From Streptomyces otsuchiensis (GTDB taxonomy: Bacteria; Actinomycetota; Actinomycetes; Streptomycetales; Streptomycetaceae), in contig NZ_BHZI01000006.1 of assembly GCF_004305975.1 (NCBI RefSeq), positions 1-48,999 on the forward strand: DNA of 48,999 nt, read 5' to 3'. Shown piece after piece: positions 1 to 48,999 of this stretch; position 1 is the first letter of the stretch; each line of letters starts with the position of its first letter. The position numbers and the translations under genes are program-made. Under the pieces are notes generated by a model. That model saw only the letters and a program-made list of their open reading frames with translations. It was not told the origin of the DNA and ran no database searches.

Positions 1-114
1 GGACCACGTCCCGCCCCCGCTGCGGGACGCCCGCGACACGGACCGTCCGCAGCCGCGGACCGGACGACCGCCGCCGGCCGGCACCACCGGACCGGCACCG
101 AACGGAGCCGCCCC

Positions 115-885
115 ATGCCGCTTGTCCCCGGCGCCGACCCCTTCCGTCACGAGGGCTCGGACATCGGTGTGCTGCTCTGCCACGGCTTCACCGGCAGCCC
201 CGCCTCGCTGCGGCCCTGGGCGCGGCACCTGGCGGAGCGCGGACACACGGTCTCGCTTCCGCTGCTGCCCGGGCACGGCACCCGCTGGCAGGACCTTCAG
301 GCCACCGGCTGGCAGGACTGGTACGCGACGGTCGACCGGGAGCTGCGCCTGCTCCGTGACCGCTGCGACCGGGTCTTCGTGGCCGGCCTGTCCATGGGCG
401 GCTCGCTGGCGCTGCGGCTGGCGGCACGGCACGGCGACGCCGTGACCGGAGTGGTCGTCGTCAACCCGGCGACCACCTTCCCCCGGGTGAAGGGCTGGGC
501 GCTGCCCGCTGTCCGGCACGTGGTCACCAGCATTCCGGGGATCACCGACGACATCGCCAAGGAGGGCGCGGTCGAGGGCGGCTACGACCGGGTCCCGCTG
601 CACGCCGCGCACGCCATGCGGCAACTGACCCGGGTACTGCGCGGCGACCTCGCCCAGGTCACCCAGCCGCTGCTGCTCCTGCGCAGCCGGGTGGACCACG
701 TGGTGCCGCCCTCGGACTCGGCTGTGGTGCTGGGCGCGGTGTCCTCGACCGACATCACCGAGGTCGTGTTGGAAGAGAGTTACCACGTCGCGACGTTGGA
801 CCATGACGCGGAACGCATCCACGACGAGACGGATGCCTTCATCACCCGGCTGACGACGAGGAAGGCCGTACGTGACCGAACGTGA
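115..885 (+). CDS. alpha/beta hydrolase (carboxylesterase / monoacylglycerol-lipase-like)
   Basis: Cytosolic serine hydrolase of 256 aa, close to the length of Est30-type carboxylesterases; it should cleave carboxyl or acylglycerol esters, but the substrate cannot be read from sequence. Visible features are the oxyanion-hole stretch HGFTGSP near residue 23, the nucleophile elbow GLSMGG (GXSXG) near residue 90, a late Asp in RVDHVVPP and the catalytic His in SYHVATLDHD near the C-terminus. There is no signal peptide. The frame is open back to the window edge, but the ATG at 115 has a GGAG ribosome site 7 nt upstream. The stop overlaps the next gene by 14 nt, so the two are probably translationally coupled. 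Family is secure; substrate is not. Confidence 0.9.
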   Translation: MPLVPGADPFRHEGSDIGVLLCHGFTGSPASLRPWARHLAERGHTVSLPLLPGHGTRWQDLQATGWQDWYATVDRELRLLRDRCDRVFVAGLSMGGSLALRLAARHGDAVTGVVVVNPATTFPRVKGWALPAVRHVVTSIPGITDDIAKEGAVEGGYDRVPLHAAHAMRQLTRVLRGDLAQVTQPLLLLRSRVDHVVPPSDSAVVLGAVSSTDITEVVLEESYHVATLDHDAERIHDETDAFITRLTTRKAVRDRT

Positions 886-1501
886 CAGGGACCGCGGCGA
901 GGGCCGCGATCCGCTCGACGAGGAAGCGGCCTGGGCCGAGATCGTCGCCGCCTACGGCGAGGAGCCGGCGGTGCCGTCCTCCGGGCCGGGCGACACCCCG
1001 CCGGGCATCTGGCATCCGGACGCGGTGCCGGACCACTCCGGCGCCGTGGCGAGCCGCGGGAAGACGGCGGACGGCACGGAGGACCCTCCGTCCGACGCCG
1101 ATCCCCCGGCGGCGGACGGCCCGGGGCCGCCGGCCGAGGGCGGCGCCGACGCAGCCCCGCACGAGGCCGCCGAGATCAACCGGCTGGGCGAGAACGGCCA
1201 GTGGGACGGACCCGGGCCGCGTGACTGGGCGCCGGAGGACGACGGCGACGAGGGCCACTTCGTGCCGCCCGAGCCGCCACCGCTGCCCGAGTCCGACATG
1301 ATCACCCGCTTCGCGTGGCTGGGCGTGGTGGGCGGTCCGCTGCTGCTCGTGGGCTGCGCCCTGCTCGACATCGACATGACGTGGTGGCTGACGACGGCCG
1401 GCGTCGGCGGCTTCCTGGGCGGCTTCGCCACCCTGGTGCTGGGGATGCGCGACGACCGCGACGACGAGTGGACCGACCCGGGCAGCGGCGCCGTGGTCTG
1501 A
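872..1501 (+). CDS. conserved membrane protein with acidic N-terminal domain
   Basis: 209-aa protein of unknown function. About the first 145 residues are acidic and rich in Pro, Gly and Asp, probably disordered, with no recognisable catalytic motif. Two hydrophobic segments follow (about residues 147-168 and 172-192), then a short charged tail (RDDRDDEW). The topology suggests a hairpin membrane anchor with a long cytoplasmic domain. The GTG start at 872 lies inside the end of the upstream hydrolase gene, which argues for an operon. A strong inverted repeat lies 63 bp beyond the stop. The pairing with the hydrolase hints at a membrane-lipid role, but that is only context. Confidence 0.8.
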   Translation: MTERDRDRGEGRDPLDEEAAWAEIVAAYGEEPAVPSSGPGDTPPGIWHPDAVPDHSGAVASRGKTADGTEDPPSDADPPAADGPGPPAEGGADAAPHEAAEINRLGENGQWDGPGPRDWAPEDDGDEGHFVPPEPPPLPESDMITRFAWLGVVGGPLLLVGCALLDIDMTWWLTTAGVGGFLGGFATLVLGMRDDRDDEWTDPGSGAVV

Positions 1502-1563
1502 CAGGTGTGGGCGGGCGCCGCGCGGCTGATTCCGTGCGCCGGTACCCGCGACACCCGTCCGCG

Positions 1564-1591
1564 CCCCCGCGCGACCCTGGTCGCGTGGGGG
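1564..1591. terminator. intrinsic-type hairpin between convergent genes
   Basis: Arms of 13 nt (1564-1576 and 1579-1591, one G-T pair) between the plus-strand membrane-protein gene and the minus-strand EEP gene. There is no U-tract, as is usual in Streptomyces, and it could serve both directions. Confidence 0.55.
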
Positions 1592-1652
1592 ACGCTGGCG
1601 TGTTCGGGCGGCGGGCGTGTTCGGGCGAAGGGCGCGGCGCCGGCGCCGTGGA

Positions 1653-2366
1653 TCAGCCCGCCTCGCCCGGGAGCCGCAGCACGGCGAGCACCGGCAGGTG
1701 GTCGCTGGCCGCGCGGAGGTCGGCGGCGTCGACCCCCTCGTCCGCTCCCGGCACCCCGCAGGAGACGACGCCGACCCCGGGCCCGCAGAACACCGCGTCG
1801 ATGCGGCGGTCGGGTGCGTGCGCGGGGAAGGTGAGACCGTCGCCGCCCCGGGGCGCCGCCGGCCAGGCGTCGCGCAGCTCCCGGCCCAGCAGGCGGTGGG
1901 CGGCGCCGCCGGGCGCCTCGTTGAGATCACCGGCCAGGACCACCGGGGCGTCCAGCCCCGCGAGGTACTCCAGCAGCCGGGCCCCGTGCCGCCGCCGCTC
2001 CTCCGCGTACAGGCTGAGGTGACAGCCGACGACGGCCAGCCGGGCGCGGCCGAAGCGCAGCACCGCACCCGCCAGGGCACGGCGGTGGGCTCCGGGCCGG
2101 TACGGCAGCGGGATCTCCTCCGACCGCTCGACGGTCGGCCGGAGCGTCGACATCAGGGTGACGCCGCACGCGGGGGCGCCACCCGCGACCAGGTGGAGCC
2201 CGGCCTCCCGGCCGAGCCGTGCGGTGCGCCGCCGCCACCGCACGAACCGCGGCGCCTCCTGGAGGCAGACCACGTCGGGGGCGGTCGCACGGATGACCCG
2301 TGCCAGCGCCTCGGTGTCGTCGCGGAGCGAACGGATGTTGTAGCTGAGCAACCGCACCTCTGGCAT
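1653..2366 (-). CDS. endonuclease/exonuclease/phosphatase (EEP) family protein
   Basis: 237-aa cytosolic protein with the EEP fold of DNase I, exonuclease III and inositol phosphatases. Motifs in order: SYNIRSLRDD (Asn10), VVCLQEAPRF (metal-binding Glu), GCHLSLY (catalytic His), LAGDLNEAPG and the C-terminal SDHLPVLAVL. The set of N, E, H, D-x-N and DH residues is complete, so a metal-dependent phosphodiesterase or phosphatase activity is expected; the substrate is unknown. A longer frame exists to 2462, but that extension is Arg/Pro-rich and runs into the glkA terminator, so the ATG at 2366 (MPEVRLL) is chosen. It follows glkA on the same strand but behind a strong hairpin, so it probably has its own promoter. 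Confidence 0.85.
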   Translation of the reverse strand: MPEVRLLSYNIRSLRDDTEALARVIRATAPDVVCLQEAPRFVRWRRRTARLGREAGLHLVAGGAPACGVTLMSTLRPTVERSEEIPLPYRPGAHRRALAGAVLRFGRARLAVVGCHLSLYAEERRRHGARLLEYLAGLDAPVVLAGDLNEAPGGAAHRLLGRELRDAWPAAPRGGDGLTFPAHAPDRRIDAVFCGPGVGVVSCGVPGADEGVDAADLRAASDHLPVLAVLRLPGEAG

Positions 2367-2433
2367 GGGACCGACTGTAGGGCGGTGGTCCCGGCGGCGT
2401 CCGCGCCACGCCGGGCGCGGGGGGCGACAACGC

Positions 2434-2471
2434 GACCCGCCGGTGCGTCCCGCGGGACGCACCGGCGGGTC
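2434..2471 (-). terminator. glkA terminator
   Basis: Perfect 18-bp arms (2434-2451 and 2454-2471) with a 2-nt loop, 19 bp past the glkA stop. One of the strongest hairpins in the window. Confidence 0.75.
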
Positions 2472-2489
2472 GACGGCCGACGGCCGGGG

Positions 2490-3431
2490 TCAGCCCTGCC
2501 GGGCGAGGTCTGCGGCGCCCACCAGCCCCGCTCGACCGCCCAGTTGGGCGGCGAGGACCTGGGCGTGCGGCCGGTACCTGCTGCCGACCAGCCAGCGCCG
2601 GAAGGACTTGCGGATCGGTTCCAGCACGAGGTCGCCCTCGTCGGAGACGCCGCCGCCGACGATGAACGCGGCGGGGTCGAACAGGGAGGCCAGGTCGGCC
2701 AGTCCGGCTCCGGCCCAGCGGGCCAGCTCACGGAAGGAGTCGATGGCCACGGGGTCGCCCTGCCGGGCGGCGGCGGAGACGTGCCGCCCGTCGATGCCCT
2801 CGGGGGTCCCGTCGCCCAGGGAGAGCAGCACCGCCGCCGCGTCCGGGCTGGCGGAGGCCCGCTGGCGGGCGTAGCGCACCAGGGCGCGGCCGGAGGCGTA
2901 CTGCTCCCAGCAGCCCTGGCTGCCGCAGCCGCAGAGCAGACCGTCCGGCACTATCCGGATGTGGCCGAACTCGCCGGCGATGCCGAAGCGTCCGCGGTAG
3001 AGCCGGCCGCCCATGACGATGCCGCCGCCGAGGCCGGTGCCGAGGGTGATGCAGACGACGTCCTCGTGGCCGGCGCCGGCGCCGAAGCGGTACTCGCCCC
3101 AGGCGGCGGCGTTGGCGTCGTTCTCGACCACGACGGGCAGCCCGACGCGCTGCTCGACCTTGTCCTTGAGCGCCTCGTGCCGCCAGTTGATGTTGGGGGC
3201 GAACAGCACCGTCGCCCGCTTGTCGTCGACGTAGCCGGCCGCGCCGATCCCGACGGCCTCGGCGCCGGCGCCCTCACCGCAGGAGCGCACCGCGTCGGCG
3301 ATGGCGTCCACCACGCCCTGAGGGGTGGGCGGAGTGGGCACCTTGCTGGTGCTCAGGATGGTGCCGGATTCGTCGACCACACCGGCCGCGATCTTGGTGC
3401 CGCCGATGTCGACCCCGATGGTGAGTCCCAT
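2490..3431 (-). CDS. glkA: ROK-family glucokinase
   Basis: ATP-dependent glucokinase of 313 aa that phosphorylates glucose to glucose-6-phosphate in the cytosol; in Streptomyces GlkA is also central to glucose catabolite repression (established knowledge). The N-terminal phosphate-binding motif DIGGTK is at residues 8-13, the catalytic Asp105 sits in VENDANAAAWGE, and the ROK zinc signature is present as His157 with Cys167, Cys169 and Cys174 (CGCGSQGCWE). The frame extends upstream to 3476, but the known GlkA N-terminus begins MGLTIGVDIGG, so the ATG at 3431 is chosen; GAGGGAC just upstream is a fair ribosome site. It lies 80 bp after the DUF5304 gene on the same strand. Confidence 0.96.
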   Translation of the reverse strand: MGLTIGVDIGGTKIAAGVVDESGTILSTSKVPTPPTPQGVVDAIADAVRSCGEGAGAEAVGIGAAGYVDDKRATVLFAPNINWRHEALKDKVEQRVGLPVVVENDANAAAWGEYRFGAGAGHEDVVCITLGTGLGGGIVMGGRLYRGRFGIAGEFGHIRIVPDGLLCGCGSQGCWEQYASGRALVRYARQRASASPDAAAVLLSLGDGTPEGIDGRHVSAAARQGDPVAIDSFRELARWAGAGLADLASLFDPAAFIVGGGVSDEGDLVLEPIRKSFRRWLVGSRYRPHAQVLAAQLGGRAGLVGAADLARQG

Positions 3432-3511
3432 GAGTCCCTCAGTGAGTGTGGTCGTTGCATACCCGCCGCGGAACACCGTACAGGAGGTGAACGGACCGCC
3501 TCCTGGCCCGA

Positions 3512-3937
3512 TCAGCGCTCTGACCGGCCGTCCTCGCCGTCGTCCCCGGTGTCACCGGTTTCCGCGGGGCGGTCCGGGGTGGATTCGCCGTTCTTCTCCC
3601 CTTCGCGGCTCTGTTGAGGAGTGAACGCGGCGCGGAGGGCGGCGGCCAGTTCGTCACCGGCCTTGGCCAGGTGTCCGATGGTGTCCTTGTGGCGGTCCAG
3701 GACCGGGTCGACGGCGGCACGGGCGCGGGCCGCGGCGTCTCCGGCGACCCAGCCGGCGGGGCCGGAGGCGAACTGACCGATGCGGTCGGCGAGCGTGTCG
3801 AAGAAGTGACGTAGTTCGTCGGCGGGCTCACTGCCCTGACCGGCGGCGCGGCGGCGCTCCCGTTCGGCGGCGAGATCCTCCTCGCAGGCGGTGGCCCAGG
3901 CGTCGTCGTCGGACGGGGACTGGTGGGCGTCACTCAT
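3512..3937 (-). CDS. DUF5304 family protein
   Basis: 141-aa soluble protein of unknown function, matching what I know of the actinobacterial DUF5304 family. The N-terminus is acidic (MSDAHQSPSDDD); a predicted helical core spans about residues 38-110 and includes FFDTLADRIGQF and HKDTIGHLAKAGDELAAALRAAF; the C-terminus is a charged, probably disordered tail. No membrane segment or catalytic motif is visible. The frame is open far upstream, but the ATG at 3937 is preceded by a GGAG-like site and gives the family N-terminus. It lies between a SRPBCC protein and glkA on the minus strand, possibly one transcription unit. Function unknown. Confidence 0.82.
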   Translation of the reverse strand: MSDAHQSPSDDDAWATACEEDLAAERERRRAAGQGSEPADELRHFFDTLADRIGQFASGPAGWVAGDAAARARAAVDPVLDRHKDTIGHLAKAGDELAAALRAAFTPQQSREGEKNGESTPDRPAETGDTGDDGEDGRSER

Positions 3938-4052
3938 GGCGGACTCCTGCGGGCCGTGCACGGGACTCGTCGCTTCCGACGGTACCCGAACGGCCGCACG
4001 GCGGTCACCGGCCCGACGGTGCCGGGATGGCCGGGCGTCGGGGAAGCGCGCA

Positions 4053-4071
4053 CCGGCGGCCCCGCCGCCGG
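4053..4071 (-). terminator. short hairpin after the SRPBCC gene
   Basis: Arms 4053-4060 and 4064-4071 (8 bp, 3-nt loop) lie just past the stop at 4075. May only attenuate, because the next gene follows on the same strand. Confidence 0.4.
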
Positions 4072-4074
4072 AGG

Positions 4075-4530
4075 TCAGGCGTCGGCGTCGCCGAGGCTCT
4101 CCACCCGCCGCCGCAGCCCGTCCAGAGCACGGTCGATGATGACCTTCTCCGCCTTGCGCTTGATTTCGCCGAGCATCGGGATCTTGACGTCGACGGTCAG
4201 CTGGTAGACGACCTCGGTGCGCAGGCCTCCGGAGGACGGGGTGAGCCGGTAGGAGCCGTCGAGCGCGCGCAGCATCTTGGACTTCACCAGCGTCCAGGAG
4301 ACCTCGCGGTCGCCGGTCCAGGTGTAGGCGAGGGTGTGGTCGTCGCGAATGGCGCCGGCGTCCAGGACCAGCCGGACCTGGCGGGCGCGGCCCTGCTCGT
4401 CGGTGTCGAGGACGTCGGCCTCGGTGACCTCGCCGGTCCACTCGGGGTAGCGGCCGAAGTCGGCGATCACCGCCATCACCGCCGCCGGCGGCGCCTCGAC
4501 GGTGATGCTGGACCTGGTCTGCTCAGCCAT
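4075..4530 (-). CDS. SRPBCC family (polyketide cyclase/dehydrase-like) protein
   Basis: 151-aa START/Bet v1-like ligand-binding protein. The typical N-terminal strand is present (SSITVEAPPAAVMAVIADF), followed by RYPEWTGEVTEADVLDTD, and a long C-terminal helix ends in EKVIIDRALDGLRRRVESL. The fold forms a hydrophobic pocket; members bind lipids or aromatic ligands, and no enzyme activity can be assigned. Beside an acyl-CoA synthetase on the opposite strand it matches the order seen at M. tuberculosis Rv2185c/fadD15 (from memory), which makes a lipid-binding role plausible but unproven. The ATG at 4530 gives the usual family length. Confidence 0.88.
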   Translation of the reverse strand: MAEQTRSSITVEAPPAAVMAVIADFGRYPEWTGEVTEADVLDTDEQGRARQVRLVLDAGAIRDDHTLAYTWTGDREVSWTLVKSKMLRALDGSYRLTPSSGGLRTEVVYQLTVDVKIPMLGEIKRKAEKVIIDRALDGLRRRVESLGDADA

Positions 4531-4894
4531 CGCGCTGGCTCCTCGTTCTCGCTCGCCCCTGGCCGGCCGGAGTCATCCGGCGCCGTCCCGTGGGAAGGCT
4601 ATACCGTGCGCGGGTCCGCTCCCGCGCCCTCGCACCCGGCCGGGGCGCGACGCGGCGCTCACCCCCGGTAGGCTCGAAGCCGGGCGATGCCCGGCGGCGA
4701 CTGTCCGGCCGGGGGCCGGCAGCGGCACACCGCGAGTGCGACGGTCCACGGCGTGGCCCACGCCCTACCGCGATCCGACTACCAGCGGGTAACGTCCCTT
4801 CGCACGCAACGGGGCGACGCCGCCCCGTTGGAACCGCAGCAGACGCCAGGGCGGTCGCACGGCCTCCCCAGTCGCATGATGACGAGGAGCAGCA
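4531..4894. promoter_or_regulatory. divergent regulatory region between SRPBCC gene and acyl-CoA synthetase
   Basis: 364 bp without a gene. On the minus strand a TATAGC -10-like hexamer lies around 4591-4598. On the plus strand a perfect hairpin (arms 4807-4816 and 4821-4830, 4-nt loop) sits 65 nt before the acyl-CoA synthetase start, where it could act in its leader. I see no ORF with convincing codon bias here. Confidence 0.4.
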
Positions 4895-6754
4895 GTGCGC
4901 GAGTTCAGCCTTCCGGCTCTGTACGACGTGGCGCCGGGAGACCGGTTGCCGGACGTGCTGGACCGCAACGCCGCGGCCGGCCCGGACCAGGTCGTCATCG
5001 CCCGCCGCACCGCCGACGGCGGCTGGAGCGACGTGGGCAGCGCCGCGTTCCTCGCCGAGGTGCGGACGACGGCCAAGGGCCTGATCGCCTCCGGCGTCCG
5101 CCCCGGCGACCGGGTGGCCCTGATGTCGCGCACCCGCTACGAGTGGACGCTGCTGGACTTCGCGCTCTGGTACGCCGGGGCGGTCGGCGTCCCCGTCTAC
5201 GAGACGAGTTCACCCGAGCAGGTCGGCTGGATCCTCCAGGACTCGGGCGCGGTCGGCATCGTGGTCGAGCACGCCGGGCACCGGGCCGTGGTGGAGGATC
5301 TGCGCGGCGAACTGCCCGCGCTGCGCACACTGTTGACGATCGACCCGGACGGCGGCCCGGCCACGGCCACGGCCCCCGGCAAGGACGGCCAGGCGAACGG
5401 CCGGGCCGACGGCGCCGTCGCGGAGCTGGCCGCGGCCGGCGCGCACGTCACCGACGCCGAACTGGACGCCGCCCGGGACACCGTGACGGCCGACTGCGCG
5501 GCCACCATCATCTACACCTCCGGAACGACCGGCCGCCCCAAGGGCTGCGTGCTGACCCACCGCGCGTTCCTCGCCGACGCCGGCAACGTGGTCGCCGAGC
5601 TGGGCCCGCTCTTCCGCACCGGCGAGGGGTCGGTGCTGCTGTTCCTGCCGCTGGCGCACGTGTTCGCGCGGCTGGTGCAGGTCGCGGCGGTCTTCGCGCC
5701 GATCCGCCTGGGTCACACCAGCGACGTCGCCTCGCTGACCGACGACCTGGCGTCCTTCCGTCCCACCCTGCTGCTGGCGGTGCCCCGGGTCTTCGAGAAG
5801 GTCTACAACTCGGCGCGGGCCAAGGCCCGGGAGGGCGGCAAGGGACGGATCTTCGACGCCGCCGCCGAGACCGCCATCGCCTACAGCCGCGCCCTCTCCG
5901 CCGGCGGGCGCCCGGCGCTCGGACTGCGCCTGCGGCACGCCGTCTTCGACCGGCTGGTCTACGGCAAGCTGCGTGCCGCGCTCGGCGGGCGCGCCCGGCA
6001 CGCCATCTCCGGCGGCGCCGCGCTCGGCGAGCGGCTCGGTCACTTCTACCGGGGTATCGGCTTCACCGTCCTGGAGGGCTACGGCCTGACCGAGACCTGC
6101 GCCCCGACCACCTTCAACCCCTTGGACGCGCCGCGCATCGGCACGGTGGGGCGTCCCCTGCCGGGCTCCTCGGTACGGATCGGGGACGACGGCGAGGTAC
6201 TGCTGCGCGGTGAGCACCTCTTCGACCGGTACTGGAACAACGAGACGGCCACCGCCGAGGCGATGGAGGGCGGCTGGTACCACACCGGCGACCTCGGCTC
6301 TCTCGACGAGGACGGCTATCTGTCGATCACCGGCCGGAAGAAGGAGATCCTGGTGACCGCCGGCGGGAAGAACGTCGCACCGGCCGTCATCGAGGACCGC
6401 ATCCGGGCCCACGCGCTGGTCGCGGAGTGCATGGTGGTCGGGGATGCCCGCCCCTTCGTCGCCGCGCTGATCACCCTGGACGAGGAGTTCCTGCCCCGCT
6501 GGGCGGCCGAGAACGGCAAGGAGCTGGGCGACCGCGCCGCGCTGCTGACCGACCCGGAGCTGCTCGCCACCGTGCAGCAGGCCGTGGACCAGGGCAACGC
6601 CGCCGTCTCACGGGCGGAGTCGGTACGGAAGTTCCGGGTGCTGCCGGCCCAGTTCACCGAGGAGTCCGGCCACCTCACCCCGTCGATGAAGCTCAAGCGG
6701 CACGTGGTGGCCAGGGACTACGCGGCGGAGATCGACTCACTCTACGAGTCCTGA
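4895..6754 (+). CDS. AMP-dependent long-chain fatty acyl-CoA synthetase (FadD15-like)
   Basis: 619-aa ANL-superfamily enzyme that activates long-chain fatty acids to acyl-CoA through an acyl-adenylate. The adenylation P-loop YTSGTTGRPKG lies near residues 206-216, the GYGLTETCAP motif near 394-403, the hinge region has WYHTGDLGSLDEDGYLSITGRKKE, and the C-terminal domain ends in a conserved Lys region (SMKLKRHVV). Length matches bacterial long-chain enzymes. The start is GTG at 4895 after GAGGAG. In M. tuberculosis the counterpart fadD15 is next to pimB (from memory), and the same neighbour occurs here, which suggests a role in phospholipid or glycolipid supply. Chain-length preference is unknown. 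Confidence 0.94.
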   Translation: MREFSLPALYDVAPGDRLPDVLDRNAAAGPDQVVIARRTADGGWSDVGSAAFLAEVRTTAKGLIASGVRPGDRVALMSRTRYEWTLLDFALWYAGAVGVPVYETSSPEQVGWILQDSGAVGIVVEHAGHRAVVEDLRGELPALRTLLTIDPDGGPATATAPGKDGQANGRADGAVAELAAAGAHVTDAELDAARDTVTADCAATIIYTSGTTGRPKGCVLTHRAFLADAGNVVAELGPLFRTGEGSVLLFLPLAHVFARLVQVAAVFAPIRLGHTSDVASLTDDLASFRPTLLLAVPRVFEKVYNSARAKAREGGKGRIFDAAAETAIAYSRALSAGGRPALGLRLRHAVFDRLVYGKLRAALGGRARHAISGGAALGERLGHFYRGIGFTVLEGYGLTETCAPTTFNPLDAPRIGTVGRPLPGSSVRIGDDGEVLLRGEHLFDRYWNNETATAEAMEGGWYHTGDLGSLDEDGYLSITGRKKEILVTAGGKNVAPAVIEDRIRAHALVAECMVVGDARPFVAALITLDEEFLPRWAAENGKELGDRAALLTDPELLATVQQAVDQGNAAVSRAESVRKFRVLPAQFTEESGHLTPSMKLKRHVVARDYAAEIDSLYES

Positions 6755-6769
6755 CGGGACGGGGAACGG

Positions 6770-6785
6770 GCCCGGGCGCCCGGGC
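6770..6785. terminator. 16-bp GC palindrome between convergent genes
   Basis: GCCCGGGC repeated head-on forms a perfect palindrome 15 bp past the acyl-CoA synthetase stop and 23 bp before the end of the opposing glycosyltransferase gene. Plausible bidirectional terminator; no U-tract. Confidence 0.4.
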
Positions 6786-6808
6786 ACCGGGCACCGGGGC
6801 ACCCGCGC

Positions 6809-7960
6809 TCAGAGCAGGGCGCGCAGCCGCTCGGCGAGCAGGTCCCAGCGCCACTTCTCCTCGACCCAGGCCCGGCCGCGCTCGCCCATCCGCTGCCGCA
6901 GCTCGGGGTCCTGGAGCAGGGTCACCACCCGGTCGGCGGTCTCCGCCGGCGCTCCCGCGCCGCCACCCCGGACGACCCAGCCGGTCTCCCCCTCCAGCAC
7001 GGCGTCCGGCGCTCCGCCGGAGTCACCGCCGACGACGGGAAGCCCGGTCGCGGACGCCTCCAGATAGACGATGCCCAGCCCCTCGACGTCCAGCCCGCCG
7101 CGCCGGGTGCGGCACGGCATCGCGAAGACGTCCCCGGCGCCGTAGTGGGCGGGGAGCTCGGACCAGGGCACCGAGCCGGTGAAGCGGACCGAGTCGGCGA
7201 CACCCTCGGAGGCCGCGAGCTTCCGCAGCTCCGGCAGGTAGGGACCGCCGCCCACGACCAGCAGCACCGCGTCGGGCACCCGCTCCAGCACGCGGGGCAT
7301 CGCCCGGATCAGCGTGTCCTGCCCCTTGCGCTGGACCAGCCGGGAGACGCACACCACCACCGGCCGGTCGGCGAGGCCGAGCGAGGACCGCACCTGCTCG
7401 CCGCCGGAGCCGGGGTGGAAGGTCTTCTCGTCGACACCGGGCGGCAGTTGGACCATCCGCCCGGCCGCGGCCGGGGTGAGCGCCGAGGCGATCCGGGAGC
7501 GGGTGTACTCGCCGAGGTAGGTCAGGGTGTCGGTGGACTCGCCGATGCGCCGCAGTAGTCGGCGCGCCGCGGGCAACTGCGCCCAGCCCGCCTCGTGTCC
7601 GTGGGTGGTCGCCACCAGCCGTTCGGCGCCGGCGGACCGCAGCGCCGGCGCCATCAGGCCGAGCGGCGCGGCGGCACCGAACCACACCGACCGGCAGCCG
7701 TGCTCGCGCAGCAGCGCCTGGGCGCGCCGGGTGACGCGCGGTGTCGGCAGCAGCATGGTGGCGCGGTCGCGGACCACGGTGAAGGGCTGTTCCGCGTCGA
7801 ACGCGGCGGTCGCCTCGGCGCCCTCCCGGCCCCGCTTCCACGTCGAGGCGTAGACGACGACCTGTTCGGGGTCCATCCGCAGCGCCATGCTGTGCAGAAA
7901 CGCCTGGATACCGCCGGGGCGCGGGGGGAAGTCGTTGGTGACGATCAGGGTGCGGTGCAT
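6809..7960 (-). CDS. pimB: GT4 mannosyltransferase, PimB-type (phosphatidylinositol monomannoside mannosyltransferase)
   Basis: 383-aa GT-B glycosyltransferase. The N-terminus TNDFPPRPGGIQAF carries the Gly-rich donor loop; WFGAAAPLGLMAP, THGHEAGW and VCVSRLVQRKGQDTL follow; the retaining-GT4 E-x7-E motif is EGLGIVYLE. These stretches agree closely with what I recall of mycobacterial PimB' (Rv2188c), which adds the second mannose to phosphatidylinositol mannoside at the inner membrane face from GDP-mannose. Synteny with a fadD15-like gene and NlpC/P60 genes supports orthology. The frame continues to 8077, but the ATG at 7960 (MHRTLIVTNDF) gives the family start. Donor and acceptor are inferred from orthology. 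Confidence 0.85.
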   Translation of the reverse strand: MHRTLIVTNDFPPRPGGIQAFLHSMALRMDPEQVVVYASTWKRGREGAEATAAFDAEQPFTVVRDRATMLLPTPRVTRRAQALLREHGCRSVWFGAAAPLGLMAPALRSAGAERLVATTHGHEAGWAQLPAARRLLRRIGESTDTLTYLGEYTRSRIASALTPAAAGRMVQLPPGVDEKTFHPGSGGEQVRSSLGLADRPVVVCVSRLVQRKGQDTLIRAMPRVLERVPDAVLLVVGGGPYLPELRKLAASEGVADSVRFTGSVPWSELPAHYGAGDVFAMPCRTRRGGLDVEGLGIVYLEASATGLPVVGGDSGGAPDAVLEGETGWVVRGGGAGAPAETADRVVTLLQDPELRQRMGERGRAWVEEKWRWDLLAERLRALL

Positions 7961-8180
7961 CGGCAGGAGCCTATCCGGTGACGGGCGCGGGACCGGAGCC
8001 CGCCGGGCGGTCCGGGCGGCCCGGCCCGCACGGCGCGTGGCGGCCACCTCCGGGGCCCGCGCGGCCCTGGATGGCACCGGAGGGGCCGGGCGGGGGCCCG
8101 GGGCGCGGAGGGCGCTTCCAGGGCGCGCCTGGGGATGTCCGGGCCGGCCGGGTGGGCGCCGTCCGTCGGCGCGGCCGGAC

Positions 8181-9233
8181 TCAGGGCCGGACGACGGCGC
8201 TGACCGGCATCATCCCGACCGGGTCGTGCCGCACGGAGGAACCGGGGTAGGGGGCGTGCACCACCTGTCCGCCGCCGATGTACATCGCCACATGGCTGGC
8301 GTCGGCACGGTAGATCACCAGGTCGCCGGGTTGTGCCTGGTCCAGTGACACCCGGCGGCCCGCCCCGGCCTGGCCCTGGGAGGTCCGGGGCAGGGCGGTC
8401 CCGGCCTGGGCGTAGGCCCACTGGGTGAGCCCCGAGCAGTCGAAGCCGCTGGGACCGGCGGACCCCCACACATAGGGCCGCCCGACGGCGCCCAGGGCGG
8501 CGGCCGCGGCCGCCCCGCCGCGTCCGGAGGCGGCGACGGGTGCGGCGGCCGCGGCGAGGGTCCGCCCCTCACCCGGGGCGTCCTGCCGTTCCTGCGACCG
8601 CTGCGCCCGTTCACGCTGGGCCCGTTCACGCTCGGAGAGACGGTTGAGCTGGCGCTGCGCGAGCGCCAGCTTCTCCTTGACCTCCCGCTTGCGTTCGGCG
8701 AGTTCGGCCCGCCGGCTCTCCAGCTCCGCGAGGACACCGCCGGCCTCGGCCCGCTGCTGGTCCATCGAGCGCTGGGCGCTGAGCAGGCCGCGCAGGTCGT
8801 CGCGCTGACGGGCGCCGGCCCGGTCGAGGAAGGCGGCCTGCGCGAGGTAGCTGTCGGGGTCGTCGGCGAGCAGCAGCGCCAGCGAGGGCTCGACGCCGCC
8901 GGAGCGGTAGTGGGCGGCAGCGAACGAACCCAGGGAGTGCCGCTGTTCGTTGACGCGCTCCTGGGTGCGGGCCAGCCGGTCCTGACGGCGCTCGACCTCG
9001 GCCCGCAGGCCCGTCACCCGCTCGTCGACCCCGTTGTACGCCTCCACGGCACGCTCCGCCTCGGCGAAGAGCTCGTCCACCCGCTCGGCGGCCGACTGGC
9101 CCGCCTCGGAGCCGGGTTGGGCGGCGACCGGCGCCACCCCGGCCGCCAGTACGGCGGACGCGGCGGCGGTCAGCATGGTCGCCCGGGCGGCTCTGCCGCG
9201 CGTGGACGGCACGGAACCTCGGTTCGTCGGCAC
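8181..9233 (-). CDS. secreted NlpC/P60 peptidoglycan hydrolase with coiled-coil domain
   Basis: 350-aa exported cell-wall hydrolase. An N-terminal Arg-rich segment and hydrophobic stretch (about residues 19-35, ending APVAA) form a signal peptide. Residues about 45-205 are a charged coiled coil like the regulatory arm of RipA/RipC-type hydrolases, and the C-terminus is an NlpC/P60 cysteine peptidase with Cys266 (DCSGL), His314 (SHVAMY) and His326 (VVHAP). It probably cuts D-Glu-to-diaminopimelate-type bonds in stem peptides. The longer frame to 9353 is rejected: a GAGGAGAG ribosome site lies about 10 nt before the GTG at 9233. It lies downstream of a paralogue but has its own -10-like TACATT. 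Confidence 0.92.
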   Translation of the reverse strand: MPTNRGSVPSTRGRAARATMLTAAASAVLAAGVAPVAAQPGSEAGQSAAERVDELFAEAERAVEAYNGVDERVTGLRAEVERRQDRLARTQERVNEQRHSLGSFAAAHYRSGGVEPSLALLLADDPDSYLAQAAFLDRAGARQRDDLRGLLSAQRSMDQQRAEAGGVLAELESRRAELAERKREVKEKLALAQRQLNRLSERERAQRERAQRSQERQDAPGEGRTLAAAAAPVAASGRGGAAAAAALGAVGRPYVWGSAGPSGFDCSGLTQWAYAQAGTALPRTSQGQAGAGRRVSLDQAQPGDLVIYRADASHVAMYIGGGQVVHAPYPGSSVRHDPVGMMPVSAVVRP

Positions 9234-9272
9234 GACGCGGCGCTCTCCTCGGTCGGGGCTCGGGGAGAGCAG

Positions 9273-9278
9273 AATGTA
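9273..9278 (-). promoter_or_regulatory. -10 element of the first NlpC/P60 gene
   Basis: TACATT on the minus strand fits the TAnnnT consensus and lies 40 bp before the GTG at 9233, leaving room for the ribosome site. No clear -35 is seen. The rest of 9234-9561 holds only this promoter and the hairpin at 9489-9534. Confidence 0.4.
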
Positions 9279-9488
9279 GCGGCGCACAGTCCGCGCACCG
9301 ACCAGCGACGACGCCAGGGTGCCGCCCGGCGGGACGGACTCCTCGCAGGTCACGCGCGGTTCGGAGGACCGTCCGGCCCCGGCGATCGGCGGTGGACAAT
9401 CACCTGGACGGAGGAGCGCGTGAAGCGGGCGCGGGAGCCGTGGAGTTGCCGGGCCCGGCGAAGCTCGGCATCGACGGGGCGGATCACG

Positions 9489-9534
9489 ACGACGGGGCGG
9501 CGCCCGCCGGTCTCGGCGGTCACCGCCCCGTCGT
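9489..9534 (-). terminator. terminator after the second NlpC/P60 gene
   Basis: Perfect 12-bp arms (9489-9500, 9523-9534) lie 28 bp past the stop at 9562, and the loop can itself pair. It separates the two NlpC/P60 paralogues into different transcription units. Confidence 0.6.
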
Positions 9535-9561
9535 GGGCGTGCGGTTCGGGCGTGCGGCCGG

Positions 9562-10659
9562 TCAGGCCACGCGGACGCCGAACTGGAAGGGCATCGAGTT
9601 GACCCCGGCGTAGCTGACCGTGGAGCCGGTCCGCGGCGCGTGCAGGATCTGCCCGTTGCCGACGTAGATGCCGACGTGGGTGATGCCCGCGTAGTAGAAC
9701 ACCAGGTCGCCGGGCTGGAGCTGGCTCTGGGAGACCCGGGTGCCGGCGTTGGCCTGCGCCTGCGAGGTGCGGGGCAGCGAGATACCCGCCTGCTTGTACG
9801 CCCAGCCGGTGAGGCCGGAGCAGTCGAAGCTGTGCGGGCCGGTGTTGCCGAAGACGTACGGGGAGCCGATCTTGCTCTGCGCGGCGGAGATGGCCGACTG
9901 CGCGTAGGAGGACCCGGATCCGCTGTCCGCCACCGGCGTAGTGGTGGTGGCGGAGGGGCTGTCGGTGCGGCCCTCGCTCCGGCTGGCCCGGTCGGCGGCG
10001 GCCTCCGCCTGCCGCTGGGCCTCCGCCTCGGCGGCGCGCTCCTCGGCCTGGAGCTGCTGGCGCTCCTCCTCCGTGAGGCGGTTGAGGAGTTCCCGGGCCT
10101 CGCCGAGCTTGGCCTGGATCGCGTCCTTCTTCTCCTTGATCTCGGCGCGGGTCTCCTCCAGCGTCTCCAGCTTGGTGGTGGCCTCCTCGCGCTGCTGGGC
10201 GAGGGTGCGCTGCTTGGACTCGATGTTCCGCAGCACCTCTGCCTGCTTGCCGGTGACCTGGTCGAGCGTGGAGGCGCGGTCGAGGTAGCCGTCGGGGTCG
10301 GCGGAGAGGAAGAGCTGCACGGAGGGCGTCATGCCGCCGTTGCGGTACTGGGCGGAGGCGACCGAACCGACGCTGTTGCGCAGTTCGTTCAGCTCCTCCT
10401 GGCCGCGTGCGACCGAGGTCTGCAGCTCCTCGGCCTCCTCCTTCAGCTGCTCCTCCTGCTCCATCGCACCGTTGTATTCCTCGGTGATCTCGGTGGCTTC
10501 TTCGTGGAGCTCGTCGACGCGTTCCTTGACCTCGGCCTTGCTCGGGTTCGGGTCGGCGTGCGCGCTCTGGGAGGAGAGGGCGACGGTGGCAGCCGCGGCG
10601 GCACCGAAAACGGAGACACGGGCGCGGCTCGGCTGCTTGGGACGACGGTGGGACGCCAC
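9562..10659 (-). CDS. secreted NlpC/P60 peptidoglycan hydrolase with coiled-coil domain
   Basis: 365-aa exported hydrolase. It has a basic N-terminus (MASHRRPKQPSRARVS), a hydrophobic core and a signal-peptidase-like site at SAHA-DP near residue 36. A strongly charged Glu/Lys/Gln coiled coil spans about residues 45-225, a Ser/Thr linker follows, then the NlpC/P60 domain with Cys280 (DCSGL), His328 (THVGIY) and His340 (LHAPR). The paralogue just downstream has the same architecture. Such coiled coils often hold the catalytic domain inactive until it is recruited by partner proteins (family knowledge). The gene is preceded by about 400 bp without a gene, including a highly structured leader, which suggests post-transcriptional control. 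Confidence 0.93.
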   Translation of the reverse strand: MASHRRPKQPSRARVSVFGAAAAATVALSSQSAHADPNPSKAEVKERVDELHEEATEITEEYNGAMEQEEQLKEEAEELQTSVARGQEELNELRNSVGSVASAQYRNGGMTPSVQLFLSADPDGYLDRASTLDQVTGKQAEVLRNIESKQRTLAQQREEATTKLETLEETRAEIKEKKDAIQAKLGEARELLNRLTEEERQQLQAEERAAEAEAQRQAEAAADRASRSEGRTDSPSATTTTPVADSGSGSSYAQSAISAAQSKIGSPYVFGNTGPHSFDCSGLTGWAYKQAGISLPRTSQAQANAGTRVSQSQLQPGDLVFYYAGITHVGIYVGNGQILHAPRTGSTVSYAGVNSMPFQFGVRVA

Positions 10660-10675
10660 TGGGGCGATCTCCTTC

Positions 10676-10811
10676 TTCCTCAGCCGCCTGCCGGTCTCCC
10701 GGCCCCGCGTTACTGCCGCGGATCGGCGGTTCCTCCACGGCCACCCCGGATGAGTGAACTACCGCGCGAAGGTTCGAGGCCAGACCATAGCGACAGGGGA
10801 AAGCAACCTTC
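10676..10811 (-). ncRNA. candidate structured 5' leader (cis-regulatory RNA) of NlpC/P60 gene
   Basis: On the minus-strand transcript several helices can form in order: a long-range GAAGGUU/AACCUUC pair (10805-10811 with 10768-10774); a stem joining GGUGG to CCGCC across a loop with GGAGGAACC (about 10725-10745); CCGCG/CGCGG with a 7-nt loop (10705-10721); and GCCGG-GAGA-CCGGC (10690-10703) capped by a GNRA tetraloop. Then come GAGGAAGAAGGAG and the start codon. I recall an Rfam-style NLPC-P60 motif in Streptomyces and ydaO (c-di-AMP) switches before Streptomyces wall hydrolases, but could not match the full ydaO consensus here. Assignment to either is open. Confidence 0.5.
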
Positions 10812-10852
10812 AAATCCCCACGGCGATTTTTTACTTACCCGGTACCCGTAGC

Positions 10853-10865
10853 TACCGAAACGGTA
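10853..10865. promoter_or_regulatory. inverted repeat upstream of NlpC/P60 leader
   Basis: TACCG-AAA-CGGTA lies in an unusually A/T-containing stretch (10820-10890) for this genome, immediately upstream of the structured leader. It is a candidate operator or promoter-proximal site. The remainder, 10866-11041, shows no gene. Confidence 0.3.
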
Positions 10866-11041
10866 CGTTCCGTGGAAGATAAACCACCCGCAAGGGCAAC
10901 AGCTCCCCAGCAACGCGTCGTTCCGGACAACGACCGGTGCGCCCGATTCGCTCCCCGCTCGTCCGGCTTGACAAGTACGCCGCGTCCACCATGTGATCCA
11001 CCTCTCCCGCGTCCGGCGCGCCGGACGCCGGCACCGGGCGG

Positions 11042-11066
11042 GGGCGGGGCCCATGAGGCCCCGCCC
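11042..11066 (-). terminator. terminator after NYN-domain gene
   Basis: Perfect 10-bp arms (11042-11051, 11057-11066) with a 5-nt loop, 10 bp past the stop at 11077. Confidence 0.6.
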
Positions 11067-11076
11067 GGAGCACGGT

Positions 11077-12756
11077 TCAGGCGCGCGCGAGCCGCTTCAA
11101 CAGCAGTACCGATGCCACCGGGCGCGCGCCCGCGCGCGCGACCCCGTCGGCGACCTCCCGATCGGCCGAAACCACCACCACCGGACGGCCGGGCGGCTCC
11201 GCCCGCACCAGCCGCCGGATCAACTCGTCGGCGGTCTGACCCGACTTCGAGAACAGCACCCGGACACCCCGCGGCGGGGCCAGCAGGACCGGAACGTCCA
11301 GCTCCGCACCGTCGAAGACGCAGGTCACCTCGGCCGAGGTCTGCGCCGCCAGCATCGCCAGCCCACCCAGCAGCCGCAGCCGCTGCTTGTCCAGCGGCAT
11401 CGTGGGATACCCCGTCTTGGTGACGTTGTAGCCGTCCACGACCAGGTGGGCCTGCGGGAGGGCCAGCAGCTGGTCCAGCAGCGCCGGGTCCTCCTCGGAC
11501 AGCGCCCGGTTGGCGATGTCACGCGGCGTCAGTGCGCCCGGCTCCACCGCCTCCACCGTCTGGGCGGGCCTGAACTCGACCGGCGGAAGGGCGAGTTCGC
11601 GACGCAGACCCTGGGCCGCCTCCAACACCGTGTCCAGCAGCAGCCGCAGACGCATGTCCTCCACGCTGCGGCCCTCGCGGGCGGCCCGGCGGCCGGTCTC
11701 CAGCGCGGTCTCGGACTCCGCCAGCCGCGCGCGCAGCCGGCGCGCCTCCGCGTCGGCCGCCGCCCGCTCGGCGGCGGCCTCCGCACGTACCGCCTCCAGT
11801 TCGGCGCGCAGCTTGCGCAGCGCCGCCTCGCCCCGGCGCACATCGCTCTGGGAGCTGCGCAGCTTGCGGTGGACGGCGTCCGACTCGCGCCGCACCGCGT
11901 CGAGATCCACGCGGTGCCGGTCGATCTCCTCCCGGGTCCCGGCCCGCAACCGCTCCACCTCCTCACGCAGCCGCTCCAGTTCGCGGGCGCGCTCCTCCTC
12001 CGCGTGCTCGGCCTCCGCGCGCAGGGTCTCCTCGCCGGCCGCCACCATCAGCTTCACCCAGCCCTGGGGACGCAGCACGTACGCCGCGGCGGCGACCTCG
12101 ACCGGGTCGGCGGCGGGCGGGACGGTTCCCTGGGTCAGCGCGTCCGCGAGGTCCGGCTGTTCGGCCCGCAGCCGGGACGCCACCCGGTGCCGGAACCCGG
12201 CGTCGGTCTCCAGCGCGGTGGCGATGGCGGCGGCGCCGTACTTGACGCGGCGGGTGGGGGTGAAGCGGGCGTACTGGCGCAGTGGCGGCGGCAGTTCTGA
12301 GATGCGCATCCCCGCGAAGGTCTCACCCGCCATGACCACGACGCGGTGGCGGACCCGCTCCGGCAGCGGGCCGTCCGGCTCCTCCCCGTCGGCGTCCCCG
12401 AAACCGCCGGAACCGCCGGAACCGCCCGAGCTGCCGGAGCTGCCGGAGCCCCCCGGCGGTGGGGGCGGAGCACCGGCGCCGCCGTGCCCGCCCGTCGCGT
12501 CTGCGTCTGCTTCGGCCTCGGAAGCGACCCCGGAGTCCGGGGAACCGTGCTCACGGCCGGGCTCACCGGCGGGTTGGTGCCCCGACTCGTGGCTGTCCGC
12601 GCCGTCGTGCTCGGGCTCGTGCTTGGGCTCGTGCTCGGGTTGGTGCTCGGTCACGGCGGCGGCGCGCTGGGCACCGGCCGCGCCGTCGGTCTCCTCGGCG
12701 GACGGGCCGTTGGCGCCCGTCTCCCCCGCTGGAGTGGATGCGGACACGGTCTCCAC
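11077..12756 (-). CDS. NYN-domain (YacP-like PIN-fold) protein with coiled coil
   Basis: 559-aa protein. About residues 1-130 are low-complexity, acidic and His/Pro-rich with imperfect repeats of the PEHEPKHEPEH type. A helical region follows (about 135-245, including GETFAGMRISELPPPLRQYARF), then a long charged coiled coil (about 245-385), then a C-terminal NYN/PIN-like domain (about 430-555) beginning LVVDGYNVTKTGYP and containing TCVFDGAE and VVSADREVADG. The acidic residues match the metal site of YacP-type ribonucleases, so RNA cleavage or RNA binding is likely but unproven. The GTG start at 12756 lies 6 nt after the stop of the zinc-ribbon gene, which suggests coupled translation. Confidence 0.85.
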   Translation of the reverse strand: METVSASTPAGETGANGPSAEETDGAAGAQRAAAVTEHQPEHEPKHEPEHDGADSHESGHQPAGEPGREHGSPDSGVASEAEADADATGGHGGAGAPPPPPGGSGSSGSSGGSGGSGGFGDADGEEPDGPLPERVRHRVVVMAGETFAGMRISELPPPLRQYARFTPTRRVKYGAAAIATALETDAGFRHRVASRLRAEQPDLADALTQGTVPPAADPVEVAAAAYVLRPQGWVKLMVAAGEETLRAEAEHAEEERARELERLREEVERLRAGTREEIDRHRVDLDAVRRESDAVHRKLRSSQSDVRRGEAALRKLRAELEAVRAEAAAERAAADAEARRLRARLAESETALETGRRAAREGRSVEDMRLRLLLDTVLEAAQGLRRELALPPVEFRPAQTVEAVEPGALTPRDIANRALSEEDPALLDQLLALPQAHLVVDGYNVTKTGYPTMPLDKQRLRLLGGLAMLAAQTSAEVTCVFDGAELDVPVLLAPPRGVRVLFSKSGQTADELIRRLVRAEPPGRPVVVVSADREVADGVARAGARPVASVLLLKRLARA

Positions 12757-12762
12757 CGCCCG

Positions 12763-13002
12763 TCAGGAACCCGAGTCGGGACGGTCGACCAGCTCCACCT
12801 GGTCCACGGCGTTGCACCAGCGGCACCGCACCGACTCCACCCGGTCGCCCAGCACCTCGCGCTCCTCCACCGTCGGCTCACCGGCGAGGTCCAGATGCAC
12901 GTACTCCCGTACCCGGCTCGTGCGGGTCACGTCGAAGCGCGTGAGGTTGCCGCACAGGGTGCAGCGCCACCTGGTCCCGTCAGTCGGCTGGGAGAGCACC
13001 AT
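12763..13002 (-). CDS. small double-CXXC zinc-ribbon protein
   Basis: 79-aa protein with two CXXC pairs, Cys14/Cys17 (CTLCGN) and Cys60/Cys63 (CRWCNA), giving a four-Cys zinc-ribbon geometry. The middle is basic and then acidic (TRTSRVREYVHLDLAGEP). No catalytic motif is seen. The stop lies 6 nt before the NYN-domain gene, so the two are almost certainly co-translated and may work together, for example in RNA recognition; this is inference from context. The ATG at 13002 is the only good start. Function unknown. Confidence 0.8.
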   Translation of the reverse strand: MVLSQPTDGTRWRCTLCGNLTRFDVTRTSRVREYVHLDLAGEPTVEEREVLGDRVESVRCRWCNAVDQVELVDRPDSGS

Positions 13003-13183
13003 GGTCTCGTCCTACTTTCTCTGTTCGGGAGTGTCCTGGCATAAGGGCCCCTCGGCCAGCCTACGGCCTGACGCGCCGCCGAGGGGGCCGCCGATCCGTG
13101 CGGCGCGCGGGCGGCGGGCACGGCCGGCGGGCGCGGGCGACCGGCTGGGGGCGTGGGCCCATCGGGTCCGGTGGGGTATCGCC

Positions 13184-13189
13184 TAGAGT
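13184..13189 (+). promoter_or_regulatory. -10 element of the Lrp/AsnC-domain gene
   Basis: TAGAGT matches TAnnnT and lies 54 bp before the ATG at 13243, which has a GGGAG ribosome site. No clear -35 is visible. Confidence 0.4.
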
Positions 13190-13242
13190 GAGCGGCGGTT
13201 TCGGACCATCGTTCCAGGCCCTTACCCCCAGGGAGCTCAGCC

Positions 13243-13524
13243 ATGATCACGTCGATTGTGCTCATCAAGACCAGCGTGGACCGCATCCCGGAGATCGCGG
13301 AGCGGATCGCCGCGTTGGAGGGGGTCAGCGAGGTCTACTCGGTCACCGGGGCGCACGACCTGATCGCCATCGTCCGGGTCCCGCGTCACGACGACCTCGC
13401 CGAGGTCATTCCGGGACGGATCAGCAAGGTTCCGGGTGTGGAGTCGACCGAGACCCACATCGCGTTCCGCACCTACTCCCAGCACGACTTGGAGGCGGCC
13501 TTCGCCATCGGCCTGGACTCCTGA
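13243..13524 (+). CDS. stand-alone Lrp/AsnC ligand-binding (RAM/ACT-like) domain protein
   Basis: 93-aa protein consisting only of the AsnC C-terminal ligand-binding domain: SIVLIKTSVDRIPEIAERIAAL, then GVSEVYSVTGAHDLIAIVRV with the Gly-x-His-Asp core, and GVESTETHIAFRTYS. The helix-turn-helix DNA-binding domain is absent, so it cannot be a classical Lrp repressor. Such small proteins form rings and bind amino acids or effectors, or pair with full-length Lrp proteins (family knowledge). It is convergent with trpD across a strong terminator. An amino-acid-sensing role beside a tryptophan gene is attractive but not demonstrated. Confidence 0.9.
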   Translation: MITSIVLIKTSVDRIPEIAERIAALEGVSEVYSVTGAHDLIAIVRVPRHDDLAEVIPGRISKVPGVESTETHIAFRTYSQHDLEAAFAIGLDS

Positions 13525-13564
13525 GACGGACGTCGAGGCGGGCCGGGACGCGGCCCCGACGCGC

Positions 13565-13602
13565 GAGGCGCGGTCCCCGGTGACTGCCGGGGACCGCGCC
13601 TC
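13565..13602. terminator. bidirectional terminator
   Basis: Perfect 16-bp arms (13565-13580, 13587-13602) with a 6-nt loop between the convergent Lrp-domain gene and trpD. Confidence 0.75.
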
Positions 13603-13626
13603 GTCGGTGTTGGTGCGCCTTCCGCC

Positions 13627-14700
13627 TCAGGCGGTCCGGTGACTGGCCTCCACCCAGCGTTCCAGCGTGCCGGCCGCCGCGCCGCTGTCGATGGCCTTGG
13701 CTGCCCGCTCCATCCCGGCGGCGAGCTGGTCGGCCAGCGGCTGGTCGCCCTGGTCCAGCGCCACCAGCGCGGCGGCGGAGTTCAGCAGGACGGCGTCACG
13801 GACCGGGCCCCGTTCACCGTCCAGCAGCCGGCGGGCGACATCGGCGTTGTGGGCGGCGTCGCCGCCGCGCAGTGCCTCGATGGGGACGGGCTCCACCCCG
13901 ACCGACCGCGGGTCGAAGCTCTGCCGGGTCACGGTGCCCTCCCGGACGACCCAGACCGTGGACGTTCCCGTCGTGGTGAGTTCGTCCAGTCCGTCGTCGC
14001 CGCGGAAGACCAGCGCGGAGGTGCCGCGTTCGGCGAGGACCCCGGCCAGGATCGGTGCCATCCGGGCGTCGGCGACACCGGTCGCCTGGGCTCCGACCCG
14101 TGCCGGGTTGGTGAGCGGACCGAGGAAGTTGAAGGTGGTGGCGATGCCCAACTCCCTCCGGGCTGCGGCGACATGACGCAACGCCGGGTGGAACCGCACC
14201 GCGAAGCAGAAGCTGATGCCGGCTTCCTCGGCCACCTCCGCCACCCGCGCGGGTGACAACTCCAGGTTGACGCCGAGCTGTTCGAGGACATCCGAGGCTC
14301 CACTGCGGCTGGACGCCGCCCGGTTGCCGTGTTTGACGACCCTCGCCCCCGTGCCCGCCACCACGATGGCCGACATGGTGGAGATGTTCACCGTCCCGGC
14401 CCGGTCTCCCCCGGTGCCGACGATGTCCACGGTCGGTCCGGGCACCTCGATCAGCTGTGCGTGCCGGTACATCGCGCGCACCAGACCGGTCACCTCGTCG
14501 ACCGTCTCCCCCTTGGCCCGCAACGCGACGGCGAAACCGGCGATCTGCGCGTCGGTGGCCTCCCCGCGCATCACCCGGTCCATGGCCCAGGCGGCTGTCT
14601 CGGCGGACAGGTCCTCACCGGCCAGCAGCGAACCGAGGACGTCGGGCCAGGAGCGGTCCGCCACGGTGTCGCCTCCGGCGGGGTTCGTCACAGCGCTCAT
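13627..14700 (-). CDS. trpD: anthranilate phosphoribosyltransferase
   Basis: 357-aa TrpD, which joins anthranilate and PRPP to phosphoribosylanthranilate, the second step from chorismate in tryptophan biosynthesis. The PRPP-binding GTGGD is at residues 95-99, with NISTMSAIV after it, and the anthranilate-site signature [12 protein letters not shown] is at 123-134; [11 protein letters not shown] follows. Length is normal. The frame stays open to 14955, but the ATG at 14700 (MSAVTNP) has a CTGGAG ribosome site and the family length. It stands alone, away from other trp genes, next to the cytochrome bcc genes as in M. tuberculosis (from memory). A TAGGGT -10-like box at 14954-14959 would give a 5' leader of roughly 250 nt; I saw no Trp-rich leader peptide. 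Confidence 0.95.
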
Positions 14701-15062
14701 GGTCTGCTCCAGGGATCTCTGGCGTACGGATTCCGGTCCGCCGGCGGTCGCCGGCGGCGGCGTGCGGTGGGGAAAGGCGTGCGGTGGGTCGGGAACGGAG
14801 CCCGGGTGGGGCCGGATGCCAGGACAGTACGGGAAACCCGGCCCGCCCGTGACCGTCTCCGCCCGCCTCCCGCGTGTCCGCTCCACGGGGCAGGGCCCTC
14901 CCGCGCGCCCCTCCCCCGGGCCCGGCGCGGACGGCGCCGGCCGGGACGCGCTCACCCTAGCGGCGCGCCCGGGAACGCCGACGGCCCCGTCCGGTGTCCG
15001 GACGGGGCCGTCGCGCGCGGCGGTGCCGCGGGGGCTGTGCGCCGATCAGCGCGCGGAACGGG
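14701..15062 (-). promoter_or_regulatory. trpD upstream region
   Basis: 362 bp without a gene. Minus-strand -10-like boxes are TAGGGT (14954-14959) and TACTGT near 14825-14830. The distal end holds the qcrB terminator. No other feature is visible. Confidence 0.35.
14979..15013 (-). terminator. qcrCAB operon terminator
   Basis: Perfect 15-bp arms (14979-14993, 14999-15013) with a 5-nt loop, 50 bp past the qcrB stop. Confidence 0.7.
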
Positions 15063-16712
15063 TCAGTGGTGACCGTCGCCGCTCGTGATCTCGCGGTACT
15101 CCTCGGCGGTCGGCTTGGCGACCTGGCCGCCCTCGCCGAAGTAGCCGCGGCTGATCCGCACCCGTGCCTTCTCCAGCAGACCGACCTTGCGCTGGACGCC
15201 GTTGGCGTCCGTGGACGCGGGCAGCTCCGCCGGCTGGTACTGGTCGTGCGCGGTGAGGGCGTGCAGCTTCGCCTGCGACAGCGGCTCGTGCACCTCGACG
15301 AACTCACCGTGCGGGAGGCGCTTGATGATGCCGGTCTCACGACCGTGCAGCACCTTGTCGCGGTCCCGTCGCTGGAGCCCGATGCAGATCCGGCGCGTGA
15401 TGATGAAGACCACCACCGGCACCACGAAGAACCCGACCCGGCCGAACCACGTGATGGCGTTGATCGACAGGTCGAAGTTGATCGCCCAGACGTCGTTTCC
15501 ACCCGCCACCAGGGCGATGAAGTACCAGCTCAGCCACGCCACACCGAACGCGGTGCGGGTCGGGGCGTTGCGGGGGCGCTCCGAGATGTGGTGCTCGCGC
15601 TTGTCCTTGGTGACCCAGTTCTCGAAGAACGGGTAAAGCGCGATCGCGCCGAGCACGACCGGCAGCACCATCAGCGGGATCAGCAGGCCGAGGTTGAGCG
15701 TGTAGCTGTTGAACAGCACGATCTCCCAGGCCGGCATGAGCCGCACCAGGCCCTCGGAGAAGCCCATGTACCAGTCGGGTTGCGCGTTGGTCGACACCTG
15801 GTCCGGCCGGTATGGCCCCAGCACCCAGATCGGGTTGATGCTGGTGGTCGCCGCGATCATCGCGATCAGGCCGAAGACCAGGAAGAAGAAGCCGCCCGCC
15901 TTCGCCATGTAGACCGGGAAGAGCGGCATACCGACGACGTTGCTGTTGGTGCGGCCGGGACCGGCGTAGTGGGTGTGCTTGTGGTACACGATCAGGATCA
16001 GGTGCGCCACGATCAGGCCGACCATCAGGCCCGGCAGCAGCAGCACGTGCACCACGAAGAACCTGGGGATGATGTCGTAGCCCGGGAACTCGCCGCCGAA
16101 CAGGAACATCTGGAGCCAGGTACCGACCACCGGCACCGCCAGGACGGCGCCCTCCATGAACCGGACACCGGTTCCCGAGAGCAGGTCGTCCGGGAGCGAG
16201 TAACCGGTCAGACCGGTGAACATCGCCAGGACCAGCAGCAGGAAGCCGAACAGCCAGTTGATCTCGCGCGGCTTGCGGAAGGCTCCGGTGAAGAAGACCC
16301 GCATCATGTGGAAGAAGATCGCCACGACGAAGATCAGCGCGGCCCAGTGGTGGATCTCCCGCATCAGCAGGCCACCGCGCACGTCGAAGCTGATGTCGAG
16401 CGTCGAGGCGTACGCCTCGGACATCAGCACGCCCTGCATCGGCACGTACGAGCCCGAGTACTCGAGCTCTGCCATGCTCGGCACGAAGAAGAGCGTGAGG
16501 TAGACGCCCGTGAGGATGATGATGATGAAGGCGTAAAGGCAGATCTCACCCAGCAGGAACGACCAGTGGTCGGGGAAGATCTTGCGCATGTTGGCCTTGG
16601 CGAGACTGTAGACGCCCACCCGGCCGTCGGCCCAGTCGGCCACCCGCTCGCCCGCCGGGGCTTTGCCCCCGCGACTCGGCGCGCTCTTCGGCGCGTCCGT
16701 TGCCGTACTCAT
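15063..16712 (-). CDS. qcrB: cytochrome bc1 (bcc) complex cytochrome b subunit
   Basis: 549-aa integral membrane subunit that oxidises menaquinol and holds the two b hemes. Heme-ligand histidines are His121/His135 (REIHHWAALIFVVAIFFH) and His222/His237. The Qo-site motif reads PDWY, the actinobacterial form of PEWY. Eight or more membrane helices are visible, then the C-terminal extension typical of actinobacterial QcrB, ending TSGDGHH. The ATG overlaps the qcrA stop by 4 nt (ATGA), so it is translationally coupled. It is last in ctaE-qcrC-qcrA-qcrB, whose products form the bcc-aa3 supercomplex with CtaCDF (established for Actinobacteria). Confidence 0.97.
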   Translation of the reverse strand: MSTATDAPKSAPSRGGKAPAGERVADWADGRVGVYSLAKANMRKIFPDHWSFLLGEICLYAFIIIILTGVYLTLFFVPSMAELEYSGSYVPMQGVLMSEAYASTLDISFDVRGGLLMREIHHWAALIFVVAIFFHMMRVFFTGAFRKPREINWLFGFLLLVLAMFTGLTGYSLPDDLLSGTGVRFMEGAVLAVPVVGTWLQMFLFGGEFPGYDIIPRFFVVHVLLLPGLMVGLIVAHLILIVYHKHTHYAGPGRTNSNVVGMPLFPVYMAKAGGFFFLVFGLIAMIAATTSINPIWVLGPYRPDQVSTNAQPDWYMGFSEGLVRLMPAWEIVLFNSYTLNLGLLIPLMVLPVVLGAIALYPFFENWVTKDKREHHISERPRNAPTRTAFGVAWLSWYFIALVAGGNDVWAINFDLSINAITWFGRVGFFVVPVVVFIITRRICIGLQRRDRDKVLHGRETGIIKRLPHGEFVEVHEPLSQAKLHALTAHDQYQPAELPASTDANGVQRKVGLLEKARVRISRGYFGEGGQVAKPTAEEYREITSGDGHH

Positions 16713-17776
16713 CCACGCTCCCAGAAACTCGGGCCGGGCGGCTCGGCGAAGTCGCCCAGGGCAACCAGCTCACCGTCGTCGTTGGTTGTGATCCGCAGCT
16801 GCGGCAGGGGGTGACCGGCCGGCCCGAAGAGCACCCGGGCACCGTCCGCCAGGTCGAAGGTCGACTGGTGGCAGGGGCACAGCGCGTGGTGCGTCTGCCG
16901 CTCGTAGAGCGTGGCCGGGCAACCGATGTGGGTGCAGATCTTCGAGAAGCACAGGATGCCCTCGTGACCCCACTCGGCGGACTGCTCGTCCTTGATGTCG
17001 TCCGGTTCGAGCCGGACCAGCATCACCGCGGCCTTGGCGATCTGCGCGTGGAAGTCGTGGTCGTGCAGGTCCAGGCCCTCGGGCATCGCCTGGGTCAGCG
17101 ACCCGACGGTGATGTCCTCCGGGCGGAGCGGCAGACCGGTGTTCTCGTTGACGATCCGCTTGCCGGCGTCCCAGGCGGTGTGCCGGAGCTTGTCGCCCGG
17201 CGCGGGGCCGAGGTCGCGCAGCAGCACCACACCGGAGAGCGGCACCAGGGCCAGCGCGCCGAGCAGCGAGTTGCGCATCATCTTCCGGCGGCCGAAGCCG
17301 ATCCCGGACTCCTCGGTACCGGCCCGGAACTCGGCCAGCACCTCGGCCTTGACCTCGGGGGAGGCCGCGATCTGGTGCCGCTCGTCGGGCACCTCCTCGT
17401 CCGACATCAGCGTGCGGGACCAGTGGACCGCGCCGGCGCCGATGCAGAAGAGGGCGAGACCGAGGGTCCAGCCCAGCGCGAAGTTGAGCCCGCTCACATG
17501 GCCGAAGGGCCAGATGTAGACGATCTTGTCGATCGGGATGAGCAGGAAGGACACGATGAAGCCCACCGTGGCCAGGGAGGACAGGACGAACAGCAGCGTC
17601 ACGGTGCGCTCGGAGCGCTTCGCGGCCTTCTCGTCGATGTCCTGGATGCGCGGCTCGTGTGCCGGGAGACCCGGGTCTGCGAACGGATCGTCCGCCACGG
17701 TCACCGTGCCGTGTTCCTGCGCGGTCGGCAGGTGTTCCTCTGACACGTCTTTAGATGATCCAGTCTCGCTACTCAT
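16709..17776 (-). CDS. qcrA: Rieske iron-sulfur subunit of bcc complex
   Basis: 355-aa membrane-anchored Rieske protein carrying the [2Fe-2S] cluster that accepts electrons from menaquinol. Two helices (about residues 58-80 and 90-112) precede a third at about 170-190, which follows a twin-arginine-like GFGRRKMMRNSLLG; S. coelicolor QcrA is known to use Sec for its first helices and Tat for the last. Cluster ligands are CTHIGC and CPCHQS, each contributing Cys and His and a disulfide pair. The start at 17776 overlaps the qcrC stop in ATGA; the longer frame to 17812 is rejected for that reason. Confidence 0.96.
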   Translation of the reverse strand: MSSETGSSKDVSEEHLPTAQEHGTVTVADDPFADPGLPAHEPRIQDIDEKAAKRSERTVTLLFVLSSLATVGFIVSFLLIPIDKIVYIWPFGHVSGLNFALGWTLGLALFCIGAGAVHWSRTLMSDEEVPDERHQIAASPEVKAEVLAEFRAGTEESGIGFGRRKMMRNSLLGALALVPLSGVVLLRDLGPAPGDKLRHTAWDAGKRIVNENTGLPLRPEDITVGSLTQAMPEGLDLHDHDFHAQIAKAAVMLVRLEPDDIKDEQSAEWGHEGILCFSKICTHIGCPATLYERQTHHALCPCHQSTFDLADGARVLFGPAGHPLPQLRITTNDDGELVALGDFAEPPGPSFWERG

Positions 17777-18582
17777 GACTTCCTGGCCTTTGCCGTGTGG
17801 GCTGCGATCCACACCGCCGCGGCGATCAGTACGCCGATTCCGAACGTCCAGGCGTAGAGCCCTTCGCTGACCGGGCCGAAGCCGCCGAGGGAGAAGCCAC
17901 CCGGGTTGGGGGACTCGGAGGTGTTCACGGCGTCCAGCCAGGCGATGATGTCGCGCTTCTGCTCCGGCGTGAGCGTGGAGTCGGGGAAGCTGGGCATCGC
18001 CTGCGGGCCGGTGAGCATGGCCTGGTAGATGTGGCGCGGCTCCACGTCATGGAGGTTCGGCGCGTACTTGCCGTGGGTCAGGGCGCCGCCCTGACCGGTG
18101 AAGTTGTGGCACTGCGCACAGTTGGTGCGGAACAGTTCACCGCCCTTGGCGGAGTCGCCGTCGGCCGGGTTGTACGCGGAGGACTCCGGAATGGCCGGGC
18201 CCGGGCCGAGGGAGGCGATGTAGGCCGCCAGCTGGGCGGTCTCCTCGGGGGTGTAGGCCTTGGGCTTCTTCGGAGCCTGCGGTCCCTTGGCCTGCATCGG
18301 CATGCGGCCGGTGGAGACCTGGAAGTCCACGGCGGCCGCGCCGACACCGACGAGGCTGGGCCCGTCGCTGCCTCCCTGACCGCCCATACCGTGGCAGCTG
18401 GAGCAGCCCACGGCGTAGAGCTTCTTGCCCTCTTCGATCGCCAGCGAGCTATCCGAGGCTTCGGCCTTGGCCTCGCCCGCGGGAGCGAGCGCGGTGTACA
18501 GCCCCCCTGTGGCCGCCAGCGCGAAGAGGAGGACGACAAGCGCCGCCAGCGGATGGCGCCGTCGTGCGGAGAGCTTTTTCAC
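17773..18582 (-). CDS. qcrC: diheme cytochrome c subunit of bcc complex
   Basis: 269-aa membrane-bound cytochrome with two heme-binding sites, Cys60-x2-Cys63-His64 (CSSCHG) and Cys155-x2-Cys158-His159 (CAQCHN). It replaces both cytochrome c1 and soluble cytochrome c in Actinobacteria, passing electrons directly to CuA of CtaC. An N-terminal basic segment and hydrophobic stretch (about 12-34) act as signal anchor, and a C-terminal helix (about 240-262) with a basic tail (HTAKARKS) fixes it in the membrane. The stop overlaps the qcrA start; it lies 78 bp after ctaE. Confidence 0.96.
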   Translation of the reverse strand: MKKLSARRRHPLAALVVLLFALAATGGLYTALAPAGEAKAEASDSSLAIEEGKKLYAVGCSSCHGMGGQGGSDGPSLVGVGAAAVDFQVSTGRMPMQAKGPQAPKKPKAYTPEETAQLAAYIASLGPGPAIPESSAYNPADGDSAKGGELFRTNCAQCHNFTGQGGALTHGKYAPNLHDVEPRHIYQAMLTGPQAMPSFPDSTLTPEQKRDIIAWLDAVNTSESPNPGGFSLGGFGPVSEGLYAWTFGIGVLIAAAVWIAAHTAKARKS

Positions 18583-18660
18583 GGATTACCCCGGTGTCAG
18601 GATCTTCTGCGTCAGTACGTGGATCGTGCGGGCCGGCTGCGCCGGCGGTGGTTTCTGGGC

Positions 18661-19275
18661 CTACTTGATGACGTAGATCGTGATGAACAGACCGATCCAG
18701 ACGACGTCGACGAAGTGCCAGTAGTACGACGTCACGATCGCCGCCGTGGCCTGCTCATGGGTGAAGCGCCGGGCCATGTAGGTCCGGGCGAGCACAAGCA
18801 GGAAGGCGATCAGGCCGCCCAGCACGTGCAGACCGTGGAAACCGGTGGTGAGGTAGAACGCCGAGCCGTACGGATCGGACGAGAGCGAGATGCCCTCGTG
18901 CGCGACCAGTTCGACATACTCGGCCACCTGTCCGCCGATGAAGATCGACCCCATCACGAAGGTGATCGCGAACCACATCCTGAGCCGCTTCACGTCACCG
19001 CGCTCAGCGGCGAAGACGCCGAACTGGCACGTGACCGAGGAGAGCACCAGGATCGTGGTGATGCTGAGGGCGTACGGCACGTTCAGCAGGTCCGCCTGGG
19101 CCTGCCAGTACTCGCTGCCCATCACCGATCGCAGGGTGAAGTACATCGCGAAGAGGGCCGCGAAGAACATCAGCTCAGAGCTCAGCCAGATGACTGTGCC
19201 GACGCTCGTGAGGTTCGGTCGGTTGACCGAGTGATGCGCGTGCCCGGTTTCTGCTTCTGCTGTTGCTGTCGCCAC
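18661..19275 (-). CDS. ctaE: cytochrome c oxidase subunit III
   Basis: 204-aa oxidase subunit III with five hydrophobic helices, including [18 protein letters not shown], the conserved [15 protein letters not shown] and [14 protein letters not shown]. It stabilises the oxygen-reducing subunit I. The upstream frame continues to 20034, but the usual N-terminus begins near [21 protein letters not shown]; the GTG at 19275 is chosen. There is no Shine-Dalgarno sequence; instead CATAAT ends 6 nt before the GTG, which points to a leaderless transcript. It is the first gene of ctaE-qcrCAB, apart from ctaCDF. Stop codon is TAG. Confidence 0.93.
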
Positions 19276-19276
19276 G

Positions 19277-19291
19277 CCGACATTATGTCGG
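19277..19291. promoter_or_regulatory. palindrome overlapping the ctaE -10 box
   Basis: CCGACAT-T-ATGTCGG is a perfect 7+1+7 palindrome immediately before the ctaE GTG. On the minus strand it contains CATAAT at leaderless spacing, with GTGAGT 17 bp upstream as a weak -35. It is a candidate operator controlling ctaE-qcrCAB. Confidence 0.5.
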
Positions 19292-19524
19292 TCGCTTATC
19301 CCGCACTCACCCCCGGGGGTCCCGTTCGGTGTGTCCGGGCTGATGTGCGGCCCCGGCAGGCGCTTTCCGGGCCGCGTCACGGCCTCGCGCGCCCCCGGCC
19401 CCTGCCCGCCGCGAGGGCCGACGGAGTACCATCCGGCCAGTGCCGTCCGCACGGTGTCCGCGCAGCGCGGCCCGGGCGGCGCCGTCCGCGCAGGCGGGCA
19501 TGGGCAATCCATCGAGGAGGACGG

Positions 19525-19926
19525 ATGCAGCACACCGCGACGGTGCTGGTCTACAGCGACAACGTCAACACCCGCGAGCAGGTGCGGATGGCGGCGGGCC
19601 GGCGGCCGGCCGCGGACCTTCCCCCGGTCGAGTACGTGGAGTGCGCCACGCTGCCCACGCTGCTCCGTCTGCTGGAGGAGGGCGGCATCGACGCCTGCGT
19701 GCTGGACGGCGAGGCGGTGCCCGCCGGTGGCATGGGTGTCTGCCGCCAGATCAAGGACGAGATCTTCGAGTGCCCGCCGGTGCTGCTGCTGATCGGCCGC
19801 CCGCAGGACGCCTGGCTGGCGACGTGGAGCCGCGCCGAGGCCGCCGTGCCGCGCCCGCTGGACCCGGCGGAGGTCGCGTTCGGCCTGGCCGCCGTGCTGC
19901 GCGAGCGGCTGCCCGCCGCAGCGTAG
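19525..19926 (+). CDS. degenerate response-regulator receiver-domain protein
   Basis: 133-aa single-domain protein resembling a CheY-like receiver. The N-terminal strand is VLVYSDNVN with one acidic residue (Asp12); the phosphoacceptor equivalent is Asp61 in ACVLDGE. The conserved Lys before Pro at the end of strand 5 is replaced by Arg (VPRPLDP), so signalling by phosphorylation is doubtful. No output domain follows. The ATG at 19525 has GAGGAGG 5 nt upstream. It lies divergent to ctaE within the respiratory locus, which suggests but does not prove a role in its control. Family assignment is fairly good; function is unknown. Confidence 0.8.
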
Positions 19927-19962
19927 CCCGCACGCCGGGCCCACGGGCCCGTGGAACGCCCC

Positions 19963-20003
19963 GACGCCGCCACCCCGCCCAGGAGGGCCGGGGTGGCGGC
20001 GTC
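19963..20003. terminator. bidirectional terminator
   Basis: Perfect 15-bp arms (19963-19977, 19989-20003) between the convergent receiver-like gene and the L,D-transpeptidase gene. Confidence 0.7.
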
Positions 20004-20030
20004 GCCGTCCGAGGGGCCGCCGCGGGGCGG

Positions 20031-21371
20031 TCACAGGGAGGGACGGAGGCGGCCGGAGTCGCCGCTTCCGGTGTCCGCGTCGGCGTCGCCGTGCAGGGCG
20101 CTCCCCTGCTGCCAGGCGTCCCAGTCCATGTTCCAGTCACCGAAGCCGTTGCCGAAGTACGCCATGTCGGCGCCGTAGCCGTTGACGTGTTCGACGATGT
20201 CGCCGACCTTGACGTACTCGAAGAACCAGCGGGCGTCCTCCGTGCTCAGGCCGGTGCAGCCGTGGCTGACGTTGTCGGCGCCGTGCGAGCCGGCGGACCA
20301 GGGCGCGCCGTGCACGTACTCCCCGCTCCAGGTCAGCCGCGCCGCCCAGTAGACGTCGAGGTCGTAGTACTCGGAGCTGCCGGGCGCGATGCCGATGCTG
20401 CTGCCGACCATCCGCACGTGCTGCTCCTTGCCGAGCACCACCTTCTTGCCCTCCCGGGTGCGGAACCCCTCCTTGCCGGTGGTCATCGGCATCGTGCGCA
20501 CGACCTCGCCGTTGTTCCTGACCGTCATGGTGAGGGTGCCGATGTCGGCGACCGCCTCCACGCGGTCGCCGGTGCGCAGCGTCAGCGGCTCGGACTCCCC
20601 GCCGCGCAGCCCGTCCTGGATGTGCACTCCGTCGAGTGCGGAAGTCACCCGGACGGTGGAGTTGGCGGGCCAGTACTCGGCCGGACGGAAGTGCATCGTC
20701 CTGCCGTCGGCCCAGTGCCAGCTGCCCTCGACGGCGGGTTCGGACTCGACCGTGATCAGCCTCTCCACGACGGCGCGGGCGGCGCGGTCCTCGATCTCCT
20801 CGCTCAGCTCGGCCGTGACGGGCTGGCCGACGCCGTAGGTGCCCTTCTCGGGCCCGAAGGTGATTTCCAGCGCGGTGGCGTCGGCGTCCTTGGTGGTGAA
20901 GACGTGGGTGCGGCGTCCGGGGTGGCCGGCGGCGTTCTCGGTGGCCACCTCGACCGTGTACTCGATGCCGGCGGCCAGCGGGGTGGTGCTGCTCCACGTG
21001 CCGCCGTCGGCGGTGAGCTCCCCGGTGACGGTGCGGCCGGCGGCGTCGACGGCGGTCACGTCGGTGATCCGCGACTCCTCGGACGTGGCGGTGACCTTCA
21101 GCGGCTCGGCGGGGTCCACCGCCGCCTGTTCGGCTCCCTCGGCCGGCCCGAAGGAGACCTCCGAGGCCGCGTCGTAGGGAGTGCTGGGTACGGATGACGC
21201 GGTGCCGCCGCCGCAGGCGGTCAGCCCGGCCATCAGTGGGGCGAGTATGAGGGCGCAGCCGAGCGTCATTCGACGCCGGGCGGCCCCGCGGAGCGGGCCG
21301 GCCGCAGGGGCGCGGGGGGCGTCCCTGTCGGCGTTCCCGTCGGTGATGACATTCCCGTGACTCATGGTCAT
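20031..21371 (-). CDS. lipoprotein L,D-transpeptidase (YkuD) with Ig-like domains
   Basis: 446-aa exported enzyme forming 3-3 peptidoglycan cross-links. Lipobox LTAC at residues 50-53 (lipidated Cys53) follows a hydrophobic segment; two Ig-like beta domains span about 85-270, as in LdtMt2; the YkuD domain covers about 275-395. Active site: His354 (VHGAPWS) and SHGC ending at Cys372, followed by TGLS rather than the Asn/Arg often seen after HGC. The Asp/Gly-rich tail is probably disordered. Start choice is uncertain: ATG at 21371 or 21365, neither with a strong ribosome site; the frame open to 21584 is rejected. Its place between ctaE and ctaCDF is notable. Confidence 0.9.
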
Positions 21372-21416
21372 AAAATATGAAGAATGTCCGCCATTGGCGC
21401 GCGGAGCGCATGCAAA

Positions 21417-21455
21417 CGGGTCGGCCCCCGGACGTTTCGTCCGGGGGCCGACCCG
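21417..21455 (-). terminator. ctaCDF operon terminator
   Basis: Perfect 18-bp arms (21417-21434, 21438-21455) with a TTT loop, 38 bp past the ctaF stop. It insulates the L,D-transpeptidase gene. Confidence 0.75.
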
Positions 21456-21493
21456 TTCGGCGGTTGTGCCGCCCTGCCGCGTGGTGCTGGTCG

Positions 21494-21892
21494 CTACTGG
21501 GTCTGGTTCTCGCCCCGGTAGTACTCGAAGACCCACAGCCACAGGCCGATGGCCAGCAGCGGGGCGGTGAAGTACAGGAACCACCAGCCGAAGACCGGGC
21601 CGAGGAAGGCCGTCATACCGCCCGCGCCCAGCGCCAGCGGCGCCCAGCTGTGCGGGGAGAAGAAGCCCAGCTCACCGGCGTCGTCCGCGACGTCGGCCTC
21701 TTTGTTGTCCTGCGCCCCGGTGTCCACCCGGCGGGCGGTGAAGACCAGGTAGAACCCGATCATCACCGACAGGCCGAAGGAGAGGAAGAGGGCGGTGGTG
21801 CCGACGGGCTCCTTGGACCAGACGCCGTACACGATGGCGACGACCAGGATGAAGCCCGCCAGCCAGTTGAACATGTGGCCCTGGATCTTCAC
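21494..21892 (-). CDS. ctaF: cytochrome c oxidase subunit IV (actinobacterial type)
   Basis: 132-aa membrane protein with the layout of actinobacterial CtaF: helix 1 at about residues 8-25, helix 2 at about 31-52, a short polar loop ([19 protein letters not shown]), then [17 protein letters not shown] and two further hydrophobic segments to about residue 124. It is a small structural subunit of the aa3 oxidase. The GTG start overlaps the ctaD stop in GTGA, so expression is coupled. M. tuberculosis carries the equivalent (Rv2199c) beside ctaC (from memory). Confidence 0.93.
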
Positions 21893-23610
21893 TTGGTGTG
21901 CTCCTCACGGGACACCGCAGCGCCCACGCCGTGGTTCTCCAGTTGGTCCCGCTCCGCCTGCTCGGGGTGGTGCAGGTCGAACGCGGGAGATTCGGAACGG
22001 ATGCGCGGCAGCGTGACGAAGTTGTGCCGCGGCGGCGGGCAGGAGGTAGCCCATTCGAGCGACCGTCCGTAGCCCCACGGGTCGTCGACCTCGACCTTCT
22101 CGCCGTACTTCCACGTCTTCCAGACGTTGTAGAAGAACGGGAGCATCGACATGCCGAGCAGGAACGACCCGACGGTGGAGATCATGTTCAGCGTGGTGAA
22201 GCCGTCGGCGTGCAGGTAGTCCGCGTACCGGCGGGGCATGCCCTCGGCGCCGAGCCAGTGCTGCACCAGGAAGGTGCCGTGGAAGCCCACGAACAGCGTC
22301 CAGAAGGTGATCTTGCCGAGCCGCTCGTCCAGCATCTTGCCGGTCCACTTCGGCCACCAGAAGTGGAAGCCGGCGAACATCGCGAAGACGACCGTGCCGA
22401 ACACCACGTAGTGGAAGTGCGCCACCACGAAGTAGCTGTCCGAGACGTGGAAGTCCAGCGGCGGCGAGGCGAGGATGACGCCGGTCAGACCACCGAAGAG
22501 GAAGGTGACCAGGAAGCCGACGGTCCACAGCATCGGCGTCTCGAAGCTCAGCGAGCCCCGCCACATGGTGCCGATCCAGTTGAAGAACTTCACGCCCGTC
22601 GGAACCGCGATCAGGAACGTCATGAACGAGAAGAACGGCAGCAGCACCGCGCCCGTCACGTACATGTGGTGCGCCCAGACCGTCACCGAGAGACCTGCGA
22701 TGGCGATGGTCGCGCCGACCAGGCCGATGTAGCCGAAGATCGGCTTGCGGCTGAAGACCGGGATGATCTCGGAGACGATGCCGAAGAACGGCAGCGCGAT
22801 GATGTACACCTCGGGGTGGCCGAAGAACCAGAACAGGTGCTGCCACAGGATCGCGCCGCCGTTGGCCGCGTCGAAGATGTGGGCGCCGAAGATCCGGTCG
22901 GCGGCGAGGCCGAAGAGGGCGGCGGCCAGCACCGGGAAGGCCAGCAGGACCAGCACACCGGTCAGCAGGACGTTCCAGGTGAAGATCGGCATCCGGAACA
23001 TCGTCATGCCGGGTGCGCGCATGCAGATGATCGTGGTGATGAAGTTGACCGCACCGAGGATCGTGCCGAAACCGCCGAGCGCCAGGCCCATCACCCACAT
23101 GTCCGCGCCCATACCGGGCGAGCGGACCGCGTCGGAGAGCGGCGAGTAGGCGAACCAGCCGAAGTTGGCCGCGCCCTGCGGCGTGAAGAACGCGCCGACG
23201 ACGATCAGACCGCCGAACAGGTACAGCCAGTAGGCCAGCATGTTCAGCCGCGGGAACGCCACGTCGGGCGCGCCGATCTGCAGCGGCATGATCCAGTTCG
23301 CGAAGCCGGCGAACAGCGGCGTCGCGAAGAGCAGCAGCATGATCGTGCCGTGCATCGTGAACAGCTGGTTGAACTGCTCGTTGCTGACGATCTGGCTGCC
23401 CGGACGGGCCAGCTCGGCCCGCATGATCAGCGCCATCGCGCCGCCGACGATGAAGAAGGCGAACGACGTGATGAGGTACATCGTGCCGATCGTCTTGTGG
23501 TCAGTGGTCGTCAGCCACTTCACCGCGATCTGGCCGGGTGACTTCTTGCGTGCGGGCGGCGCGCCGACCGGCGTCCGCCCGGACTCGGAGGGCTTCTCGA
23601 GGATCGTCAC
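21889..23610 (-). CDS. ctaD: cytochrome c oxidase subunit I
   Basis: 573-aa heme-copper oxidase core that reduces oxygen to water and pumps protons. Twelve hydrophobic helices are visible. The heme a ligand lies in [11 protein letters not shown]; the CuB region has [14 protein letters not shown] with the His-Tyr cross-link pair; AHHMYVTG supplies the two CuB histidines; [14 protein letters not shown] carries heme ligands near the end. The N-terminal tail and the C-terminal extension (about 50 residues) are typical of Actinobacteria. The GTG start overlaps the ctaC stop in GTGA. Partner subunits CtaC and CtaF flank it. Confidence 0.97.
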
Positions 23611-24566
23611 GGCTGGTTCGTCTCCGCGTTCTTGGCGGCGTCGGTCTGCGCGATACCCGCCGGGATGTAGCCGGTCTGGCCCCTGTCCGCCAGATCCTGC
23701 AGGTGCTCCTGGTACTCCTCCGGCGACACCACCTTGACGTTGAACAGCATCCGGGCGTGGTCCTCACCGCAGAGCTCGGCGCACTTGCCGAGGAAGGTGC
23801 CCTGCTTGTTGGGGGTCACCTCGAAGCGGTTGGTGTGGCCCGGGATGACGTCCATCTTCATCAGGAAGGGGACAACCCAGAAGGAGTGGATGACATCACG
23901 CGAAGTGAGGATGAACTGCACGGTCTCGCCCTCGGGCAGGACCAGGGTCGGGCCGGGGTTGCCGGTGTCCGGGTTCCGGTCCGCGGGGGTGCCGACGTCG
24001 TAGACGCCGTCCGCGTTCTCGGGGACCGCGTCCATCATCCGGTCGGGGATGGCGGACAGCTCCGCGGCGTCCTGCGCGAAGGTGTCCCCCTCGCCCACCG
24101 GCTCCAGGTAGTTGAAGCCCCAGCTCCACTGGAAGCCCACCACGTTGATCACGTGGTCCGGCTGCTCGGAGGTCTTCAGCAGTTCCGTCTGGTCGCGCGC
24201 GGTGAAGTAGAACAGCACCGAGACGATGATGAGCGGAGCCAGCGTGTACAGCGCCTCGATGGGCAGGTTGTACCGCGTCTGCGGCGGGACTTCCACCTTG
24301 GTCCGGGACCGGCGGTGGGAGAACACACTCCACGCGATCAGACCCCAGACGATTACGCCCGTGATGAGCGCGGCCGCCCACGATCCCTGCCACAGCGACA
24401 GGATGCGGGGCGCCTCCTCCGTCGCCGGACTGGGCATACCGAGGCGAGGGAAATCCTCGGATGTGCAACCGGTCGCGGTTGCGAGGACCAGGCCCGCGAT
24501 GAGCGCCTGCGGCAGAATCCGCCGCATCGGACGCCGCGACGAGCGGTCGGAGCCGTTGGGACTCAC
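23607..24566 (-). CDS. ctaC: cytochrome c oxidase subunit II
   Basis: 319-aa subunit that receives electrons from QcrC through its CuA centre. It has a lipoprotein-type signal (LVLATATGC, Cys34), two membrane helices (about residues 58-78 and 100-120), and an external cupredoxin domain. CuA ligands are Cys262, Cys266, His270 and Met273 in [12 protein letters not shown], with the upstream His in DVIHSFWVV. The frame is open to 24674, but the GTG at 24566 has GGGAAGG upstream and gives the family N-terminus. First gene of ctaC-ctaD-ctaF. Confidence 0.96.
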
Positions 24567-24990
24567 GTAGCGCCTTCCCGAGAGTCTCGCCCGTGCGTCC
24601 GGTTCACCGCCATCGCTCGGCGACGGGGGCGCTTGACCTGGCACGGGCAGGGTTTGGATATTTACGCGGACCAAACCCTACTGGACACCCCATGGCGTTG
24701 CGCGGGGAGGGTGCCCAACGCGCCGTGGCGCCGCACCAGGGGATGTACCGGGCGCCACGGACGGGGCCCGCGGGACGCCGACCGGCGGGCCCGCGCCCCG
24801 ATCGCGCACGTCCGCGGCGCACCCGGCGGGCCGTCACGCCCGGGTCCAGGACGCCTCACACCGGCCGGGCCCCGTCCGGCGGCGGACGCGGCGCGGACCG
24901 CCGCGGCTCCACACCTCTCGGGCATCCCGGGCGTGCCGGGCGTGCCGCGCCCGGCGCGGGCCACCCGGGCGCCGGGCGTAGCCTGCGGAC
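24567..24990. promoter_or_regulatory. divergent region between ctaC and cysteine desulfurase
   Basis: 424 bp without a gene. It holds a perfect inverted repeat at 24649-24679 in a locally A/T-rich patch (24650-24685) 83 bp upstream of ctaC, and at the other end a TAGCCT -10 box (24979-24984) exactly 6 nt before the desulfurase GTG. Between them is very GC-rich sequence with short GGGCGTGCC repeats near 24925-24945 and no credible ORF. Confidence 0.5.
24649..24679. repeat. inverted repeat in the ctaC promoter region
   Basis: AGGGTTTGG (24649-24657) and CCAAACCCT (24671-24679) are perfect 9-bp arms around a 13-nt A/T-rich spacer, giving 22-bp centre-to-centre half-site spacing. A candidate operator for ctaCDF. 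Confidence 0.55.
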
Positions 24991-26505
24991 GTGACGTACT
25001 TCGACGCCGCCTCCTCCGCTCCCCCGCACCCGCTCGCGCGCGAGGCGTTCCTCGCCGCCTGGGAGGAGGGGTGGGCCGACCCCTCCCGGCTGCACCGCGA
25101 GGGCAGGCGGGCGCGTCTGCTGCTGGACACCGCGCGGGAGAGCGCGGCGGAACAGGTCGGCTGCCGTCCGGACGAGTTGTCCTTCACCACCTCCGGCACC
25201 CGGGCGCTGCACACCGGGATCGCCGGATCGCTGACGGCGCGTCGCCGTGCCGGGCGGCATCTGCTGGTCTCCGCGGTGGAGCACTCGGCTGTGCTGCACG
25301 CCGCGGGCGCCCATCGGGACGAGGGCGGGGCGGTGACCGAGGTCTCGCCCGACCGCGCCGGACGGGTGGACGCCGGGGAGTGGGCGGCGGCGCTGCGTCC
25401 GGACACCGCGCTGGCGGTGCTCCAGTCCGCCAACCACGAGGTGGGTACCGAACAACCGGTCGAGGAGGTGGCGGAGGGCTGCGCGGCGGCCGGGGTACCG
25501 CTCCTGGTGGACGCGGCCCAGTCCCTGCCCTGGGGCCGGGTCCCGGGCTCCTGGTCGCTGCTGGCCGCCAGCGCCCACAAGTGGGGCGGCCCGGGCGGGG
25601 TGGGGCTGCTGGCGGTGCGCAAGGGGGTCAGGTTCGCGCCGCCGGAGCCGGCCGACGAGCGGGAGTGGGGGCGTTCGCCGGGCTACCCGTCCCTGCCGGC
25701 GGTGGTGGCGGCGGCCGTCGCCCTGCGGGCGGTGCGGGCCGAGGCGGTGGCGGAGGGCGAGCGGCTGCGGGCACTGGTGGACCGGGTGCGTGAGCGGGTG
25801 GCGCGCGAGGTCCCGGACACCACGGTGGTCGGCCACCCGGCGCTACGGCTGCCGCACATCGTCACCTTCTCCTGTCTCTACGTCGACGGGGAGGCGCTGC
25901 TGCACGCGCTGGACCGCGCCGGGTTCTCGGTCTCCTCCGGTTCCTCCTGCACCTCCTCCACGCTCACCCCGAGCCATGTGCTGCGCGCCATGGGGGTGCT
26001 GTCGGAGGGGAACGTGCGGCTGTCCCTGCCCCGGGGGACGACGGAGGCGGAGGTGGAGCGGTTCCTCGACGTGCTGCCGGGAGCCGTGGCGGGAGTGCGC
26101 GACCAGCTCACGGCCCCGGCCGTCTCCGCGACGGCGAGCGCCGGTGCGGGCGAAGGCGGAGCGGGCGAGGAGGCGGCGGGCGCAGACGTGGCGGGTGACG
26201 GCTCGGCGAGTGGCGGCCACGCGGCCCCCGTTCAGCCGCGGCGCCGCGGCGCGGGCGCGGGGGCGCTGGGCGAACGGACCGTGAACGCGCTCGGACTGCG
26301 CTGCCCGATCCCGGTCATCGAACTGGCCAAGATGATGCCGCGCGTTCCGGTCGGCTCCGTCGTCCGGGTGCTGGCCGACGACACCGCCGCGCGGCTGGAC
26401 ATCCCGGCCTGGTGCGAGATGCGGGGCCAGGAGTACCTGGGCGAGGTGCCGTTGCCCGCCGAGGACGGCGCCGGCGCCGTCTACCGGGTCCGCCGCTCGG
26501 TGTGA
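24991..26505 (+). CDS. cysteine desulfurase fused to a TusA-type sulfurtransferase domain
   Basis: 504-aa two-domain protein. Residues 1 to about 370 are a class-V aminotransferase-fold PLP cysteine desulfurase: SANHEVGTEQ, the PLP Lys197 in SAHKWGGPGG, and the persulfide Cys320 in SSGSSCTSS. A Gly/Ala-rich linker (about 375-425) leads to a TusA-like domain with Cys438 in LGLRCPIPVIELAKMM (CPxP). Sulfur from cysteine can thus be passed from Cys320 to Cys438 within one chain and on to Fe-S assembly, tRNA thiolation or another acceptor. The GTG start lacks a Shine-Dalgarno sequence; TAGCCT 6 nt upstream suggests a leaderless mRNA. It faces ctaC divergently. Confidence 0.93.
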   Translation: MTYFDAASSAPPHPLAREAFLAAWEEGWADPSRLHREGRRARLLLDTARESAAEQVGCRPDELSFTTSGTRALHTGIAGSLTARRRAGRHLLVSAVEHSAVLHAAGAHRDEGGAVTEVSPDRAGRVDAGEWAAALRPDTALAVLQSANHEVGTEQPVEEVAEGCAAAGVPLLVDAAQSLPWGRVPGSWSLLAASAHKWGGPGGVGLLAVRKGVRFAPPEPADEREWGRSPGYPSLPAVVAAAVALRAVRAEAVAEGERLRALVDRVRERVAREVPDTTVVGHPALRLPHIVTFSCLYVDGEALLHALDRAGFSVSSGSSCTSSTLTPSHVLRAMGVLSEGNVRLSLPRGTTEAEVERFLDVLPGAVAGVRDQLTAPAVSATASAGAGEGGAGEEAAGADVAGDGSASGGHAAPVQPRRRGAGAGALGERTVNALGLRCPIPVIELAKMMPRVPVGSVVRVLADDTAARLDIPAWCEMRGQEYLGEVPLPAEDGAGAVYRVRRSV

Positions 26506-26536
26506 GCGCGCGGAGGCGCGCGGAGGAGGCACGGCT

Positions 26537-26572
26537 CCGCCCTCCGGCCCGGGGCTCGGGCGCGGAGGGCGG
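26537..26572. terminator. bidirectional terminator
   Basis: Perfect 10-bp arms (26537-26546, 26563-26572) with further pairing in the loop, between the convergent desulfurase and PfkB-kinase genes. Confidence 0.65.
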
Positions 26573-26627
26573 TAGGGCGGGAGGGCGGTGTGGCCCGGCG
26601 GTACGCGAGTGGTCCGTCGCGCCGGTG

Positions 26628-27605
26628 TCAGACGCCGAGGTGGCCGCGGAGCTCGTCCGCCGCCTCCGGGCCGTAGGCCTTGGTGAACCGCTCCAGGAAG
26701 GTGCCGCGCAGCAGGGTGTACTCCTGGGTGCCGACGGTCTCGATGACGAGGGTGGCCATCATGCAGCCGACCTGGGCGGCGCGCTCCAGGGAGGAACCCC
26801 AGACCAGGCCGGAGAGGAAACCGGCCCGGAAGGCGTCGCCGACGCCGGTGGGGTCGGCCTTGCGCTCCTCCTCGGGGCAGGAGACGCGGATCGGCTCCTC
26901 GCCGGCGCGCTCGATGACCGCGCCCTTGGCGCCGAGAGTGGTGACCCGGGTGCCGACGCGGCTGAGGATCTCCGCCTCGTCCCAGCCGGTCTTGGTCTCG
27001 ATCAGCGCCTTCTCGTACTCGTTGCTGAAGAGGAAGGCGGCGCCGTCGGTGAGCGCGCGGATCTCCTCGCCGCCCATCCGGGCGAGCTGCTGGGAGTAGT
27101 CGGCTGCGAACGGGATCGAGCGGGAGCGGCACTCCTCGGTGTGCCGCATCATCGCCTCGGGGTCGTCGGCTCCGATGTGGACCAGGTCCAGGCCGTCGAC
27201 GCGGTCGGCGACCGTCTTCAGCTCGATCTGCCGGGCCTCGCTCATGGCGCCGGTGTAGAAGGAGCCGATCTGGTTGTGGTCCGCGTCGGTGGTGCAGACG
27301 AAGCGGGCGGTGTGCAGGACCTCGGAGATCCGCACGGACTCCGTGTCCACGCCGTGCCGGTCCAGCCAGGCGCGGTACTCGTCGAAGTCGGCGCCGGCCG
27401 CGCCCACCAGCACCGGTGCGGCGCCGAGCTGGCCCATGCCGAAGCAGATGTTGGCGGCGACGCCGCCGCGCCGCACGTCCAGGCCGTCCACCAGGAACGA
27501 CAGCGAGACGGTGTGCAGTTGATCCCCGACGAGCTGGTCCGCGAACCGGCCCGGGAAGGTCATCAGATGGTCAGTGGCGATGGAGCCGGAAACGGCGATG
27601 CGCAC
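26628..27605 (-). CDS. PfkB-family kinase, adenosine-kinase-like
   Basis: 325-aa ribokinase-fold kinase. The N-terminus SGSIATDHLMTFPGRF, the middle GGVAANICFGMGQLG and VGAAGADFDEYR, and the C-terminal ATP/catalytic motif DPTGVGDAFRAGF (Asp as base) are diagnostic. Many stretches (GSIATDHLM, FPGRF, VSLSFLVD, GAMSEARQI, DPEAMMRHTEECR, DPTGVGDAFRAGFL) agree with what I recall of M. tuberculosis adenosine kinase Rv2202c, which lies in the same gene order, so phosphorylation of adenosine to AMP is more likely than a sugar substrate, despite the common label sugar kinase. Start is GTG at 27605. Specificity is inferred, not shown. Confidence 0.9.
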   Translation of the reverse strand: MRIAVSGSIATDHLMTFPGRFADQLVGDQLHTVSLSFLVDGLDVRRGGVAANICFGMGQLGAAPVLVGAAGADFDEYRAWLDRHGVDTESVRISEVLHTARFVCTTDADHNQIGSFYTGAMSEARQIELKTVADRVDGLDLVHIGADDPEAMMRHTEECRSRSIPFAADYSQQLARMGGEEIRALTDGAAFLFSNEYEKALIETKTGWDEAEILSRVGTRVTTLGAKGAVIERAGEEPIRVSCPEEERKADPTGVGDAFRAGFLSGLVWGSSLERAAQVGCMMATLVIETVGTQEYTLLRGTFLERFTKAYGPEAADELRGHLGV

Positions 27606-27770
27606 AGCGTGCTGCTCCTGGGTCGGGACGTGGTGCCGGGCGAGGGACGGGCCCAGGCTACCGGCAGCGGCCGAAGCGTGGGGCGACTGGAGGGAACCCG
27701 TGGCCCGCCCGGTCCGTCAGAGGGGACAGAGCGGGCCGGAAGGGCCCATCGCCACCCGAGGAGTGACGTC

Positions 27771-29531
27771 GTGACTGAACCAGAAGTCGTGACCGACGAG
27801 GAATCCGGCGCCGGGCGCCGGGGCGGGCGCCGCTGGGCAGCGGTGACCGCCATCGCCGCCTCCGTCGTCCTGCTGGCGGGCGGTGCCTACGGCGTGAGCC
27901 TGGTGACCGGCGGCGCGGAGGCCCCGGAGCAGCTGGCGATCGACGGCGGAGCGGCGGGAGCCGGCGAGGCCGCGTCCGAGGAGCTGGGCCCGGTCTTCTA
28001 CCGCGCCGGCGACGCACTGCCGGGGACCCCGGAGGACGCTCCGGTCTTCCGCTTCGACGGAACGGTGGACGCCGCCACGGTGGCGGAGCTGGCCGAGGTC
28101 CTGGGAGTGGCGGGCGAGCCCGAACTCGCCGACGGCTACTGGCAGGTGGGCGCCGCTCTGCCCGACGGCGAGCTGCGGCTGCTGGTCGAGGAGAGCGGTG
28201 GCGGCCAGTGGTCGCTGTCGCCCTACGCCGCCCCGGACCTGCTCCCGGCCGACACGGACCCGGCTGCCTCGGTGGAGCCCACCGTCGAGCCGGTGGAGAC
28301 CGTCGAGCCCGCCCGGCCCGTCGGCGGCCTGCCCGGGATGCCCCCGGTGGACCTGCCGGTGGAACCCGGCCCGGAGCCCGGTCTGACCGACAAGGCACCC
28401 CGGGAGCCCGGGCCACACGACGGGGAGCGCGGTCTGGAGGACGCGCCGGTCCCGCAGGATCTGGAGCGCACGACCCCCGGGGCGGCCCCGACCGAGGAGC
28501 CCTCCGAACCGGCTTCGCCCGACGACGGTGTCTCCTCCGACCACGACGGCGGCCGCGGTGTCGACGACGCTCCCACCACCCCGGCCGAACCGGTCACCGA
28601 GAAGGAGGCGCTCGCATCCGTCGCGCCGCTGCTGACGGAGCTGGACCTTCCGGCGGAGCGCGCCGACGCCTCCCAGGTCGACGGCGACCAGCGGGTGGTC
28701 GCGGTGGACCCGGCCGTGGACGGCTACGCCACCTACGGCTGGAGCACCCGGCTCGCGGTCGGCCCGGACGGCCGGATCGTCAACGGCTTCGGGAGTCTGC
28801 TCACCCCGGTCGCGGACGACAGCTATCCGCTGATCGGCGCGGAGGAGGCGCTGGCGCAGCTGAACGGAGGCGCGGCCGAGCCCTCGGACGGCGCCCGCGT
28901 CGTCGAGGTGACCGGCGCCGAGCTGGGCCTCGGGTACGAGTCCTCGGACGGCGAGCCGGTCCTGGCACCGACCTGGCTGTTCAGCGTCGACGACGAGGAC
29001 ACGTTCGTCACCGACCCGTCCTGGTACCGGGTCAGCCACCTCGCCGTCGAGCCGGCCCTGGTGACGGGAGTGGCCGGCTCCTGGCCGGGCGGGGGTGCGG
29101 ACATCGGCGCCGGCGAGCCGGGGTCCGGGCCGGCCGAGCCGTCCGAGCCCGGCACTGGCGGTGACACACCCGCCCACCAGGGCGGCGCACCGGACGCCCC
29201 CGGTGACGCCATGGCTCCGCCCCCCGGCCCGCTGACCGGCCTGGAGCCCTACGGAGACGGGGCCACCGAGCTGACGTACTGGAACTGGACCGGGGTGTGC
29301 GGCGACTACACCGCCGTGGCCCGGGAGACCGAGGACACGGTGACCGTCGAGCTGCTGCACGAGAGCGACGGCAACGACGTGTGCGTGCTGATGGCGGTGT
29401 CCAAGCCCTTCACGGTGACGCTGGAGGCGCCGATCGGGGACCGGACCGTGCTGGACGAGCACGGCGAGGAACTGGAGCAGCTGAGCGACCTCAGCCGGCA
29501 GTACCTGGAGGACAACCGCGATCACTCCTGA
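27771..29531 (+). CDS. large single-pass membrane-anchored protein of unknown function
   Basis: 586-aa protein. A cytoplasmic N-terminus (about 22 residues, GRRGGRRW) precedes one helix (about 24-46), giving an outside C-terminal part: a folded segment at about 60-150, a Pro/Glu-rich disordered stretch (about 155-275), a second folded segment (about 275-430) with repeated Tyr/Trp-Gly patterns (YATYGWSTRLAVGPDGR), a Gly/Pro linker, and a C-terminal domain (about 495-580) with two Cys (TGVCGDY, NDVCVLM) that could form a disulfide. No catalytic motif recognised. GTG at 27771 has GAGGAG upstream. M. tuberculosis Rv2203, a membrane protein at the same place, may be the counterpart. Confidence 0.85.
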   Translation: MTEPEVVTDEESGAGRRGGRRWAAVTAIAASVVLLAGGAYGVSLVTGGAEAPEQLAIDGGAAGAGEAASEELGPVFYRAGDALPGTPEDAPVFRFDGTVDAATVAELAEVLGVAGEPELADGYWQVGAALPDGELRLLVEESGGGQWSLSPYAAPDLLPADTDPAASVEPTVEPVETVEPARPVGGLPGMPPVDLPVEPGPEPGLTDKAPREPGPHDGERGLEDAPVPQDLERTTPGAAPTEEPSEPASPDDGVSSDHDGGRGVDDAPTTPAEPVTEKEALASVAPLLTELDLPAERADASQVDGDQRVVAVDPAVDGYATYGWSTRLAVGPDGRIVNGFGSLLTPVADDSYPLIGAEEALAQLNGGAAEPSDGARVVEVTGAELGLGYESSDGEPVLAPTWLFSVDDEDTFVTDPSWYRVSHLAVEPALVTGVAGSWPGGGADIGAGEPGSGPAEPSEPGTGGDTPAHQGGAPDAPGDAMAPPPGPLTGLEPYGDGATELTYWNWTGVCGDYTAVARETEDTVTVELLHESDGNDVCVLMAVSKPFTVTLEAPIGDRTVLDEHGEELEQLSDLSRQYLEDNRDHS

Positions 29532-29533
29532 AC

Positions 29534-29568
29534 GCCCGCCCCGCCCGGTGCAGCCGGGTGGGGCGGAC
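29534..29568 (+). terminator. terminator of the membrane-anchored protein gene
   Basis: Arms of about 13-15 nt (29534-29548 and 29554-29568, G-T pairs tolerated) start 3 nt past the stop. Confidence 0.6.
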
Positions 29569-29611
29569 GGCCGGTCGGCCCGGCGTTGTGAGGGTCCGGG
29601 CGGACACGGCT

Positions 29612-29658
29612 GAGGCCGGGAGAGTCCCCGCTACGGCAGGCGGGGGCCTCCCGGCCTC
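29612..29658. repeat. long cruciform-type inverted repeat
   Basis: Outer arms 29612-29622 and 29648-29658 are perfect 11-mers, and an inner CCCCGC/GCGGGG pair gives a two-storey stem. It lies in a 350-bp gene-free region (29532-29881) that also holds two terminators and two tandem 11-bp GGACCGGCCCT copies (29740-29761). I see no gene there. Confidence 0.5.
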
Positions 29659-29787
29659 TCGCGTTCCCCGGCCCCGGACGGACGCGCCCGTGGCGGGCCC
29701 GGGCCCCGGCCGCCTGATCGGGGGTCCGGACCGCGGCCCGGACCGGCCCTGGACCGGCCCTGGACCGGGGTCCGGAGCCGGGCACGA

Positions 29788-29821
29788 CGAAGCCGCCACG
29801 GCGTGGACCGTGACGGCTTCG
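29788..29821 (-). terminator. terminator of erpA-type gene
   Basis: Arms of 14 nt (29788-29801, 29808-29821) with one mismatch, 61 bp past the stop at 29882. Confidence 0.6.
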
Positions 29822-29881
29822 GGTGCGGCCGTGCCGCGAGCGAGCCGGGCGCCACCGCTCGGGGCGGCGGCACCGCGCGGC

Positions 29882-30235
29882 TCAGCTGAAGGAGTCGCCG
29901 CAGGCGCAGGAGCCGGTGGCGTTCGGGTTGTCGATGGTGAAGCCCTGCTTCTCGATGGTGTCGACGAAGTCGATGGAGGCACCGCCCAGGTAGGGGGCGC
30001 TCATCCGGTCGGTGACGACCTTGACACCGTCGAAGTCCTTCACCACGTCGCCGTCGAGCGAGCGCTCGTCGAAGAAGAGCTGGTAGCGCAGGCCGGAGCA
30101 GCCGCCCGGCTGCACCGCGACCCGCAGCGAGAGGTCCTCGCGGCCCTCCTGCTCCAGCAGGTTCTTCACCTTCGAGGCGGCGGCGTCGGACAGGATGATG
30201 CCGTCGCTCACAGCGGTCTTGTCCTCAACGGACAT
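29882..30235 (-). CDS. erpA: iron-sulfur cluster insertion protein, HesB/IscA/ErpA type
   Basis: 117-aa A-type carrier that binds and delivers Fe-S clusters to apo-proteins. The three family cysteines are present: Cys46 in VQPGGCSGLRYQ and Cys110/Cys112 in the C-terminal GSCACGDSFS. The body is the usual beta fold, including DGVKVVTDRMSAPYL and GASIDFVD. Start is the ATG at 30235; the longer frame to 30403 is rejected because the extension is Arg/Pro-rich and unlike the family. It is divergent from nadA, whose product needs a [4Fe-4S] cluster. ErpA versus another A-type name is a choice of nomenclature. Confidence 0.93.
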   Translation of the reverse strand: MSVEDKTAVSDGIILSDAAASKVKNLLEQEGREDLSLRVAVQPGGCSGLRYQLFFDERSLDGDVVKDFDGVKVVTDRMSAPYLGGASIDFVDTIEKQGFTIDNPNATGSCACGDSFS

Positions 30236-30548
30236 CTGCTCTCTCCCGGGTAGTACGGACTGCTCTGCCGGCTGGTCAAACAACCGGAGTCCCGGATTCA
30301 TTTCCGGTGGCCTCGTGCGTCTGTCACCCATCGTCCCACACCGGCGCGGGGACGCCGAGGGCGTCGCGGGACCCGGTGGACGGTGCGGCGCCGTCCGCGT
30401 CATGCGTCACATTGACACGATCGCCGTCGTCAAGGCGACGAGAAGTCGCTATCATAGATAACGTCAATCCGACGAGAAGTGCTGCGGAGAGCAGCCGGAG
30501 CCGCGCCGGCGCGTCACCCCGAAGCGCGCGGCAAGAGAGGTGTGCGCC
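30236..30548. promoter_or_regulatory. divergent nadA/erpA control region
   Basis: 313 bp without a gene. A/T-rich core at 30445-30470. Plus strand: TATCAT (30450-30455) with TCGTCA 17 bp upstream (30427-30432), a 4/6 match to TTGACA, gives a nadA promoter. The minus strand reads TATGAT over the same bases (30451-30456). GACGAGAAGT occurs twice as a direct repeat (30437-30446, 30471-30480), flanking the core, and TTGAC/GTCAA pairs lie at 30412-30416 and 30429-30433. Confidence 0.45.
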
Positions 30549-31727
30549 GTGACCACCGCCCATCCCCTGGACGTCCAGCCGACGCCGCTCGCCCTGCTGC
30601 TCCTCGGCCGCGAGGCGGACCCGGCCAGCGAGCGGGGCGTGGACTGCCCCGGGGACCTCCCCTCCCCCTCGGACCCGACGCTGGTGGCCCGCGCCCGCGC
30701 CGCGAAGGAGGCCCTGGGCGACCGGGTGTTCGTGCTCGGCCACCACTACCAGCGCGACGAGGTCATCGAGTTCGCCGACGTCACCGGTGACTCCTTCAAG
30801 CTCGCCCGCGACGCGGCCGCCCGCCCGGAGGCCGAGTACATCGTCTTCTGCGGCGTGCACTTCATGGCCGAGTCGGCCGACATCCTCACCGGCGACGACC
30901 AGCAGGTCGTGCTGCCGGACCTCGCGGCGGGCTGCTCCATGGCCGACATGGCCACCGCCGAGCAGGTCGCCGAGTGCTGGGACGTGCTCACCGACGCCGG
31001 CGTCGCCGGAACCACCGTGCCCGTCTCCTACATGAACTCCTCCGCCGACATCAAGGCGTTCACCGGCCGGCACGGCGGCACCATCTGCACCTCCTCCAAC
31101 GCGCGGCGCGCCCTGGACTGGGCGTTCGAGCAGGGCGAGAAGGTGCTGTTCCTGCCCGACCAGCACCTCGGGCGCAACACCGCCGTCCGCGACATGGGCA
31201 TGTCGCTGGAGGACTGCGTCGTCTACAACCCGCACAAGCCCGGCGGCGGCCTCACCACGCAGCAGCTGCGCGACGCCAGGATGATCCTGTGGCGCGGCCA
31301 CTGCTCGGTGCACGGCCGCTTCTCGCTGGAGTCGGTCGAGGACGTGCGGCAGCGCATCCCCGGCGTGAACGTGCTGGTCCACCCGGAGTGCCGCCACGAG
31401 GTGGTCTCGGCCGCCGACTACGTGGGGTCGACCGAGTACATCATCAAGACGCTGGAGGCGGCGCCCGCCGGTTCCAAGTGGGCGATCGGCACCGAACTCA
31501 ACCTGGTACGGCGTCTGGCCAACCGGTTCGCGCCGGAGGGCAAGGAGGTCGTCTTCCTCGACCGCGCCGTCTGCTTCTGCTCCACCATGAACCGGATAGA
31601 CCTGCCGCACCTGGTCTGGGCGCTGGAGTCGCTCGCGGAGGGCCGGACGGTCAACCGCATCCAGGTGGACCCGGAGACCGAGAAGTACGCCCGCGCGGCG
31701 CTGGAGCGGATGCTCGCCCTGCCCTGA
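30549..31727 (+). CDS. nadA: quinolinate synthase A
   Basis: 392-aa enzyme condensing iminoaspartate with dihydroxyacetone phosphate to quinolinate in de novo NAD synthesis. Substrate-binding LGHHYQRDEVIEFAD lies near residues 63-77. The [4Fe-4S] ligand candidates are Cys101 (FCGVHFMAE), Cys252 (GHCSVHGRF) and Cys342 or Cys344 (AVCFCSTM), the three regions known in NadA structures; HPECRHE (Cys281) is also conserved. Start: GTG at 30549, which lies 8 nt after GAGAGG, is preferred to the GTG at 30540. Partner nadB/nadC genes are not in the window. The divergent ErpA-type carrier may supply its cluster. Confidence 0.95.
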   Translation: MTTAHPLDVQPTPLALLLLGREADPASERGVDCPGDLPSPSDPTLVARARAAKEALGDRVFVLGHHYQRDEVIEFADVTGDSFKLARDAAARPEAEYIVFCGVHFMAESADILTGDDQQVVLPDLAAGCSMADMATAEQVAECWDVLTDAGVAGTTVPVSYMNSSADIKAFTGRHGGTICTSSNARRALDWAFEQGEKVLFLPDQHLGRNTAVRDMGMSLEDCVVYNPHKPGGGLTTQQLRDARMILWRGHCSVHGRFSLESVEDVRQRIPGVNVLVHPECRHEVVSAADYVGSTEYIIKTLEAAPAGSKWAIGTELNLVRRLANRFAPEGKEVVFLDRAVCFCSTMNRIDLPHLVWALESLAEGRTVNRIQVDPETEKYARAALERMLALP

Positions 31728-31767
31728 GCGCGGGCACCCGCCGGCGGCGGGCGGTGAGCCGCACCGG

Positions 31768-31929
31768 TCAGCGCGGCGAGCCGCCCGGCGCCCCCGGTGC
31801 GGGGCCCGCGTCGAAGTACTGCCCGCCGCCCCCGCCGCCGTGCCGCCCCTCGCACCGGTCGGCCAGGAGCAGCAGCGCCAGCAGCGAACCGACGACGGCC
31901 ACCACCAGTCCCCACGATCGCCCGCTCAT
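31768..31929 (-). CDS. small single-pass membrane protein
   Basis: 53-aa ORF. One hydrophobic segment (about residues 6-23, LVVAVVGSLLALLLLA) follows a short polar start, then ADRCEGRH and a Gly-rich tail with QYFDAG. Third codon positions are G or C in nearly all codons, as in neighbouring genes, which supports coding. There is no strong Shine-Dalgarno sequence (GAG about 13 nt upstream). It fills an otherwise empty gap between nadA and the GNAT gene. Function unknown; it could be a spurious frame. Confidence 0.4.
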   Translation of the reverse strand: MSGRSWGLVVAVVGSLLALLLLADRCEGRHGGGGGGQYFDAGPAPGAPGGSPR

Positions 31930-32014
31930 CCGGTGATCATCTCAAGCGGCCCGCCCGGCCGGAAGAGCCCGCCGGCCGTGGACCGGGCGGGGGCCGCGTG
32001 GCGAGAATGGCGGG

Positions 32015-32887
32015 ATGCTGCTGCGCCGGATCCAGGACAGCCGACGGGACACCGAGACCGTCCGGGAGCTGACCGCCGCCTCCTCCCGGGAGAACGGGGC
32101 CCGCGACGCGGGCACCACCGCGGGCCCGGTGGCGGCGGTCCGGCAGCGCCGGGCCACCGAGCACCTGGTCCGCAGCGATCCCGGCGGCTGCTGGCTGGCC
32201 GAGGACCTCACCGGACGCCCGCTGGGCGCGGTGCACGCGTCACTGCGCGAGGGCACCTGGGCGCTGCCGCTGCTCGTCGTCCACCCGCGGGCACGCGGCG
32301 GCGGGGTGGGCGGCGCGCTGCTGGCCCGGGCGCTGGAGTACGGGCGCGGCACCCTGCGCGGGATGACCGGCTGCTGCGCGGACCCGGTCGCCGCCCGGCT
32401 GGTACGCCACGCGGGGTTCGACCTGCACCCGACGCTGCGGCTCTCCGGCGCCCTGGACCACGCCCGGCTGCCGGTGCCCGACGGCCCGGCGATCGAGGGC
32501 GGCGCCGCCCAGCGCGATCTGATGGACTCGGTGGACCGCGCGGTGCGCGGTGGCGCGCACGGCCCCGACCACGCCGAACTGCTGCTGCACCACCGGGTGG
32601 TGGTCGCCGACGACCTGGCCGGCAGCGGCTACGCCTACGTCTGTGACGAGGGCCGGATCGAGCTGCTGGCCGCGACCTCCCGGCGCATCGCCGCCCGGCT
32701 GCTGGCCGCCGCGCTGCTGAGCCTGCCGTCGGGATCGCCGGTGACCCTCGCGCGGCTGACGGCCGACCAGCAGTGGGCGGTGGACGTGGGGCTGGCCGCC
32801 GGGCTGAACGTCACCGGCTCGGGCGTGCTCGGCCTGCGCGGCATGCGTCCGCCCGCGCCGTACATCCCCTCGGCCGCCTTCCTGTAG
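32015..32887 (+). CDS. GNAT-family N-acetyltransferase
   Basis: 290-aa protein with an N-terminal GNAT fold: the acetyl-CoA loop reads VHPRARGGGVGGALLARAL (R-x-x-G-x-G/A type) near residues 90-107, followed by MTGCCADPVAARLVRHAGF, the typical motif-B helix. The second half (about 160-290) has no clear motif and may be a second, degenerate GNAT-like domain (IELLAATSRRIAARLLAAAL). Substrate unknown. No Shine-Dalgarno sequence; GAGAAT ends 6 nt before the ATG, so a leaderless mRNA is possible. Confidence 0.83.
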   Translation: MLLRRIQDSRRDTETVRELTAASSRENGARDAGTTAGPVAAVRQRRATEHLVRSDPGGCWLAEDLTGRPLGAVHASLREGTWALPLLVVHPRARGGGVGGALLARALEYGRGTLRGMTGCCADPVAARLVRHAGFDLHPTLRLSGALDHARLPVPDGPAIEGGAAQRDLMDSVDRAVRGGAHGPDHAELLLHHRVVVADDLAGSGYAYVCDEGRIELLAATSRRIAARLLAAALLSLPSGSPVTLARLTADQQWAVDVGLAAGLNVTGSGVLGLRGMRPPAPYIPSAAFL

Positions 32888-32962
32888 CGGCCCCTGCCGC
32901 GCCCGCCCCTCCCGCGACGGCGCCGCACGCACCGCACGCACCGCAGCCGTGACGCACGCGCC

Positions 32963-33643
32963 TCAACCGTGACGCGGTCGCACCAGCCCCGACTCGTACG
33001 CCGTCATCACCAGCTGCGCCCGGTCGCGGGCGGCGAGCTTGGCCAGCAGCCGGTTGATGTGGGTCTTGACCGTCAGCGGACTGACCGTCAGCCGGTGCGC
33101 GATCTCGTCGTTGGACAGCCCTCGCGCCACCTCCAGCAGCACCTCCCGCTCCCGGGCGGTCAGCGTGTGCAGCCCCTCCGGCTCGGCGACACCGCCGACG
33201 CCGGTGTCCGCCGCGAGGAAGCGGCCGATCAGCCCCCGCGTGGCGGCCGGCGAGAGCAGCGCGTCCCCGGCCACCACGACCCGGATCGCCGCCAGCAGCT
33301 CCTCCGGGCCGGCCCCCTTGCCCAGGAAGCCGCAGGCCCCGGCGCGCAGCGCGTCCACCACGTAGTCGTCCTGCTCGAAGGTGGTGAGGATGACGACGCG
33401 CACCCCGGAGAGCGCCGGATCGGCGCTGATCTCACGGGTGGCGGTCAGCCCGTCCATGCCCGGCATCCGGATGTCCATCAGCACCACGTCCGCACGCTCC
33501 TCCCGGAGCGCGCGCAGCGCCTGCACGCCGTCGGCGGCCTCCCCGACCACGCTCATGTCGGGCTCGGAGTCCACCAGCACCCGGAACGCGCTGCGCAGCA
33601 GCGCCTGGTCGTCGACCAGCAGCACCCGGATCGTCACAGGCAT
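32963..33643 (-). CDS. NarL/LuxR-family response regulator
   Basis: 226-aa two-component regulator. The receiver domain has acidic Asp11/Asp12 (LLVDDQ), phosphoacceptor Asp57 (VLMDIRMPGMDG), Thr in LTTFEQDDYV and Lys109 (FLGKGAG). The C-terminal LuxR helix-turn-helix is LTAREREVLLEVARGLSNDEIA followed by VSPLTVKTHINRLLAKL. All hallmark residues are intact. The start (ATG 33643) overlaps the end of the sensor kinase gene by 10 nt, giving a cognate pair. Target genes are unknown; the adjacent pspA locus is an obvious candidate by position only. Confidence 0.95.
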   Translation of the reverse strand: MPVTIRVLLVDDQALLRSAFRVLVDSEPDMSVVGEAADGVQALRALREERADVVLMDIRMPGMDGLTATREISADPALSGVRVVILTTFEQDDYVVDALRAGACGFLGKGAGPEELLAAIRVVVAGDALLSPAATRGLIGRFLAADTGVGGVAEPEGLHTLTAREREVLLEVARGLSNDEIAHRLTVSPLTVKTHINRLLAKLAARDRAQLVMTAYESGLVRPRHG

Positions 33644-35079
33644 ATCCCCCGCAGTCGCCGGGCGGGGCCGGCCGCCCCACCACGGGAGGTGCCGGGCCCA
33701 CCGGCCGACGGGCGGCCCGTCCGGCAGACCGGCAGGCTGACGCGGACCAGGAACCCGCCGTCGGGGGCGGGCCCGGCGGCGAACGCGCCCCCGAGGGCCT
33801 CGGCACGCTCGCGCATCCCGGTCAGGCCGTGACCGCCGCCGCTCACCGCCGCCCCCGAGGGTGCGGCGCCGTCGTCGTGCACGGTGATCTCCAGCGCACC
33901 GGAGGTCCGCCCACCCGTGCGGACGAGCCGGACGGACGCGGACGGGCTGGGCCCGGCGTGCTTGTGCACATTGGTCAGTGCCTCCTGGACGACGCGGTAG
34001 GCGGCGAGGTCGACGGCGGCGGGCAGCGGTTCGCCGGCGGCCGGCGCCTCGACGGTGACGCTCATCCCGGCGCGGCCGAACCCCTCGACCAGATCGTCCA
34101 GCCGTGCCAGCCCGGACGTCGGCTCCGTCGGCGCCACCGGGTCGTCCCGCTGCCGCAGCAGGCCGACGGTCGTCTGGAGTTCCTCCAGCGCCTGGCGGCC
34201 CGCGTCCCGGACGTGGGCCAGCGCCTCCTTCGCCTGGTCGGGGCGGCTGTGCATCACATGGGAGGCCACGCCTGCCTGGACGTTGACCATGGCGATGTGG
34301 TGGGCGACCACGTCGTGCAGCTCCCGTGCGATCCGCAGCCGCTCCTCCGCCACCCGGCGGCGTGCCTCCTCCTCCCGGGTCTCCTCGGCCCGTTCGGCGC
34401 GCTCCCGGATGGCGTCGACCATGGCGCGCCGTCCCCGCACCGCCTCACCCGCGGCGGCGGCCAGGGCGAACCAGGCGAAGACGCCGACGTTCTCGGCGAC
34501 ATGCCAGGGCTGCGGCCCGAACACCATCGTCATGGCGGTGACCACCGTCGTGACCAGCAGCCCCAGCCGCCAGGTGGTCGACCTCCCCGTGTGGTTGGCG
34601 ACCGTGAACAGCGCGACCACCGCCGCCGCATACACGGCCGGACCGCGCTCGGCGGGCTCCAGCAGCGCGGCGCCGGCAAGCAGGTCGGCCACCACCCCCA
34701 GGGTGGTGACGGTGAGCACGAGCACCGGGCGCCGCCGCCGGAACACCAGCGCCCCGGCGGCGAGCACCGCCAGCACAGCCGTGTGCGGGGGCAGTTCGCG
34801 GTAGCCGAGGCCGGTTCCGTGATTCGGGTAGTGGGCGACGGTGACCGAGCTGAGCACGATCACCACCAGCACCGCCGCCGCGAGAACCGCGTCCACGGCC
34901 AGCGGATGGCCGGCCACCCACCGCAGCAGCCGCAGCGGCACCGAGGGGCCTTCGTCGGGCGCCGGTGGGGTGGTCGCGCCGGGTTCGGCGTCGCGCTGGG
35001 GAGCCATGGCCTCGGGCACGGCCTCGGGCACGGCCTCGGCGGCGGGGCCGCTCAGGGCGGCGGGCGGGGGGCTGGTCAC
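33634..35079 (-). CDS. sensor histidine kinase, NarL-partner (HisKA_3) type
   Basis: 481-aa membrane kinase. After a disordered Pro/Ala/Glu N-terminus come five or six helices (about residues 55-225), then a linker coiled coil (RAERAEETREEEARRR), the HisKA_3 box with phospho-His255 in ELHDVVAHHIAMV, an N box EALTNVHKHA, and a C-terminal G box GGGHGLTGMRERAEALGG. The ATPase is compact, as in this family. The GTG at 35079 is preferred to the frame start at 35151: TACCCT ends 7 nt upstream, consistent with a leaderless mRNA. It forms a pair with the overlapping response regulator. Confidence 0.92.
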   Translation of the reverse strand: MTSPPPAALSGPAAEAVPEAVPEAMAPQRDAEPGATTPPAPDEGPSVPLRLLRWVAGHPLAVDAVLAAAVLVVIVLSSVTVAHYPNHGTGLGYRELPPHTAVLAVLAAGALVFRRRRPVLVLTVTTLGVVADLLAGAALLEPAERGPAVYAAAVVALFTVANHTGRSTTWRLGLLVTTVVTAMTMVFGPQPWHVAENVGVFAWFALAAAAGEAVRGRRAMVDAIRERAERAEETREEEARRRVAEERLRIARELHDVVAHHIAMVNVQAGVASHVMHSRPDQAKEALAHVRDAGRQALEELQTTVGLLRQRDDPVAPTEPTSGLARLDDLVEGFGRAGMSVTVEAPAAGEPLPAAVDLAAYRVVQEALTNVHKHAGPSPSASVRLVRTGGRTSGALEITVHDDGAAPSGAAVSGGGHGLTGMRERAEALGGAFAAGPAPDGGFLVRVSLPVCRTGRPSAGGPGTSRGGAAGPARRLRGICL

Positions 35080-35130
35080 TCTGGCAAGGGTAAGCGGCGG
35101 CGGGCGACATGGACATCGCGCGGGCGAACG

Positions 35131-35173
35131 CGCCGACGCCCCGGCCCTCACGGGGAGGAACGGGGCGTCGGCG
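35131..35173 (-). terminator. pspA-PspAA terminator
   Basis: Perfect 13-bp arms (35131-35143, 35161-35173) with a 17-nt loop, 69 bp past the PspAA stop and upstream of the kinase start. Confidence 0.6.
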
Positions 35174-35241
35174 TGTTCACGCGAACCGCGGGTCGTGCAC
35201 CGGGCGCCGGCCGCGGGGCCGGGCCGGGAGCGGCCCGACGG

Positions 35242-35538
35242 TCAGGACCTGGCCGGAGGTTCGTCCGGGATGAGGCCATCGTCCGACAGCATCGCGCGCA
35301 CCTGCTCGATCGTCGCGTCGGGCGCCGGAAGGATCAGCTCCGACGGTTCGAGCGCGTCGTCCGGCAGCGGCGCACCCATGGTGCGGACCGCGTCGAGCAG
35401 GGCGGCGAGCGTCCGGCGGAAGCCCTCCTTGTCGTCCTGCTCGACCTCTGCCATGAGCTCGTCGTCGAGCTCGTTCAGCTTGGGGAAGTGGCTGTCGTCC
35501 AGCCGGACCTGCCCCTCCCCCATGATCCGTACGATCAC
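35242..35538 (-). CDS. PspA-associated protein PspAA
   Basis: 98-aa acidic protein of the PspAA family, which accompanies PspA in Actinobacteria. Features: MIVRIMGEGQVRLDD at the start, DDELMAEVEQDDKEGFRRTLAALLDAVR in the middle, and a DDGLIPDE tail. It is soluble, with no membrane segment. Start is GTG at 35538 with AAGGAG 9 nt upstream. It follows pspA by 35 bp on the same strand, so co-expression is expected. It probably modulates PspA assembly or links it to membrane-stress signalling; the mechanism is not visible. Confidence 0.9.
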   Translation of the reverse strand: MIVRIMGEGQVRLDDSHFPKLNELDDELMAEVEQDDKEGFRRTLAALLDAVRTMGAPLPDDALEPSELILPAPDATIEQVRAMLSDDGLIPDEPPARS

Positions 35539-35573
35539 TCCGTACTCCTTGTAAGAACCGTGTCGGGCAGGTG

Positions 35574-36365
35574 TTACTGCTTGTCGAACTTGGGGGTGTC
35601 CTGCCGCTGCTGGTCCTGCGCGCCCCCGTTGTCGCCGCTCTCCAGTGCCTGCGGGCTGCTGCCGCCGGCGAGTTCGGCCTTCATCCGCTCCAGCTCCAGG
35701 TCGACGTCGGAGCCGCTGGAGATGCGGTCCAGCTCGGCCGTGAGGTCGTCCTTGGAGGTGCCGGTCGGGTCGTCCAGGGCACCGGACGCCAGCAGCTCGT
35801 CGATGGCGCCGGACCGCGCCTGGAGCTCCTGCGTCTTGTCCTCGGCGCGCTGGATCGCCATGCCGACGTCGCCCATCTCCTCGGAGATGCCCGAGAAGGC
35901 CTCACCGATGCGGGTCTGCGCCTGCGCGGCGGTGTAGGTGGCCTTGATGGTCTCCTTCTTGGTACGGAAGGCGTCCACCTTGGCCTGCAGCCGCTGGGCG
36001 GCGAGGGTGAGCTTGTCCTCCTCGGCCTGTAGCGTCTGGTGCTGCGCCTCCAGGTCGGAGACCTGCTGCTGCAGCCCCGAGCGGCGGGTCAGTGCCTCCC
36101 GGGCCAGATCCTCCCGGCCGAGCGCCAGGGCCTTCTTGCCCTGGTCGCCGAGCTTGTCGGACTGGCCGCGCAGCTGGTTCAGCTGCAGCTCCAGCCGCTT
36201 GCGGGACGTGGCCACGTCGGCCACCCCGCGTCGTACCTTCTGCAGCAGTTCCAGCTGCTTCTGGTACGAGTAGTCGAGCGTCTCGCGCGGGTCCTCGGCC
36301 CGGTCCAGGGCCTTGTTGGCCTTCGCGCGGAAGATCATCCCCATCCGCTTCATGACACCGCTCAT
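35574..36365 (-). CDS. pspA: PspA/IM30 family membrane-stress protein
   Basis: 263-aa ESCRT-III-like protein that coats damaged or leaky inner membrane. It begins MSGVMKRMGMIFRAKANK with an amphipathic first helix, then a long coiled coil (about residues 25-190, including SYQKQLELLQKVRRGVADV), then a Ser/Gly-rich tail ending DTPKFDKQ. No transmembrane segment. In Streptomyces PspA is linked to envelope-stress tolerance. A TAGGCT -10 box lies at 36419-36424. Neighbours are PspAA and a NarL-type two-component pair, a sensible stress module. Confidence 0.95.
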   Translation of the reverse strand: MSGVMKRMGMIFRAKANKALDRAEDPRETLDYSYQKQLELLQKVRRGVADVATSRKRLELQLNQLRGQSDKLGDQGKKALALGREDLAREALTRRSGLQQQVSDLEAQHQTLQAEEDKLTLAAQRLQAKVDAFRTKKETIKATYTAAQAQTRIGEAFSGISEEMGDVGMAIQRAEDKTQELQARSGAIDELLASGALDDPTGTSKDDLTAELDRISSGSDVDLELERMKAELAGGSSPQALESGDNGGAQDQQRQDTPKFDKQ

Positions 36366-36699
36366 GGGCCTCGCGCGCCCCCTTCAGACAGCTCCGGATA
36401 ATTCGCCAGGTGACCTCTAGCCTACGGGTCCCACCTCTATTAGCGCACCACCCGGCCATGATCACCCTCATCCGCAAGGACGATGACCGGCGGCGCCCGT
36501 AACGCTCAGGGACTAGGGACACGGCGAGCGGACGAACGGTTCCCGGCTTCCTGACGCTGCCTCACCGTCGCGCGAGCGGGCACACAGCGTCACCGAACCG
36601 GTCACCCGGGGTGCACGCCAGATATCGGATCGGGCACAGCCGGGCACCCCGGCGCTCCGGGGGCTTAGCCGCGAGGCCGGGAACGCTTAGGCTGGGGGT
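36366..36699. promoter_or_regulatory. divergent region between pspA and DUF3043 gene
   Basis: 334 bp without a gene. Minus strand: TAGGCT at 36419-36424, about 55 bp before the pspA ATG. Plus strand: TAGGCT at 36688-36693, exactly 6 nt before the GTG of the DUF3043 gene. The middle shows nothing I can assign. Confidence 0.5.
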
Positions 36700-37296
36700 G
36701 TGTTCCGAAGCCGTTCGAATGAGACCAAAGACGCGCCGGCCACCGAGACCGCCGAGGTCGAGGGCCCGCCCGTGCGTGACCCGCAGGCCCCGAAGGGCCG
36801 GCCCACGCCGAAGCGGAGCGAGGCCGAGGCACTGCGCCGCGCCACCGCGAAGCCGCCGGCCAACCGCAAGGAGGCCGCCAAGCGCGCCCGGGAGGCCCGG
36901 AAGGCCGCGCTGGCCAAGCAGCGCGAGGCGCTGGTGACCGGTGACGAGAAGTACCTGCCGGTCCGCGACCGGGGCCCGGTGCGCCGCTACACGCGTGACT
37001 TCGTGGACGCCAAGTGGCATGTGGCGGAGTACTTCCTGCCCATCGCCGTCCTCATCCTGGTGATGAGCATGATCCCCTCGCAGCAGGCCGTCGCCCTGCT
37101 GATGTGGATGGGCGTCATCCTCATGATCGTCTTCGACTCGGTCGTGACCGGTGTCCGGCTGAAGAAGCAGCTGCGCGAGCGCTTCCCCGACGAGGGCCGC
37201 CGGGGCGCGGTCGCCTACGCCCTGATGCGGACCCTCCAGATGCGCCGGATGCGGCTGCCGAAGCCGCAGATCAAGCGCGGCGAGGCGCCCCGCTGA
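36700..37296 (+). CDS. DUF3043 membrane protein
   Basis: 198-aa conserved actinobacterial protein of unknown function. A highly charged N-terminal half (Lys/Arg/Glu/Pro-rich, including PPANRKEAAKRAREARKAAL) is followed by the family core RDFVDAKWHVAEYF and two membrane helices (about residues 109-127 and 131-150), then a basic C-terminus (LQMRRMRLPKPQIKRGE). The GTG start lacks a ribosome site and directly follows TAGGCT at leaderless spacing. In M. tuberculosis I recall a homologue (Rv2206) just before cobT, the same order as here. Confidence 0.92.
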   Translation: MFRSRSNETKDAPATETAEVEGPPVRDPQAPKGRPTPKRSEAEALRRATAKPPANRKEAAKRAREARKAALAKQREALVTGDEKYLPVRDRGPVRRYTRDFVDAKWHVAEYFLPIAVLILVMSMIPSQQAVALLMWMGVILMIVFDSVVTGVRLKKQLRERFPDEGRRGAVAYALMRTLQMRRMRLPKPQIKRGEAPR

Positions 37297-37346
37297 GACG
37301 ACGCCGGGCGGGCCGGGCACGGTCCGCCGCGGCGTGCGTCCAGTGG

Positions 37347-37363
37347 CTCCGGCGCTGCCGGAG
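37347..37363 (+). terminator. short hairpin after DUF3043 gene
   Basis: CTCCGGC (37347-37353) and GCCGGAG (37357-37363) with a 3-nt loop, 50 bp past the stop. Confidence 0.35.
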
Positions 37364-37436
37364 GCAGGCGCACCGTCACCCGTTGGGCCCGCCGTCAATC
37401 CCGTGACCGCCGAAGTCCCCGGGCGACAATCAGCCC

Positions 37437-38477
37437 ATGACCGGCTCCCGCAGGAACACTCTCGCAACCTGTGCCGCCGCGCTCTGCGCGGCGGCACTGC
37501 TGTCGGCCTGCTCCGGTGGAGGGGGTAACCGCGACGGCGGCATCGCGGACGCCGGCCCCGCGGGCTCGGCGGCGTCGCTGGACGAGACCTTCCAGCAGGT
37601 GGTCGGCGACGTCCTGCCGTCGGTCGTCCAGATCACGACCGGGCAGGGTCTGGGCTCGGGGGTCGTCTACGACTCCGACGGCCACATCGTCACCAACGCC
37701 CATGTCCTCGGCGACTCGGACCGCTTCGAGGTGCTGCTGGCGAACAACCGCAAGCCGCTCGCCGCCCGGCTGGTCGCCGACTACCCGCCGCAGGACCTCG
37801 CCGTCATCCGGCTGGAGGACGCGCCCGACGACCTCAACCCGGCGACGTTCGGGAAGTCCTCGGACGTCGAGGTCGGTCAGATGGTGCTGGCCATGGGCAA
37901 CCCGCTCGGTCTCGACTCCTCGGTCACCCAGGGCATCGTCTCGGCCGTGGGCCGTTCGCTCAGCGAGGGCGAGGGCGGGGCCACCCTCAGCAATCTGGTG
38001 CAGACCTCCGCCCCGATCAACCCCGGCAACAGCGGGGGCGCGCTGGTGAACCTGGGCGGCGAGGTGATCGGCATCCCCACCATCGGCGCGATGGAACCGG
38101 ACGGCGGCGGGCAGGCGGCGGGCATCGGCTTCGCCATCCCGGCCGCGACCGTCACCGATCTCGCCGATCAGATGATCGAGAACGGCAAGGTGACCGACTC
38201 CGGGCGGGCGGCGCTGGGCGTCACCGTCCGCACCGTCCTCGGCGAGGGATTCCGCCCGGCGGGCGCGGCCGTGGTGGACGTGGCGGACGACGGCCCGGCC
38301 GCCGACGCCGGGCTGCGGGCCGGGGACGTGATCATCGCCGTCGCGGACGAGCAGGTGACCGACGTGGTCTCACTCGCCGAGGCGCTCGCCTCGCAGCAGC
38401 CGGGGGACAGCGTCGAGGTCACCTGGGAGCGCGACGACAGCGAGGAGTCGGCCAAGGTGAAGCTCGACGAGGTCTGA
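37437..38477 (+). CDS. HtrA/DegP-like lipoprotein serine protease with PDZ domain
   Basis: 346-aa exported protease. Lipobox LLSAC ends at Cys25; the trypsin-like domain follows a short linker, with catalytic triad His89 (VTNAHVLG), Asp120 (PPQDLAVIRL) and Ser199 (INPGNSGGAL). A single PDZ domain spans about residues 245-335 (GLRAGDVIIAVADEQV). It likely degrades misfolded proteins at the outer face of the membrane; lipidation would keep it there. There is no Shine-Dalgarno sequence; GACAAT ends 6 nt before the ATG. Placed near pspA and the two-component pair, it fits an envelope-quality-control cluster, though co-regulation is not shown. Confidence 0.93.
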   Translation: MTGSRRNTLATCAAALCAAALLSACSGGGGNRDGGIADAGPAGSAASLDETFQQVVGDVLPSVVQITTGQGLGSGVVYDSDGHIVTNAHVLGDSDRFEVLLANNRKPLAARLVADYPPQDLAVIRLEDAPDDLNPATFGKSSDVEVGQMVLAMGNPLGLDSSVTQGIVSAVGRSLSEGEGGATLSNLVQTSAPINPGNSGGALVNLGGEVIGIPTIGAMEPDGGGQAAGIGFAIPAATVTDLADQMIENGKVTDSGRAALGVTVRTVLGEGFRPAGAAVVDVADDGPAADAGLRAGDVIIAVADEQVTDVVSLAEALASQQPGDSVEVTWERDDSEESAKVKLDEV

Positions 38478-38607
38478 CGGCCCCGGGCGGGCCCGGCGCG
38501 CTCTCCCCGCCTCGCGCGCCCGCTCGAAGACCTGAGCGCGTCTCAGAGCGCGTCGGCGCGGTTACGTCCTTCGCACCGCTGTATGCGCGTCGTGCGAGCA
38601 TGACCGG

Positions 38608-39171
38608 ATGTCATCCCCTACCCCACGAAGACGCCCGGACCTGGCCTGGTGCGGCTACGCGGCCTTCGTCCTCGGACTGCTCCACGCCGCGGCGAGCCTC
38701 TACTGGGGGCTGGGCGGCACAGCCGCGCTCCACACCATCGGAGGCGAACTGGAGAGACTGGCCCGGGAGCGTGACCCGGCCCTGCTCACCGTCGTCTGGA
38801 TCACCGCCGCGCTCAAGCTGTTCGCCGCGTTGCTCGGCCTCGCCGTGGTGCGCCACTGGGGCCGCCGTCTCCCCCGCCGCGCGCTGCTCGTCCCGGCGTG
38901 GGCCGCCGGCTCCGTCCTCACGGTCTACGGGGGAGCCCTGGTCCTCGGGCAGGCGATGGTGAAAGCCGGACTGATCGATGCCTCGCCCGATATGGACTGG
39001 ACGGCCTTCCACTGGCACCTCTACCTGTGGGATCCCTGGTTCCTGCTGTGGGGGCTCTTGCTGTCCGCCGCGACGTACCGCTTCTCCCGCGACTCCCACG
39101 ACTCCCACGGCGCCGACGGCGGGCACGCGGAGACAGGGCACAGTGGGCGGCGGGAGAAGCCGGGGAGCTGA
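38608..39171 (+). CDS. DUF3995 membrane protein
   Basis: 187-aa protein of unknown function with four hydrophobic helices (about residues 13-36, 61-83, 91-113 and 136-154) and the family-like segment HAAASLYWGLGGTAALHTIG. The C-terminal tail is His/Asp/Gly-rich (DSHDSHGADGGHAETGHS), possibly metal-binding. It ends 44 bp before the UvrA-like gene, suggesting joint transcription. The ATG at 38608 has no clear ribosome site. Compared with the core genes around it, this pair looks like an accessory insertion (inference from gene content). Confidence 0.78.
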   Translation: MSSPTPRRRPDLAWCGYAAFVLGLLHAAASLYWGLGGTAALHTIGGELERLARERDPALLTVVWITAALKLFAALLGLAVVRHWGRRLPRRALLVPAWAAGSVLTVYGGALVLGQAMVKAGLIDASPDMDWTAFHWHLYLWDPWFLLWGLLLSAATYRFSRDSHDSHGADGGHAETGHSGRREKPGS

Positions 39172-39215
39172 CACGGCCCCGGGCTGCGGAGAGACAAGAA
39201 GTGGGGAGACCGACC

Positions 39216-41564
39216 ATGCGCCAGAGCGGGCAGCACATCGTGGTGACGGGTGCGCGGGCCAACAACCTGAAGGGGGTGGATCTACGCGTCCCGGTCGGCG
39301 TCCTGACCGTGGTGACCGGTGTATCCGGGTCCGGCAAGTCCTCGATCGTCTTCGGCACCATCGGTGTGGAGTCGCAGCGGCAGCTCAACGAGGTGTTCCC
39401 GGCGTTCATCCGTAACAGGCTGCCCCGCTACGAGCGCCCCGAGTTCGAGCTGATCGAGAACCTCGCGCCTGCCATCGTCGTGGACCAGAAGGCGGTGGGC
39501 GGCGGGACCCGCTCCACGGTGGGAACCATGACCGAGATCAACCCGGTGCTGCGGGTGCTGTTCTCACGGTACGGAGAGCCGAGCGCCGGACCGTCCAACG
39601 TCTACTCCTTCAACGACCCGCAGGGCATGTGCCCGCGCTGTGACGGCATCGGGGCCACGCTCCAACTGGACGTCGGCATGATGCTGGACCTCGATCGCTC
39701 CCTCAACGAGGGAGCGATCCTGCACGGCAACTTCGCCGTCGGCACCAACTACTGGAAGCGGTACGCGCAGATCAGCCGGTACGAGAAGGGCCGGGCCAGG
39801 GACGCGGACCTGGAGCCGGTCTTCGACCCGGACAAGCCGCTGCGCGACTACACCCGGCAGGAGATGGACCTGCTGCTGTACGGGGAGGGATTCCGGACGA
39901 TCCGCCCCGACGATCTCGGCAACGTGGCCGTCAACGACTACGAGGGAATCGTCCCTCGCTTCACCCGGCGGTTCGTCAAGCCCGGGCTGGAGGCGCTGAA
40001 GGGAGCGGAGCGCAGGGCGACCGAACGGGTCGTCACCGAGCGGACGTGCCCCGCGTGCCGGGGAACCCGGCTGAACCGGGCGGCCCTGGAGTCGAGCATC
40101 GACGGCCGCGACATCGCCGACTACTGCGCGATGGAGATCGGAGACCTCGTCACCGAGCTGGAGCGGGTGGCCGACCGGTGGCCCGGTCCGGTGGTGCCCA
40201 CCGCGCTCGCCTCACTGCGCCGCATCGTCTCGGTGGGACTGGGCTACCTCACCCTCGACCGGCCCACCCGCACGCTCTCCGGCGGCGAGGGGCAGCGCCT
40301 GAAGACCGTGCGCCACCTGGGGTCGGCGCTGACCGGGATGACGTACATCTTCGACGAGCCGAGTGTCGGCCTTCACCCCCACGACGTGGACCGGCTGAAC
40401 AGGCTGCTGCTCGACCTGCGGGACAAGGGCAACACGGTCCTGATCGTCGAGCACAGCCGGGACGTCATCGCCATCGCCGACCATGTGATCGACATGGGCC
40501 CGGGCGCCGGCGCCGCGGGCGGCGAGATCGTGTTCACCGGCACGGTGGAGCAGCTCGCCGAGAGCGGGACGCTCACCGGCCGCCACTTCCGCGCGCGGCC
40601 CGATCTGAAGCCGCGCCCGCGCACGCCCACCGGCCGGCTCCCGGTGCGCGGGGCGGACCTGCACAACCTCCGGGACCTCTCCGTCGACTTCCCCACCGGG
40701 GTGCTGACCGTGGTCACCGGTGTGGCCGGATCGGGCAAGTCGACCTTGGTCTCGAGGGTCTTCACCGCGCGGCATCCGGACGCGATCGTGCTCGACCAGT
40801 CGGCACTGGCCGCCAACCCGCGTGCGACACCGGCCACCTACACCGGGATCTGGGACACGGTGCGGAAGCTGTTCGCGAAGGCGCACGACGTGGACCCGAG
40901 CCTGTTCAGCTTCAACGCCAAGGGCGCCTGCCCGGAATGCCGGGGGCGCGGCATCATCACCACCGACCTGGCGTTCATGGACCCGGTCACCACCGTCTGC
41001 GAGGTGTGCCGGGGCCGTCGCTACCGGCAGGAGGCGCTCGCGTACCGGGTGAACGGGCGCGACATCGCGGAGGTCCTGGACCTCACCGTGACGGAGGCCC
41101 GTGACTACTTCGACGACCCCTCCGTGATGCGGCGACTCGGCCCACTGCGTGAGGTCGGGCTTGGCTACCTCACGCTGGGACACCCGCTCTCCAAGCTGTC
41201 GGGTGGCGAGCGGCAGCGCGTCAAACTCGCCGACCGGCTTCACGAGAGGGGCAGCGTCTACGTGTTCGACGAACCGACCACCGGACTGCACATGGCGGAC
41301 ATCGACAACCTGCTGACGCTGCTGGACCGCCTGGTGGACTCGGGCAACACGGTCATCGCCATCGAGCACGACCTGGACGTCGTCAAACACGCCGACTGGG
41401 TCATCGACATCGGGCCGGGCGCGGGCGAGCAAGGCGGACAGGTCGTCTTCACCGGGACCCCCGCCGAGATGGCCGAGCGCTCCGACACCGTCACGGCCCG
41501 GTTCCTGCGCTCCGCGCTGCCGGTCGGGCGGACCCCGGAGGGCGGGGTGCCCGCGGATACCTGA
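39216..41564 (+). CDS. short UvrA-like ABC ATPase (drug-resistance/UvrA2 type)
   Basis: 782-aa soluble twin-ATPase protein. First half: Walker A 35-43 (GVSGSGKSS), zinc Cys139/142 and Cys278/281, signature LSGGE 354-358, Walker B YIFDEPSVGLHPHD. Second half: Walker A 502-510 (GVAGSGKST), zinc Cys572/575 and Cys595/598, signature 661-665, Walker B YVFDEPTTGLH. It is about 160-170 residues shorter than housekeeping UvrA (about 950) and close in length to DrrC-like self-resistance proteins (about 765) that help cells tolerate DNA-binding drugs. The ATG at 39216 has GGGGAG upstream; the frame to 38898 overlaps the previous gene and is rejected. Confidence 0.92.
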   Translation: MRQSGQHIVVTGARANNLKGVDLRVPVGVLTVVTGVSGSGKSSIVFGTIGVESQRQLNEVFPAFIRNRLPRYERPEFELIENLAPAIVVDQKAVGGGTRSTVGTMTEINPVLRVLFSRYGEPSAGPSNVYSFNDPQGMCPRCDGIGATLQLDVGMMLDLDRSLNEGAILHGNFAVGTNYWKRYAQISRYEKGRARDADLEPVFDPDKPLRDYTRQEMDLLLYGEGFRTIRPDDLGNVAVNDYEGIVPRFTRRFVKPGLEALKGAERRATERVVTERTCPACRGTRLNRAALESSIDGRDIADYCAMEIGDLVTELERVADRWPGPVVPTALASLRRIVSVGLGYLTLDRPTRTLSGGEGQRLKTVRHLGSALTGMTYIFDEPSVGLHPHDVDRLNRLLLDLRDKGNTVLIVEHSRDVIAIADHVIDMGPGAGAAGGEIVFTGTVEQLAESGTLTGRHFRARPDLKPRPRTPTGRLPVRGADLHNLRDLSVDFPTGVLTVVTGVAGSGKSTLVSRVFTARHPDAIVLDQSALAANPRATPATYTGIWDTVRKLFAKAHDVDPSLFSFNAKGACPECRGRGIITTDLAFMDPVTTVCEVCRGRRYRQEALAYRVNGRDIAEVLDLTVTEARDYFDDPSVMRRLGPLREVGLGYLTLGHPLSKLSGGERQRVKLADRLHERGSVYVFDEPTTGLHMADIDNLLTLLDRLVDSGNTVIAIEHDLDVVKHADWVIDIGPGAGEQGGQVVFTGTPAEMAERSDTVTARFLRSALPVGRTPEGGVPADT

Positions 41565-41574
41565 CCGGTGCCCC

Positions 41575-41621
41575 GCCCGGCTCCGTCCGCCCGCCTGAGC
41601 AGGGCGCGGACGGAGCCGGGC
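41575..41621. terminator. bidirectional terminator
   Basis: Perfect 16-bp arms (41575-41590, 41606-41621) between the convergent UvrA-like gene and the 68-aa protein gene. Confidence 0.75.
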
Positions 41622-41629
41622 GCGGCCGG

Positions 41630-41836
41630 TCAGCCGGCCTCGTGCAGGCTCATCGGCCCGTAGACGGTGTTGCCGTCCTCACGCAGCAGCACCTGGTCGA
41701 CGCCCTCGCCGCGCAGGTCCTGCCAGACCTCGCCGATCCAGGTCTCGGCGTCGCCCTGGGTGCTGAACTCCCCGGGCGGATCGCCGGGCTCGACCGCCGT
41801 GCCGTCCTGCTTCTCGAACCGCCAGTCCCACGCCAT
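41630..41836 (-). CDS. small conserved protein of unknown function
   Basis: 68-aa acidic soluble protein: MAWDWRFEKQDG, GEFSTQGDAETWIGEVWQDL, then DQVLLREDGNTVYGPMSLHEAG. The Trp-rich pattern and compact size suggest a small folded domain, with no motif I can tie to a function. The ATG has GGAGG upstream, and a TAGGCT -10 box lies about 40 bp before the start (41869-41874). It is divergent from the MBL-CobU-like gene. Confidence 0.8.
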   Translation of the reverse strand: MAWDWRFEKQDGTAVEPGDPPGEFSTQGDAETWIGEVWQDLRGEGVDQVLLREDGNTVYGPMSLHEAG

Positions 41837-41919
41837 ATGCCGCCTCCACGAAGATCGCCGGTACCCGGCAGCCTAGCGCTCCGGGTGCGGTCCGCCCGAG
41901 AGAAGGGAACATCGGGTGG

Positions 41920-43287
41920 GTGGACGTCACACTGCTCGGTACCGGCGACCCGGCGGGCCTGCCCCGCCCCGGGTGCCCCTGCGCCGCCTGTTCCCGCGCC
42001 GCCTCCGGCGGTGGCAGGGCCGCCACCAGCGTGCTGGTGGACCAGGTGCTGCTGCTGGACCTGACCCCCGGGGCCGCGATGGCCGCAGCGCGCGCCGGGC
42101 GCACACTGCACGGCGTGCGTCAGGTGCTGCTCACCCATCCGCACGACGGCCCGGCCGTCGATTTCCCCGACGACCTGCCGCCACCGGTGCGCGTCCCGGA
42201 CGGCCGGGAGCTGACCCTGCTCAGCGGACACCGGGTGCGCGCCGTCGCCCTGGACGCCCCCGGCACCGGCTACGCGGTCAGCGGGCCGGACGGCCAGCGG
42301 CTGCTGTATCTGCCGCCCGGCGGCTCACCGGCCGGGCTGAGCGACGACGAGGCCCAGTTCGACGTGGTGCTGCTGGACGTCGTCGGACGGCCGGACGCCC
42401 TGGCGCGGCTGCGCGCCGGCGGAGCCGTCACCTGGAACACGGACGTGGTCGCCGTCCATCTGGGCCACGACGCCCCGGCGGGTCCGGAGCTGGAACGCCG
42501 GCTGGCGGCGGCGGGCGCCCGCGCGATGCCGGACGGCGGCACCCTGCGTGCCGGTGACCCGCCGGACGCGCCCGAGGTGCCGCGCCGCACGCTGCTGCTG
42601 GGCGCACCGGGTTCCGGGGTGTCGGAGGAGGCGGTGCGGCGGCTGGCGACCTTCCCCACGGTGGTGCGGGTGCTGCCCGGCGGGGGCACGCCCGCCTCGG
42701 GTGTGGAGGGCGTCCGGCGTGCCGACGGCAGCGTCGCCACGGGGCCGGGCACCGGGTCGTCCGGCGCCGGGGCCCCCGGCGGCGGGGCCCCCGGCGGCGG
42801 GGAGGCGGCCCGGATGGCGGACGGGAGCGGCTCCCATGACGGTGACCGGCTGCCCGAGGACGGCCCGGCGGCCGGTTCCGCCCTCGCCGCGGGCCGCTAC
42901 CACCCGCCGGGCTGGACCACCACCGTCACCACGGAGCTGCTGCCGCTGCTGCGGGAGGACGGTCCCCCGCTGCTGGTCGACTCGCTGACCCGCTGGCTCG
43001 CGGCCACCCACACCACCGGCCCGCGCTCCGTCGCACGCGGCGCCGCCCGGCCGGGGCCGGGGTTCGGGCTGCCGGCCGGCTACCCCTCCCGGGTGGCCGA
43101 CGCCGTACGGCACTGTCCGCGCCCGCTGGTCCTGGTGAGCGACCAGCCGCAGCCGGGCGCCGCCCCGCCCGGGGACCGGGACGGGCGGTTCGCCGCCGAG
43201 CTGGCACGGCTGAACGCGGCGGTCGCCGCCGAGTGCGAGGAGGTCCTGCTGATCATCGCCGGCCTGCCGCTGCGGCTGCGTTCCTGA
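41920..43287 (+). CDS. metallo-beta-lactamase-like / CobU-like fusion with degenerate kinase motifs
   Basis: 455-aa protein. Residues 1 to about 215 resemble the PhnP/MBL fold: LLGTGDPAGLPRPGCPCAACS and LLTHPHDGP, where the usual HxHxDH is incomplete. From about 222 the chain aligns with CobU (adenosylcobinamide kinase/guanylyltransferase), but the P-loop G-x-x-R-S-G-K-S reads GAPGSGVS (residues 228-235), losing the Lys (Val234) and Arg (Gly231). The HRxRRP stretch carrying the guanylylated His reads RYHPPGW, and VSNEVG reads VSDQPQ. A Gly/Ala-rich insertion (about 268-320) lies between. The frame is intact and GC-rich throughout, so this is a gene with doubtful CobU activity. Followed by cobT. 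Confidence 0.82.
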   Translation: MDVTLLGTGDPAGLPRPGCPCAACSRAASGGGRAATSVLVDQVLLLDLTPGAAMAAARAGRTLHGVRQVLLTHPHDGPAVDFPDDLPPPVRVPDGRELTLLSGHRVRAVALDAPGTGYAVSGPDGQRLLYLPPGGSPAGLSDDEAQFDVVLLDVVGRPDALARLRAGGAVTWNTDVVAVHLGHDAPAGPELERRLAAAGARAMPDGGTLRAGDPPDAPEVPRRTLLLGAPGSGVSEEAVRRLATFPTVVRVLPGGGTPASGVEGVRRADGSVATGPGTGSSGAGAPGGGAPGGGEAARMADGSGSHDGDRLPEDGPAAGSALAAGRYHPPGWTTTVTTELLPLLREDGPPLLVDSLTRWLAATHTTGPRSVARGAARPGPGFGLPAGYPSRVADAVRHCPRPLVLVSDQPQPGAAPPGDRDGRFAAELARLNAAVAAECEEVLLIIAGLPLRLRS

Positions 43288-43434
43288 CCCGGCGCTCCCG
43301 GGCCGGCCCCGCTGTCCGGCTGTCCGTGTCCGGCTGTCCCGCTGTCCCGCTGCCCCGCTGTCCCGCTGCCTCACGTCGCCGCTGAGGCGTGGCCCCGGAG
43401 GAGCGGCGGCGTCGCTGCCGGTAATCTCGTGCGC

Positions 43435-44649
43435 ATGACCGAGAGCACCCTGAATCTCGACGAGTTCGGCGATCTGATCGAACGTCCGAACGCCGGCGTC
43501 CGGCGCGCCGCGGAGTCCTGGCGGGTGCGCACCGGCCTGCCGCCCGCCGCGCTCGGCCGCCTGGACGAACTGGGCCTGTGGCTGTCGGCGGCGCAGGGGC
43601 AGGTGCCGGTCTCCCCCGTGCGCTCGCCCCGGCTGGTGGTCTTCGCCGGTGATCACGGCATCGCCGCGCGGGATGTCTCCGGCCACGAGCGGGCCTCCCC
43701 CGGTGACGCCGAGGCGGATACCGGCGACGCCGAGGCGGCGCCCGGGGCCGGTCCTGGCAGTGGCGCCGGAGCGGTCCGGCAGGTCCGTGACCTGCTCGAC
43801 GGGCGCGGCCCGGTGGCCGTGCTGGCCCGTCAGGCCGACGTTCCGGTGCGGGTCGTCGACGTCTCCCTCGACTGCGACCAGGACCTGTTGCCGTCCGAGA
43901 TCACCCGGCACCGGGTCCGCCGCGGCTCGGCGCCCCTGGACACCGGCGACGCCATCAGCCTTGAGGAGGCAGAGCGCGCGTTCCGTCTCGGGGTCGCGGT
44001 GGCGGACGAGGAGGCCGACTCCGGCAGCGATCTGCTGGCGCTCGGGGACCTCTCCGTCGGCGGTACCACCGCGGCGGGTGTGGTGATCGCGGCGCTCTGC
44101 GGCACGGACGCCTCGGTGGTGACCGGGCGCGGCGGGGCGGGTATCGACGATCTGGCGTGGATGCGCAAGTGCGCGGCCATCCGTGACGGTCTGCGCCGGG
44201 CCCGCCCGGTCCTCGGCGACCAGCTGCAGCTGCTGGCCACCTCCGGTGGCGCCGACCTGGCGGCGATGACCGGCTTCCTGCTCCAGTGCGCGGTCCGCCG
44301 GACCCCGGTGATCCTGGACGGTGTGGTCTCCGCCGCGTGCGCGCTGCTGGGACAGCGGGTGGCGTTCCGGGCGGTGGACTGGTGGATTCCGGGCCAGGTC
44401 AGCGGGGAGCCGGGGCAGGCCAAGGCCCTGGACCGGATGGCGATGCGGCCGCTGCTGGATCACGGGGTGACGGTCGGCGGGGGCGCGGGGGCGCTGCTGG
44501 CGCTGCCGATGGTGCGCGCCGCCGCCGCGCTGGCGGCCGAACTGCCGGTGGACGGCGGCGACGACGCCCGTGGGGACGGTTCCCCTGCCGAGGCTCCGGC
44601 GGCCGGGCCGGTGTCACCGGAGGATGACAGCCTGGCCGAGGCCACCTGA
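43435..44649 (+). CDS. cobT: CobT-like nicotinate-nucleotide-dimethylbenzimidazole phosphoribosyltransferase
   Basis: 404-aa protein clearly of the CobT family (PPAALGRLDELGLWLSAAQG, VVFAGDHGIAARDVS, DLSVGGTTAAGVVIAAL, ILDGVVSAACALLGQR), which activates the lower ligand of cobalamin. However, the C-terminal motif GEGTGA that carries the catalytic Glu (Glu317 in Salmonella) reads GGGAGA, with Gly349 (GGG codon, 44479-44481) in its place; GEMGxxNTT reads GDLSVGGTT, and the loop after GDHG holds an Asp/Ala/Gly-rich insertion instead of the usual T-x-x-M motif. Activity is therefore doubtful. Start: ATG 43435, 7 nt after TAATCT, probably leaderless. Confidence 0.88.
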   Translation: MTESTLNLDEFGDLIERPNAGVRRAAESWRVRTGLPPAALGRLDELGLWLSAAQGQVPVSPVRSPRLVVFAGDHGIAARDVSGHERASPGDAEADTGDAEAAPGAGPGSGAGAVRQVRDLLDGRGPVAVLARQADVPVRVVDVSLDCDQDLLPSEITRHRVRRGSAPLDTGDAISLEEAERAFRLGVAVADEEADSGSDLLALGDLSVGGTTAAGVVIAALCGTDASVVTGRGGAGIDDLAWMRKCAAIRDGLRRARPVLGDQLQLLATSGGADLAAMTGFLLQCAVRRTPVILDGVVSAACALLGQRVAFRAVDWWIPGQVSGEPGQAKALDRMAMRPLLDHGVTVGGGAGALLALPMVRAAAALAAELPVDGGDDARGDGSPAEAPAAGPVSPEDDSLAEAT

Positions 44650-44688
44650 CGCCGAAAGGTGCGCCGCCGCGCTGCTCGGCGGTGTAGT

Positions 44689-44710
44689 CAGAGGGTGGTC
44701 AGAGGGTGGT
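44689..44710. repeat. perfect 11-bp tandem duplication over a stop codon
   Basis: CAGAGGGTGGT occurs twice head-to-tail (44689-44699, 44700-44710). The minus-strand deacetylase gene ends in it, so its last codons and stop are duplicated. Confidence 0.8.
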
Positions 44711-45454
44711 GAACTCCACCCCCTGGGCGCGCAGTTGACCGAGCGCGGTGTCGAGTGCGGCGACGGTACCCGACCGGTCGCCGCCGCCGTCGTGGCACAG
44801 CACGATGTCACCCGCGCGGGCGCCCAGCACGGTCCGCGCGATGCGGGCCGGGGGTGGCGGTCGCCAGTCCTTGGGGTCCACGCTCCAGTCGACGGGCGTC
44901 AGCCCCTGGTCGCGGGCCGCGCCGAGGACTGTCCGTGACCAGCCGCCGGCCGGGGCGCGGAAGAGCACCGGCGCGCGGCCGGTCGCCTCCGAGACCACCC
45001 GCTGGGTGCGGCGCAGTTCCTCGGCGACGAGGTCCGGGGGCAGGGCCGCGAAGGGCTGGGTGTGGGTGTAGCTGTGGTTGCCGATCGTGTGGCCGGCCGC
45101 GAGGGTCCGGCGCAGCAGTTCCGGGTGGTGGGCGGCGCGTTCGCCGATGACGAAGAAGGTCGCCCGCACATCGTGGGAGTCCAGTACGTCGAGCAGTCGC
45201 GGGGTCCACGTGGGGTCCGGTCCGTCGTCCACGGTGAGCGCGACCGGGGACGCGCCGGTCCGCCCGGGCCCGGCGGCCGGAACGCTGAACAGGGGCCCGC
45301 GCGCGAGCAGGGGGCGCCGCGCCGGGGCGTCGGCCCGCCAGGACTCCGCCCGGCGCACCAGGCTCCACCCCGACTGCGCCAGACGGGCGCGCCACGGGCC
45401 GGCACCGCCCGTACCCCCGCGCCGCGGTGGCGCGGGATGAGTCCCGTCGTTCAC
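44699..45454 (-). CDS. polysaccharide deacetylase (NodB-type carbohydrate esterase 4)
   Basis: 251-aa metal-dependent deacetylase that removes N-acetyl groups from chitooligosaccharide, peptidoglycan or another surface polysaccharide. Motif 1 TVDDGPDP supplies the catalytic base and metal Asp, motif 2 HSYTH the two metal His, then RAPAGGWS, and a late LCHDGGGDR with the acid His. The N-terminal 60 residues are basic and linker-like; no clean signal peptide is seen, so location is uncertain. The GTG start (45454) overlaps the stop of the glycosyltransferase in GTGA, which indicates one operon and probably one surface-glycan pathway. Confidence 0.9.
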   Translation of the reverse strand: MNDGTHPAPPRRGGTGGAGPWRARLAQSGWSLVRRAESWRADAPARRPLLARGPLFSVPAAGPGRTGASPVALTVDDGPDPTWTPRLLDVLDSHDVRATFFVIGERAAHHPELLRRTLAAGHTIGNHSYTHTQPFAALPPDLVAEELRRTQRVVSEATGRAPVLFRAPAGGWSRTVLGAARDQGLTPVDWSVDPKDWRPPPPARIARTVLGARAGDIVLCHDGGGDRSGTVAALDTALGQLRAQGVEFTTL

Positions 45455-46590
45455 GCCACCCTCGTTCCCGGCGCGTCCGCGCCGCGCTGTCCGTGGGAGG
45501 CGTCCGCTCCGGCGGTGGGAACTCCGGCGGTGGGAACAGCGGCGGTGGGAACTCCGGCGGTGGGAGCGCGTCCCGCGCTCGCGGCGAACCCGCGGTCGAA
45601 ACGGGAGCGTACCCAGCCGGTGGCGGCGCCCAGGCCGATCTGCACGTTGACCAGCAGGTGCAGTCCGACGAAGAACGGCAGGAACCGGAGCCCCCGTTCG
45701 CGGTGGACGAACCGGATGAGCGAGGGGTCGGCGGCGGCGAACACGAGCGCACCGCCCACCGGAAGCGCCGCCAGCGCGGGGTGGAACGCGGCCAGCGGCG
45801 CGCTCGCGAGGGTGAGGAACGCCGCGGCGACCCCGAGCCCGCTGTTGGCGCGGAGCGCGCCGGGACGCCGGCGGTGCGCGGCGGCGAACGGCAACAGGTA
45901 CTGGGCGCGGCGGAACTGTTCGCGCAGCATCCGGCCGAGCCGGTGCTCCTCGTCGTGCGCCGCCTCGATGCGGTCGGTGAGCCGGATGGTGTAACGGGCC
46001 GACAGCCTCTCGCTGTACTCCACGTCCTCGCTGTCCCGCAGCGCCGGGTCGAACGGCCCCACCTCCTCGAAGACATGACGCGGGAGCGCCGCCGCGGCGA
46101 AGTAGGCGGTGGGGGTGGGGCCCACGCCCCGGCGTCGCCAGTGGTGCGCGTGCAGGGTCCGGTACCACTCCACCGGCCCGTCGTCCACGAGGGGTTCGGC
46201 GGCGATGATGCCGTGCACACAGCCCAGCCGCGGGTCCTCGGCGAGCATCTGGACCGCGTTCTCCAGCGACGCGGGGGAGAGCGCCTGGTCGGAGTCGAGG
46301 AAGAACAGGACGTCGCCGGTGGCGGCTGCCGCTCCCCTGTTGCGGGCCGCGGAGACGCCTTCGTTGCGTTCGGCGCGCAGGACGCGGCACCCGAAGCGGC
46401 GTGCCACCTCCACGGAGGCGTCGGTGGAGGCGTCGTCCGAGACGATCACCTCGTACGGCTGGAGGGTCTGTGCGGCGACCGAGGTGAGGCACAGCTCCAG
46501 GGTCCTGGCGTAGTTGTAGTTGGGGATGACCACGGAGACCCGGGCCGTGGGACGTGAGCTGTCGGCGGTGGGCGCGGGGGACGCGGTCAC
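45451..46590 (-). CDS. family 2 glycosyltransferase with C-terminal membrane segments
   Basis: 379-aa inverting GT-A transferase. N-terminus: VSVVIPNYNYARTLELCL, then VSDDASTDAS, RNRGAAAATGDVLFFLDSD (DxD metal motif) and EVGPFDPALRDSEDVEYSERL in the acceptor region. Two or three hydrophobic helices at about residues 255-345 anchor it in the membrane. The C-terminus ends in pentapeptide repeats (PTAGV type) encoded by a 15-bp tandem repeat. Donor and acceptor sugars are unknown. Coupled to the polysaccharide deacetylase by a 4-nt overlap, it probably adds sugar that the partner modifies. Confidence 0.9.
   Translation of the reverse strand: MTASPAPTADSSRPTARVSVVIPNYNYARTLELCLTSVAAQTLQPYEVIVSDDASTDASVEVARRFGCRVLRAERNEGVSAARNRGAAAATGDVLFFLDSDQALSPASLENAVQMLAEDPRLGCVHGIIAAEPLVDDGPVEWYRTLHAHHWRRRGVGPTPTAYFAAAALPRHVFEEVGPFDPALRDSEDVEYSERLSARYTIRLTDRIEAAHDEEHRLGRMLREQFRRAQYLLPFAAAHRRRPGALRANSGLGVAAAFLTLASAPLAAFHPALAALPVGGALVFAAADPSLIRFVHRERGLRFLPFFVGLHLLVNVQIGLGAATGWVRSRFDRGFAASAGRAPTAGVPTAAVPTAGVPTAGADASHGQRGADAPGTRVA
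45511..45570. repeat. 15-bp tandem repeat, four copies
   Basis: GGCGGTGGGAACTCC-type units at 45511, 45526, 45541 and 45556 (third copy identical to the first; the second and fourth vary). They lie in frame at the 3' end of the glycosyltransferase gene and encode a pentapeptide repeat, so copy-number changes would not shift the frame. Confidence 0.85.
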
Positions 46591-46675
46591 GGTGACCTCC
46601 AGGAGGGGGCGTTCGGGCAGGGGGAGCCACCGGCCGCGCGCTCCGGCGCGGCCGGCGGTCCGGTCTTCCGTGGTG

Positions 46676-47629
46676 TCAGACGGCCTCGTCGAGGGTCCGG
46701 CGCAGTTCCCGGGGCAGCTCCAGGTCGGCGGCCGCCAGGCACTCGTCGAGCTGGGCGACGGAGCTGACTCCGACGATCGGTACGACGGTGGGGGTGCCGC
46801 CGATCAGCCACGCCAGGACCACCTGGACGGGGCTGGCCCCCAGTTCCTCGGAGACCTTGGCGAGGGCCCGCAGCCGGCGGTCGGTCCCCGGGTGGTCGTA
46901 GTGCTCCGGGAGCGGCTGTCCCGGGCGGCTGTAGGCCCCCCAGATCAGCGTGGTGTAGGCGAAGAGGGTGAGACCGTGGCTGTGCACGTAGTCGAGCAGT
47001 TCGTCACTGGCGTGGACGTGGCCTCCCTCGGGGAGGGTGGTGTTCGGCCGGGGCCGGACGTAGGAGTAGCGCTGCTGGACCGCCGTGTAGGGGGTCCAGC
47101 CGCGCCGCTCGGCCAGCGCGCGGGTCTCGGCGAGCCGCCAGGCGGTGTGGTTGCTCGCGCCGAGCGAGCGGACCGTGCCGTCGGTGACCGCCTGGTGGAA
47201 GGCGGCCAGGGTCTCCTCGTCGGGTATGACCCGGTCCTCGCGGTGCGCGTAGTAGAGGTCGAGGTGGTCGACGCCCAGGCGGCGCAGGGAGCCCTCCAGC
47301 TGGGTCCGGACCACCTCCGGCGCGAGTCCTTCGGCGCCTCCGTCGGCCCCGAGGCCGGAACCCACCTTCGAGGCGATGGTGAGGCGGTCCCGGCCGCCCC
47401 GGTCGGCGAGCCAGCGGCCCACCACGCTCTCGCTCTCGCCGCCCTCACCGCCGGGCACCCAGAACGAGTAGCAGTTGGCGGTGTCGATGGTGGTGCCGCC
47501 CGCCTCCACGAAGCGGTCCAGGATGGCGAAGGACGTCTCCTCGTCCACGGTGGTGCCGAACGGCATGGCGCCCAGGGTGAGTGCGCTGACCCGCGTTCCG
47601 GCGGCCTCGTCCAGGGGTCGCTGCTGCAT
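46676..47629 (-). CDS. aldo/keto reductase
   Basis: 317-aa NADPH-dependent oxidoreductase of the AKR superfamily, reducing aldehydes or ketones. The catalytic tetrad is complete: Asp49 (TIDTANCY), Tyr54, Lys88 (TIASKVG) and His129 (LYYAHRED). The C-terminal cofactor region includes VVLAWLIGGTPTVVPIVGVSS. Length is normal. The ATG at 47629 has GGAGGAACG directly upstream; the extended frame to 47986 is Pro/Arg-rich and rejected. A palindrome (47771-47786) lies 142 bp upstream and may be an operator. Substrate unknown. Confidence 0.92.
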   Translation of the reverse strand: MQQRPLDEAAGTRVSALTLGAMPFGTTVDEETSFAILDRFVEAGGTTIDTANCYSFWVPGGEGGESESVVGRWLADRGGRDRLTIASKVGSGLGADGGAEGLAPEVVRTQLEGSLRRLGVDHLDLYYAHREDRVIPDEETLAAFHQAVTDGTVRSLGASNHTAWRLAETRALAERRGWTPYTAVQQRYSYVRPRPNTTLPEGGHVHASDELLDYVHSHGLTLFAYTTLIWGAYSRPGQPLPEHYDHPGTDRRLRALAKVSEELGASPVQVVLAWLIGGTPTVVPIVGVSSVAQLDECLAAADLELPRELRRTLDEAV

Positions 47630-47770
47630 CGTTCCTCCGAGAGTTCTGGTGGGTCGGGGTGGCGGCGGGACCCGCTGGGCCACCCAGGGTGATCGTGAGG
47701 ACACCGTAGGAGCATCGCCGCTGTTCCGGGACACTTCCGAAATGATCCGGTCGCTTCGGAGCGCCCGGTC

Positions 47771-47786
47771 TACGACGTTCGTCGTA
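47771..47786. promoter_or_regulatory. TetR-type palindrome upstream of aldo/keto reductase
   Basis: TACGACG-TT-CGTCGTA, perfect 7-bp arms, 16 bp in all, in the 227-bp gap before the aldo/keto reductase. The symmetry and half-site resemble TetR-family operators. No regulator gene is in the window. Confidence 0.4.
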
Positions 47787-47856
47787 CGGTTCGTGCCACC
47801 GGGTACGACCGAGCCGGCGTGGCGCCGCGGCCGGTGGGGGCCACGGCCCGGCGACG

Positions 47857-48999
47857 TCAGCCGGCGGCGGGTCCGGTGCTGAGCGTGAACGCCTGGGCCC
47901 GGTGGTCGGACATGCCGCGGCTGTCCACCATGCGGTAGTCGTGGACCGTCACCGACTCGCTGGTGAACGCCCAGTCCAGGCGCCACGCCACCGGGCCGCC
48001 GGCCGGCCAGCTGACGGGGTGGAGCCGGTCGGAGGCGTGCACGGCGTCCCGCAGCCGGTCGCTGAGACCGCGCACCTCACCCATGGCGGAGGTGGCGTTG
48101 AGGTCTCCCGCCACCACAGTGGGCAGCGGGTTGTGGTCCAGGTCCTCCTCCAGCGCGCGGTAGGTCGCCTGCCGCCGGACCTCCTGGGCCCGCATGAAGG
48201 AGAAGAACTGTGCGGAGAAGGGGTTCATCGAGATGTCGAGCTGCACCGGCACATGGATGTTGTAGAACGAGGTCACGCTGCCGTCGATCCGCAGATCGGT
48301 GCGCAGCGTCTTGTAGCGGTAGTACTCCGGGAACGCCCCGTCGGGCGGCATCCCGGCGGCCGGGTCGGAGAGGTGCGGCCAGGCGTCCAGGCCGCGCCAC
48401 TCCTCGATCGGGTACCGGGAAAGGGTCAGCAGCTCGCCCAGGGCCACCACGTGGAACCCGGGGAACGCCTCCCGCAGTTCGGCGACGTGGTCGGCGCGGA
48501 CCGGGCGGTGGCCGTCGAGGTCCCAGGAGACGTGCTCCTGGAGGAGGTAGACGTCGGCCTCCTGTTCGCGCAGGTAGGCGTAGAACGCGGCGGGGTCGTC
48601 GCTGTCGGCCCAGTACTCGGTGTTCCAGGCGAAGACCCGCACCGCGTCCGGCGGGGCGTCGGAGCCGCCGCCGGCGCCCGGCAGGGAGTGGACGTTCAGC
48701 CCGGCCAGGGGCAGGCCGAGCAGCAGGCAGCACAGCGCGGCCAGGGCGGGCCGGAGGGCGAACGGCCGCGCCAGCGGTGCGAGGAGCAGCAGGAGCAGCG
48801 GCACCGCCACAAAGGTCAGGGGAGGCATCAGCTCCACCGGCCTCCACCACCAGTACCGCCCGGTGAGGATCGAGAACACCACCACGAACAGCGCCCAGGA
48901 CAGGAGTGCGGCGGTGAGCAGCCGGGCTCCCCGGCGGCGGCGCCCCGGCGGGTCGGGCGGGGGTTCGCGGCCGTCGGGAGCCGCCGTGCTCCCCGGACC
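47857..48999 (-). CDS. membrane-anchored EEP-family hydrolase, VanJ/StaP-like layout (5' end outside window)
   Basis: At least 380 aa; the frame stays open to the window edge, and the hydrophobic segment LLTAALLSWALFVVVFSILTG crosses the first internal GTG (48885), so the true start lies beyond 48999. Three N-terminal helices (LLTAALL..., MPPLTFVAVPLLLLLLAPLA, LAALCCLLLGLPLAGLNV) precede an EEP domain: VFAWNTEYWADS, VYLLQEHVSW, YNIHVPV, VAGDLNATS and MSDHRAQAF, all with the expected catalytic residues. Three helices plus an external EEP domain is the arrangement of VanJ/StaP teicoplanin-resistance proteins (established), so a lipid-pyrophosphate target is possible but unproven. Confidence 0.85.
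   Translation of the reverse strand, partial: GPGSTAAPDGREPPPDPPGRRRRGARLLTAALLSWALFVVVFSILTGRYWWWRPVELMPPLTFVAVPLLLLLLAPLARPFALRPALAALCCLLLGLPLAGLNVHSLPGAGGGSDAPPDAVRVFAWNTEYWADSDDPAAFYAYLREQEADVYLLQEHVSWDLDGHRPVRADHVAELREAFPGFHVVALGELLTLSRYPIEEWRGLDAWPHLSDPAAGMPPDGAFPEYYRYKTLRTDLRIDGSVTSFYNIHVPVQLDISMNPFSAQFFSFMRAQEVRRQATYRALEEDLDHNPLPTVVAGDLNATSAMGEVRGLSDRLRDAVHASDRLHPVSWPAGGPVAWRLDWAFTSESVTVHDYRMVDSRGMSDHRAQAFTLSTGPAAG

Follow-up and report, generated by a model that had tools for sequence, protein, structure and literature searches.

A leader RNA of about 120 nt lies between a promoter-like pair and the start of an NlpC/P60 hydrolase gene in Streptomyces otsuchiensis, and the question raised by this locus is whether that RNA is a riboswitch and, if so, of which kind. 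The DNA analyzed, referred to as the window, spans 48,999 nucleotides, and the features described below lie on its minus strand. The hydrolase gene (9562-10659; PF00877, E 6.4e-29) reads as secreted and coiled-coil from its sequence and is the first member of a tandem pair downstream of an NYN (YacP-like) gene (11077-12756; PF05991), which adjoins ydaO-NlpC in other families and provides an upstream synteny anchor. The leader is neither an intact ydaO riboswitch nor an unrelated new one; comparison with its relatives indicates that it almost certainly originated from ydaO, as a 'decapitated' c-di-AMP riboswitch (RF00379). Homology, synteny, the absence of pocket motifs, repeated loss on a tree and covariation of the 5' hairpin P0 can each be read from the sequences. 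Taken as a whole, the locus is probably best explained as a ydaO-derived, c-di-AMP-blind translational leader that retains the P1/start-codon machinery, where origin and pocket loss are far firmer than mechanism.

The putative promoter, recognized by pattern, comprises TTTGAA (10814-10809), a 19-nt spacer and TATGGT (10789-10784). Transcription is predicted to start at about 10780-10775, and the leader RNA would run from about 10780 into the coding region. Inspection of this RNA locates on the minus strand all of the elements named in the original prediction, that is, at least four helices, a GAGA tetraloop and a long-range 7-bp pair, together with a closing helix, P1, absent from that list. 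The 7-bp pair is P0 (CCUUCGC/GUGGAGG, 10772-10766 with 10738-10732, two G-U pairs), within which are nested a second hairpin, P0b (10757-10752/10746-10741), and an internal loop that is conserved; together these form an extra, covarying domain (10732-10772) 5' of the aptamer base. The part homologous to ydaO follows as CCGCC-GA-UCCGCG...CGCGGG-GCCGG...CCGGC-A-GGCGG plus the Shine-Dalgarno (SD) region. Its components are the P1 5' strand CCGCC (10725-10729), placed by two covariance model alignments described below; the P2 hairpin UCCGCG/CGCGGG (10722-10717/10709-10704); P3, GCCGG/CCGGC (10703-10699/10694-10690), closed by the GAGA loop (10698-10695) at the site that lacks about 85 positions of the ydaO model; and the P1 3' strand GGCGG (10684-10688), which may instead pair with the pre-start segment (UCGCC in the window, one G-U pair). 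The SD region GAGGAAGAAGGAG (10669-10681) is the same in 30/30 loci of the first set and aligns with that of ydaO loci in other families. A start hairpin pairs CGCC (10666-10663) with GGCG (10657-10654) across the GUG start codon (10659-10657) and is predicted to form with a probability of 0.99 in the window.

Conservation and covariation among relatives support the proposal of a structured cis-regulatory leader before the NlpC/P60 gene. By blastn, the stretch 10640-10890 matches 137 of 150 Streptomyces genomes, some over the SD/start part alone. An alignment of 29 leaders contains five helices (P0, P0b, P1, P2 and P3) in which 97.1% of cells pair, a value that falls to 37-50% when partners are slid. 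The covariation check on orthologues that had been suggested finds compensatory changes, with double changes in 19 cells where shuffles give 6.1 (0/500). Such changes exceed those of shuffles for P0 and P0b, and for P2 within the 29-leader test. P1 is almost without covariation in the family, its 3' strand being nearly invariant, and the SD and start hairpins are likewise nearly invariant, leaving covariation nothing to score. Folding energy of the leader is no better than that of shuffles (z +0.55 and +0.83), and minimum-energy folding was therefore not used as evidence. The predicted fold of the leader also contains a GCGGU/ACCGC helix overlapping P0 and P1; this was set aside, as several Streptomyces rows and full forms do not keep it by eye. 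A protein-coding explanation was rejected as well, since length differences between leaders are not multiples of three.

To what does this structure belong? Two covariance models were used, R1 built from 29 leaders of the window's pocketless type (stumps) and R2 from actinobacterial ydaO RNAs. In 296 genomes of the class, R1 finds matches in 25, of which 17 are Streptomyces and 8 lie elsewhere, and 8/8 of the non-Streptomyces matches overlap canonical RF00379 at 77.6-96.9 bits. In these eight alignments P1, P2, P3 and the SD fall on those of ydaO, with the 60-79 nt aptamer as an insert inside P3. In the other direction, R2 run over the 49-kb window with E up to 10 yields a single match, 10670-10738 on the minus strand (25.8 bits, E 0.001; E 6.5e-6 when searched unfiltered in 301 nt). 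Its alignment contains the basal P1-P2-P3 helices with the GA/GAG joint of RF00379, and 4 nt replace 85 model positions. Those 4 nt are the GAGA loop, and this loop therefore marks the scar of pocket loss. The S. anulatus stump behaves similarly with R2 (35.8 bits, E 1.1e-5), with 14 nt standing in for 80 positions. Counting against this line of evidence, R2 is poor at finding stumps: it matches 4/15 other Streptomyces loci, all at the stump, with 21.0-37.1 bits. The link to ydaO drawn in the original prediction was thus right as to origin and wrong as to the reason given, the homology residing in the P1-P2-P3 base and the SD. The segment GGAGGAACC, likened there to a part of ydaO, lies where P0 meets P1 and is not the GGAACC element of ydaO, and the CAGCUAACC element that could not be found is missing together with the pocket.

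Reciprocal model matches of this kind bear on the reading that the leader is an independent RNA class with a chance likeness to the ydaO base. The window has no Rfam match at gathering level, as an independent class would, yet the models recover each other, full and stump forms share position, gene, a like promoter and P0, and both forms occur inside the single genus Actinacidiphila (g120); we regard such an origin as barely credible. That Rfam silence, obtained on running the suggested check, extends to RF00379 (gathering 38 bits), which has no match in the window at gathering and none on the leader alone at E up to 10. With E up to 10, Rfam returns two miRNA names for the leader, on the opposite strand, and nothing else; at gathering level it returns none in the loci of 11 relatives. 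Weak names met along the way (GRIK4 3' UTR, miRNAs, Glutamine-II, snoU82P and a plastid intron; E 0.03 to 7.5) were taken as chance. NLPC-P60 is the name of a conserved RNA motif before NlpC/P60 genes. No Rfam match so named occurs among the matches listed for the window, leader and relatives' loci, and no RNA of that name appears in the literature searched.

The pocket motifs GGAACC (after the P3 5' strand), GGGGUGAAUC and CAGCUNACC (before the P3 3' strand), as well as the inner helices, are absent from the leader and present in full relatives. A c-di-AMP riboswitch that had diverged while remaining intact and able to bind its ligand would share the P1-P2-P3 homology, and the gene type is typical of actinobacterial ydaO (PMC9960051, in the part cited). 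Against such a switch stand the missing GGGGUGAAUC and CAGCUNACC, the lack of an RF00379 match even at the loosest threshold, and the ability of Rfam to find intact copies in the same genome, where four RF00379 matches above cut-off served as positive control. The leader is thus not an intact switch, and a diverged, binding one is very improbable; the stump RNA is very probably blind to c-di-AMP. Within the family, Rfam finds RF00379 in 16/16 full loci submitted (16 of 30) and in 0/4 pocketless leaders. One of the intact copies in the genome of S. otsuchiensis (G000:C5:28262-28424, or L031:4263-4425; 53.3 bits) precedes another NlpC/P60 gene, about 2.4 kb beyond which lies a second NlpC/P60 gene. 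A GTGGCGTCCCACCG pattern sought in this genome with two mismatches was noise, giving 209 matches versus 215 for the reversed pattern.

Relatives were next compared at the same locus with the NYN protein as anchor, which was found in 96/197 class genomes; downstream DNA was taken from 79 of the 80 non-Streptomyces genomes (G313 was omitted owing to a split match). In other families, 29/79 NYN loci carry full ydaO (R2, 57-126 bits), two of them (L212 and L215) being the same places as R2 training sequences, and 50/79 carry no full ydaO, which counts against the explanation favoured here. In 18 of the 29, no more than about 220 nt separate the ydaO from the start of a downstream NlpC match. Among the remainder, L183 and L164 end too soon, L204 has its NlpC domain about 830 nt further on, and L235 is without an NlpC match. 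The ydaO of family f17 (7/29) follows an NlpC-like ORF and is not in the same spot, and was not taken as direct support. Two further f17 loci have the look of decayed ydaO: L188:2154-2229 keeps P1 around a new hairpin (R2 25.7 bits), and L196:390-566 keeps P1, P2 and CCGGGGAACC with the other pocket motifs gone (R2 23.9 bits).

In the family Streptomycetaceae, NYN is present in 81/81 genomes. From 46 of its 66 non-Streptomyces genomes, made up of 26 best-scoring loci and 20 chosen across other genera, 30 loci carry full ydaO (54-106 bits), 13 carry a stump (all g120) and 3 (g118) match neither model. Full and stump leaders have a like promoter, the same 5' hairpin P0, the same SD and the same start; synteny and the rooted tree described below both place the stump as a descendant of a ydaO leader at the same locus. 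Among named stretches, one SD/start pattern occurs in at least 118, of which 109 are titled Streptomyces. These 109, among the matches listed, comprise 100 stumps, 1 mini leader and 8 without the strict promoter pattern, and pocket motifs occur in 0/109. Full leaders among the matches listed are those of Streptantibioticus silvisoli, Mangrovactinospora gilvigrisea and Yinghuangia seranimata; three of four Actinacidiphila there fall in the stump class and one is cut off, and [Kitasatospora] papulosa and an uncultured Streptomyces have stumps. The A. glaucinigra leader (L320) looks intermediate by eye, retaining GCCGGGGAAC and then breaking off, and has no R2 match at E 1. Stump leaders of paralogue type stand elsewhere in the genome in L090, L099-L102, L333, L356 and L367; those of L099-L102 differ in their promoter region (near CTAAG.TGATTAGTATGC), and P1 in L099-L101 resembles CGCUG/CAGCG.

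The history of the loss was traced on a tree of NYN plus NlpC coding DNA with 107 rows (34 full, 61 stump, 11 mini and 1 other), rooted on four outgroup rows picked among full-ydaO loci, a root that is weakly supported (68). L008 and L088 (short NYN), L027, L092, L093 and L095 (no NYN), duplicates and paralogues are omitted from it. Three changes between full and lost states are seen, in g118 (one row), in 13/14 g120 rows and in Streptomyces, where 59/59 tree rows are pocketless on a branch with support 94. Because 30 of the Streptomyces loci entered as best blastn matches of the stump, their stump state is partly selection; the 16 Streptomyces genomes anchored on NYN are free of such bias. 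The earliest branches within the family are full, and the stump holds the ydaO base, which together argue for loss and not gain. Breakpoints differ between the lines by eye, and the platform is retained in two of the three lines of pocket loss. In the family's forebears, then, a c-di-AMP (ydaO) riboswitch would have stood between the NYN and NlpC genes, and in the Streptomyces line everything enclosed by P3, namely the c-di-AMP pocket of about 80-85 model positions, would have been lost, with the promoter, P0, the P1-P2-P3 base and the SD/start kept and P0 and P2 showing compensatory changes.

The 16 Streptomyces genomes drawn regardless of leader, S. otsuchiensis included, divide into 8 with stumps and 8 with mini leaders of 52-53 nt, which are without P1 and the P0 3' strand. 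The stump is dispensable in that one clade. Mini leaders at this locus in other Streptomyces (L085-L089, L138, L139, L141-L146) have the same promoter type and a CGAACC start, and in several of them the SD lies, by eye, between arms like GGUGA/UCACC or ACGGG/CCCGU.

This dispensability bears on whether the stump is a passive relic without a regulatory role, its P0 and P1 being harmless 5' UTR or general mRNA stabilisers. The P2 and P3 loops vary freely, P2 and P3 are gone in several genomes, and P1 and half of P0 are gone in the mini-leader clade, all as a relic would allow. The loss nevertheless dates to the base of Streptomyces in the tree, yet P0 still shows compensatory changes, and the stumps of Streptomyces and g120, despite different breakpoints, both retain the GGCGG strand and the SD. 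We consider a passive relic rather unlikely.

P0 itself was analyzed in 60 leaders, full and stump (59 distinct). P0/P0b have 96.2% paired cells with double changes in 10/13 pairs, and the 59 distinct leaders hold 59 double-change cells against 16.8 in shuffles (0/500). That conservation and covariation across full and stump leaders could mean that P0, which has a conserved internal loop, is itself a sensor or a site of protein binding. The NYN-NlpC leader would then be a former two-domain device, a P0 sensor and a c-di-AMP aptamer on a shared P1/start-codon platform. Streptomyces, and independently Actinacidiphila plus one further genus, would have excised the aptamer, and in at least the first two control would have passed to an undescribed P0. 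P0 is retained in the stumps of Streptomyces, g120 and, by eye, the one g118 leader read; a P0 model (R3) matches once or twice in each of 75/101 Streptomyces genomes and at none of 31 other Streptomyces ydaO loci (best E 0.18). Set against this, the model has no match among 83 loci of other families (best E 0.084) and none in 26 of the 101 Streptomyces genomes, the P0 3' strand is gone in the mini leaders of half of the genomes drawn regardless of leader, P0 has no known ligand or protein partner, and its role could be mere 5'-end protection. Control by P0 is therefore a doubtful reading, both as a new function and as the remnant of a two-domain switch. If true, a riboswitch would have exchanged one signal for another through the deletion, not the mutation, of an aptamer. 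Some loci of other families show a hairpin beside the aptamer by eye, despite the lack of a P0 model match.

Returning to the c-di-AMP-blind translational leader, how might its retained base act? GGCGG has two possible partners, the 5' CCGCC and a pre-start CCGCC; once ligand holds P1 closed, the pre-start segment would be available to mask the start codon. In the ancestor, c-di-AMP would close P1, taking GGCGG from the pre-start CCGCC, and the freed CGCC would pair with GGCG over the GUG start, switching translation OFF. Among 35 ydaO loci of other families, in which related rows are counted more than once, the 20 with a GGCGG P1 3' strand include 11 with a perfect Watson-Crick pre-start partner versus 0.52 when shuffled (0/2000), or 15 versus 2.7 with G-U allowed (0/2000); the 15 with another P1 3' strand include none with a perfect partner. 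Counting against the scheme, the window's own pre-start partner of GGCGG is imperfect, failing by Watson-Crick pairing and succeeding with one G-U. Codons 1-2 contain GGCG, a further possible partner for the pre-start segment.

Forced folding was used to compare the two forms. Of 66 stump rows, 14 had too few alignable P1 pairs (below four); in the other 52, imposing P0 and P1 costs a median of 3.7 kcal/mol, versus 8.8 in 30 full RNAs without ligand, a gap of which RNA length may be a partial cause. The lower cost suggests that the stump is nearer the closed state without ligand. In full RNAs the start hairpin goes from 0.04 to 0.65 once P0 and P1 are forced. Results that count against the scheme are the modest rise on enforcing P1 in stumps (0.40 to 0.60), the window's value of 0.99 either way, and the window's unconstrained fold, in which the P1 strand pairs upstream at 0.06 and downstream at 0.64. 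In the stump, P1 would be cheaper to form ligand-free, giving a constant, damped translation rate, and timing would then pass to the promoter and perhaps to P0. This fixed set-point is the most likely single account of mechanism, and we hold it tentatively, at a little short of an even chance.

Comparison with known systems places the leader more precisely. With the c-di-AMP riboswitch ydaO/yuaA (RF00379) it has in common P1-P2-P3 and their joining letters, the place before NlpC/P60 and a purine-rich SD directly after P1. It differs in lacking everything inside P3 and the ligand-pocket motifs, and in having the extra P0, which is common to full family copies at the locus and not found by model at the other ydaO loci of Streptomyces. 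The ydaO leader of C. glutamicum nlpC, a translational OFF switch with c-di-AMP, is likewise an NlpC/P60 leader thought to be translational, and answers to c-di-AMP, whereas the stump is pocketless (PMC9960051, in the part cited). Start-codon masking by a liganded P1 would, by analogy, fit that OFF behaviour; in the same part of that source, its authors suggest a different pairing from the GGCGG/pre-start scheme (PMC9960051). The ydaO leader of S. coelicolor rpfA shares the riboswitch class, a cell-wall hydrolase and the genus, and differs in that it binds c-di-AMP and is reported to act on transcription (PMC10117811, in the sections cited). The sections cited of PMC10117811 and PMC8079986 put the number of ydaO leaders in a Streptomyces species at six or seven; the stump would not be expected among matches to Rfam's ydaO model in such counts. 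In the literature on relic or degenerate riboswitches and on the NlpC gene, searched with subscription journals mostly outside coverage, no such leader is described.

Riboswitches are usually described as intact or absent. Here one locus presents the full switch, the stump and near-complete loss side by side. A base without its pocket offers a way to test the behaviour of an expression platform that no longer has a ligand, the steps by which a wall hydrolase leaves second-messenger control, and the possibility that P0 acts as a second sensor. Rfam annotation misses such descendants, so that lists of Streptomyces c-di-AMP targets would omit a hydrolase gone from the regulon.

The promoter pattern TTTGA[AT]-18/19-TANNNT occurs in 103/103 locus rows, full and stump, which is partly selection as the rows had been preselected with a looser promoter pattern; leader rows needed loose promoter and start patterns, and L090, L098, L102, L130, L275 and L277 failed these and were dropped. 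The strict pattern is absent in 8/109 Streptomyces-titled records among the matches listed. The window promoter fits the S. lividans -10 element, TAnnnT, as given in the part cited of PMC8079986. The TACCG (10865-10861)/CGGTA (10857-10853) repeat named in the original prediction is present; it lies upstream of the -35 box and is for that reason probably a DNA feature, not a part of the RNA. It falls in a region (10825-10870) that also holds a GTAAGTAAAA stretch, and relatives keep GTAAAGAA-like stretches upstream of the -35. This region is possibly an activator or MtrA site. SCO2136 is presumably a gene of the NYN-NlpC leader locus. MtrA, a response regulator of S. coelicolor, shifts a probe made from the region upstream of that gene, and in an mtrA mutant SCO2136 is up at one time point at least (PMC5650626, in the part cited). 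Given that assignment, these data would fit a passing of control to the promoter. At the other end of the leader, the first five codons (10645-10659 in the window), GTGGCGTCCCACCGT, are identical in 83/103 locus rows, preselected with a loose start pattern, at synonymous sites too, an identity that may reflect constraint at the RNA level.
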